Assembly (NCBI GenBank): GCA_026985435.1
Contig: JALSQL010000049.1
Location: 1-44,847 of the forward strand
Length of the DNA stretch: 44,847 nt
Source: Acidilobaceae archaeon
GTDB lineage: Archaea; Thermoproteota; Thermoprotei_A; Sulfolobales; Acidilobaceae
Reading direction: 5' to 3'
How positions within the stretch are numbered: the first letter of the stretch is position 1; each line of letters begins with the position of its first letter. The position numbers and the translations under genes are program-made. Shown in pieces: positions 1 to 44,847 of this stretch. The notes under the pieces were generated by a model. It worked only from the letters and a program-made list of their open reading frames with translations, did not search any database and was not told where the DNA came from.

Positions 1-615
1 GTTCCTCCTGGCGCCGGGGAAGAGGTCCCAGGGCGGCGACTCCACTATAAGGTATGGGATGCCGAGGCGGTCGAGGAAGCTCGAGTATATCCCTATGGCT
101 CCCTCGAATATCTCCCTGGCCTCGCCCTCGTCCCTGGCGAAGGCGTGCTCCTCGCTGAAGCCCGTCACCTCCCTGAGCCTGAAGAAGGGCGCGGTTGCCT
201 TAGTCTCGATCCTGTACACGGTGACGTTCTGGTAGACCTTGAGCGGCAGGTCCCTCCACGACTTTATGAGCTGGGAGAACACGTAGTATATCGGGACCTC
301 GCTAGTAGGCCTCAGCACGAGGGGCTCGTCGAGCATGCGGCCGCTCAGGGTCTTCTCGGCCAGCAGGGCCTCGGGGGAGAAGCCCTCGAAGAAGTCCACC
401 TCCCTCCTGAAGAGCGTGAGGGGTATGAGGCTGGGGAATAGTATGGGCTCGTGCCCGGTCCCCTCTAACAGCTCCTCGAGCAGCCTCTGCAGCCTCCGGA
501 ACATGCGGGCCCCGCTGGGGAGGTAGGGGTAGACACCACCCACGGGGTACCCCACGAAGATGATCCCAGCCTCCTCGGCCAGCTTGTTGAACTCGGCCCT
601 ATCCGAGTACACCAC
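1..615 (-). CDS. proS: Prolyl-tRNA synthetase (truncated at window edge; GTG start near 612-615)
   Basis: Reverse translation gives VVYSDRAEFNKLAEEAGIIFVGYPVGGVYPYLPSGARMFRRLQRLLEELLEGTGHEPILFPSLIP...LRPTSEVPIYYVFSQLIKSWRDLPLKVYQNVTVYRIETKATAPFFRLREV, class II ProRS-like. Confidence 0.8.
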   Translation of the reverse strand, partial: MVYSDRAEFNKLAEEAGIIFVGYPVGGVYPYLPSGARMFRRLQRLLEELLEGTGHEPILFPSLIPLTLFRREVDFFEGFSPEALLAEKTLSGRMLDEPLVLRPTSEVPIYYVFSQLIKSWRDLPLKVYQNVTVYRIETKATAPFFRLREVTGFSEEHAFARDEGEAREIFEGAIGIYSSFLDRLGIPYLIVESPPWDLFPGARRN

Positions 616-733
616 GCACCCCCACGCCGCACCCGAGGGGTGGGGGGTAAAGAGGATCCCAGCACCAGCAGTGCCGGGGGTCCGGGTGGCCCCGGGTATG
701 CTAAAACGGGCGTTAAAATAATGTGTGGGCTGG

Positions 734-2167
734 CTAGGGGTATAGGAGCGGGTACAGGCTGGGCGCCAGGAGCCCTATGGCGAGGGCTATGAGGGCCGCT
801 GAGACTATCGCCGCTGACGCGCTCCTGGCCAGCCTTGGAGCCTCGGGGGCGGGCGACGCCAGCTCCCTGACTGCTGCCACGTAGTAGACCGCGCTCACGC
901 CGCTGTTGAGTAGGGCTATCAGTGTTAGCGGTATCGAGTACTTCACGGCTGACATGAACATGTAGAGCTTGCCCCAGAAGCCGAGCAGGGGCGGCACCCC
1001 GAGGAGGCTGAAGAGTAGGACCGCTATGCCTATGGCGGAGGCCGGGTCCGAGCGTAGCAGCCCCCTCAGCCTCCTAGCCTCCCCGCCCCCCTCACCGCCT
1101 AGGGCGGCGAAGAGCGGGGCCTTGGAGAGGGCGTAGGCTAGGCCGTGTATAGCGACGGCGGCGAGAGCCGCTAGGCTGGCGGCGTCGCCGGCGACGCCTC
1201 GGAGATACGCGGCGGCCGCGAGGGCTGTTAGTATGTAGCCTATCTGGGCTATGCTGCTATACGCCAGTATGCCCTGGAGGTCCCTCGAGGTCAGGGCGGC
1301 CACGTTACCGTACGTCATGGTTACCACCGCTAGCCCGGCCAGGATGGCAGCCAGGCCGGCAGCGTTCTGGGGCGTCGCGGCCGAGTAGACGAGCCTGCCA
1401 GCCACGGCTACGAAGCCCAGCTTTGCGATCCCAGCCACCACGCTGACTGCCCGGCCGTCGGCGCGGGCGTACACGTTTGGCAGCCACCAGTGGAAGGGCA
1501 CCACTCCCAGCTTGAAGCCCACGGCGGCGAGGAAGAGCGTCAGCGCGACGGCGGTGAGGCCCCCGCTGGGGTAGCCGGAGAAGTCGAACGGGTCCGCCAG
1601 CCCTAGCGAGCGGGGGGTGGAGCCTACTGCTATGGCGTGAACCGCCACCCAGAAGGCTAGGAACAGCGTTGCAACAGCGCCTGTCAGTATGTACCTCACG
1701 GCCGCCCCGCGGCTCGCGGCATCGCCCGGCAGCGCTATGACGACATAGCTGGCCACCGAGACGAGCAGCCACACGGCTAGCACCATGACGGCGTTGTACG
1801 CGCCCGCCATGAGGTAGGTTCCGAAGAGGATTATCGGGAGGAGGCTGTAGAGCGCCGGGTGGCTGGGCCACTCGGCGGCGCTAGTGCCTATCGAGAGCAG
1901 GGCTATCACCGCGGCCAGGCCCGCGGAGGCCGCCAGGAATGAGGTGAACGGGTCGTGCACGACTAGGCCGGAGTAGATGGTGAGGGGGCCCTTGGTGACT
2001 GCCTCCGCCAGCGTGGCCCAGGCGGCGGCGTTGTAGAGTAGCACCCCCAGCCACGCTAGCGCGGCGGCTGGCTCGGCCTTCCTACCAGAGACTACTGGCA
2101 CCAGGATGCCCGAGGCTAGGGTCCCGTAGAGGAGCCCCAGCACCGCTCCCACGACATTCAGGGCCAT
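734..2167 (-). CDS. nuoN: Complex I-like subunit N (antiporter-type membrane subunit)
   Basis: Multi-TM protein with antiporter-family motifs (FHWWLPNVYARADG, LQGILAYSSIAQIGYIL); last gene of nuo operon. Confidence 0.85.
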   Translation of the reverse strand: MALNVVGAVLGLLYGTLASGILVPVVSGRKAEPAAALAWLGVLLYNAAAWATLAEAVTKGPLTIYSGLVVHDPFTSFLAASAGLAAVIALLSIGTSAAEWPSHPALYSLLPIILFGTYLMAGAYNAVMVLAVWLLVSVASYVVIALPGDAASRGAAVRYILTGAVATLFLAFWVAVHAIAVGSTPRSLGLADPFDFSGYPSGGLTAVALTLFLAAVGFKLGVVPFHWWLPNVYARADGRAVSVVAGIAKLGFVAVAGRLVYSAATPQNAAGLAAILAGLAVVTMTYGNVAALTSRDLQGILAYSSIAQIGYILTALAAAAYLRGVAGDAASLAALAAVAIHGLAYALSKAPLFAALGGEGGGEARRLRGLLRSDPASAIGIAVLLFSLLGVPPLLGFWGKLYMFMSAVKYSIPLTLIALLNSGVSAVYYVAAVRELASPAPEAPRLARSASAAIVSAALIALAIGLLAPSLYPLLYP

Positions 2168-2173
2168 GCTACA

Positions 2174-4234
2174 TCACCTCCAGAGCAGGTATGCGAGTAG
2201 CATAGCGAGTCCCGCTAGGTAGAGGTAGAGGCTGACGATGTACTCCGGCCTGCCCCTGTGGAGGGCCCTCGTAGCGTAGCTGAAGGCGCCAAACACCGCT
2301 ATTAGCGCGGTGTGGTAGAACCAGTCTATCCCGAAGTCGACCCCTGCTAGGAACATCGCTATGCCGGCGAACCCGTACACTATGACTATGTAGATTATAG
2401 CGTTTATGTACCACCTGTCGAAGAGGAAGTCGTGGAGCGCCTTCAGGGAGGCGTGCTGGGCGAGCAGCGCCCTGAAGTTCACGTTAATCCACTTGTAGAG
2501 CAGCCACACGAGCGCTATCATAGCGATAGCGCCCACCAGTATAGCTGCTACCGTGCCGGTTAGGTGCACCTCCAGCTCTGCCGGCTCCACCCTGAGCGTC
2601 AGGCTGCCGGCGGCGGTTAGCTCGCCCGCCTTGGCTAGGAAGCTGGCGACGCCGGGCCAGTAGAGGCCCAGGGCTAGGGCCGTGAGGGCCATTATGGTGT
2701 ATGGGACGAGCATTATCGGCGGGGCCTCGTGCGGCTCGTGGTGGGGCTTCTCGTACGGCGGCATGTGGAAGACCCTGACTATAAGCCTCGACGTGTACAG
2801 GGCTGTGAGCAGCGCGGTAACCGCCCCGAGGAGGAAGCCCCACTCTAGGTGGGCCTCCTCCGCGGCCTTCAGCGTTAGCTCCTTGCTGAAGAACCCGCTC
2901 AGGGGCGGTATGCCCATGAGGCTCAGCCCGGCCAGCCACATAGCTATGGCTGTCACCTTCATGTACTTGGCGAAGTCCCCCATCTTGTCTATGAACCTAC
3001 TGTGCACCACGTGTATGGCCCAGCCGGAGATCAGGAATAGGGCCGCCTTGAAGACCGCGTGGCTCATTAGGTGCGAGAGGCCCGAGAGGACCCCCGCCGA
3101 GAACGCGAGCGTGTTAGCCTCCTCCACCAGCATACCCGCGGCGCCTGCTGCCAGGAACATGTAGCCTATCTGGCTGGCAGTTGAGAATGCGAGTATCAGC
3201 TTGAACTCGTTGGACACTATCGCCATCGTGGCCATCATGAATGCTGTTATCGCACCCAAGCCCGCCACTATTGTGAAGTACTGGTACGTGTCGTGCACTA
3301 CTATATCATGTAGGGGCCCGGGGGCGTTGATGGCGCCATAGTAGAATATCGGGGCGAACCTCAGCACTAGGTAGATGCCAGCCTTAACCATAGTGGCAGC
3401 GTGTATCAGGGCCGACACCGGCGTGGGGCCGGTCATAGCTGTTACCAGCCACTCGTGGAAGGGGAACTGCGCGCTCTTCGCGAGCGCGCCCATCGTGAAG
3501 AGCAGGAGCACCAGCTGCAGCAGGTGGTACTTCGCCAGCGTGGCCATCCACACCGGGGCCTCCGCCGCTATCTGGTGGATCGAGAGGCTGCCGGTGAGGA
3601 GGTACATTGCGGCCATGCCTATTAGCATGCCTATGTCGCCTACCCTGGTGAAGAGTATTGCCCTCAGGCCGCTGTGGCTCGGCTCGAAGTACATGGGGAC
3701 ACCGAGGGCCTTACGGCCCGGGACCCCGACCCAGTACTCCTCCTCGTCGGTGTACCAGTGGCCTATTAGGGCGTAGCTCGCCAGCCCCGTGCCCTCCCAG
3801 CCTATGAATAGTAGTAGGAGGTTGTCGGCGCTAACCACCAGGAGCATGCTGCCCACGAAGAACGTGAAGAAGAAGAAGTACCTCGGAAGCCCCCAGTCCC
3901 CCTTCATGTAGCCTATGCTGTAGACCCCTATGAGGAAGCTGAGCCAGGAGACCAGCATTATCATTACCGCGGAGAGGCCGTCCACGTACGTTGAAACCTT
4001 CACTCCCAAGCCGTCTATCCACGTGAACTCGTGTAGCACGGGCCTGCCGCTGCTGAGGACGTCGTAGCCCACTATCGTAGCCAGCAGGGCCGCCAGCAGT
4101 AGCGAGGCCGCCGATGTTAGTGTGTACGCCGCCTCCCTCCTGACGCCCGCTAGGTAGAGTAGGGCCATCAGGCCGGCGCCCAGGTAGGGCACCGCCCAGA
4201 CCAGCGTCGCGTACACGGGCTCTACCATCACCAC
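2174..4234 (-). CDS. nuoL: Complex I-like subunit L
   Basis: 686 aa; GWEGTGLASYALIGHWY, KSAQFPFHEWLVTAMTGPTPVSALIHAATMVKAGIYL typical of NuoL. Confidence 0.92.
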   Translation of the reverse strand: MVMVEPVYATLVWAVPYLGAGLMALLYLAGVRREAAYTLTSAASLLLAALLATIVGYDVLSSGRPVLHEFTWIDGLGVKVSTYVDGLSAVMIMLVSWLSFLIGVYSIGYMKGDWGLPRYFFFFTFFVGSMLLVVSADNLLLLFIGWEGTGLASYALIGHWYTDEEEYWVGVPGRKALGVPMYFEPSHSGLRAILFTRVGDIGMLIGMAAMYLLTGSLSIHQIAAEAPVWMATLAKYHLLQLVLLLFTMGALAKSAQFPFHEWLVTAMTGPTPVSALIHAATMVKAGIYLVLRFAPIFYYGAINAPGPLHDIVVHDTYQYFTIVAGLGAITAFMMATMAIVSNEFKLILAFSTASQIGYMFLAAGAAGMLVEEANTLAFSAGVLSGLSHLMSHAVFKAALFLISGWAIHVVHSRFIDKMGDFAKYMKVTAIAMWLAGLSLMGIPPLSGFFSKELTLKAAEEAHLEWGFLLGAVTALLTALYTSRLIVRVFHMPPYEKPHHEPHEAPPIMLVPYTIMALTALALGLYWPGVASFLAKAGELTAAGSLTLRVEPAELEVHLTGTVAAILVGAIAMIALVWLLYKWINVNFRALLAQHASLKALHDFLFDRWYINAIIYIVIVYGFAGIAMFLAGVDFGIDWFYHTALIAVFGAFSYATRALHRGRPEYIVSLYLYLAGLAMLLAYLLWR

Positions 4235-4235
4235 G

Positions 4236-5789
4236 TCACCCCCACGGTACTACGGCCTGGGAGACGCGTAGCAGGCTGTTGATGAGCGGGGCCGAGGCCA
4301 GGAAGAGTACGAACCCGACCACGAGCAGGGCTAGGGTGCTCCAGACTAGCACGTCCCTATCCTCGCTGGCCTCCCTGGCTCTCTCACTCCTTGGCTGCCC
4401 GTAGAATATCCTCCTCATTGTTATGAAGGAGTAGGCCCCGGAGACTACCAGGGCTACTAGGAGCGCCGCGGCTAGCGCTGCTAGGCTCAGCTGGCTCGCG
4501 GAGTACACCTTGTACGCTCCAACTATTATCATCCACTCGCTCCACAGCCCCGTGGTTGGCGGCATTCCGACTAGGTGCATGAAGCCGTAGAGGGCGAGCG
4601 CCGCCGTTAGGGGGTACCTCCTCGCGAGGCCGCCCATGGACTGTATGTCGCGGAGGCCGTGGAGCTGCGTTATGAATATGCCAGCGGTCATGAAGAGGAT
4701 GGCCTTGCCTATGGCGTGTACTAGGTAGTGGAATATCGCCCCCGCGACACCTATGTAGGTCAGCGTGGCTAGGCCTAGTAGCATGTAGCCCATCTGGCTC
4801 ACGCTGGAGTACGCCAGGAACCTCTTGAAGTCCCTCTGCGTTAGGGCGACGAGTCCCCCGTATATTATCGTCGTGAGCCCCAGGGCTACGAGGTAGTTCC
4901 TCCAATCGCCCAGTATGCCGGGGAACGATGGTATGACGAACCTCGCGTACGCGTAGCCCGCCAGGCCTATGAGGTTGGGGCTCAGCAGGGCGCTTATCGG
5001 CGTGGGCGCCTCGGCGTGCGCGTAGGGTAGCCACATGTGCACGCCGAACACTGCCATCTTCACGAACAGGCCAGCTATCATGAGCAGCGCCACCGTCTTG
5101 GCTGCAGCCCCCAGGATGCTCTCCACCGAGCCGACGGGCTTGAGTGCTGGCACTGTTAGGTAGTCGAAGCTCCCCAGCCTTATGCCATAGTAGAGTATGC
5201 CGACGAGGAGGAGCGCTGCCCCTATGTGGGTCCACACGAAGTATAGGAGCGAGATCCTCTTCCTATCACCGTAGCCCCAGTAGGCTATTAGGAGGAATGA
5301 TGGTATTAGCGTCAGCTCCAGGAATATGTAGAACTCAACCAGGTTGGTCGCCATGGCCAGGCCTAGCATGGCCGCTGCGAACATGTTGTAGAGGAGGAAG
5401 TATGTACCCATTCCGGGCGCCTTCTCGCCCTCCTCCAACATCTCCTCTATCCTGACCGTCATGTACTTCACGCTATACAGCGCCACGGCCGCCGTTACTA
5501 TGGAGACCCCGAGGACCACCGGCCCGCTCAGGCCGTCTATAGCCAGGGCTATAGTCCCTAGCCCCCTGTAGCTAGCGTAGAGCGGGTCGAGGGTGCCCGA
5601 GGCTAGGAGGCCCCGAGCGTACAGAGCAGCCAGGAGCGCCGCGGGGTAGGCTAGCACCACACCCGAGAGCGCGGCGAAGCCGTCTACGGCTGAGCGCGTG
5701 GAGGGCTTGGATAGCCAGGCCGCTATACCCACGAGTATGGGGAGGAGAACGGCGGTCCAGAGGGCCGGAAACGGGAGAGTATACGCCAC
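4236..5789 (-). CDS. nuoM: Complex I-like subunit M
   Basis: 517 aa; LPYAHAEAPTPISALLSPNLIGLAGYA, RFLAYSSVSQMGYMLLG. Confidence 0.9.
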   Translation of the reverse strand: MAYTLPFPALWTAVLLPILVGIAAWLSKPSTRSAVDGFAALSGVVLAYPAALLAALYARGLLASGTLDPLYASYRGLGTIALAIDGLSGPVVLGVSIVTAAVALYSVKYMTVRIEEMLEEGEKAPGMGTYFLLYNMFAAAMLGLAMATNLVEFYIFLELTLIPSFLLIAYWGYGDRKRISLLYFVWTHIGAALLLVGILYYGIRLGSFDYLTVPALKPVGSVESILGAAAKTVALLMIAGLFVKMAVFGVHMWLPYAHAEAPTPISALLSPNLIGLAGYAYARFVIPSFPGILGDWRNYLVALGLTTIIYGGLVALTQRDFKRFLAYSSVSQMGYMLLGLATLTYIGVAGAIFHYLVHAIGKAILFMTAGIFITQLHGLRDIQSMGGLARRYPLTAALALYGFMHLVGMPPTTGLWSEWMIIVGAYKVYSASQLSLAALAAALLVALVVSGAYSFITMRRIFYGQPRSERAREASEDRDVLVWSTLALLVVGFVLFLASAPLINSLLRVSQAVVPWG

Positions 5790-5791
5790 CC

Positions 5792-6100
5792 TTAGACACC
5801 CCCCTCTTCGAGGCTAGTGCTATCGAAGCTGCGGGCGACGCGATAGTAGGCCACGAGCACGGCTACCACAACTATGACCTCCGCCGAGACGACTGAGACC
5901 AGGAATATGGAGAAAGCCGCGGAGAGCGCGGGCAGGGCCGAGAGCGCGGCCACGAATAGGAGTAGCACCGAGTTGAATATCACCTCTATGGACAGGAGTA
6001 TCCGCAGGAGGTTGCGCGTCGAAGCCACACCATACGCGCCTATAGCCGCCAGCGTGAGCCCTATCACGAAGACCTCCGCCGACAACGCCTCCGCGTTCAT
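5792..6100 (-). CDS. nuoK: Complex I-like subunit K
   Basis: 102 aa, 3-TM, RNLLRILLSIEVIFNSVLLLF; position in operon. Confidence 0.88.
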   Translation of the reverse strand: MNAEALSAEVFVIGLTLAAIGAYGVASTRNLLRILLSIEVIFNSVLLLFVAALSALPALSAAFSIFLVSVVSAEVIVVVAVLVAYYRVARSFDSTSLEEGGV

Positions 6101-6102
6101 CT

Positions 6103-6585
6103 CTACTCAGCCCTCCTAGCTATCGTTATTGCCTCGACCAGCGTTGCAGCCAACGCTATGAACACCACACCCAGGGCGGGGAGGTAGCGGCCAGCCAGTA
6201 CTTGAGATATCTGCGATATTGAGTATGTATTAGGCGGCTTGTATGCGAGGTATATCCCCGACAGGACTGCTACTGTGAACGCCGTCGAGGCCAGCGCCAG
6301 GGAGGTAAACATGCCCCTGAACTCCTCCCGTTTCTCCTGGCCTCCCCCGCCCAGCATGGATATTGTGATTATGATGAACATAACCGCGGCGCCCACATAC
6401 ACTATGACCACGAAGGCCGCTACAATCGGGTATCCTAGGAGCGCTATCAGCGCCGCGTTGAGCGAGCCGAGCAGCGCCAGCGCCACGCTCGCATACACTA
6501 GATCCCTGGCGGCTATCACGTAGTAGGCGGTGACGGCGAGTAGGCCGCCCATTATACCTATCTCGAGCCCGAGCTGCCCTGCCAT
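6103..6585 (-). CDS. nuoJ: Complex I-like subunit J
   Basis: 160 aa multi-TM, VVIVYVGAAVMFIIITISML; position in operon. Confidence 0.87.
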   Translation of the reverse strand: MAGQLGLEIGIMGGLLAVTAYYVIAARDLVYASVALALLGSLNAALIALLGYPIVAAFVVIVYVGAAVMFIIITISMLGGGGQEKREEFRGMFTSLALASTAFTVAVLSGIYLAYKPPNTYSISQISQVLAGRYLPALGVVFIALAATLVEAITIARRAE

Positions 6586-6587
6586 CC

Positions 6588-7145
6588 CTAGCCACCTCCC
6601 GCCTGGCCCTTCTCGGGCACCTTAACGAGGCCCCTCTCGGGGTCGAAGACGTAGCGTACCGGTATCCCGCCTTCAACCTCGGCCGGACTCTTCGGCTCGA
6701 CCTGGAACTGCTCCAGGTTGAGGTCCATCTCCTCGAGGTTATAGTAGACGACATCATGGGCCGGCACGTGGCGGAGGGCCTCGGTGGGGCACACGTCAAC
6801 GCAGTACCCACAGAATATGCAGCGCTGGTAGTTGATCACCGGGTACTTGTAGAGCTTCATCTTACCCGGCCTCCTGGGGTCGGGCGCCTGGAATCGAACC
6901 ATCTTCATGGCCGCGGCCGGGCATATCCTAGCGCATGACTCGCACATTATGCACTTAGCCTTGTTTAGCACTATGAACCCCCTATACCCGGGCTTCAGGC
7001 GTATGTACTCGCGCGGGTAGTGGAGGGTGAACCTGTTAGGGTCTAGGAAGTACTTCAACCCGACGGCTATAGCACCCAGGTTACCCTTAACCGCCGCGAG
7101 GAACCCGTAGGGGGGTACCCTCCTCCTAGAAGGCCTAGGCGGCAC
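6588..7145 (-). CDS. nuoI: Complex I-like subunit I (2x[4Fe-4S] ferredoxin)
   Basis: CIMCESCARICP and CIFCGYCVDVCP motifs. Confidence 0.92.
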   Translation of the reverse strand: MPPRPSRRRVPPYGFLAAVKGNLGAIAVGLKYFLDPNRFTLHYPREYIRLKPGYRGFIVLNKAKCIMCESCARICPAAAMKMVRFQAPDPRRPGKMKLYKYPVINYQRCIFCGYCVDVCPTEALRHVPAHDVVYYNLEEMDLNLEQFQVEPKSPAEVEGGIPVRYVFDPERGLVKVPEKGQAGGG

Positions 7146-7146
7146 C

Positions 7147-8184
7147 CTAGATCACCCCCAGATACCCGTAGATGAGGCCGAGAGCGTAGCCCGCGAGGGC
7201 CATCGGTAGTATAACGCGCCAGGCCAGGTCTACCGCCTGGTCCAGCCTATACCTGCCGTAGACCGCCCTGAAGAAGCTCATGACGGCCATGACGATGGTC
7301 GCCTTTACGAGCACCACCACGAGCGGCGCTATGTAGCCCGCCAGCAGCCCAGCGCCCGGCTGGGGGTCTAGGGGCTTCCAGCCTCCCAGGAAGGCTATCG
7401 TCAGGAGCACGCTCATAACGTACCTCTTAATGTACGCTGCACCCATGTCTATGCCGTAGAGGAGGCCGGAGTACTCCGTGAAGGGCCCCGCCACGACCTC
7501 GTGCTCACTCTCGGGGATCTCGAAGGGGAACCCGCTGGTCGACATGAGTATCGCTATGAACGCCGCCAGGAACGCCAGCGGGTTCAGTATGGCGAACATC
7601 CTCCACCCAGCCTGGGCCTCCACTATCTCTACGAGGTTGTAGCTGTGCACGGGGGCCGCCACGGCGAGCAGCGATATTATGAACACCAGCTCGTACGCCG
7701 TCACCATGAACGCCTCACGCGTCGACCCTATCACGGAGAACTTGTTGTTCGAAGCCCACCCAGCCGCCACGAGGAACACTGGGGACAGGGTCGTGAGGGC
7801 CAGCGCAACCAGGAGGCTGTGCTCCATCGGTATAGGCCAGGTCCAGGGTAGGGGTGACACGGGTATCGCGGCGGTGGGCACGACTGAGATGACCAGCATG
7901 GCCAGCGGCGCTAGTATGAAGGCCGCCGTGTCAACGGTCTTCGGGATTATCGGCTCCTGGAAGGAGTAGCGTATCAGGTCCGCTATCAGCTGGAGGGCCC
8001 CTCCCAGCCTCGGGCTGACATTGTAGGGGCCAACCCTCATCTGCACCCTGGCGGCGGTCTTCCTCTCGAACCACAATATGAATATCACGATGGCCAGCGC
8101 CGCCACCAGGCCGGGGGCTATCACTAGCTGGAAGAGTGGGGGCCAGAAGATCCACGATATTATGGTGTCCACCACACCAGCCAT
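7147..8184 (-). CDS. nuoH: Complex I-like subunit H
   Basis: FERKTAARVQMRVGPYNV, SGFPFEIPESEHEVVAGPFTEYSG; start at internal Met chosen after NuoD stop overlap. Confidence 0.93.
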   Translation of the reverse strand: MAGVVDTIISWIFWPPLFQLVIAPGLVAALAIVIFILWFERKTAARVQMRVGPYNVSPRLGGALQLIADLIRYSFQEPIIPKTVDTAAFILAPLAMLVISVVPTAAIPVSPLPWTWPIPMEHSLLVALALTTLSPVFLVAAGWASNNKFSVIGSTREAFMVTAYELVFIISLLAVAAPVHSYNLVEIVEAQAGWRMFAILNPLAFLAAFIAILMSTSGFPFEIPESEHEVVAGPFTEYSGLLYGIDMGAAYIKRYVMSVLLTIAFLGGWKPLDPQPGAGLLAGYIAPLVVVLVKATIVMAVMSFFRAVYGRYRLDQAVDLAWRVILPMALAGYALGLIYGYLGVI

Positions 8185-8198
8185 CAGGCGCCACCCCC

Positions 8199-9452
8199 TC
8201 ACCTGTCCGCCTCGGGCGGGAAGTAGTCTATGCTACCGTAGATTGCCGGGAGGTCCATGAGCCTATGGCCCGGCGCGATGTACTTGAACACTATGGCGTT
8301 CCTGAACGAGGGGGACACAACCCTCACCCTGTAGGGGGTGAACTTACCCTCACTCTCTACATAGTACACTATCTCGCCCCTACCAGCCTCGGCCCTGGCG
8401 AACGCCTTCCCGGCTGGCACCTTCAGGTTCGCGAAGAGCGGCATCAGCTTCACCCTGCCCTCCCTCGAGTAGACGTCCTTGTAGAGCTTCGGGGCCTTGG
8501 CCCAGAACTTGTCGTGCATGAAGCCCTCCCTCGGCATCTTGTCGAGCTTGTCTGCAACCTGCTCGAGTATACGGAGGCTCTGCTTGATCTCCTCCACCCT
8601 AACCCAAGCCCTGGCCAGAGCGTCGCCCTCCTCGAACACTGGCACCTCGAAGTCCAGCTCCCCATACGCCTCGTACGGCTCTACCATCCTGACGTCGTAC
8701 TCGACCCCGGAGGCCCTCAGGTTGGGTCCTACTATGCCTAGCTCTATCGCCAGGTTCCTCGGTATAACACCCACACCCTCCAGCCTCGCCCTTATGACTG
8801 GGTTGTCTAGGAAGATCTTCCTGTACTCCTCCAGCCTCTTCCTCATGTAGCGCACAGCCTTCCTCAGATCGTCGGTGAACCCCTCCGGCACGTCCCTCCT
8901 GACGCCCCCGGGCACCGGGTAGGAGTGGGTTAGCCTGGCCCCCGTGAGCCTCTCGGCCAGCTCCACGAAGACCTCCCTGTCACCGAAGGGCCACATGTAC
9001 ATTGTGGAGTGGCCGAGGAATACCCCGAAGATGCCCATACCGTAGAGGTGGCTCGCTATCCTGTTTATCTCGCATAGCAGGACCCGCAGGTACTTAGCCC
9101 TCTCGGGGGGCTCTATGTCCATAAGCTTCTCCACAGCCTCAACGTAGGGGAGCGTTATGTTGCAGGCGTCGAGTATAGCCATCCTCTCCACTAGGGGGAT
9201 CACCTTTATGAAGCTCCTGCCCTCGGCCAGCTTCTCCATAGTGCGGTGAACGTAGCCCAGGTCAGGGTCTACCTCAACCATGACGTCGCCGTCTAGCCTG
9301 ACTATTATCCTCATGTGGCCGCTGCCCGGGTGCTGGGGCCCGATGAAGATCTCGTAGAGGTCCTTCCCTATCTTCTTCACGTCCATACCGGGGAGCTTCC
9401 TAGTCTCTCCCACCTCCCATCCGGAGAGCTTCAACTCACCGGGGCTAGACAC
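8199..9452 (-). CDS. nuoD: Complex I-like subunit D (49 kDa homolog)
   Basis: GPQHPGSGHMRIIVRLDGD..VEVDPDLGYVHRTMEKLAEGRSF. Confidence 0.93.
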   Translation of the reverse strand: MSSPGELKLSGWEVGETRKLPGMDVKKIGKDLYEIFIGPQHPGSGHMRIIVRLDGDVMVEVDPDLGYVHRTMEKLAEGRSFIKVIPLVERMAILDACNITLPYVEAVEKLMDIEPPERAKYLRVLLCEINRIASHLYGMGIFGVFLGHSTMYMWPFGDREVFVELAERLTGARLTHSYPVPGGVRRDVPEGFTDDLRKAVRYMRKRLEEYRKIFLDNPVIRARLEGVGVIPRNLAIELGIVGPNLRASGVEYDVRMVEPYEAYGELDFEVPVFEEGDALARAWVRVEEIKQSLRILEQVADKLDKMPREGFMHDKFWAKAPKLYKDVYSREGRVKLMPLFANLKVPAGKAFARAEAGRGEIVYYVESEGKFTPYRVRVVSPSFRNAIVFKYIAPGHRLMDLPAIYGSIDYFPPEADR

Positions 9453-9470
9453 GGCTCACACCCCAGAGGG

Positions 9471-9998
9471 CTAGGGGGGCTGCTCTAGCTTCGTTATGCC
9501 CCCCTTGTAGACCTGCTCCTCCTTCACTATGAAGTCCTTCCGTAGCGGGTGCTTCTCGGCGAGCGGGGGTATGAGGAGTATCGGCCTCAGGTCTGGGTGG
9601 CCCTCGAATACGACCCCGAAGAACTCGAACACCTCCCTCTCCTGGAACTCCGCGCTGACCCAGATCCTAGACAGGCTCGGCATGCGCGGGTTGTCCCGGG
9701 GGAGGCTGACTGTGATGCCCACGATGCCCCGGGCGAGCTCCGGGTCGGAGTAGCTGGAGACGTGGTATGTAACCTCTATCACCCCCTCCTTTGGCCGGTC
9801 CACGGCCGTCACGCTCTTGACGTGGTCAAACCCGGCGCTCTTGAGGGCCTCAGCCGCCTCTACGACCCTCTCAGCGGGCACCCTGAACGCCACGAAGCCC
9901 TTACCCTCCTCGACCCCCGTGTAGACGCCGCGGAGGGCCTCCTCCGCCCTAGACCTTACGGCGTCGAGGCTCAACTCTACCCCCTCCACCAGGAGCAT
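9471..9998 (-). CDS. nuoC: Complex I-like subunit C (30 kDa homolog)
   Basis: EREVFEFFGVVFEGHPDLRPILLIPPLAEKHPLRKDF; start Met MLLVEGV. Confidence 0.9.
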   Translation of the reverse strand: MLLVEGVELSLDAVRSRAEEALRGVYTGVEEGKGFVAFRVPAERVVEAAEALKSAGFDHVKSVTAVDRPKEGVIEVTYHVSSYSDPELARGIVGITVSLPRDNPRMPSLSRIWVSAEFQEREVFEFFGVVFEGHPDLRPILLIPPLAEKHPLRKDFIVKEEQVYKGGITKLEQPP

Positions 9999-10621
9999 AG
10001 GTCCTCCTTCGGTATGGGGGCGGGCTTGTCCTCCCTCTCGCCCTCCTCTATCCACTTGCTGGCCACGCCCTTCTCCCTTATGAGCCTCTGGAGCTCCACG
10101 ATGGCCCTAGCCAGAGCCTCCGGCCTCGGAGGGCACCCGGGTATGAACACGTCCACCGGCACGACCTCCCACGGCCTGACGATATTGTAGCTATTATAGA
10201 ATATGCCCCCGTCCAGCGCGCACGCACCCATGGCTATGGCGAACTTGGGGTGCGGCATCTGCTCCCACACGAGCCTCAGGGCGCAGCCCATCTTCTTCGT
10301 CACGGTCCCCTCGATCACGATCAGGTTGGTCTGCCTGGGCGACAGCCAGGGCAGCGCCCCGTACCTCTCAGCGTCGAAGCGCGGGCTCCAGGTCGCGGCG
10401 AACTCGCAGCCACAGCAGCTCGTGGTGAAGTGCACCGGCCAGAGGCTGAAGGCTGTGCCCCAGTCGACGAGCTTCCCAAGCTTCATCTTCCCGAGAAGCA
10501 GCTCGCGGGCCCTCCTCGCCGCGGCGTCCAGGTTCCCAACGTACAGCCGGCCCTCCTCGGGGGGGCCGGCCCTAGCCTCCCTACTCCTAAGCGTCGACAC
10601 GCCGCACCACCCACACCACAC
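9977..10621 (-). CDS. nuoB: Complex I-like subunit B (PSST, [4Fe-4S] N2)
   Basis: TSCCGCEFAATWSPRFDAERYG, IEGTVTKKM, GACALDGGIF, VFIPGCPPRPEAL. Confidence 0.94.
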   Translation of the reverse strand: MWCGWCGVSTLRSREARAGPPEEGRLYVGNLDAAARRARELLLGKMKLGKLVDWGTAFSLWPVHFTTSCCGCEFAATWSPRFDAERYGALPWLSPRQTNLIVIEGTVTKKMGCALRLVWEQMPHPKFAIAMGACALDGGIFYNSYNIVRPWEVVPVDVFIPGCPPRPEALARAIVELQRLIREKGVASKWIEEGEREDKPAPIPKEDLCSWWRG

Positions 10622-10631
10622 GCCCGGAGGC

Positions 10632-11042
10632 TCACGCCTCCAGCATCCAAGCCTCGGCCCTCCTGGCCTCTCTTAGAGCGTATGCCAGCAGGGGAGTATA
10701 CGCCGCTACAAGTATCCCGAACGCTATAATCACCCTGTCGTAGACGCTCTGCGGCGCCACGGTGAGCAGCGCCATGAGGACGGCGGCGGGCTCCACTGCC
10801 AGGAATAGTATAAGGTAGCCCAGGTACTGCATGGAGAGCTTCCTCCTGGCCTCGGGCCTCGTGGGGGGGTTGCCAGCGTTGAAGAAGTCGTAGCGGGTCC
10901 TCTCCCTCTCCACCACGTCCCTCCTAGGCAGGAGTATTAGCCTTATCAGGGCCACGACCGCAGCCAGGAGCGCCACTAGTATCAGCGGTATCACTATGAA
11001 GGCCGCGGCGGCCTCTGCCGCGGGCTCGCTGGGGGGCAGCAT
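10632..11042 (-). CDS. nuoA: Complex I-like subunit A
   Basis: 3-TM, YDFFNAGNPPTRPEARRKLSMQYLGYLILFLAVEPAAVLM; first gene of operon. Confidence 0.85.
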   Translation of the reverse strand: MLPPSEPAAEAAAAFIVIPLILVALLAAVVALIRLILLPRRDVVERERTRYDFFNAGNPPTRPEARRKLSMQYLGYLILFLAVEPAAVLMALLTVAPQSVYDRVIIAFGILVAAYTPLLAYALREARRAEAWMLEA

Positions 11043-11076
11043 TTACCTCGCCTAGTAGATGAGGCCGACGACTCGG

Positions 11077-11091
11077 GTATATTAAAAGGGG
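11077..11091 (-). promoter_or_regulatory. Putative TATA element for nuoA
   Basis: CCCCTTTTAATATAC on the minus strand about 38-48 nt upstream of the nuoA start. Confidence 0.4.
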
Positions 11092-11107
11092 GTGTATGAC
11101 GCGTTAG

Positions 11108-11124
11108 GGCCCCTCGGAGGGGCC
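11108..11124 (-). terminator. Perfect GC hairpin between EF-2 and nuoA, followed on the minus strand by a T-rich run
   Basis: GGCCCCTCGGAGGGGCC (7-8 bp stem); minus strand continues ...ACACCCCCTTTTTAATATACCC. Confidence 0.45.
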
Positions 11125-11135
11125 GCTTAAATCGG

Positions 11136-13349
11136 CTAGGGGCCTATGAGGTCCTCGACCCTCGGCGGGTGCGGCGGCAGGCCCTTCCTCTGCCTTATCT
11201 TCCTTATGAGGTCCTCCAGCATAGAGTCCGGAACGGGCGCCCAGCGGCTGAACTCTGTGCCCCAGAAGGCCCTGCCCGCGGTGGCGCTCCTCAGCTCGCC
11301 CGCCAGGTCGAAGCTCTCCGCGACGGGAACCTCCGCTATCACCCTCGCAGCCGCGCCGGCGCTCTGAACCTCGAGTATGCGGCCGCGCTTCCTGGCCAGC
11401 ACGGCGGCTATAGCGCTCACGTACTCCATAGGCGTCCTAATGTCGAGCTTCTGTATGGGCTCGAGCAGCGTGGGCCTAGCCGTGAGCATGCCAGCCCATA
11501 TGGCGTTCCTGACGGCGGGGTAGATCTGCCCGGGGCCCCTGTGGACCGGGTCCTCGTGTATCACCGCGTCGTGGAGCACCACCTTTATACCCCTGACCGG
11601 CTCCGCCGCGAGTGGCCCCTCCTTGGTGGCTATCCTGAACGCTGCCAGTATCGTGTCCTTGACCTCCCTCAGGTACTGGACGCCGCTCGTCTTATCGACG
11701 AACACGTTCAGGTTCTCGTCTATACTCCATATCCTCCTGGCCTCATCGTAGTCCCAGCCCGCCTTGTCGGCCAGGGTCCTGGCCCTCTCCCTCGGGTCCT
11801 GGCCCTCGAAGACCTCGCCCTTCTGTATCAGGGTTATCGTCTCCTCGTTGAGAGGCTCAACGCTGATGTAGAACTTGTTGTGCTTGTTGGGGCTCTTACC
11901 CTCGAACACCTGGCTCTTACTCCTGACAGTCTCGCGGTACACCACTATCGGCGGGCTAGCCTTGACCTCTATGCCGAACTTCTCCTTCAGCAGCGTGAGG
12001 GCTATCTCGAGGTGGAGCGGGCCCATGCCAGAGAGTAGGTACTCCCCGGTCTCCTCGTTAATCTTAACCACGAGGTTGGGGTCCTCTATCGTCAGCTTCC
12101 TCAGTGCCTCGATCATCTTGGGGAGGTCCTGGATCGACTTGGGCTCCACCGCTATCGTGACAACGGGCTCGCTCACGTAGCGGAGCTGCTCGAAGGGCGC
12201 CGCCTGATCCTTGAATGCGAGGTCGACTAGCGTCTCGCCAGCCCTCACGTCCTCCAGCCCCATGACGGCCCCCATGTTGCCGGCCGGTATGGCCTTCGTC
12301 ACCTCACGGAAGGGGCCCATGTAGAGGCTTACCTGGAGTATCCTCCCCTTCTTGTCGGCCGTAACCAGGTAGACTTCCGTGCCGGGCTTGAGTGTTCCGC
12401 TGAAGACCCTGCCAGTGGCGACCAGGCCCGCCTTCTCCACCCTGACGTCGTTGATGTAGAACACGAGGGGCCCGTTGGGGTCGGCGTTCAGCATGGCTCT
12501 TCCGATGTCGGTGTCCAGCTTGCCCTTCCATATCTTGGGTATCCTGTACCTCTGCGCCTCCCTCGGGTTGGGCACGAACTTTACGACCATGTCTAGTAGG
12601 GTCTCGTGGAGCGGCATCAGGTCGGCGAGCTTGGCCACGTCCTCCTTCTTGCCCGACTGGTACGCCTGTATTATCTCCTTGAACGTTATCCCCTTCTTCT
12701 GCACCATAGGTATGCTGATGCCCCACTTGTCCTTGGCGCTACCGAAGGCCACAGTGCCCTCGGCGGGGTTGAGCTTCCACTTCTTCCGGAACTCCGGCTC
12801 GGCATACATGTCTATCAGGGCGTTCACCTCCCTTATAATCTCCACGAACCTCTCCTGTATCTGCTGGGGGCCTAGCTTCAACTCCTTGATCAGCCTGTCA
12901 ACCTTGTTGATGAAGAGCAGCGGCCTAACCCTCTCCTCGAGGGCCTGCCGTATCACCGTCTCGGTCTGCGTCATGACGCCCTCCACGGCGTCCACAACTA
13001 CTATCGCGCCGTCGAGCACCCTCAGGCTCCTCGTGACCTTGCCGGAGAAGTCGACGTGGCCTGGCGTGTCGATTAGGTTGATCACGTAAGGCTTCCCCTC
13101 GTACTCGTGGTAGAGGCTTATGTTAGCCGACTTCACCGTTATACCCCTCTGCTTCTCGACGCTAAGGTAGTCGAGCACCAGCGCCTCGCCTGCTATCCTC
13201 TTCGAGATTATGCCAGCGGCCGCGAGTAGGGAGTCGCTCGTCGTCGTCTTGCCGTGGTCGACGTGGGCTATGATGCCTATGTTCCTGACCTGCTCTATGT
13301 TACTCATAATCTTCTCTATTTCAGACACTACCTTTACTCTTGCACCCAT
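11136..13349 (-). CDS. fusA: Translation elongation factor aEF-2
   Basis: [56 protein letters not shown], full length 737 aa. Confidence 0.97.
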
Positions 13350-13414
13350 CCCATTTCTACCCGGAGGGCCGAGCGCTAGCTGGGTTTAAATAGACGTGCC
13401 CGCCGCGTGTGGGC

Positions 13415-14110
13415 CTAGAGGAAGTCCTCGAGGGACCCCCTCCTCCGGCGCCGCCTCGAGAATGGCGTCGAGAGTATGGCCCTTATCCTCTCAGCCTTCT
13501 TCTCGCCCAGGCCCGGCACCTTGGATAGCTCCGCTAGCGGCGCGCGGCAGAACTCCTCCAGCGTGCCGAAGTACTCTAGGATGGCCCTGGCGGTCTTGGG
13601 GCCCACGCCCGGGAACGCCTGCACTATGTAGACCTGCCAGTCCTCGACCCCCTCCAGCCTGGGCTTGTGGTGAACCGCCACCGAGGCGCCGCCCCGCTCC
13701 TCCTGGTACCTCCTGGCTAGCTGGGCTATCAGGTAAGCCGTGGAGTGGGGCCCATCGCTCCAGAGGACCTGGGCCCCATAGTCTACGATAAGCGAGGTGA
13801 GGGCGGCTAGCGTCTGGTGCCCCCGGTCGCCCCACCGGGTAAGGTATCGCGGGCTCCCCTCCACGATGTAGTATACGTGGCCGTAGGCCTCAGCGAGCCT
13901 CCTCGCCTGGTCGAATAGCCTCCCATCCACGAGGCTCGAAGCGAAGTCCCTCACGGTCTTCCTCTCGACCACGGCGTCGTCCGAAACTAGGTAGTCGCCG
14001 AGTGGCAGCACCTTCCTGATGACCAGAACCCCCAGCTTCTCCAGCTCCGCGGGCACGCCACTCTGCTCCTCGCGCTTGTCCGCGTAGACCCTAACCCTCC
14101 CCTGCCCCAC
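13415..14110 (-). CDS. xpf: XPF/ERCC4-type structure-specific nuclease (crenarchaeal short form)
   Basis: GDYLVSDDAVVERKTVRDFASSLVDGRLFDQ (ERCC4 motif) plus HhH AFPGVGPKTARAILEYFG and VPGLGEKKAERI. Confidence 0.9.
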   Translation of the reverse strand: MGQGRVRVYADKREEQSGVPAELEKLGVLVIRKVLPLGDYLVSDDAVVERKTVRDFASSLVDGRLFDQARRLAEAYGHVYYIVEGSPRYLTRWGDRGHQTLAALTSLIVDYGAQVLWSDGPHSTAYLIAQLARRYQEERGGASVAVHHKPRLEGVEDWQVYIVQAFPGVGPKTARAILEYFGTLEEFCRAPLAELSKVPGLGEKKAERIRAILSTPFSRRRRRRGSLEDFL

Positions 14111-15155
14111 CTCCAGCGCCCCTCCTCGCAGTGCATATTCTAGCTATTTTCCCGGGGAGGCTCCTGGCGAGGGCCTCCACGGCCTCGCCCGGGCTGACAT
14201 CACCGCTTATGTGGGCCATGCCGGCCGCGTCGTGGCCTCCCCCCTTGCCGCCAAGCTTTGAGGCTATGTACTCCGCCACCTCGCTCGCCCTGATGCCGGA
14301 GTCGACGGCCCTCCTCGAGAGCCTGACAGACGCCCTCAACTCCCCCCCGCCGCCGACCACGACTGCGACGTCGGCCCCCAGATCCAGCAGCGCCCTGGCG
14401 GCGCTCGACTCGAATGCGCTGACGTGCGTGACAGCCACGATCAGCTCGCCGCAAACCCTGGAGAATACGAGCCTCTGCGCGGCCTTGAGCCTGGCCACCC
14501 TCTCGGAGTACTCCATTCCCCTGCCCCTCTCCCTGGGTGGCGTGAGCGCTTCTAGCGCTGCATCGTAGTCTCCCCCCCACTCGACGAGTAGGGCGGCGGC
14601 CAGGAAGGAGCACCTGTCGGCGATCTGGAACCTCTTCGAGTCGTAGATTATCCCGCCAAGCGCGACGGTCGCCTCACCGCCCGGCAGCCTGAAGCCCAGG
14701 CTGTGCGCAGCGTGGACCACGTGCTGGGTGGCCGAGACCGCCTTGGCCACGAGCGCCTCCCTAGCCAGCTCCGCCAGATCCCCCGGCGCGTGGTGGTCTA
14801 TCAGGTAGAGGGGCTTAGACCTAGCCAGCGGGGCCAGGCCGCCCAGCTGGGTCGTGTTGGAAGCGTCCACCACTAGGATCGACTCCGCCCCCTCGGGGTC
14901 GCCGCACTCGCCTACCTCTACGCCTGCACGCGAGAGGAGCCTCTTGGAGGCCCTGCTGGCGCCCTCTGGCAGCGCTATGCAGGCCCGGGCACCCATTGCC
15001 TCGAGGAGGCTCTTAGCCGCTATGGATGCCGCTATCGCGTCGGGGTCGGCGTTCCTGTGGGTTACAACAGCCACCCGGCCATGCGCGGCGGCCGCCTCCA
15101 GCACCCTGGCCGCCTCTTTGCCCCAGCACGGGTCCCCCCTATCCTCTGGAGGCAC
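14091..15155 (-). CDS. DHH/DHHA1 family phosphoesterase (NrnA/RecJ-like)
   Basis: VTHRNADPDAIAASIA, LVVDASN, LIDHHAPGD, GGKGGGHDAAGMAH. Confidence 0.85.
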   Translation of the reverse strand: MPPEDRGDPCWGKEAARVLEAAAAHGRVAVVTHRNADPDAIAASIAAKSLLEAMGARACIALPEGASRASKRLLSRAGVEVGECGDPEGAESILVVDASNTTQLGGLAPLARSKPLYLIDHHAPGDLAELAREALVAKAVSATQHVVHAAHSLGFRLPGGEATVALGGIIYDSKRFQIADRCSFLAAALLVEWGGDYDAALEALTPPRERGRGMEYSERVARLKAAQRLVFSRVCGELIVAVTHVSAFESSAARALLDLGADVAVVVGGGGELRASVRLSRRAVDSGIRASEVAEYIASKLGGKGGGHDAAGMAHISGDVSPGEAVEALARSLPGKIARICTARRGAGGGAGEG

Positions 15156-15420
15156 CCCTCCTGTACACCTCCTCGAAGGCCCTCCTAGCCCTCTCCACCG
15201 CCTCGTCTACCAGAGCGTCCGCCACGTGCCTGGGCAGGCTCTTGGAGGCCCTGACGCTCACATCCACCACCAGGCGAACCCCGTCCTCGCCCTCCTCAAC
15301 CTTCAGCGTAACGTCGAAGTCCCCGAGGCGCCTGCCAAGGGAGGCCTCGAGGTAGCCTCGGGCAGCCCTCTCGGCCGCCTCGAGAGCCTCGGCTAGCCTC
15401 TCGGCACGGCCACCCTCCAA
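15139..15420 (-). CDS. DUF3194-like archaeal protein adjacent to prefoldin beta
   Basis: 93 aa; size, composition and location next to pfdB. Confidence 0.6.
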   Translation of the reverse strand: MEGGRAERLAEALEAAERAARGYLEASLGRRLGDFDVTLKVEEGEDGVRLVVDVSVRASKSLPRHVADALVDEAVERARRAFEEVYRRGASRG

Positions 15421-15487
15421 GACGGGGCACCCCGCGGGGCCTTCGGAGGCTCGCGGAGCCCGCTAGCCGGCCCGGGGGAGGATGGGC

Positions 15488-15862
15488 CTACGCCGCCGGG
15501 CCGGGCTTGCCTCCCCCGAGTAGCTTCTGGAGCTCCGCTGTCAGCCTCTCCACGTCCTTGCGGAGGCTCTCCTCCTGGGACTTCAGGGCCTTTAGGCGTA
15601 TCTCCACGTCCTCCTTCCTGTCGGTCAGCTCCTTGACCACCTCGTCCCGGGGCTTCTCCACCATGACGTTCCCGACCATCTTGAAGACCCGGGCCTCGCT
15701 CGGGAGCTTCTGGACCTCCTCCAGCACACCCTCTATCTCGGCTAGCAGGGCCTCCAGGCTCGCCCTCTCCTGGGCTATAGCCGCCAGCGTCTCCCTAAGC
15801 TTCACGAGCTTGGCGTACTTGGCCTCAACCTCGGGGGGCACCTTCTCCACCATACCAGCCAC
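15488..15862 (-). CDS. pfdB: Prefoldin subunit beta
   Basis: Coiled-coil; VQKLPSEARVFKMVGNVMVEKPRDEVVKEL. Confidence 0.92.
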   Translation of the reverse strand: MAGMVEKVPPEVEAKYAKLVKLRETLAAIAQERASLEALLAEIEGVLEEVQKLPSEARVFKMVGNVMVEKPRDEVVKELTDRKEDVEIRLKALKSQEESLRKDVERLTAELQKLLGGGKPGPAA

Positions 15863-15900
15863 CCCACCCCCAGCCCCCGGGCCGCCTGGGGGGTTATAGC

Positions 15901-16161
15901 CTAGGCGCCAGCCGCCAGCTCGCCAGCGGCCTCGAGGGCAGACCAGGCCGCGTGTAGCAGGTACAGGTACGAGTTGACCAGCGCCCTCAGGCCGCTCAGG
16001 GACTCAGAGCCGACTACAATCATGATGCACTCCCCCTCGCGGGACACCTCCACGCTACCCTTGCTGGGCGCCGCTGGCTGCATCGCCTCGGCCTCGAGCG
16101 ACTCGGCAACCGCCCCCACCAGCCGCCGGGGCCCGCACACCCTGAGGGTAGCCTTATGCAT
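15901..16161 (-). CDS. KEOPS Pcc1-like protein (paralog 2)
   Basis: MHKATLRVCGPRRLVGAVAESLEAEAMQ...LSGLRALVNSYLYLLHAAWSAL; Pcc1-like fold pattern and superoperon position. Confidence 0.6.
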   Translation of the reverse strand: MHKATLRVCGPRRLVGAVAESLEAEAMQPAAPSKGSVEVSREGECIMIVVGSESLSGLRALVNSYLYLLHAAWSALEAAGELAAGA

Positions 16162-16729
16162 CGCTCCCACCCTTGACCATCCTCTGCGGCCTGGCCAGGC
16201 GCAGCCTGGGCCCCACGCTCTCCCCCTCCCAATCCCTGAACTCGACCAGCACCTCATCGCCGGAGGCCGTGAGCGACGCCACTACTGCCCCCTCGCCCGG
16301 CCTCATGCCCGGCATCAGTAGTCTAGCCCCGAACGCTATTACCATGGCGTCTGCCACGTCCTCCGAGCCCTCGCCAGCCTCAACAAGCAGGGAGTCAGCC
16401 CCCCGGCCGGGTCTGGCGCCCCTCTCCCGGGACAGGCTCGCGCCCCGTACTATGAACGTCACGATGTTCTCCAGCCGCGGCTCTAGAGGCGGCCTGGTGG
16501 GCTTGTAGGCGCGGATTATGCTGGGGTTCCCCCTCCTCTCGCCCACCACTAGGACCCTCACCGCCCCCCGCGCCCTAGCGATGGCCGCTAGCTCGGCCAT
16601 CGTGAGGTGGCCCCTGGTGAGCCGCCTCGCCCGGGGTAGCACGAGCTCGAGGTCTTTGACCAGCGACCTGGTCCTAGGCGATGGGGCCCTGCTAGTTGTT
16701 ATCAGGATTAGGGGGCGCGGGGCCCTCAT
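16154..16729 (-). CDS. Brix domain-like ribosome biogenesis protein
   Basis: LILITTSRAPSPRTRSLVKDLELVLPRARRLTRGHLTMAEL...RVLVVGERRGNPSII. Confidence 0.75.
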   Translation of the reverse strand: MRAPRPLILITTSRAPSPRTRSLVKDLELVLPRARRLTRGHLTMAELAAIARARGAVRVLVVGERRGNPSIIRAYKPTRPPLEPRLENIVTFIVRGASLSRERGARPGRGADSLLVEAGEGSEDVADAMVIAFGARLLMPGMRPGEGAVVASLTASGDEVLVEFRDWEGESVGPRLRLARPQRMVKGGSDA

Positions 16730-16792
16730 CGGCTATACCTCCCAGAGTGGGGCGTCGGGTGGCGGCGGGGCGGCGCCCCCCGGGCGGGGCCG

Positions 16793-17086
16793 CTACCTCC
16801 CGCGGGCCGGGTAGCTGTCGGGCTTCACGACCACGCCCCTGAAGTACTGTGCTAGGCCGCTCCTGGGGGTGTAGGCCGCCCCAGCCCAGACAGCGCCGCA
16901 CTTCCTGCAGGCCCATATTCCTACCGAGACCCTGTATACTGTCCCTATGCTGCCGCAGAAGGGGCAGATGTGCTTGGCGTACCTCTTCTCTAGGACCTCC
17001 TTCACCCTCTTCCTAACGCTAACTCCATAGCGCGGTCCGTACCTGCCTACTATGCCTACGACCTTGGTCCTGCCCATGCCTGCCAC
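16793..17086 (-). CDS. rpl37ae: Ribosomal protein L37Ae
   Basis: GRYGPRYGVSVRKRVKEVLEKRYAKHICPFCGS...IWACRKCGAVWAGAAYTP. Confidence 0.95.
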   Translation of the reverse strand: MAGMGRTKVVGIVGRYGPRYGVSVRKRVKEVLEKRYAKHICPFCGSIGTVYRVSVGIWACRKCGAVWAGAAYTPRSGLAQYFRGVVVKPDSYPARGR

Positions 17087-17094
17087 CCTCCGGC

Positions 17095-17949
17095 CTAGCT
17101 GCCGTCGGCCTTGCTGGAGGTGGCTGCCTCCTCTAGGGCTTTAAAGTATACTGGGGCGGCCTGCCTTGCTAGGGCTATCGCCCGGCGGGCCTCCTCCCTC
17201 GTGATGGCCCCCTCGCCGCTCTTCTGTAGGCCCACTATCCTGCCCCCATCGTCCAACGCGACCACGAGCCTCACGTCCGCCACGGACTCCTCCTCGAAGT
17301 CGGGGTCGACGGCTAGGTGCCTGCCTATCTTGGCCACGGTGACGGTGACTACCCTCCTCCTGATCGGCAGCGCCCCCAGGGGAGGCTTGCTCCTATCCAC
17401 CACCACCTCCCCGGTCTCTATCTCCTCATAGTACGGTATGCGAGCGTTGAGCAGCGCTGCCATCGCGGCCAGCATGGAGGCGTCGAAGAGGTTTCCACCG
17501 TGGTCTAGGATGTAGAGGTCAACCCAGACGACCCACACCTTCTCCCCGCTCCTGATGACGAGTTCGCCCAGGTCAACGGCCCCCACCTCCCTGAGGCTCC
17601 TGTCGACAACCCTGGCGAGCTCTATGGCGTTCTCGTCGGGCGGCCCCGGCTCGAAGAGGGGAGAGGCTAGAGGCACGAACTCGGCGTGAACAGTTAGCAC
17701 CCCCTGGTCGGGCGTGTCGCGGAAGGGCGCCCCAACGTCCATCTTCACGCCAGCCATAACCTGTGTGTTGCCAAGCTTCACGAGCGCCGAGCCCTCAGCC
17801 CTCTCGATCACGCCTAGCTCTACAGTCACACTCCTGGGCGTGGCTGGGTCCCGCTTCCCGTCTACCCGCAGGCCCTTAGCTATGAGCGCCTCGATCGCCT
17901 CCCTGCGCAGCTTGGCTATGACGGGTAGCCTGAAGGGTGTGACACTCAC
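17095..17949 (-). CDS. rrp42: Exosome subunit Rrp42
   Basis: [42 protein letters not shown]...RVVDRSLRE. Confidence 0.93.
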
Positions 17950-18674
17950 GCCCTACTCACCCCCTGGTACTTCCTCCTGAGAACCTCCTTCTCCTGCCTC
18001 ACGAGATCCTCTATGGCCCTCCACGCCATGTCGAGGGCCTGCTCGAACTCCTCCTCGCTCAACACGCCGTTGAGCTGCAGGAGCGTTATGAGGCCCAGGT
18101 CGGGCGCTCCGGCGACGGGTAGGTCTGCCTCGCCAGCGCTGTCCTCGACCTCGTCCACGTCCAGTACCAGCACGCCGTCCACCTTACCCACGGCCACACC
18201 CGCCACTAGGGCCCTCATGGGTATCCCGGCGTCTGCGAGGGCTAGCGACGCGGCTGTAACCCCCGCGGTCCTAGTGCCCCCGTCGGCTTGGAGTACCTCC
18301 ACGAACACGTCTATCGCCGTTCTCGGGTACAGCTCCGAGATGACGACAGGCTCCAGCGCCTCCCTGATGACTTTGGATAGCTCCACCTCCCTCCTACTGG
18401 GAGCCGGGCTCTTCCTGTCGCTCGTCGAGAACGGCGCCATGTGGTACCTGACCCGGAGTATCGCCCTGTCCGGTAGGAGCATGAACCTCTGGGGCGGCTC
18501 CCGGGGCCCGTAGACCGCGGCTAGTACCTTCGTCCGCCCGAACTCCACCATAGCCGAGCCATCGGCGTTCGAGAGCACTCCGACCTCCATCTTCACGGGG
18601 CGGTGCTCGTCGGGCCTTCTACCATCGTGGCGGAGGCCCTCCTCGCTTATGAGCCTCCCGTGGGCTGCCTTCAC
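17946..18674 (-). CDS. rrp41: Exosome subunit Rrp41 (catalytic RNase PH-like)
   Basis: [45 protein letters not shown]...[26 protein letters not shown]. Confidence 0.95.
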
Positions 18675-19387
18675 TTCCCTACACCCCTCACAACCTTCTC
18701 CTCCTCGATAAGCTTCCTTATCCTCGCCGTTAGGCCACTCGTGAAGGCCTCCCTCTCGATAGTTTTAATCGCTAGGATCACTATCGCCTCCACCTCCGGG
18801 TTCGGGCACTTAACGTGCACCCTACCGTTGACGGCGGCGAATATCTCGCACCCCGTCTCGCTTGAGAGCACCTCTAGCATGCTACCCTTCCTACCTATGA
18901 CCCTCGGTATCCTAGCCGGGGCTATCTCCACTATCTTCCCCTCAACAATCTTACCGAGGCCCTCCCCCTGAACGGTTAGGAGCGGGTTCCTGGTCCTATC
19001 GAAAGCTAGAACCTTGGCTTTAATGTCGTCTCCCGCCGAGAGGTACCTCCCAGGCTCGTCCGTCGCCGGGTTGAACGGCCTCCCGAGGAAGTCCTGCAGG
19101 TTGAGCACCGCCATGTAGGGCGAGTTTATGTCGACGAACCAGTTAGTCACGCCAACACTGTGCACCATCCCTATCACTATGTCGCCCGGCTTCGGTATGT
19201 AGATGCTCTCAAGCGGCACGAAGACCTTCTTGCCGCCCCTATCGTCGACGAAGCCCGGCACGGCAGCCCTCTTCACGCCTCTATCATCGACGTAGATGTA
19301 GGGCGCCCTGGCCTCCACGTCCTCGCCGACGGGGTCCCCGGGGAGGACTAGAGTCCTCGAGGAGCCCCCGCTAGACGTCTGGCCCAC
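18671..19387 (-). CDS. rrp4: Exosome RNA-binding subunit Rrp4 (S1/KH)
   Basis: [31 protein letters not shown] region [13 protein letters not shown]. Confidence 0.93.
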
Positions 19388-19389
19388 AG

Positions 19390-20106
19390 CTACTTCACCA
19401 CCCTAACGCTAACCTGCGCCTGGCCCCGGGTGAGCTTCTGGATCGTGTTAACCACGTCAACCTGTGCACCCGCCGGTATCTCCAGCTCCACGATCAGGGA
19501 GCCGTCGTGCCCCCAGTCGGCCTTCTTTACCTCGCCCAGGCGGGCCAGCTCCCTATATATCCTCCCAGAGAACTGTGGGGGTATGCGGGCGTGAACGACA
19601 GCCCTCGCCAGCTTTATCGGCATCACCCGCGCCAGCCTGCGGACTATCTCGACCGCCTGCGCCTCGGCAGGCTTGTATAGGTCCACGCCGATCCTAAGCT
19701 CCTCCATCGCGGCCTCTATCCTCGACTCCGGTATCGGCTTCCCAGTCTTCGGGTCCACAGCGTTCCTCGCTATGTACGCTATTATCTTCCTCTTCTTCGC
19801 CTCCAGCATCTTCCTCCTCTGCTCCTCGGTGAGCTGTATCTCGCCCTCCCTCAATATCCTCTCGGCGACCCGCCTGGGGTCGTCGGTCCCGAATGCCCTC
19901 CTCACCGCCTCCGGGCTGGCCTTCAGGCCCTTCCTAACGTCGCGGTATATAGTGTCGGTCCAGAGCACGTCGTCGAGGTCTACCTTCTCCCCCTCCTTGA
20001 ACTTGAAGGCGTGCTCCGGCCTGACCAGGATCTCGAACCTCTGCCCCCTGACCTCTAGCCATGCAACTACGTAATCGTGCCTGCGGCTCAAACCGCGCAC
20101 CCTCAC
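19390..20106 (-). CDS. sbds: SBDS/Sdo1 ribosome maturation protein
   Basis: RFEILVRPEHAFKFKEGEKVDLDDVLWTDTIYRDVRKG; C-terminal EF-G-like fold. Confidence 0.92.
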   Translation of the reverse strand: MRVRGLSRRHDYVVAWLEVRGQRFEILVRPEHAFKFKEGEKVDLDDVLWTDTIYRDVRKGLKASPEAVRRAFGTDDPRRVAERILREGEIQLTEEQRRKMLEAKKRKIIAYIARNAVDPKTGKPIPESRIEAAMEELRIGVDLYKPAEAQAVEIVRRLARVMPIKLARAVVHARIPPQFSGRIYRELARLGEVKKADWGHDGSLIVELEIPAGAQVDVVNTIQKLTRGQAQVSVRVVK

Positions 20107-20137
20107 CCGGGCGGGGGCGGGGCTGGAGGCATAAAAT

Positions 20138-20905
20138 CTAGCCCAGGCTGGGGGCTACCCTGTCTACTACCTCCTTAACCTCGTCTGGGCTGAGCTTCCG
20201 GAAGAGGGGCCTCTCGGCCTCTATCACCGCTATCTCCATGAGGTTCCCGGCCTCCTGTAGGACCTCCTCCTTCTTCTCTTTCGTCACTGCGAAGCGCGCC
20301 CTCAGTATCGCCTCGGCTACCAGGTCTAGGGCCTCCTCCAGATTCATGTCCCTCCTGTACTTCTTCTCGAAGACGCCCATCACCGCCTCCTCGCCCATCC
20401 CCACCGCCACGGCGTAGAATCCGAAGTACTGGCCGCCGGGCTCCGTCCTGAACAGCCTGGTCTTCCCGTCCTCAACGCCTCCTATTATTAGGGAGACCCC
20501 GAAGGGCCTCACTCCCCCATGCTGTGTGTAGGCCTGCTTCAGGTCAGCCACAGCCCTCACAATGTACTCTATTCCCGCGGCCTCGCCGTAGACCAGCCTG
20601 TGCCTTATGGCGGCGAGCCTTATGTAGTCTATGAGCACCCTGCCGTCGCCGCCTATGCCGGCGAACGTCGCACCTATGTGGTCGTCTATCTTGTATATCT
20701 TCTCCATCTCCTCGAGGTCTAGCAGCCTCGAGAACCTCCTCTTCTCAGCTGCGAGCACCACGAAGGAGTCCGTGCGGAGCCCTAGGCTGGTCCACCCCTG
20801 GCGGACGGCCTCGCTCGCGTAGAGCACCTGGTATAGCCTACCCTCGGGGGAGAACATCGTTATTGCCCTGTCATACGCCGCCGCCGTCGGCCCCGGGAAC
20901 GACAC
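20138..20905 (-). CDS. psmA: Proteasome alpha subunit
   Basis: AYDRAITMFSPEGRLYQVLYASEAVRQGWTSLGLRT. Confidence 0.96.
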   Translation of the reverse strand: MSFPGPTAAAYDRAITMFSPEGRLYQVLYASEAVRQGWTSLGLRTDSFVVLAAEKRRFSRLLDLEEMEKIYKIDDHIGATFAGIGGDGRVLIDYIRLAAIRHRLVYGEAAGIEYIVRAVADLKQAYTQHGGVRPFGVSLIIGGVEDGKTRLFRTEPGGQYFGFYAVAVGMGEEAVMGVFEKKYRRDMNLEEALDLVAEAILRARFAVTKEKKEEVLQEAGNLMEIAVIEAERPLFRKLSPDEVKEVVDRVAPSLG

Positions 20906-20943
20906 GGCTCAAGCGCACCCTGCGGGCGCGCTGGCCGCCTTGC

Positions 20944-20952
20944 GGTTTATAT
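20944..20952 (+). promoter_or_regulatory. TATA element between psmA and the candidate sRNA; may fire in either direction
   Basis: GGTTTATAT (plus) / ATATAAACC (minus); about 30 nt upstream of the plus-strand hairpin RNA and about 40 nt upstream of the psmA start. Confidence 0.5.
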
Positions 20953-20980
20953 CTCGTGGCCCCTAACAGCTGGCTCCCCC

Positions 20981-21045
20981 GGGTGCCGGTGAGGGGGAGA
21001 CCGACCACTGAGCGGTGACGTAATCTTCTCTCAGCCGAGGCACCC
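20981..21045 (+). ncRNA. Candidate box C/D-like sRNA with canonical K-turn and 7-bp terminal stem
   Basis: GGGTGCC-GGT-GA-GG...CC-GA-GGCACCC closes as stem + 3-nt bulge + tandem G.A pairs; internal CTGA (D') 21008-21011 and GGTGACG (C'); T-run after 21046. Confidence 0.5.
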
Positions 21046-21078
21046 GTTTTAGCCCCAGCAGGCCCCGCCCAGCACGGG

Positions 21079-21128
21079 GATGATGACGCCGTCCCAGATG
21101 GACCGGTGACCGTATCACGACGGACTGA
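21079..21128 (+). ncRNA. Candidate box C/D sRNA (50 nt)
   Basis: C box GATGATGA 21079-21086, C'-like GGTGACC, D box CTGA 21125-21128; flanking GGG/CCC terminal pairing; guides of about 12-13 nt. Confidence 0.55.
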
Positions 21129-21148
21129 CCCAGCGGGGGTGCAGCGGC

Positions 21149-21634
21149 TTGGCCCAGTGCACGCTCGCCATAACCCTGACTACGGCGGTCGCAGCCCTGG
21201 CCGGCGGGCTGGCGGGCTACTACGCCGCCAGCCGCTCCACGAGGGGCCTAAGGGCTGCCGTGAGGGCCCTCCTAGCTGGCGCCGCTAGGGAGCGCGACGT
21301 GGCCAGGGCCGCGAGGAGGCTCTCCTCGAGGCCCCGCAGGAGGTACCTCGTATTCGAGGTAATCCCCGGCGGCGTTGGGGAGAATGAGCTTAGGCGCTCG
21401 CTGGAGGAGGCCGCCAGGAGGCTGGCCGGGGAGGCGGGCCTGGCCCTCTCCGCTCTAACCCTCGTGGAGTACAGCGAGTCCACCTCGCGCGGCATCATAC
21501 GGTTCCGCCACGAGTACAAGGCGCTGGCCCTGGCCGTGCTTGGGCTCGTCAGGGAGGTCAACGGCTCCCGGGTGGTGCTGGTGCCCCTGGCGACTACGGG
21601 CAGCCTTCGGAGGGCTAGGAGGCTCCTCTCCTAG
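21149..21634 (+). CDS. rnp2: RNase P protein component 2 (Pop5) with hydrophobic N-terminal extension (TTG start)
   Basis: RRRYLVFEVIPGGVGENELRRSLEEAARRLAGEAGLALSALTLVEYSESTSRGIIRFRHEYKALALAVLGLVREVNGSRVVLVPLATTGSLRRAR. Confidence 0.75.
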   Translation: MAQCTLAITLTTAVAALAGGLAGYYAASRSTRGLRAAVRALLAGAARERDVARAARRLSSRPRRRYLVFEVIPGGVGENELRRSLEEAARRLAGEAGLALSALTLVEYSESTSRGIIRFRHEYKALALAVLGLVREVNGSRVVLVPLATTGSLRRARRLLS

Positions 21635-21638
21635 GCGG

Positions 21639-22871
21639 CTACCTCCTACCGCGGGCCGCCACTATCTTTATCACGTCATCGTCACGTAGGACGTAAGACT
21701 CGCCCACCCTCTGCTTGGTTACGGCGTTCACAGCGTAGAGGAAGGTCTCCCCGAGGTCCGTGTGGATCATGTACGCCAGCTGCCTCGCCGTTGTGCCGCG
21801 CGGCACGAGCAGCACGTCCGGCAGCACTCTGCCCTGCTTGTCGGTGAACTTGTTGGGGTCGTCGACCGGGTAGACCGCTATCATATCCAGCACCTCGAGG
21901 ACCGCCTTGTTTATCGCCTGCTGCACGCCTGTGGAGCCCCACTTGGCCAGCACCCTCTCCCGTATCGCGTCGAGGACCGCCCTAGCCCTCCTATCCAGCC
22001 TGGACTCGTCTACCACCTCGAAATCGGGGTCCCCCGGCTTGTAGCGTATAACACCAGCCCTCGCAGCCCTCCTCAGCGCTAGCTCCGCCGCGGCGCTCGC
22101 CGGCACGACGGGGTGCTCGGGGAAGGCCTCCACGAGCCTCCTGTAGCCCTCCTCAGCCCCGGGGAGGTCTATCTTGTTCGCAACGATAACCACCGGCTTC
22201 GATGCCCTCCTCAGCTCCACTGTGAACCTCTTCAACTCGCCCGGGCTCCAGGCCGAGAGGGGCTTGTCGGTCAGGCCCGACGCTTCGAGGGCCCTTATCA
22301 CGTGGGCCTTCCTTACCCCCAGGCCCGACATCCTCTCAGCGATCGCCCCCGGCACGTCCACCACGCCGCCCGTGTCTACCTGCTTGGTGAACCTGCTCCA
22401 GTCCTTCGAGATTATCCCGTACATCCACTCGTCTACCTCCTCCAGCATCTGCCTAACCTCCTCCACGGGGTCGTAGGTCCCCGGCGCTACGGGGGTCCCC
22501 TCCGGGTCCGTCGAGCCGCTGGCGTCGACCACTAGGAGCAGCACGTCAGCCTTCCTCAGGTCGTCTAGGAACTTGTTACCCAGCCCCCGGCCCCGGTGGG
22601 CCCCCGGGACGAGGCCGGCGACGTCCATCATCCTCACTGGTATCATGCGGTCGCCCTCTAGGCACAGGCTGTTCGAGGCGTCGCACCTGGGCAGCCCCAG
22701 CTTCACGTGGACGCACCTCTTCCTAACGTAGCCCACCCCCACGTTGGGCTCTATCGTGGTGAACGGCCTGTTCTCTATCGCCACGCTAAGCTCGGTGGCG
22801 GCGGCGAAGAAGGTCGACTTCCCCACGTTAGTCTTGCCGACTACCCCCACCAGGACCCGGCTCGCCTCCAA
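21639..22871 (-). CDS. ychF: YchF/OLA1-type GTPase with TGS domain
   Basis: [57 protein letters not shown]-terminal TGS. Confidence 0.93.
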
Positions 22872-22968
22872 AGCCTCACCCCCAGCGGCTGGGGCGGCAA
22901 TGATTAATACCCTAGCGCCGCGCTGGGCTCGCGCTGGGTGTAACGTCTACAGGGAGGGTGCACCGGGG

Positions 22969-23646
22969 ATGGCCAAGAGCGTCTACCACTACATAGCACT
23001 CCAGTGGAAGAGGCCCTATGACGGGGATCACGGGGCCCTGATGAAGGAGCGCCTGGTGGAGTGGCGCAGGCAGCCGGCTATAGTTAGGGTTGAGAGGCCC
23101 ACCCGACTCGACAGGGCTAGGGAGCTGGGCTACAAGGCCAAGCAGGGCGTGGTGGTTGTCAGGGTTAGGGTTAGGAAGGGTGGCCGTAGGAAGCCAAGGC
23201 CCAACAAGGGCAGGCGGCCCAAGCGCATGGGTGTCTACGGCTTCGCGCCCGCCAAGGGCCTCCAGGTGATGGCCGAGGAGAGGGCGCAGAGGAAGTACCC
23301 CAACCTCGTAGTCCTCGGGAGCTACTATGTTGGCGAGGACGGCCTCTACAAGTGGTACGAGGTCATAATGGTTGACCCCCACCACCCCGCCATCCAGAGC
23401 GACCCCGAGCTCCGCTGGGTCGCCAGCGGCAAGCACAAGTGCCGCCCCTGCCGCGGCCTAACGCCGGCCGGCAGGAGGGCCAGGGGCCTCCGGGCTACGC
23501 GCGGCCTGAGGGGGACGCACAAGCACAAGTGGAAGAAGAAGGCCAAGGAGAGGAGGCTGAGGAAGCGCCACGAGGCCAGCAGGGGCGCCAGGTTCATAGC
23601 GCCCGACGAGCTCCGGAAGAAGTATCACAGGGGAGACCTGACCTAG
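22969..23646 (+). CDS. rpl15e: Ribosomal protein L15e
   Basis: [75 protein letters not shown]. Confidence 0.96.
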
Positions 23647-23720
23647 CATCGGCTCCTCCCTCCCACCGTGGCCCCCTCTAGGGTCGCCGGGGGCCCAGCA
23701 CTCCGGGGGGTGCGGCCGTC

Positions 23721-24167
23721 TTGCCTATCCGCGAGCTGCGGGCTCAGGTGTTTGTGCATGCCACCGAGGAGCGCGAGCGGGTAGTTAAAGCCCTGATGGA
23801 GCTCTTCCCCGAGGATCTCCGGGGCCAGCTGGAGGTTGAGGAGGAGCTGTTGGAGGGGCACTACGGCAACCCCATCGTCAAGATAGTCGCCAGGATCCGG
23901 GGGGAGGCCGCCGAGAGGGTGTTCCAGTACATACTGTCCAGGCTCTCGGATATCGACAGGGGTGCCCTGGCCGGGACGCTCGACGACAGGGTCGACCGGG
24001 AGGGCACGCTCTACTTCAGGGTTAGCAAGCAGGAGGCCTTCCTGGGGCGTCTAACCATCTACGAGGCCGACGATGTTATACGTGTCACCGTGCACTTCCA
24101 CGGGCGGCGCCGCGATGCTATGCGCGACTACGAGGCCAGGCTTAGGCCCAGCGGTGGGGGCGGTTGA
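23721..24167 (+). CDS. DUF54/COG1325-like RNA-binding protein (exosome-associated neighborhood)
   Basis: RAQVFVHATEERERVVKALMELFPEDLRGQLEVEEELLEGHYGNPIVKIVARIRG; between L15e and Rpp30. Confidence 0.8.
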   Translation: MPIRELRAQVFVHATEERERVVKALMELFPEDLRGQLEVEEELLEGHYGNPIVKIVARIRGEAAERVFQYILSRLSDIDRGALAGTLDDRVDREGTLYFRVSKQEAFLGRLTIYEADDVIRVTVHFHGRRRDAMRDYEARLRPSGGGG

Positions 24168-24826
24168 GCGGCGGCTACGTCGACCTGAGCGTCACCCCCC
24201 GCGGTGTGGGCGACCTTAAGGCGATAGCCAGCACGGCCCGGCGGATGGGCTACACGGTCCTGGGCGCCCCCACTGGGGTGGCGGGGGCTCCCACCTGCGT
24301 CGACGGCGTGCTCGTGGTTCCACGGTACGTCGTCAGGGCTTCCACGCGGAGGGAGGCGGCCAGGGGCCTCGCCTCGGCGCCCCGCGGCGCCCTGGTCGTG
24401 GTCGAGGCCGAGTCGCAGGACGTGGCGCGCTACGCGGCCGTGAACAAGAGGGTCGACGTGCTGCGGCTACCCTATAGGATGCTCCGCCTGGTGGATAGGA
24501 GCACCGCCAGGCTCTTCCGGGAGAGGGGGTGGGGCCTCGTCGAGGTTAGCCTCAGGCCTATAACGGAGGGTCGCCTGGGTCTCCTGGCTAGGCTCTTCAC
24601 CGCCCTCAGGCGGGCCGAGGCCTACTCCGTACCCCTGGCGCTTGTGAGTGACGCCGACGGCCCCCTGGGGCTATGGCACCCCTACAGCCTGGCTGGCCTC
24701 GCATCGCTCTCCGGGCTCCCCATCGAGAGGGGCCTCGCCCTAGCCTCCACCGCGCCCCGCAGAGCCCTGGCTAGGCGCAGGCTTGGGCCAGGCTGCCCCG
24801 CAGGGCGGGCTGGCGGTAGCGCCTAG
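24164..24826 (+). CDS. rnp3: RNase P protein component 3 (Rpp30)
   Basis: YVDLSVTPRGVGDLKAIASTARRMGYTVLGAPT, TIM-barrel-like, VLRLPYRM; neighborhood. Confidence 0.75.
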   Translation: MSGGYVDLSVTPRGVGDLKAIASTARRMGYTVLGAPTGVAGAPTCVDGVLVVPRYVVRASTRREAARGLASAPRGALVVVEAESQDVARYAAVNKRVDVLRLPYRMLRLVDRSTARLFRERGWGLVEVSLRPITEGRLGLLARLFTALRRAEAYSVPLALVSDADGPLGLWHPYSLAGLASLSGLPIERGLALASTAPRRALARRRLGPGCPAGRAGGSA

Positions 24827-26329
24827 GAAGGCCTGGAGCTCCCTCCTCAGGAGGTCGACGCTAGCCCCGGGGTGCCTGACGAGCCCGTGCCACGGGGGGT
24901 CCTCGTCGACTGGCAGGGGGCCCGCCATCGCCTCCAGGTCTAGGCCCACCTCGCGCGCCGCCCTCCTCAGGGCCCCGAGGCCCCCACCGTAGATGCCCCA
25001 GAGGACTACCAGATCCCCGGCGGGCTCCCCTCCCCTGCCGACAGCAGCCTGGGCGTGCGCGTAGCGGGGGTCGTATGTTTCAACCTCAACCCCTAGCCTG
25101 GCGAGCCTGCGCCTTAGGAGCCTGTGCCTAGCCCTAACCTCGCCGACCCCGGGGGCCCCCAGCCACTGCAGCGGCGTCGAGGGCTTCGGCACGAAGGGGT
25201 TGGCGGAGACTCTAACCCGCCCGCCCCTAGCCCGGGCCTCGGCTGCCACCTGCTCGACCAGGCCCAGCGTGGCCTCCAGGTCCTCCTCGCCCTCGCCGGG
25301 GAGGGGCGTTATCAGGTAGAGCTTCACGGTCCTAATGCCGACGTCGAGGGCTGCCGCCGCCACCCGGGCGACGAGCCCCGGCTCGATGGCCTTGTTGATG
25401 GCCGCCCCGAGCCTGCAGCTGCCAGTCTCGGGGGCTATTGTGAGCGTGCGCTGGCCGCCCTCGGCTATGAGGCGTATACGCCGGGGGGTGAGGGTCTCAA
25501 CGCGGAGGCTCGGCACGCTCGCCTCGACCCCCAGCGTCTCCACGGCGTGGGCCAGGGCCTTCTCGGCCCACGGGTTGTCGAAGAAGGATAGGCTGTAGAA
25601 GGCAACCTTCCCCAACCCGTTGGCTTCAACCCCCTCCTCCATGAGCTCCCTCATCCTCTGAAGGCTCCTATGCCTCATCGGCCTGAATATGAAGCCCTCC
25701 ATGCAGAACCTGCAGCCGCGCCCGCACCCCCTGCTCGCCTCCAGCGGGTACGCCCTGCCCCAGACGGGCTCGACGCCGCGGGGCATGGTTATGCTCGTGG
25801 GGTACCACGAGCGGTCCAGGCTCTTGGCGTAGACGCGCTCCACTGGGAGCGGGGAGCGCCCGGGCACCAGCAGTCCGGCGCTGGCCAGCCTCGACAGCCT
25901 GGAGTCCCTCGAGGGCGCCTCGAGGGCGTGGAGGATATGGTCCAGGACGGGCTCGGCCTCGCCGGGGAGCACGGCGTCGGCGAAGCCCAGCGAGGGCAGG
26001 GGGTTAGCAGTGGGCACCGGCCCCCCAGCTATCACCACCGGCCCGCCGCGCCTCGCCCGCGAGCTGGGCTCCACGCCCCCCTCGACCAGGGCCCTCACCG
26101 CGTAGGGCAGGCTTAGCTCGTAGGAGACGCTCACGAGCAGGGCGTCGAGCCTGGCGGGCGCTGGCGCGCCGCGGGGGTACGCCTCCAGCCCCCCGTCCTC
26201 GAGGAAGTACCCGTACACCTCCGCGCCCGACTCCCTGAGGTAGCCCCCTATCAGGTGGTAGGCGACGCCCGAGAGGGCTACCCTCATGGGCGCCGGGTAG
26301 ACTATGCCGACCCTCACGCGCCCTGGCAT
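24740..26329 (-). CDS. Radical SAM protein with N-terminal cobalamin-binding-like region
   Basis: EASRGCGRGCRFCMEG (CxxxCxxC), VVIAGGPVPTANPLPSLGFADAVLPGEAEPVL. Confidence 0.85.
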   Translation of the reverse strand: MPGRVRVGIVYPAPMRVALSGVAYHLIGGYLRESGAEVYGYFLEDGGLEAYPRGAPAPARLDALLVSVSYELSLPYAVRALVEGGVEPSSRARRGGPVVIAGGPVPTANPLPSLGFADAVLPGEAEPVLDHILHALEAPSRDSRLSRLASAGLLVPGRSPLPVERVYAKSLDRSWYPTSITMPRGVEPVWGRAYPLEASRGCGRGCRFCMEGFIFRPMRHRSLQRMRELMEEGVEANGLGKVAFYSLSFFDNPWAEKALAHAVETLGVEASVPSLRVETLTPRRIRLIAEGGQRTLTIAPETGSCRLGAAINKAIEPGLVARVAAAALDVGIRTVKLYLITPLPGEGEEDLEATLGLVEQVAAEARARGGRVRVSANPFVPKPSTPLQWLGAPGVGEVRARHRLLRRRLARLGVEVETYDPRYAHAQAAVGRGGEPAGDLVVLWGIYGGGLGALRRAAREVGLDLEAMAGPLPVDEDPPWHGLVRHPGASVDLLRRELQAFLGATASPPCGAAWPKPAPSQGSAGRGGG

Positions 26330-27558
26330 CTGTACTCGGCACCTCTAGGCACGTCCCTGGACACCACGCAGCCCGGCCAGACCCTGGCGTAGGAGCCCAC
26401 CTTCACGCCGGGCATTAGCGACACGTTTATACCGGTCTGGGCGTGGCCCCCCACTATCGCGCCCAGCTTCCTGAGGCCCGTGGAGACCCTCCTACCCTTG
26501 ACTGTCATCTTAACGGGCCTCCCGTCGAAGCGCAGATTCGCGGTTACCGTGCCCGCCCCCAGGTTCGCCTCCTCCCCTATAACGCTGTCCCCCACGTAGT
26601 TCAGGTGGGGCGCCCTAGCCCCCTCTAGCAGTATCGACCCCTTGACCTCGACCGAGAAGCCGGCCTTCGAGCCCCGCTCCAGCGCGGTCATGGGCCTCAG
26701 CCTGGCGCACGGCCCCACGTCCACGCCCGGCCCTATGTAGGCCGGACCCTCCACCGCCACGTGGGCCCTCACCCTGGCCGTGGGGGCCACGTAGACTGGC
26801 CCCTCCAGCACCGCCGATGGGTGGACCTCCCCCTCGACCCTAGGCTCCAGCTCGTACTCCAAAGCCGCCCGGACGGCTAGTATGTAGTCCCACGGACGCC
26901 CCACGTCCCTCCACATGCCCCGCTCTACGACCGCGTAGGAGAGCCCGCCACCCCGGCTGAGGCGGTCGAGTATGTCGGTTAACTCCAGCTCGCCCCTCGC
27001 CGAGGGCCTGAGGCTGCCGAGGAGCCTGAGGCTCTCGGCTGGCAGGGCGTAGACCCCGGTGAGGGCTAGGTTGGAGGGCTCGGTGCCGGGCTCCGGCTTC
27101 TCCACGAACCCCTCGATGCCGCCGTCGGACACTATGGCCACCCCGAACTCGCTCGGGTTCTCGACCTCTGCTAGGAGCACCTGGGGCGGCTTCATCTCGC
27201 GGGCGAGCCGCCAGGCCGGCCTGGCCAGGAACACGTCTGAGAATATAACTAGGTAATCGTCATCCCCGCCAGCGTCGAAAGCCACCCTCAGGGCGTCCCC
27301 TGTCCCCCTAGGCTCGGACTGGCCCACCACCACGACGTCGTCGCCCATGCAGGGCTGCGCCTCGACCTCGGCCACCCTATCCCCAGGCGCCACCACGACT
27401 ATCTCGTCGACCCTGGGGTGCTCCCTCGCCATCCTCACGGCCCTGCAGAGGAGGCTCTCCCCTAGTATGGGGAGCAGTGGCTTGAGCCTAGTCTCCGTCA
27501 GGGGCTTAAGCCTCTCCCCCCTCCCCGCCGCTAGTATCGCCGCTTTCACCCTCACCAC
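26314..27558 (-). CDS. Bifunctional sugar-1-phosphate nucleotidylyltransferase/acyltransferase (GlmU-like)
   Basis: AAILAAGRGERLKPLTETRLKPLLPI; C-terminal left-handed beta-helix hexapeptides. Confidence 0.87.
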   Translation of the reverse strand: MVRVKAAILAAGRGERLKPLTETRLKPLLPILGESLLCRAVRMAREHPRVDEIVVVAPGDRVAEVEAQPCMGDDVVVVGQSEPRGTGDALRVAFDAGGDDDYLVIFSDVFLARPAWRLAREMKPPQVLLAEVENPSEFGVAIVSDGGIEGFVEKPEPGTEPSNLALTGVYALPAESLRLLGSLRPSARGELELTDILDRLSRGGGLSYAVVERGMWRDVGRPWDYILAVRAALEYELEPRVEGEVHPSAVLEGPVYVAPTARVRAHVAVEGPAYIGPGVDVGPCARLRPMTALERGSKAGFSVEVKGSILLEGARAPHLNYVGDSVIGEEANLGAGTVTANLRFDGRPVKMTVKGRRVSTGLRKLGAIVGGHAQTGINVSLMPGVKVGSYARVWPGCVVSRDVPRGAEYRCQGA

Positions 27559-28615
27559 CCAGCCGGTCGTGCAGGACGGTACCCAGGGCTATGAGCGCAG
27601 CGGCTGCGGCGTACTCTGTCGACAGGGTTATCCCGGGGGCTATGTCGACTACGAGGTCCGCGTACCTGTATATGCCGAGGGGTATGCCCTCCCTAGACCC
27701 CACCAGGATGTTGACCCTCCTTCTCCCCCGGACCACGCGCCAGAGCTCGTCTGCAACCCTCGAGACCGGCTCCCCCTCCGGCTCGAGAACAATTATCGGC
27801 TCGCCCCTCCTATCCCGGACTAGCTGGTGGATGTCCTGCACGAGAACCTGGACCCTCTCTACCCGGCGGTGGTAGCTCTTCTCCTGGACCCTGAACCTGC
27901 TCTCTATGCCCTCGAAGACCCCTCCGAGGAACTCGTAGAGCTCCCTGGCCCTAACGGGGCCCGCCGGGGCTACGACCAGCTCCCTGACCTCGAAGTTCTG
28001 GACCTCCCTGCCTATCCTAACCCCCATGTTCCTGCAGGCGTCCAGGGGGCCTAGGTAGGGCATCTGGACAACCGCCACCCTACGGTACAGCCTGTAGAGG
28101 GGGTTCTTGCCCGGCCTCATCTTCCTCCACTCGAGCGTGCCGGGGTAGAGTGTGAGGAGCGCCTTATCTGCGATTATCTCGATCCCAACAACCTTGTCGG
28201 GGTAGGTGAGGTTCACGCACGCCCCCGTAGCTCTCCTGACAGCATCGCCAGCGGCGACGTTTACGTCTATGCTAGTGAACCCGTGGCGCCCCCGCCTCAC
28301 GGTCCTGACCGCGAAGCACTCGCCCGGCCCGATCCTCCCCTTCGCGAGCTCCGCCGCCGCCCTGGCGATCTCCCCCGGGTCGGCCCTCACAACCCTCTCG
28401 ACCACGAAAACCCTGTCGGCCTCTACGACCTCCCCCTCTATCCTCCTAGCATCCGACGCAGGGTCGCTGCAGCCGTAGACCAGCACAAGCCCCCGGAACC
28501 CCCTAGGCGAGGGTTCGGCGCGGAGCCCGAGCTCCTCTATCCTAGCAGCGGCAACCCTCTCCATGCCAAGGCTCGTCTTCACGAGTAGGCAGGGCTCCTC
28601 CGCCAGCTGCGACAC
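27506..28615 (-). CDS. THUMP-domain / SPOUT-like RNA methyltransferase
   Basis: N-terminal THUMP-like region (CFAVRTVRRGRHGFTSIDVNVAAGDAVRRATGACVNLTYPDKVVGIEI); C-terminal ILVGSREGIPLGIYRYADLVVDIAPGITLSTEYAAAAALIAL. Confidence 0.7.
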   Translation of the reverse strand: MSQLAEEPCLLVKTSLGMERVAAARIEELGLRAEPSPRGFRGLVLVYGCSDPASDARRIEGEVVEADRVFVVERVVRADPGEIARAAAELAKGRIGPGECFAVRTVRRGRHGFTSIDVNVAAGDAVRRATGACVNLTYPDKVVGIEIIADKALLTLYPGTLEWRKMRPGKNPLYRLYRRVAVVQMPYLGPLDACRNMGVRIGREVQNFEVRELVVAPAGPVRARELYEFLGGVFEGIESRFRVQEKSYHRRVERVQVLVQDIHQLVRDRRGEPIIVLEPEGEPVSRVADELWRVVRGRRRVNILVGSREGIPLGIYRYADLVVDIAPGITLSTEYAAAAALIALGTVLHDRLGGEGESGDTSGGEGGEA

Positions 28616-28691
28616 CCCGAGAGGCCGGGGGGTAGGATGGGGTTTAGATGCCGTTGCCCAAAGCCCTGGCGGCCGCTGGCTAGCCCCCAGG

Positions 28692-29351
28692 TTACAGGCC
28701 CTCGCCCTTCTGTAGCGGCGACACCACCACAGCCTTCTCCGGGCCGTTGGGCCCGGGTATCCAGAGCAGCTTTGACTTGGCTATCTCGACCTTCCTTATG
28801 GCGTATATCTTCCTGGCGGCCTGCTCTATCTCCTGCGCCAGGCTCCCCTCGACGTCGCTGAACACCATGGCCTTTATGAACTCGTCTAGCGTGCTCTCCC
28901 TGGCCCTCCTCTCTATGACCTCCTGCATCGCCTTCCTTATAGCCCTCTTCTGGCTCGTCTTGCACCGGTACCTCGTGAATACCATAGCGGTTACCCGCAG
29001 GCCGTAGCCGTCCTTCGTCCACACGTTGAAGATGCCCGTTATCTTGCTGCTCTTCCTCCTCGTGAGACTCCTTATGTAGTCCCTCAGCAGCTCGTGGCCC
29101 TTGAAGCGCGTGTAGGCCTTGTCGCCGTCGACCCGGACTATCTGGAAGTACAGTTTTATGTGGACGTGGGCGAAGTCGCCGGTTATATCGTAGAGCGTGG
29201 TCTCCATCACCCTGCCTATAAGTTTCAGTGGGTCATCAGCCGGCGTGGTGCCGAGCACGGCCTCGCCGAAGACCGGCGGGGCCACGACCGTGTACCACTT
29301 CTTCAGCTTCCACGTGTCCCTGACCGCTGCCCTAGCCCTGCGCCTAGCCAT
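28692..29351 (-). CDS. rps3ae: Ribosomal protein S3Ae
   Basis: WKLKKWYTVVAPPVFGEAVLGTTPADDPLKLIGRVMETTLYDITGDFAHVHIKLYFQI. Confidence 0.95.
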   Translation of the reverse strand: MARRRARAAVRDTWKLKKWYTVVAPPVFGEAVLGTTPADDPLKLIGRVMETTLYDITGDFAHVHIKLYFQIVRVDGDKAYTRFKGHELLRDYIRSLTRRKSSKITGIFNVWTKDGYGLRVTAMVFTRYRCKTSQKRAIRKAMQEVIERRARESTLDEFIKAMVFSDVEGSLAQEIEQAARKIYAIRKVEIAKSKLLWIPGPNGPEKAVVVSPLQKGEGL

Positions 29352-29390
29352 CCCCGCAGGCACCAGCGGGCACGCGCCCGGTTAGGGGCT

Positions 29391-29669
29391 TTAAGCTTCC
29401 CCGCCTGCTGCCCTGAGGCTTTCCAGGGCGGCGCGCGCCGACGATAGCAGGTCGTCGATAGTGTTGCGAAGCCTGAGGATGCCCCTAGAGTCCCCGCAGT
29501 CAACCTCGACCCTGCACACGACCCTGTAGGACTCGGCCCTGCAGGAGACTCGAACACCCGGGGGCGCCTGGCGGTTGTCGGGCTCCAGCGCTTCCGCGAT
29601 AGCTGCGGAGGCCGGGCCCGAGTCTATCTCTAGTGTAGCCTCGCAGGCGCTAGGCCTGGCTGACCTCAA
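29391..29669 (-). CDS. pcc1: KEOPS subunit Pcc1
   Basis: IAEALEPDNRQAPPGVRVSCRAESYRVVCRVEVDCGDSRGILRLRNTIDDLLSSARAAL. Confidence 0.75.
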   Translation of the reverse strand: MRSARPSACEATLEIDSGPASAAIAEALEPDNRQAPPGVRVSCRAESYRVVCRVEVDCGDSRGILRLRNTIDDLLSSARAALESLRAAGGEA

Positions 29670-30906
29670 GCCAGAACCCCTCCTCCCTCGCCACCCTGGA
29701 CTCGACGAGCCTCTTGGGCAGCTCGTAGTCGGCCATAGCCGCCTGTAGGGGTGACACCAGGAGCCTGTCCTCCCGGACTAGAGCTATGACTGTGTCCTCG
29801 TCGAGGACGCCCAGACTCCTGAGGGCCATGTAGGCTATACTCGGGCTCTCCAGCTGGGGCTCCACACTATAGAGACGCAGCCACCCGGGCCCCCGGGCTC
29901 TAACCAGCTCGGCGCCCCACGCCCAGTCCACTATCCAGGGCGCCCTAGCCTCGAGGGCCCCCAGGGCGGCGGCGAGCTCCACCTGGGGGTCCACCATCGA
30001 TGCCGCTATAGCGGCCGTGCTCGACGACGCTTCCAGGGTGTAGACCAGCGCGTGGGCCGCCTCCCTGGGGTCCTCCAGGGGCGACCCCTCCAGGACCAGC
30101 AGCCCCGAGGCGGCCTCAGCCGCCTCTAGCCCGTCGTCCCCGCTGACGAGGTCTATGAGCCTCTCCAGCTCCCCCCGCTCCAGCCTCGCGGCAGGCCTGC
30201 CTGCCGCCGGGCCCAGCCCGGCCGCCGCCAGCCTCTCCCTGCAAGCGTCCTCCCCGTCCCTGGCCAGCGGCATGGGGGGCACCGCGGTCTTGCGGAGGGC
30301 CTCGCAGAGCGGCCTCGAGAGGGGCCTGTAGACTTTTAGCGTTGTCACTATCATGGGCTTGGGCTGCCCTTTGCTGGCAAGCCTCTCGACGTACACCCGG
30401 TCGAGCCCCGAGATCCTCCCAGTGCGGCCGACCCGGCCGTCGAGGTAGAGGCCGGCCAGGCTAGCTGCCCTCAGCTCGGGTGAGAGCCCCCCTAGCCCGC
30501 TCGCCTCGACTATTAGAGTGTAGGCCACGGCGAGGCTACCGTCTACCGCCAGGTACACGCTCCCCGGGGGCGGGTGCCCCCTGACGCGCTCCACCTGAGC
30601 CATGTAGACAAGCCTTGCCTCGACGTCGGCAGCCTTGTATGGGAGTCCAGGGTACCCCAGCAGGATTGAGGGGTAGTCCACAGCCGCTGGTGGCCTCACG
30701 GAGACCTTGAACGTCGCCGTTACCCCGAGGCGGTATAGATGGGCGAACACCACAGCCGCGGCCAGCACGGGGCCCGGGTGCGGGTATGCCCACACCCTCA
30801 CCAAGCCAGCGTCGACGCCCTCCTCCACTAGGCTGGCTATCGCCTTACCGGCGGCCTCTAGGTGCCTCGGCAGCTTCTCCCCAGCCTCGAGCTGTAGGAG
30901 CAGCAA
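29650..30906 (-). CDS. RecJ-like / Cdc45-like protein with no visible DHH motif
   Basis: Located between S15 and Pcc1-S3Ae as for archaeal RecJ homologs; lacks a DHH motif. Confidence 0.6.
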   Translation of the reverse strand: MLLLQLEAGEKLPRHLEAAGKAIASLVEEGVDAGLVRVWAYPHPGPVLAAAVVFAHLYRLGVTATFKVSVRPPAAVDYPSILLGYPGLPYKAADVEARLVYMAQVERVRGHPPPGSVYLAVDGSLAVAYTLIVEASGLGGLSPELRAASLAGLYLDGRVGRTGRISGLDRVYVERLASKGQPKPMIVTTLKVYRPLSRPLCEALRKTAVPPMPLARDGEDACRERLAAAGLGPAAGRPAARLERGELERLIDLVSGDDGLEAAEAASGLLVLEGSPLEDPREAAHALVYTLEASSSTAAIAASMVDPQVELAAALGALEARAPWIVDWAWGAELVRARGPGWLRLYSVEPQLESPSIAYMALRSLGVLDEDTVIALVREDRLLVSPLQAAMADYELPKRLVESRVAREEGFWLEVSQA

Positions 30907-30910
30907 GCGC

Positions 30911-30932
30911 GGCCCCCGGAGGGCCGGGGGCC
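30911..30932. repeat. 9-bp perfect inverted repeat directly upstream of the RecJ-like start codon
   Basis: GGCCCCCGG AGGG CCGGGGGCC. Confidence 0.85.
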
Positions 30933-30953
30933 GGGGTGGGGTCTATAACGTGG

Positions 30954-31409
30954 CTAGGCCCCGGCTACGAGTAGCCTGGCCTTCTCGGGGTCGTACTCCC
31001 AGTCCGGCGGCAGCTTGCCAACCCTCTTGTAGTACTTCACCAGCCTCCGTATCTTGCTCTCAAGGTCCATGAGGCCCTTCTTGGCGTGGAGGTCCTTGGG
31101 GTGCTCGTCCAGGTGCCTCCTCAGGTTTACCGCCTTCCGGATCAGTGCTAGGAGGTCCTCGGGCAGGGGCGGCGCCAGCCCCTTCTCCTCCAGTATCTCG
31201 ACTATCTTCTTGCCTAGTATCGGCTTCACGAGCGGTATGCCGAACTGGTCCCTCAGTATGATCCCGATCATGCTGGGGCCGTAGCCCTTACGGGCCAGGT
31301 CCTCTATTATGAGCTCGATCTCCTCGGGGGTGTACCTCACCCACACGGGCGCCTTCGCTCTAGCGGGCCTGGTCGAGTGGGACTGCCCCTTCTCCCTCCT
31401 CTTGTTCAA
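30954..31409 (-). CDS. rps15: Ribosomal protein S15 (TTG start)
   Basis: [68 protein letters not shown]. Confidence 0.95.
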
Positions 31410-31450
31410 GCCCTCGCATCCCCCAGGCCTGGGGCACGCGCCCGGTGTTC

Positions 31451-32053
31451 CTATAAGCTTTGCCTCCCCAGCCCGCGCCAGCGGCTGGCCAGCCACTCGC
31501 CCAGCGCCCTGGCGGCCCTGGCCCTGTGGGAGTACCTGTTCTTCTCCTGGAGGCTCATCTCCGCGAACGTCCTCCCGTCGCCCTCGTCTGGTATGAATAT
31601 GGGGTCGAACCCGAAGCCCCCGGCGCCCCGTGGCTCCCCCGCTATCCTGCCGCAGACCTCCCCCTCGAATACCTTCTCGTAGGGGGGCAGTATGAGGGCT
31701 AGCGCGGCCCGGAAGCACGCCCTCCTCCGGGTGGAGCCCTCTAGGAGCTTGAGGATGCCCTCCACCCCTATTGTTTTGTAGGCGTAGCTGCTGTAGGGCC
31801 CGGGGAAGCCCCCCAGCTCCTCTATGAAGAGCCCGGAGTCGTCCGCTATCAGTGGCCTCCGGAGCTTAGAGTAGGCATGCCTGGCCGCCGTTAGGGCTAT
31901 CTCCCGGATGCTGTCGGACTGAATCTCGAGCTTGCCAACGCTGACCTGGTAGAGCTCCACACCATAGGGCTGCAGGGCGGCCTGGAGCTCGGCCAGCTTG
32001 TGCCTGTTACCGGTCACAAGGCCCAGCATCACCTTCAAGCCGTGCTCCCCCAC
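31451..32053 (-). CDS. XTP/dITP pyrophosphatase (Ham1/RdgB)
   Basis: [50 protein letters not shown]. Confidence 0.94.
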
Positions 32054-32733
32054 ACGCTCCTCCTCTCGGCCACGTAGCGGCCCATCAGCCTGATCTCCTC
32101 GGCCCTCCTAATGATAGGACCGGCGCCCCCTCCCATCGCGTGCTTGTAGCCGTCGAGGAACGCCTCATAACCCGGCCCCGCCAGGTGGGCGTGGGCGCTC
32201 TCCAGGCTCCTCCGGAACAGGTGCACGTCAACAGCCATCTCCTCCACTCCGGGGTCGGGCTCCGCCAGGCCGAAGTCTATAACCACCAGGCCGCCGCTGG
32301 GGGTCACTATCAGGTTGGATGTCGTATAGTCGCCGTGGGAGACCCTAGCCCTGTGGAGCGCCGCTAGCACCTCGCCCGCCAGGCGCAGGAGCCTGGGGGC
32401 CTCCTGCGGGCTGCTGCGGAGCGCCTCCCTCAGGAGCGTCCCCTCCACGTACTCGAACACTATCAGGCCCAGGCTGGGGTAGGCGGCGAGAACCGCCGGG
32501 GCCGGGGCGCCCCCCCGCCTGGCCCTCAGGGTTAGCCTGGCCTCCCTCCTCGTTCTCCCGCTCCGGATCGAGAGGTCTAGCCTGGGGTGCCTATAGGGCT
32601 TAGGGGGCCTCAGCTTGTAGACCGCCCTCAGGCCGGCGTAGGAGCCTAGCCTCACCTCCGCCTCGGCTCCCCTGCCGAGGAGGGGTAGCCTCCCCAGGGA
32701 TTCGAGGGCTAGCCTAGCGTCGAGGGGTACCAT
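32035..32733 (-). CDS. bud32: KEOPS kinase Bud32
   Basis: GRGAEAEVRLGSY, YKLRPPKPYRHPRLDLSIRSGRTRREARL, VSHGDYTTSNLIV, VVIDFGLAEPDPGVEEMAVDVHLFRRSLESAH. Confidence 0.92.
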   Translation of the reverse strand: MVPLDARLALESLGRLPLLGRGAEAEVRLGSYAGLRAVYKLRPPKPYRHPRLDLSIRSGRTRREARLTLRARRGGAPAPAVLAAYPSLGLIVFEYVEGTLLREALRSSPQEAPRLLRLAGEVLAALHRARVSHGDYTTSNLIVTPSGGLVVIDFGLAEPDPGVEEMAVDVHLFRRSLESAHAHLAGPGYEAFLDGYKHAMGGGAGPIIRRAEEIRLMGRYVAERRSVWGSTA

Positions 32734-33725
32734 GGCACCTCCACCTCGTCGAGCCTCCACCTCTGCCTGATGAAGGCCCTAGCCGGCTCCAGGGTGGGCG
32801 CCCCGCTGCGCAGTGCTAGGAGGCCGGTGAGCGCTATCATGGCCCCGTTGTCCCCGGCGTACCTCTTCGGGACCGGCTTGTAGTCGACGCCCCGGGCCTC
32901 CGCCATGAGTCGTAGCTTCTCCCTCAACACGTCACTAGCCGCCACTCCGCCTGTGAGGGTTAGCTGCCCCTTCCCCGTGTGGGCTAGCCCCCTCTCCGCC
33001 ACCTCCACTATGGCGGAGTACGCTATCTCCCTGAGAGTGTAGCAGACGTCGGCCAGCCTACCGCGGCCGAGGCGCCTGGCGGCGCGGAGGGCCGCTGTTA
33101 GGAGGCCGGAGTACGAGACGTCCTGCCCCTTCACCACGTAGGGTAGCAGGCCGTCCACATAGTCCCCGCCCTCGGCGCACCTGTCAACGGCGTGCCTGCC
33201 TCCCACAACGTAGGGTGGGGCTATCCCGACCTCTCTGCTGAAGGTGTCAAGCAGGTTGCCTAGCGCGATGTCGAGTGTCTCCCCGAACACCCTATACCTC
33301 CCCTCGAGGAAGGTCGTTATCGTGGTGTTACCGCCCGAGACGTAGACGACCAGGGGGTCTAGGAGCCCCGTCGTGAACCGTGCTATCTCGATGTGCGCCA
33401 CGGCATGGTTGACCGGTATAAGGGGCTTCGAGTAGGCCGCCGCTAGGGCCCTGGCGACGGTCGCGCCAACCCTCAGGGCCGGCCCCATCCCGGGCCCCAG
33501 GGCCACTGCGACTCCAGCCAGGTCGCGGGGCCCAACGCCAGCCTCGCGGAGCGCTTCACCCACCGCCTCCCCGGCGACCCTCGAGAAGAACGAGGCCACC
33601 TCCCGGGGCAGGATGCCCCCCCTCTCTGGCCTGTAATGCCTGCGGACGTCCGAGAGTATGAAGGGCTCCTCTTCCCCCACCACCGAGACTCCGAATGTGT
33701 GGGCCGTCGACTCTATGCCCAGCAC
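32709..33725 (-). CDS. kae1: tRNA N6-threonylcarbamoyladenosine synthase Kae1
   Basis: VLGIESTAHTFGVSVV, VALGPGMGPALRVG, PVNHAVAHIEIARF, YVSGGNT; GTG start inferred just downstream of S27ae stop. Confidence 0.95.
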   Translation of the reverse strand: MLGIESTAHTFGVSVVGEEEPFILSDVRRHYRPERGGILPREVASFFSRVAGEAVGEALREAGVGPRDLAGVAVALGPGMGPALRVGATVARALAAAYSKPLIPVNHAVAHIEIARFTTGLLDPLVVYVSGGNTTITTFLEGRYRVFGETLDIALGNLLDTFSREVGIAPPYVVGGRHAVDRCAEGGDYVDGLLPYVVKGQDVSYSGLLTAALRAARRLGRGRLADVCYTLREIAYSAIVEVAERGLAHTGKGQLTLTGGVAASDVLREKLRLMAEARGVDYKPVPKRYAGDNGAMIALTGLLALRSGAPTLEPARAFIRQRWRLDEVEVPWYPSTLG

Positions 33726-33735
33726 GTAGAGGGGT

Positions 33736-33921
33736 CTACTTCGTGACGAACTCCGTGTACCCGCAGTGGCCACAGTGCCACCTCTCCACAGGCTTCAGGT
33801 GGTGGGCCATTATGCTTCCACAGCGCGGGCACTTCTTGTTCTTGAGGCGTATGGTGCCGGTCTTGTAGTCGTACTCGTACACCATCCTGATGTAGGCTTT
33901 AACCTTCTTCTTCCCCACCAC
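33736..33921 (-). CDS. rps27ae: Ribosomal protein S27ae
   Basis: [30 protein letters not shown]. Confidence 0.94.
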
Positions 33922-33931
33922 TCGTCACCCC

Positions 33932-34270
33932 CTAGAACTCCAGCTCGACGCCCCCGTTCCTGTCTATGACGTACTGCGGCTCGAACTGCAGCGCCCTCTC
34001 CTTCGAGTCGTATATGTGGACCTCCGCTACGGATACCCCCATACCGTACTCGGTGTCGATCCTCCTAATGTAGACCCTCGAGACGTCGGCTCCGAAAGCG
34101 TTGGCTAGGGCCATCCTGAGCATTATCCTCATCGGCGTGGGCTTCAGCATGTGGTGTATCCTCAGCGTCACCTCCCTCCTCCTTATGAGCGGGTTATACC
34201 AGTCCCGGACCACCTCCGCAACCACGCCCTCGCCGAGGTCTATCTTCCTTCCCTGCACCTGGCCGCTCAA
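33932..34270 (-). CDS. rps24e: Ribosomal protein S24e
   Basis: [65 protein letters not shown]. Confidence 0.94.
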
Positions 34271-34309
34271 GCCTCCCCTCCCTCCCCGGGGGCCCCAGCT
34301 CCTAGGCTT

Positions 34310-34870
34310 TTATGCTAAAGCCCTCCCCGGCTGCAGGCGCATGTGGCGGAGCCAGGCGTCTATCCTCCTCTCCCTAGTGGCCCAGACCAGCGCTACCCCC
34401 CTGCCGGGCACGCCGTAGGCGACCAGGCCCCCCGTGGGCATGCACTCCAGGAGGGGGAGGGCCAGCATGTCCTCCTCCCCCTCAACGAACACCGCGTGGC
34501 GCCCCCCGGAGCGGGCCAGCCTGCATAGCAGGCCAGCGGCCTCCGGCGCTAGGCTCCCGCGGGGGTTGCGGGTTATGTGGACCCTGAACCCTAGCATGAT
34601 CGCGGGGCCTACAGGGGACTGGACCTCGATGCCCCTCCTGGTGACCCCGTCGAAGACGGTTATCACGAGCCCCGGCCACTCCTCGCTAGCCTCGAGCGCT
34701 TCCATACAGTGCCTGGAGACGACGTCGCCCACGCACGCCGCCGCTGTGGTTCGGGGTAGCGCCTCCGCTATGCACCCCTCGCCGCTGCACACGAGGCCCC
34801 GCGGGGCGGCGAAGTCCCTGCGGGCCTCTACCGGTAGGACCAGCGCTGGGATGGCCCGGGGGGCCTTCAA
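34310..34870 (-). CDS. GTP-dependent dephospho-CoA kinase (DUF359)
   Basis: VGDVVSRHCMEAL, LVITVFDGVTRRG, VHITRNPRGSLAPEA, VEGEEDMLALPLLECMPTGGLVAYGVPGRGVAL; TTG start. Confidence 0.88.
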   Translation of the reverse strand: MKAPRAIPALVLPVEARRDFAAPRGLVCSGEGCIAEALPRTTAAACVGDVVSRHCMEALEASEEWPGLVITVFDGVTRRGIEVQSPVGPAIMLGFRVHITRNPRGSLAPEAAGLLCRLARSGGRHAVFVEGEEDMLALPLLECMPTGGLVAYGVPGRGVALVWATRERRIDAWLRHMRLQPGRALA

Positions 34871-35067
34871 GCCGTGTAGCCCCCGACTCTTATCGCGTAG
34901 ATGTACGCCTTCTCCCTGCCAAGTATCCTGGCGACGTAGCTCTCCTTGGGGTCTAGGATTATTACTATCCCGTCCCAGTCGTCGGAGAAGCTGGTGCCGC
35001 CGCACACGGGGCAGACCTCGGCGTCGCGCTTCACGAGGGCGCCGCAGGTCCTGCAGGCCTTGAACAT
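34867..35067 (-). CDS. spt4: Transcription elongation factor Spt4 (RpoE'')
   Basis: KACRTCGALVKRDAEVCPVCGGTSFSDDWDGIVIILDPKESYVARILG. Confidence 0.95.
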   Translation of the reverse strand: MFKACRTCGALVKRDAEVCPVCGGTSFSDDWDGIVIILDPKESYVARILGREKAYIYAIRVGGYTA

Positions 35068-35084
35068 GCTCCGCTTCGGCAGGC

Positions 35085-35651
35085 CTACTCACCCCCCTCC
35101 CTGGAGACCTGCTCCTCGACCCACTCCTCCTTCCCCAGGTAGGGCTGCCTCATCGTTAGCCCTATCCTGAGCTGCCTGGAGACCCTGTCGGCGCCGCTGA
35201 TCTGTGTTATCCTCACCCTCACAACGTCGCCCACGCCCACCGACCGGCCGCTCTCTGTGCCCACGAAGCCCCTCATCGCCGGCTGGTACTCCACCCTCTC
35301 GTCCATTATCTGGCTCCTATGGACGAAGCCGTCGAGCGGCCCGAGGTCTACGAAGAGGCCGAACTCGCGCGCCTCCTTCACGCGCCCCCGGGCGACCTCC
35401 AGCAGCACGGGCTTGTATGCGACCACCTCGTACTCGACCGGGTAGTAGGTGTGGGGGTCCCCGGGCAGCAGGATGCCGTCGCCGACCACGCGGGCGCTCA
35501 CGACCGCCAGGTATATGCCCTGCTCGGGGTCCCGGGTTCCCTCAACGCTCGACCTCAGTATCTCCAGCACGACCTCGTCGAGCGGCCGCTCCTCCCGCAT
35601 GGCCATGGGCGGTACTCCGACCCACTCCCTCATCTTGTACAGCACGTACAA
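35085..35651 (-). CDS. rpo7: RNA polymerase subunit Rpo7 (RpoE'), TTG start
   Basis: YVLYKMREWVGVPPMAMREE...YPVEYEVVAYKPVLLEVARGRVKEAREFGLFVDLGPLDGFVHRSQIMDE (S1). Confidence 0.94.
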   Translation of the reverse strand: MYVLYKMREWVGVPPMAMREERPLDEVVLEILRSSVEGTRDPEQGIYLAVVSARVVGDGILLPGDPHTYYPVEYEVVAYKPVLLEVARGRVKEAREFGLFVDLGPLDGFVHRSQIMDERVEYQPAMRGFVGTESGRSVGVGDVVRVRITQISGADRVSRQLRIGLTMRQPYLGKEEWVEEQVSREGGE

Positions 35652-35740
35652 GCCTCCACCCCCAGCCCGCCCCGCGGGGCTGGCTACCTCGGGCCTCTGG
35701 GCGGGCACGGCTCTGCCCTAATAACGTCTACCATTAAAGT

Positions 35741-36193
35741 CTACAGGGGCTCCCATTCAAGCTCAAGAATCCCCTCCGATTCCCTATAGTATAGCGTGGG
35801 CACCCCCAGCTTCCTCAGCCTCCTCCTCAGGGTGCGGTCGCTCGACGCCACGACGACCCTCAAGCCCTCAGCCCTGAGTGACCTCGCCGCGGCCTCGATC
35901 GAGTCGTCCGCGTCCCGCACCCCCGTCTCGAGGGCCTTCACCCCCAGGCGCTCAGCCAGGCGTAGCGCCCCGGCGGCGAGCCTCCTCACCGTCTGCCTGG
36001 GGTGCGTGGCGGCCAGCCGCTCGAGCTCCTCTAGGACCGAGTCTGTCGCGTATAGATCGTAGGCGGCCCCGAGGGCCTCCCCGATCATGGAGGGCGCCAC
36101 GGCCCCCGACGCCATCATGATCAGCGTGTTGGAGTCTAGGATAACCGCTAGCCTCTCTACTCTTTTACGATCCCCCAGCCTACCAGCCTCCAC
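35741..36193 (-). CDS. Fcf1/Utp24-like PIN domain protein
   Basis: VILDSNTLIMMASGAV...VRDADDSIEAAARSLRAEGLRVVVASSDRTLRRRLRKLGVP; next to aIF2-gamma. Confidence 0.82.
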   Translation of the reverse strand: MEAGRLGDRKRVERLAVILDSNTLIMMASGAVAPSMIGEALGAAYDLYATDSVLEELERLAATHPRQTVRRLAAGALRLAERLGVKALETGVRDADDSIEAAARSLRAEGLRVVVASSDRTLRRRLRKLGVPTLYYRESEGILELEWEPL

Positions 36194-37395
36194 TTCCCGT
36201 GCACCCTCTTGCTTATGGCCACGCGGGCGCCCCTCCAGGCGACCACGGGCCTCCTAAGTATGACCTCCAGCGTGTCCTTGGTCACCCTCGTGGTGACGCC
36301 CAGCGTTATTGCGGTGCCCACGGTTATCATCAGCGGCTCCCTGGGCTGGATGCTTGTAACCCTAACCTCCTCCTTGAGGCCGACGACTCTCTCGAGGAGC
36401 CTGTACTCGATGTGGAGCCTGTCGAAGACTGGCGGCAGCTGGCCAGGCTTGCCGACGGCGTTTCCGACTAGGTTGTCGGACTTTGTCAGGCTCGGGTCGA
36501 GCTTCGTCCCTATAGCCACCAGGCCGCCGGGCTTCGCCTCCTCAACCTCTATGCTGCCGAATCGGAGGCTCTCGACGGTCGTGTGGAGCGGCACATACTC
36601 TATCTTGGAGCCCTTCCTCACGGGGGCCCCAGGGAGTATCTCTATCTCATCTCCGACCCGGAACACTCCATGCATTATAGCGCCGCCAATGACGCCCCCA
36701 ACCAGCTTGTCCGGCGGCGTCCCAGGCTTGTTCACGTCGAAGCTCCTCGCGACGAACATTAGCGGCGGCTTGTCCAGCTCCCTCTCGGGTGTGGGTATGA
36801 ACTCCTCTATGGCTGCTAGCACCGCGTCTATGTTACCCCTCTTCAGGGCGCTGACCGGTATGATCGGGGCGTCCTCCGCCCACGTGCCCTCGAGGAACCT
36901 CTTTATCTCCCTATAGCTCTCCCTCGCCCTCTCCGGGGTCACCACGTCGACCTTGTTCTGCACTACCACCAGGTTCCTGACGCCTATGATGTCTAGCGCT
37001 ACGAAGTGCTCCCTAGTCTGGGGCTGGGGGCAGGGCTCGTTCGCCGCAACCACCAGTATCGCCCCGTCCATCAGCGCCGCGCCGGAGAGCATCGTCGCCA
37101 TCAGTATCTCGTGCCCGGGGGCGTCCACGTACGAGACCCTCCTCCGGAGCACGGGCGTGGCGCTCGGATCGCACTCGCAGACGGGCTCGGGGGTGAAGGC
37201 TTCTATGCCACTACAGCCCTCGCACTGCCACACCTCGCCATCGGCGTATCCCAGCTTTATCGTCATGCCCCTCCTGATCTCCTCGCTGTGCCTCATGGTC
37301 CAGACCCCGGTGAGGGCTTGGACCAGGGTCGTCTTACCGTGGTCTACGTGGCCGACGACACCGATGTTGACCTCGGGCTGCCTCTGCTCCACCAT
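36157..37395 (-). CDS. Translation initiation factor aIF2 gamma
   Basis: [53 protein letters not shown]. Confidence 0.97.
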   Translation of the reverse strand: MVEQRQPEVNIGVVGHVDHGKTTLVQALTGVWTMRHSEEIRRGMTIKLGYADGEVWQCEGCSGIEAFTPEPVCECDPSATPVLRRRVSYVDAPGHEILMATMLSGAALMDGAILVVAANEPCPQPQTREHFVALDIIGVRNLVVVQNKVDVVTPERARESYREIKRFLEGTWAEDAPIIPVSALKRGNIDAVLAAIEEFIPTPERELDKPPLMFVARSFDVNKPGTPPDKLVGGVIGGAIMHGVFRVGDEIEILPGAPVRKGSKIEYVPLHTTVESLRFGSIEVEEAKPGGLVAIGTKLDPSLTKSDNLVGNAVGKPGQLPPVFDRLHIEYRLLERVVGLKEEVRVTSIQPREPLMITVGTAITLGVTTRVTKDTLEVILRRPVVAWRGARVAISKRVHGKWRLVGWGIVKE

Positions 37396-37591
37396 AGCCC
37401 TAACCCCGTCTCCGAGAGACGCCCGGCTACCCGCCTATTATGCGTGAGCCCAAGAGGCGGTCGACCGAGGGTACTGGCGTCACGGCCCGGCGCGGGCTCG
37501 ACCTAAAGCGCTTCTTCATCCCGCCCCCACTTACCAGCGCTCCCGGGGAGGCTTTATCGCAGCCCGGGAGGCGCTGGAGCCGGGGGCCCGC

Positions 37592-38506
37592 TTGGAGGTT
37601 GAGGTGGCGGTTTTCCGCGATTACGAGTTCCCACTCGACAAGCCGGTCAACTTCTACCTAGTCCGAGCTGGCTCGGTGAGTGTGCTGGTCGATACTGGCA
37701 CTGGGAGAACGCTCTCCACCCAGGCCCTCAACCCTAGCGTGGTAGTGCTAACCCACTACCACTGGGACCATAGCGGGGGCCTCGTGCCCCTGGCCCGCTC
37801 GGGCCGCGGGGCTCTCAGGGTGTGCGCCTCGCGCAGAACCATAGAGCAGCTCTCGCGGCCCAGCTGGGTTCTAGAACACATGGAGACCGTCGGCAGGGCA
37901 GTGGGCCTCAGGGCTGGCCCTGGGGAGAGGGCATTCGCGGAGGCGATGTATAGCCGGTATTCCGCCATAAGTGAGGCCGCCAGCGCTCTCGGCGTTGAGG
38001 AGGTCGGCGAGTGCCTATCAAAAATGGGCGTAGTCGCGGACTGGCTGGAGTGCCCCGGCCACTCCGACGACCACATATGCGTCGAGCTCGGGCGCCACCT
38101 ATTTGTTGGCGACAACATTATAGGCTCGCCCAACGTGACGCTCTCCAACACCTACAAGTACTTCGAGAGCATGACGCTGGCCCTAGCCAGGCCCTCATTC
38201 GCCACCGTACACCCCGGCCACGGCCCGGGCGCTCTGACTAGGACTGATGCCGCTAGCCTGCTGGTCGAGACGATGAGGAGGAAGAGGAGGAGGCTCGCCT
38301 TAGCTATCGCCGCCGCTGCTAGGGGTGGAGGGAGGTGGGTGGGCCTAGACGAGGTCTACAGGACCGTGTACCCGGCCCCCCCAAACCCTGTGGTGGCGTG
38401 GGTAGCCGCCAGGAGCCTGCTGGGGTACCTGGCCTCCCTGGAGTCGGACGGCGTTGTCGAGGTTGACAGGTCGCGGAGCCCCTGGAGGGTGAGGTTGATG
38501 GGCTAG
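37592..38506 (+). CDS. Metallo-beta-lactamase-fold hydrolase
   Basis: [17 protein letters not shown] (HxHxDH), [25 protein letters not shown]. Confidence 0.88.
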
Positions 38507-38739
38507 CGGCGCCTCCTGCTGAGCTTCCTGGCCTCCCTCTCCGTCTCCCTCAGTATGAGGATGTCGCCAACCCTAACGGGGCCCATGACGTTCCTCGTTA
38601 TTATCCTCCCCTTATCGCGGCCCTCGAGTATCCTGACGCGAACCTGGGTCACCTCGCCCGCGACCCCTGTCCTCCCCAGTATCTGTATCACCTCGGCGGG
38701 GTATCCTATGTCCTCTATGATGCTCCCCTCCTCGGACAC
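38503..38739 (-). CDS. rps28e: Ribosomal protein S28e
   Basis: [57 protein letters not shown]. Confidence 0.95.
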
Positions 38740-38834
38740 TCCAGCCTCACCGCCAGCCTGGGCTTCGGGGGAAGGGCTAAAAACTCGCTGTCCCCCGCAG
38801 GGCCAGCATCGGGTATCGGAGGGGGTGGACGAGT

Positions 38835-39023
38835 GTGCCCAAGCTACGCACGTGCAGCTACTGTGGAGGCATAATAGAGCCCGGCACAGGCATCATGTAC
38901 GTTACTAAGAGGGGCGACATTCTATGGTTCTGTAGCAGCAAGTGCTTCAAGAACTTCCTCAAGCTACGCCGGAAGCCTGCGAAGGTCACCTGGATCGCCA
39001 AGAGGATGTCTAGGAGGTCCTGA
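38835..39023 (+). CDS. rpl24e: Ribosomal protein L24e (GTG start)
   Basis: [50 protein letters not shown]. Confidence 0.95.
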
Positions 39024-39128
39024 GAGCCCCAGCCTCCCCCGGGGCTGGCGCTGCTCCTCCCCCTGCCTGCCCTGGGCTGGGCGGCTTTAACCCCCCACAA
39101 TGGGGTGCCGGGGGCTGGGTGCTTCGGG

Positions 39129-39566
39129 GTGGCGGTCGAGAGGACCCTGGTGCTCGTGAAGCCTGACGGCGTTCGGCGGGGCTTGGTGGGCGAGGTAATC
39201 TCGAGGTTTGAGAAGAAGGGCCTCAAGCTCCGGGCCCTGAGGATGTTGTGGATGACGCGGGAGCAGGCGGAGGAGTTCTACTCGGTCCACCGAGAGAAGC
39301 CCTTCTTCAGGGACCTCGTGGAGTTCATAACCAGCGGCCCTATAGTGGCCATGGTCCTCGAGGGCGACTCCGCGATAAGCGTTGTACGCCTCATGATCGG
39401 CTCCACCGACGGCAGGAAGGCGGCCCCTGGCACTATACGCGGGGACTTCGCCCTCTCCATACAGGATAACGTCGTCCACGCGAGCGACTCCCCGGAGAGT
39501 TTCGAGAGGGAGTTCCGGGTCGTCTTCAGCGAGGAGGACGTTGTAGGCGACTATGAGAGGTGCTAG
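39129..39566 (+). CDS. ndk: Nucleoside diphosphate kinase
   Basis: [37 protein letters not shown]...[17 protein letters not shown]. Confidence 0.95.
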
Positions 39567-41443
39567 GCGCGGCTCCTAGCCAGCGCCCTCTTAACCCTGG
39601 CTAGGACCAGCGTGTACCCCCTATCGCCCGCCTGCCTCTTTATCTCGGCTATCTCCTTGAGCACGTGGAGCTCGTCGTCGCTTATCAGGTCGCGGAACTC
39701 TGACAGGAGAGCCATGGCGTGCTGCGCTGGCACGTCGGTGTAGACTATGTCCCCCTCGTCTATGTGGCGGCCCACCAGGACGCGGCCAGCTATCGAGACG
39801 GCAACAGCCATGCCCGGCCTGGCCTCTGGGAGGCTCCGGTCCCTATCCTTTATCGCCATTATCTTCCCCAGGGGCCTGCCCTTGTCGTTCATCACCGGGT
39901 ACCCCGGCTTCACTATGCCGCCAAGTATCTCGACGCCGACTATGGCCGGGTCGCTCCTCCTGAACACGTAGCCGGGCAGTATCCTGAACTTGCCGGGCCT
40001 CACCAGCTTGTCTAGGGCCTTCCTCCTCTCGGCCTCCTTCTGCCTCCTCACCCACTCCTCGTACTCCTCGAGGAGCCTGTAGATCACCCTCTCCTCGAAT
40101 ATTGGGACACCCAGGGCTCTAGCCTCCTCCCTGGCCTCCGGCATCACCTTCACGTTGAACGCTAGTATGACGCCCAGGTAGGGGTCCTGCTTCTTGGTGA
40201 CCGACGCGTCTATCACGTCGGCCCTGGTCACGGGCCCTATGTCTGCCACTCTAACCGGTATCTCCCTCCTCTTGAGGGCCTCAACCAGCGCCTCCAGCGT
40301 GCCTAGAGTGTCGGCCTTCACCACTACCCCGACCCTGTCAGTCCTCACCCGCAGGCTCTCCAGCTCCCTCCTGACCTGCTCCGCTAGCCTCTCCGCGTCC
40401 TCGTCGCTGGCTGCCACGAAGAGGGGGGACCCGGCCACTACGTCGTCTAAGCCCGGGGCCGCGATCCTGACGCCAGCCGCCGCGTGCACGGCTTCGACTG
40501 TCTGGAAGCGGGCCTCCCTGCTCCTTATGTCCTGGAGGGGGCGGGGCATTAGGAGCGCTCTCACACTCGTGACTATCGGCCCCTCCCTGCCGCCGACGAC
40601 TATCCTATCCCCAACCCTGATCACGCCATCATATATTACAGCGTCGACCGTTGTCCCGAGGCCCGGGTGGTCCTTCACCTCCAGCACGACCCCCTTCGCC
40701 GGCCCCTCGGCGTAGCGGAGCCTCCGCCGGAGGTACTGCTGTGTGAGGCCGGCGAGGACCGCTAGGAGCTCGGGGATGCCCTCGCCCGTCTTGGCCGACA
40801 CTGGCACTATGGCTACCGCCTTCGTGAAGTCCTTTATCCGGGTGAATAGCTCCGCTGGTATGCCCTGCTCGTAGAGTTGGCCCACGATCTCGTAGACCCT
40901 CCTCTCGAGCTCTGCCTGGACCCTCGGGTCCTGCTCCTTTATGGAGAATATGAATGGGGTGTCGGGGCGCGGCCTCCAGCCGGGTATCCTGTCTATCTTG
41001 TTGGCAGCCACGAGGAACGGCACCCTCCTCTGCTTGAGTATCTCGAGCGCCTCGTAGGTCTGGGGCTGGAAGCCCTCCATGATGTCGACCACTAGTATGG
41101 CGAAGTCAGCCACGCTGCCGCCCCGGCGGCGCAGGTTGCTGAAGAGCTCGTGCCCCGGCGTGTCTATGAATAGCAGGCCGGGTATGACGAGCTTGATCGG
41201 TATAACCTTCTTCAGGGGCTCCGCGATCTTCTCTATCACATCCGCGGGGACTATGCTGGCGCCTATGTGCTGCGTTATCCCCCCAGCCTCCCTGGCCGCC
41301 ACGGCTGTGCGGCGTATCTTGTCTAGTAGCGTGGTCTTCCCATGGTCAACGTGGCCCAGGACCACAACTATGGGCTGCCTCAGCCGCTTGCCGGCGCCCG
41401 CGCCGCCTCCACGGCCCCCCTCGGCCACTCTAAGCTCACCCAC
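39563..41443 (-). CDS. Translation initiation factor aIF5B
   Basis: [47 protein letters not shown]; 626 aa, no intein seen. Confidence 0.97.
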
Positions 41444-41538
41444 CCGCCACCCGGCCCCCGGCGGCCTTAAACTGGAGCCCCGCCGCGCCCAGAGCTTATC
41501 ACCGCCCAGCCACTATAGTTGATAGCGAGGTGACCCTC

Positions 41539-41646
41539 TTGCCGGGCCGCGGGCTACCCGCGGCGCTATTGATTAGCGCCGCTGCCAGCCTGGCCGTCTT
41601 GGTGCTAGCATGGCGGCTCGCGACCGCTTCAGGGCGGCGGTCCTAA
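41539..41646 (+). CDS. Putative 35-aa single-TM microprotein overlapping the MDR gene start
   Basis: SD-like GAGGTGA then TTG: MPGRGLPAALLISAAASLAVLVLAWRLATASGRRS; below ORF-track cutoff. Confidence 0.35.
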   Translation: MPGRGLPAALLISAAASLAVLVLAWRLATASGRRS

Positions 41647-42572
41647 CCCGCTTCGGCGCCCCCTTCGAGGTTAGAGTGGTCGAGGTCGAGCCCCCCGAGG
41701 AGTGGGTCCCTGTAGAGGTTAGGGCTGTCGGCGTCTGCGGGCGCGACGTTGTAGTGTGGCGGGGCGGCTTCCGCAACCTCAGGCCGCCGCTCATACTGGG
41801 CCACGAGGTCTTCGGCTACCATGACGGGGAGCCCGTGGGCGTGTTCCCAGCCGTCATCCCCGAGGAGTGCGTCGACCGCCCCGGCAGCTCCCTCGAGTGC
41901 CCCTACCAGATCCTGGGCGAGCACGTCGCCGGCGGGTATGCTGAGAGGGTCTACGTGCCGCCCTGGCTCCTCGTGAGGCTGCCCGACAGCGACTTCCCGA
42001 AGTACGCAGCCTCGGTGTGCGGGGTCGCCACGATGATCCACGCCGCCCGCGTCGCCGGCATAGGGCCGGGCAGCCGCGTTCTCGTCACCGGCGCCTCTGG
42101 GGGCGTGGGAGTCCACGGCATCCAGTACCTCGCACTCCTCGGGGCCAGGGTCTACGCTTACACCCGCAGCCCCGAGAAGGCCGAGCTGCTGGAGAGCCTC
42201 GGGGTCCGGGCCGTGACTAGCCTGGACTTCTACAGGAGCGAGGGGCGCGTCGACGCTGTGGTCGAGCTCGTCGGGGCGAGGACCATTAATGAGAGCATGC
42301 GCGCGCTGAGGCCCGGCGGGAACCTTGTGCTGGTTGGCAACGTGACGGGCGAGCCAGTGGCCATAGAGAGGCCGGCGCTCTTCGTGATGAGGGAGATCCA
42401 CATGCACGGCAGCGCGGCCTACGACATCCACGAGTACCGGGCCGCCGTGAAGCTCGCGGCGAGCGGGGCCATCCGCCCCTTCTACCGGGCCTACAGCCTC
42501 GAAGAGATAAACAACGCGTACCGCGACGTACTGTCAGGCTCCCTAGTGGGCCGCGCGGTAATAACACCCTGA
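41610..42572 (+). CDS. Zinc-type alcohol dehydrogenase-like (MDR) oxidoreductase
   Basis: VRAVGVCGRDVVVWRGGF, LGHEVFGY, VLVTGASGGVGVHGIQYLALLGARVYAYT Rossmann region. Confidence 0.88.
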   Translation: MAARDRFRAAVLTRFGAPFEVRVVEVEPPEEWVPVEVRAVGVCGRDVVVWRGGFRNLRPPLILGHEVFGYHDGEPVGVFPAVIPEECVDRPGSSLECPYQILGEHVAGGYAERVYVPPWLLVRLPDSDFPKYAASVCGVATMIHAARVAGIGPGSRVLVTGASGGVGVHGIQYLALLGARVYAYTRSPEKAELLESLGVRAVTSLDFYRSEGRVDAVVELVGARTINESMRALRPGGNLVLVGNVTGEPVAIERPALFVMREIHMHGSAAYDIHEYRAAVKLAASGAIRPFYRAYSLEEINNAYRDVLSGSLVGRAVITP

Positions 42573-42591
42573 CCCCCCGGGGAGGGCCCAC

Positions 42592-43014
42592 ATGGGGCCG
42601 GTAGACCTGCTCTGGACGCTCGACCTACTACTAGGGAGGGCGGCAGCCGTGGGGGCCGACTTCATACTAGCCGGCCCCGTCAACCTCTGGCTCCGAGGCG
42701 TAGCCCCTCCACCCCGCGAGCCCAGATTCATACTAGTCACCAGCCGGGAGTACGGGAGGAGGCTCATAGCCGCCCTCCGAGTAGGCGCCACCCACGTGGA
42801 AGAGCCCCCGCAAGGAGCGCCAAGCTGGCTCACAGCACGCATCCGCCTCCGCGGCGCCCTAGTGGAGGTAGTCGAGGACCCGATCATCGAGGGCAAACGA
42901 GCCACAGCCGCGAGCCTGGCCAGGGAGGCCGACACAGCACTAGTAGGCAAGTACCCCCTCAGGCTAGCCCCACTCTGGCTCGAAGCCGCCCTCGCGGAAG
43001 CCCTCGAAAGCTAG
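42592..43014 (+). CDS. Hypothetical protein, weak resemblance to nucleotidyltransferase-fold proteins
   Basis: 140 aa ORF directly downstream of MDR gene; ADFILAGPVNLWLRGVAPPPREPRFILVTS pattern. Confidence 0.5.
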   Translation: MGPVDLLWTLDLLLGRAAAVGADFILAGPVNLWLRGVAPPPREPRFILVTSREYGRRLIAALRVGATHVEEPPQGAPSWLTARIRLRGALVEVVEDPIIEGKRATAASLAREADTALVGKYPLRLAPLWLEAALAEALES

Positions 43015-43078
43015 ACAACACCCATCCAGGCCCAACCCCAGCGGCCGCGAAGACGAGCCGCGGCACCCACCCTTTAGA

Positions 43079-43300
43079 CTACGCCCATCCCCAGCAAACC
43101 CACAACCCACCACTAACAATACCATCCAACGCAACACTTAGACAGAGAGAAACAGAAGAAGCTAAGGGCTCCATCCTCACAGCCCTGCCTACTTCCAACC
43201 AGCAGCATCTCTCATAACTAGAATAGCGCAGATAATCTCCCCTTTTCAACAGGGCCCAGAACACGCCCGCCCACGCCTTACCCAGGATTAGGGCGTACAA
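43079..43300 (-). CDS. Orphan 73-aa ORF, uncertain
   Basis: TTG start with TATA-like ACTATATACTATAA about 30-40 nt upstream; no recognisable family. Confidence 0.2.
   Translation of the reverse strand: MYALILGKAWAGVFWALLKRGDYLRYSSYERCCWLEVGRAVRMEPLASSVSLCLSVALDGIVSGGLWVCWGWA
43084..43108 (-). other. Canonical G-quadruplex motif on the minus strand
   Basis: GGGTTGTGGGTTTGCTGGGGATGGG (G3N4G3N6G4N2G3). Confidence 0.6.
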
Positions 43301-43325
43301 GAGGGCCCGCTGGGCGCTGCTCTTC

Positions 43326-43403
43326 TTATAGTATATAGTATACCACGAGGAATACGAGGGTCATCGAGGCGAGGGCCGCGAGCCAGGCCTCTGCGGGGTC
43401 CAC
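43326..43403 (-). CDS. Putative 25-aa membrane microprotein
   Basis: GTG start: MDPAEAWLAALASMTLVFLVVYYIL*, end of the PIN cluster; GGGGG 7 nt upstream. Confidence 0.35.
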   Translation of the reverse strand: MDPAEAWLAALASMTLVFLVVYYIL

Positions 43404-43406
43404 GTG

Positions 43407-44042
43407 TTATCCCCCGCGCCGCCTGGGTCGCCTAGGCCCTGGCCTTCGCCGCGAGCTCCCTGAGCCTCTTCTCCGCTTCTTTGAAGGTGATTTTTGTGTC
43501 TGCCCACTGCCTGTAGACCTGCCAGGCCTCGTCTGTGTTGCCAACTTTGAGGACGAGGCCGAGGAGTATGCTTGCACGGTCCCTGTTCTCCCGCCACTTC
43601 TTTGTGGACAGCAGGGCTCGCACCCTGTATAGTGGTTAGCGTACGCTAGTTTAAAGTCTCTGCTGCGGGCTCGGATGAACCTGTCTATTGCCAGGATACA
43701 CGTGCACCCTATTGTTCTGGCAGCTACCATGTGCATTATGTCTACACGCCTGCTCTCGGCCGCGCCAGCCCTGAGCCTATAGCCCTCGGCCTGGGCTAGG
43801 ACTTGCCTCGTGTCCACGTCGACCTTTGCCGCGCCTAGGCCTTCCAGGTAACCCTCGAACACCAGCCTCTGCATCGGGGTCATACGCTCCAGCTCATGGA
43901 CGCTAGAATACACGCACCTGCACTTGCGGCAGCACTCCTCGAGGAACCGTCTAGCCTCTCCATGCCCCGGCTCCTTGGGGTTTAGGGCCCTTAGGACTAT
44001 GCTGGTGTTCACGTAGGCGCACGGCCTGCTAGCCACGGCCAA
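43407..44042 (-). CDS. PIN-domain protein (VapC-like) with anomalous C-terminal tail
   Basis: AYVNTSIVLRALNPKEPGHGEARRFLEE...HELERMTPMQR...RRVDIMHMVAARTIGCTCILAIDRFIRARSRDFKLAYANHY; residues after about 145 overlap another ORF. Confidence 0.65.
   Translation of the reverse strand: MAVASRPCAYVNTSIVLRALNPKEPGHGEARRFLEECCRKCRCVYSSVHELERMTPMQRLVFEGYLEGLGAAKVDVDTRQVLAQAEGYRLRAGAAESRRVDIMHMVAARTIGCTCILAIDRFIRARSRDFKLAYANHYTGCEPCCPQRSGGRTGTVQAYSSASSSKLATQTRPGRSTGSGQTQKSPSKKRRRGSGSSRRRPGPRRPRRRGG
43432..43623 (-). CDS. 63-aa helical hypothetical protein overlapping the PIN gene 3' end
   Basis: GTG start after in-frame TAA; RALLSTKKWRENRDRASILLGLVLKVGNTDEAWQVYRQWADTKITFKEAEKRLRELAAKARA. Confidence 0.55.
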   Translation of the reverse strand: MRALLSTKKWRENRDRASILLGLVLKVGNTDEAWQVYRQWADTKITFKEAEKRLRELAAKARA

Positions 44043-44283
44043 GCACCCCTAGAATATGATATAGGTTGGCCCAGCCGGCGAGCCAGGGGCCGAGGGCGGC
44101 GAGGGCGGCCCACGGCCTCGTGTGGGGCATCTTCCTTAGGATGTAGTATGAGGAGAGCACGATGGCGGCCTCGAGGGCCGCGTAGCCGGGTATGCCTACT
44201 AGCAGCATCACACGCCTGGCCACCGGCCCGGCCTCGGGCAGGCCCAGCGACAGGCCGGCCGCCGTGGCGAAGAGATCGAGCAA
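44029..44283 (-). CDS. 84-aa small membrane protein (TTG start)
   Basis: Hydrophobic segments VMLLVGIPGYAALEAAIVLSSYYIL and AALAALGPWLAGWANLYHILGVL; stop overlaps PIN start. Confidence 0.5.
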   Translation of the reverse strand: MLDLFATAAGLSLGLPEAGPVARRVMLLVGIPGYAALEAAIVLSSYYILRKMPHTRPWAALAALGPWLAGWANLYHILGVLGRG

Positions 44284-44294
44284 GAGGGCGAGTG

Positions 44295-44841
44295 CTCTTA
44301 GTCTTGCTTATTTTCAACATGTCTGTTCCCGCTTCTCGCTATGTATTCGCTCTTAGTCTTGCTTATTTTCAACGGACATATTACTGCCACCTGGGTGCAA
44401 AGCACTCTTAGTCTTGCTTATTTTCAACGGCATCCGAACAACACGGCTCACCCCCTATTCTCTCTTAGTCTTGCTTATTTTCAACATGCGATAGAATTTA
44501 CAGAGGACGGCTATACTCTTAGTCTTGCTTATTTTCAACCTAGGGCAGCCATATGGCAGCTGGACGGGGAATTACGCATACTCTTAGTCTTGCTTATTTT
44601 CAACCGGGGGAGATACTGGTGTGGATGGAGCCTGACAGCTCTTAGTCTTGCTTATTTTCAACAATCGCTCCACCCGTCAGGCTCGTTTGACGCGGCGCTC
44701 TTAGTCTTGCTTATTTTCAACTTGAAGGCGAGATAAAAGGTTACACGGTGGCAGATGTCGCTCTTAGTCTTGCTTATTTTCAACACACGCCGGAGGGCCG
44801 GGCCAGGGCAGTATTGACTCTTAGTCTTGCTTATTTTCAAC
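44295..44841. CRISPR. CRISPR array, 10 visible 24-nt repeats, continues past window end
   Basis: CTCTTAGTCTTGCTTATTTTCAAC at 44295, 44350, 44405, 44462, 44516, 44581, 44639, 44698, 44761, 44818; spacers 30-41 nt, all different. Confidence 0.98.
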
Positions 44842-44847
44842 TCGAGT

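Follow-up and report, generated by a model that had tools for sequence, protein, structure and literature searches.

The region between psmA and pop5 in the window (the whole 44,847-base stretch of DNA that was analysed, from an uncultured thermophilic archaeon) contains two tandem genes on the + strand, here termed e1 and e2, which with a probability of about 95% encode archaeal box C/D guide RNAs that direct the methylation of four sites in 23S rRNA via L7Ae, Nop5 and fibrillarin. A box C/D-type assignment had been proposed in a sequence-only reading of the region, and the boxes, guides, k-turns, 23S register and core-protein genes all agree with it. Judged by the comparative evidence, both RNAs are functional, and they are well conserved and belong to a known RNA class and not a new type of system. 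The protein partners are encoded in the genome, where the genes for fibrillarin and Nop5 lie side by side and a gene for L7Ae is also found.

sRNA e1 occupies 20981-21045 (+) and measures 65 nt including its stem; the closing stem is 7 bp long and the k-turn is U4-like. sRNA e2 occupies 21076-21131 (+; 56 nt including its stem); its C and D boxes are canonical and its stem is GGG/CCC. Both lengths fall within the class range of about 50-70 nt. The gap is bounded by two protein-coding genes: the divergent psmA (20138-20905, -; Pfam PF00227, E 3e-53), which encodes the proteasome alpha subunit, and the downstream pop5 (21149-21634, +; Pfam PF01900, E 1e-15), which encodes an RNase P subunit. Upstream of e1, the TATA-like element noticed in the sequence-only reading, TTTATAT, is present at 20946-20952 (+) and is the probable promoter of the sRNA pair (and of pop5), although it could alternatively serve psmA on the opposite strand. 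Half of the e1 family (10 of 20 members, among them the window and its congeners) has a TTTA(T/A)A motif 38-45 nt upstream of the C box, a distance that fits a transcription start just ahead of e1, and the promoter-region stretch TTTATATCTCGTGG is kept in the congeners G001 and G002. The T-run said to follow e1 did not hold up: it is merely TTTT and is missing in congeners, where e2 nearly abuts e1, so that a terminator at this point is unlikely and was rejected. Since only about 20 nt separate the e1 D box from the e2 C box in congeners, a single precursor, likely reaching into pop5, is the simplest reading, and pop5 is probably co-transcribed with the pair.

On the minus strand, psmA is followed by genes for SBDS, an Rrp4-like protein and an RNase PH/Rrp41-like ORF (window 17946-20905). 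Together these genes make up the proteasome-exosome operon already described for archaea; the RNase PH/Rrp41-like ORF was named by eye. The Pop5 protein has an N-terminal extension of ~64 residues (encoded at 21149-21290), the Pfam Rpp14/Pop5 match beginning at residue 65. This extension contains a 19-residue hydrophobic stretch with a mean Kyte-Doolittle value of 1.77, and the start of Pop5 also appears membrane-helix-like in two relatives (L013 and L017); such a hydrophobic start could point to a membrane-anchored RNase P.

All of the motifs of the two structured elements described from the letters were recovered in their places. In e1, the closing stem is formed by GGGTGCC (20981-20987) and GGCACCC (21039-21045), and is followed by the 3-nt bulge GGT and then GAGG. 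The C box, GTGAGGG (20989-20995), was placed by alignment, the canonical RTGATGA being found in sister genera; it is followed by the D' guide (20995-21007), the D' box CTGA (21008-21011), the C' box GGTGACG (21014-21020, a motif also supported by the alignment), the D guide (21021-21034) and the D box CCGA (21035-21038). The stem of e2 is formed by GGG (21076-21078) and CCC (21129-21131), with the canonical C box ATGATGA at 21080-21086, so that its 5' end reads GGG-GATGATGA. Next come the D' guide (21087-21098), a degenerate D' box TGGA (21099-21102), the C' box GTGACC (21106-21111, within GGTGACC), the D guide (21112-21124) and the canonical D box CTGA (21125-21128); the GGG/CCC flanks and boxes of e2 had been described with a length of about 50 nt. 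All of these features lie on the + strand. The stem, 3-nt bulge and tandem G.A/A.G pairs of a k-turn can be written as GGGUGCC-GGU-GA/GA-GGCACCC in e1 and as GGG-GAU-GA/GA-CCC in e2. The C and D boxes of an archaeal box C/D sRNA are canonical in e2, whilst in e1 they take the form GUGAGGG/CCGA, a coupled change; each RNA has in addition an internal C'/D' pair, CTGA with GGTGACG in e1 and TGGA with GTGACC in e2. Other members of the e2 family have NNGA as the D' box, with CTGA in G005. The alternative of reading CAGA as the e2 D' box was rejected, as it yielded no consistent target.

Comparison with relatives, which the sequence-only reading had called for, showed boxes and guides to be conserved whilst the spacers drift. 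The gap DNA has matches in genomes both of its own genus and of its family, and alignments of 20 e1 copies and 11 e2 copies were read out from these matches. The following are invariant across the 20 copies of e1: GAGACCGACC at the core of the D' guide, CTCTC at the core of the D guide, TGA in the C box and GA in the D box. The length of the D'–C' spacer, by contrast, varies widely; in the 11 copies of e2, boxes and guides are conserved likewise, with a spacer that is less variable than in e1. HMMs built from homologues without any member of the window's genus matched only the e1 and e2 places in the 44,847-base window (E 1.6e-14 and 1.2e-14). With covariance and sequence models, e1-like matches were found in 44/199 genomes of the order and e2-like matches in 149/199, counts that include weaker matches not individually inspected. 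The elements are not confined to one place: e1 and e2 stand in tandem on a contig other than the psmA contig in G004, and e2 is located away from psmA–pop5 in G009, G011, G015 and G031, with the same guides carried by the e1 and e2 homologues found elsewhere. Homologues of e2 lie at most a few hundred bases from psmA in eight further genomes (G038, G042, G043, G045, G048, G052, G053 and G055), and those of e1 are likewise near psmA in G041, G053 and G054; judged from these positions, the linkage with psmA is old. In G073 (2,225,959 bp), which we take to be Sulfolobus acidocaldarius DSM 639, pop5 is followed by e2 and then by psmA, all on the same strand, and the pop5 stop codon TGA lies inside the e2 C box. 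Among C/D sRNA genes it is common for the C box to overlap a stop codon (PMC7994747).

The C and D boxes of e1 had been listed as degenerate in the sequence-only reading. They are indeed non-canonical (GTGAGGG/CCGA), but the change is a coupled exchange of U·U for G–C and thus appears compensated and not decayed. Sister genera pair GATGATGA with CTGA, and the window's genus and several others pair TGAGG with CCGA. Among the 20 sequences, base 5 of the C box and base 2 of the D box occur as U·U (8 sequences), G–C (9), C·C (2) and U·C (1), a coupling with a one-sided Fisher p of 7e-5 when phylogeny is ignored. These two bases form the k-turn position 3b·3n, at which archaeal box C/D k-turns have a strong preference for U·U (PMC5689011); a Watson-Crick pair at this position blocks ion-only folding of the k-turn and is typical of U4 snRNA (PMC4382518). 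Together with this published behaviour, the G–C pair favours reading e1 as a U4-like variant that depends on L7Ae, and not as a decayed C/D RNA; a simple pseudogene reading was rejected because the C and D box changes are coupled. Two further combinations, TGAAG/CGGA and TGAAG/CAGA, were seen in e1 homologues (L220 in G054 and L254 in G060), which makes 3b·3n unusually variable within the e1 family.

Compensatory changes in the stem, for which a search had also been suggested, were found for e1. In its closing stem 72.9% of cells are paired, with both-side changes at 7/7 pairs, and for the whole structure 72.8% of cells are paired against a shuffled mean of 61.8%, a level that none of 500 shuffles reached. 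The stem retains 64% of pairing when slid by +1, and its outer pairs are hence only loosely fixed in register. In folding, the e1 strand has a slight advantage over its shuffles (z -2.1). The folding of e2 is no better than that of shuffles (z +0.2), as expected because C/D sRNAs have little structure outside the k-turns.

Targets were assigned by the fibrillarin register, in which the methylated base faces the guide base five positions upstream of D or D'. A search for 16S and 23S rRNA in the window's own incomplete MAG found no rRNA, and the targets were consequently derived from the 23S rRNA of relatives. With guides of about 10-12 nt in the fifth-base register, two per RNA, four 23S sites were found (E. 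coli numbering). The D' guide of e1 is predicted to target C2606, forming 10 base pairs and one G·U with Aeropyrum-like 23S rRNA, and its D guide G2056 (9 base pairs); the D' guide of e2 is predicted to target G2251 in the P-loop (10 base pairs including one G·U) and its D guide U2593 (9 base pairs, with the window guide pairing to a contiguous 9 bases around this site). All four sites lie around the peptidyl-transferase centre, and the guides most likely direct methylation there. Dennis et al. 2015 predicted methylation of C2606 in all six of their thermophiles and of G2251 in three of the organisms (PMC4644070); by number, U2593 and G2056 do not appear in the main text of that paper. Shuffled guides matched equally well in 3-49 of 300 cases at the G015 locus and in up to 177 of 300 for G002, and the top match of the e1 D guide at the G015 and G002 loci is not the proposed site (in G015 it lies outside 23S). 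Complementarity of this order could therefore arise by chance and is not decisive by itself; the case for the targets rests on register, conservation and covariation.

Lineages with different targets usually have e1 guides that are changed accordingly, as read from paired guide and rRNA sequences. In G015 and G023 the 23S rRNA reads GGUCGGUCUC and the e1 D' guide GAGACCGACC, whilst in nine other genomes (G050, G051, G053, G060, G070, G078, G086, G092 and G136) the 23S rRNA reads GGUCGGACUC and the guide GAGUCCGA; base 8 of the guide is hence A facing U in the former and U facing A in the latter. At the second e1 site, GGGAGAG is combined with the guide CUCUCC in G015, G023 and G051, and GGGCGAG with CUCGCC in G060, G070, G078, G086 and G092, so that base 4 of the D guide is U facing A in the first group and G facing C in the second. 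G051 shares a family with the GGGCGAG genomes, yet pairs an A-type target with a U-type guide. Taken singly, these contrasts are small (Fisher p about 0.018 when phylogeny is disregarded). The exception is the congener G002, whose 23S rRNA reads GGACUC against a GAGACC guide, with A and not U opposite base 8 of the e1 D' guide. Its 23S gene is the only one within the genus, and is closest to that of G086, from another family (90.0%), with 87.5% to G015; the 23S contig may have been mis-binned, or the window's genus may tolerate one mismatch. The same gene (L130, on contig G002:C9) extends over 5,181 bases where the model has 2,987 positions, and its large insertions are probable introns.

Searches with Rfam at the gathering cut-off reported nothing over the window, and annotation pipelines would therefore miss both genes. 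In a permissive cmscan, proposed earlier in the form of a search with archaeal C/D models, sR47 and sR9 aligned at full length to 20985-21040 (e1), and sR7 and sR5 to 21076-21130 (e2), with 9.6-17.1 bits against gathering cut-offs of 36-40. The boxes of these families and of snoPyro_CD align over the whole length to e1, e2 or their homologues, but the scores lie below the cut-offs and the guides are different, and hence the targets are not the same. A closer relative was found in G050 (1,297,538 bp), which we take to be Ignicoccus hospitalis, where a match to the e1 model directs its D' guide to C2606 and its D guide to a base 73 nt upstream. In an RNA-Seq catalogue, Iho sR6 has D' and D targets at C2880 and C2807 in the authors' numbering (PMC4644070), a pair with the same 73-nt spacing; the match thus fits a catalogued RNA, and the e1 homologue is very probably expressed in I. 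hospitalis. The window e1 resembles sR6 in its D' guide to C2606, C-box position and layout, and differs in its D guide, which is directed to G2056, in its genomic place and in the D' guide sequence, GAGACC against UCUC-type targets where sR6 has GAGUCC. The e2 of S. acidocaldarius resembles that of the window in its guides, GCCG(C/T)(T/C)CCAG and CGCGAC/CACGAC, and in its position between pop5 and psmA, although all three genes there run in one direction, whereas in the window pop5 and e2 are divergent from psmA. A further comparison is with the k-turn in the 5' stem-loop of U4 snRNA. Both this and e1 have a k-turn core with a Watson-Crick 3b·3n pair that needs L7Ae/15.5K (PMC4382518), but U4 is a spliceosomal RNA and e1 a dual guide.

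In the proposed mechanism, a single precursor driven by the TATA box at 20946 would contain e1, e2 and probably pop5. L7Ae would bind the k-turns, Nop5 and fibrillarin would then assemble, and each RNA, protected by its RNP, would be trimmed to about 55-65 nt. The RNPs would pair with pre-23S rRNA and 2'-O-methylate C2606 (e1 D'), G2056 (e1 D), G2251 (e2 D') and U2593 (e2 D), and at high temperature the modifications could stabilize the region of the peptidyl-transferase centre and the P site. It has been proposed that C/D sRNAs can act as rRNA chaperones (PMC4644070), and each of the two RNAs pairs with two segments of 23S rRNA that are far apart but come together when the peptidyl-transferase region is folded; a role mainly in bridging H80–H93 and the central loop–H93, and not in methylation, is nevertheless rather improbable, given that methylation agrees with the D/D' register and with the published predictions for C2606 and G2251. 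One role does not preclude the other.

The position of e1 and e2 directly upstream of pop5, whose product acts with L7Ae in RNase P, raises the question of cis-acting k-turns, since L7Ae-responsive leader k-turns, including that of the L7Ae mRNA itself, are described for archaea (PMC5539422; PMC6298567). That the elements are such leader k-turns of pop5 (or psmA), regulating the gene and not acting as guides, is very unlikely: conservation is highest in the guides, which match 23S rRNA and covary with it, each element has two box pairs at guide-sized spacing, and the same RNAs lie away from pop5 in G004, G011, G015 and G031 and, over several genomes, on either strand relative to psmA. A combined role, in which the guide pair would also form the pop5 mRNA leader and L7Ae on the k-turns would couple ribosome modification to the supply of the RNase P subunit, is a long shot; if it were true, the long-lived placement of two peptidyl-transferase-centre guides between psmA and pop5 would itself be functional. 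The chance occurrence of motifs in GC-rich intergenic DNA, or the decay of former C/D sRNAs, would account for the non-canonical C and D boxes of e1, the D' box of e2 and the unremarkable folding of e2, but has a negligible probability in view of the conservation, the coupled box change, the outside-genus profiles (E 1e-14) and the contiguous pairing of the window e2 D guide around U2593.

Within an ordinary class of RNA, e1 and e2 stand out by their deep microsynteny and clear compensatory evolution. Archaeal C/D sRNAs have been described as fast-evolving, with guides reshuffled between species (PMC4644070; PMC7994747); by contrast, e1 and e2 have kept their guides and their neighbourhood in different families of a single order. 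Compensatory changes have arisen naturally both where a guide faces its rRNA target and where the C box faces the D box in one k-turn. Both kinds are directly testable, and the low scores of the archaeal Rfam models illustrate how annotation misses such genes. A tRNA search of the window found none. Members of another family of the order, however, have a tRNA gene near psmA together with e1 and e2 (L257 in G136, L219 in G053 and L209 in G043); in L257 and L219 it is located between e1 and e2, which stand on opposite strands.
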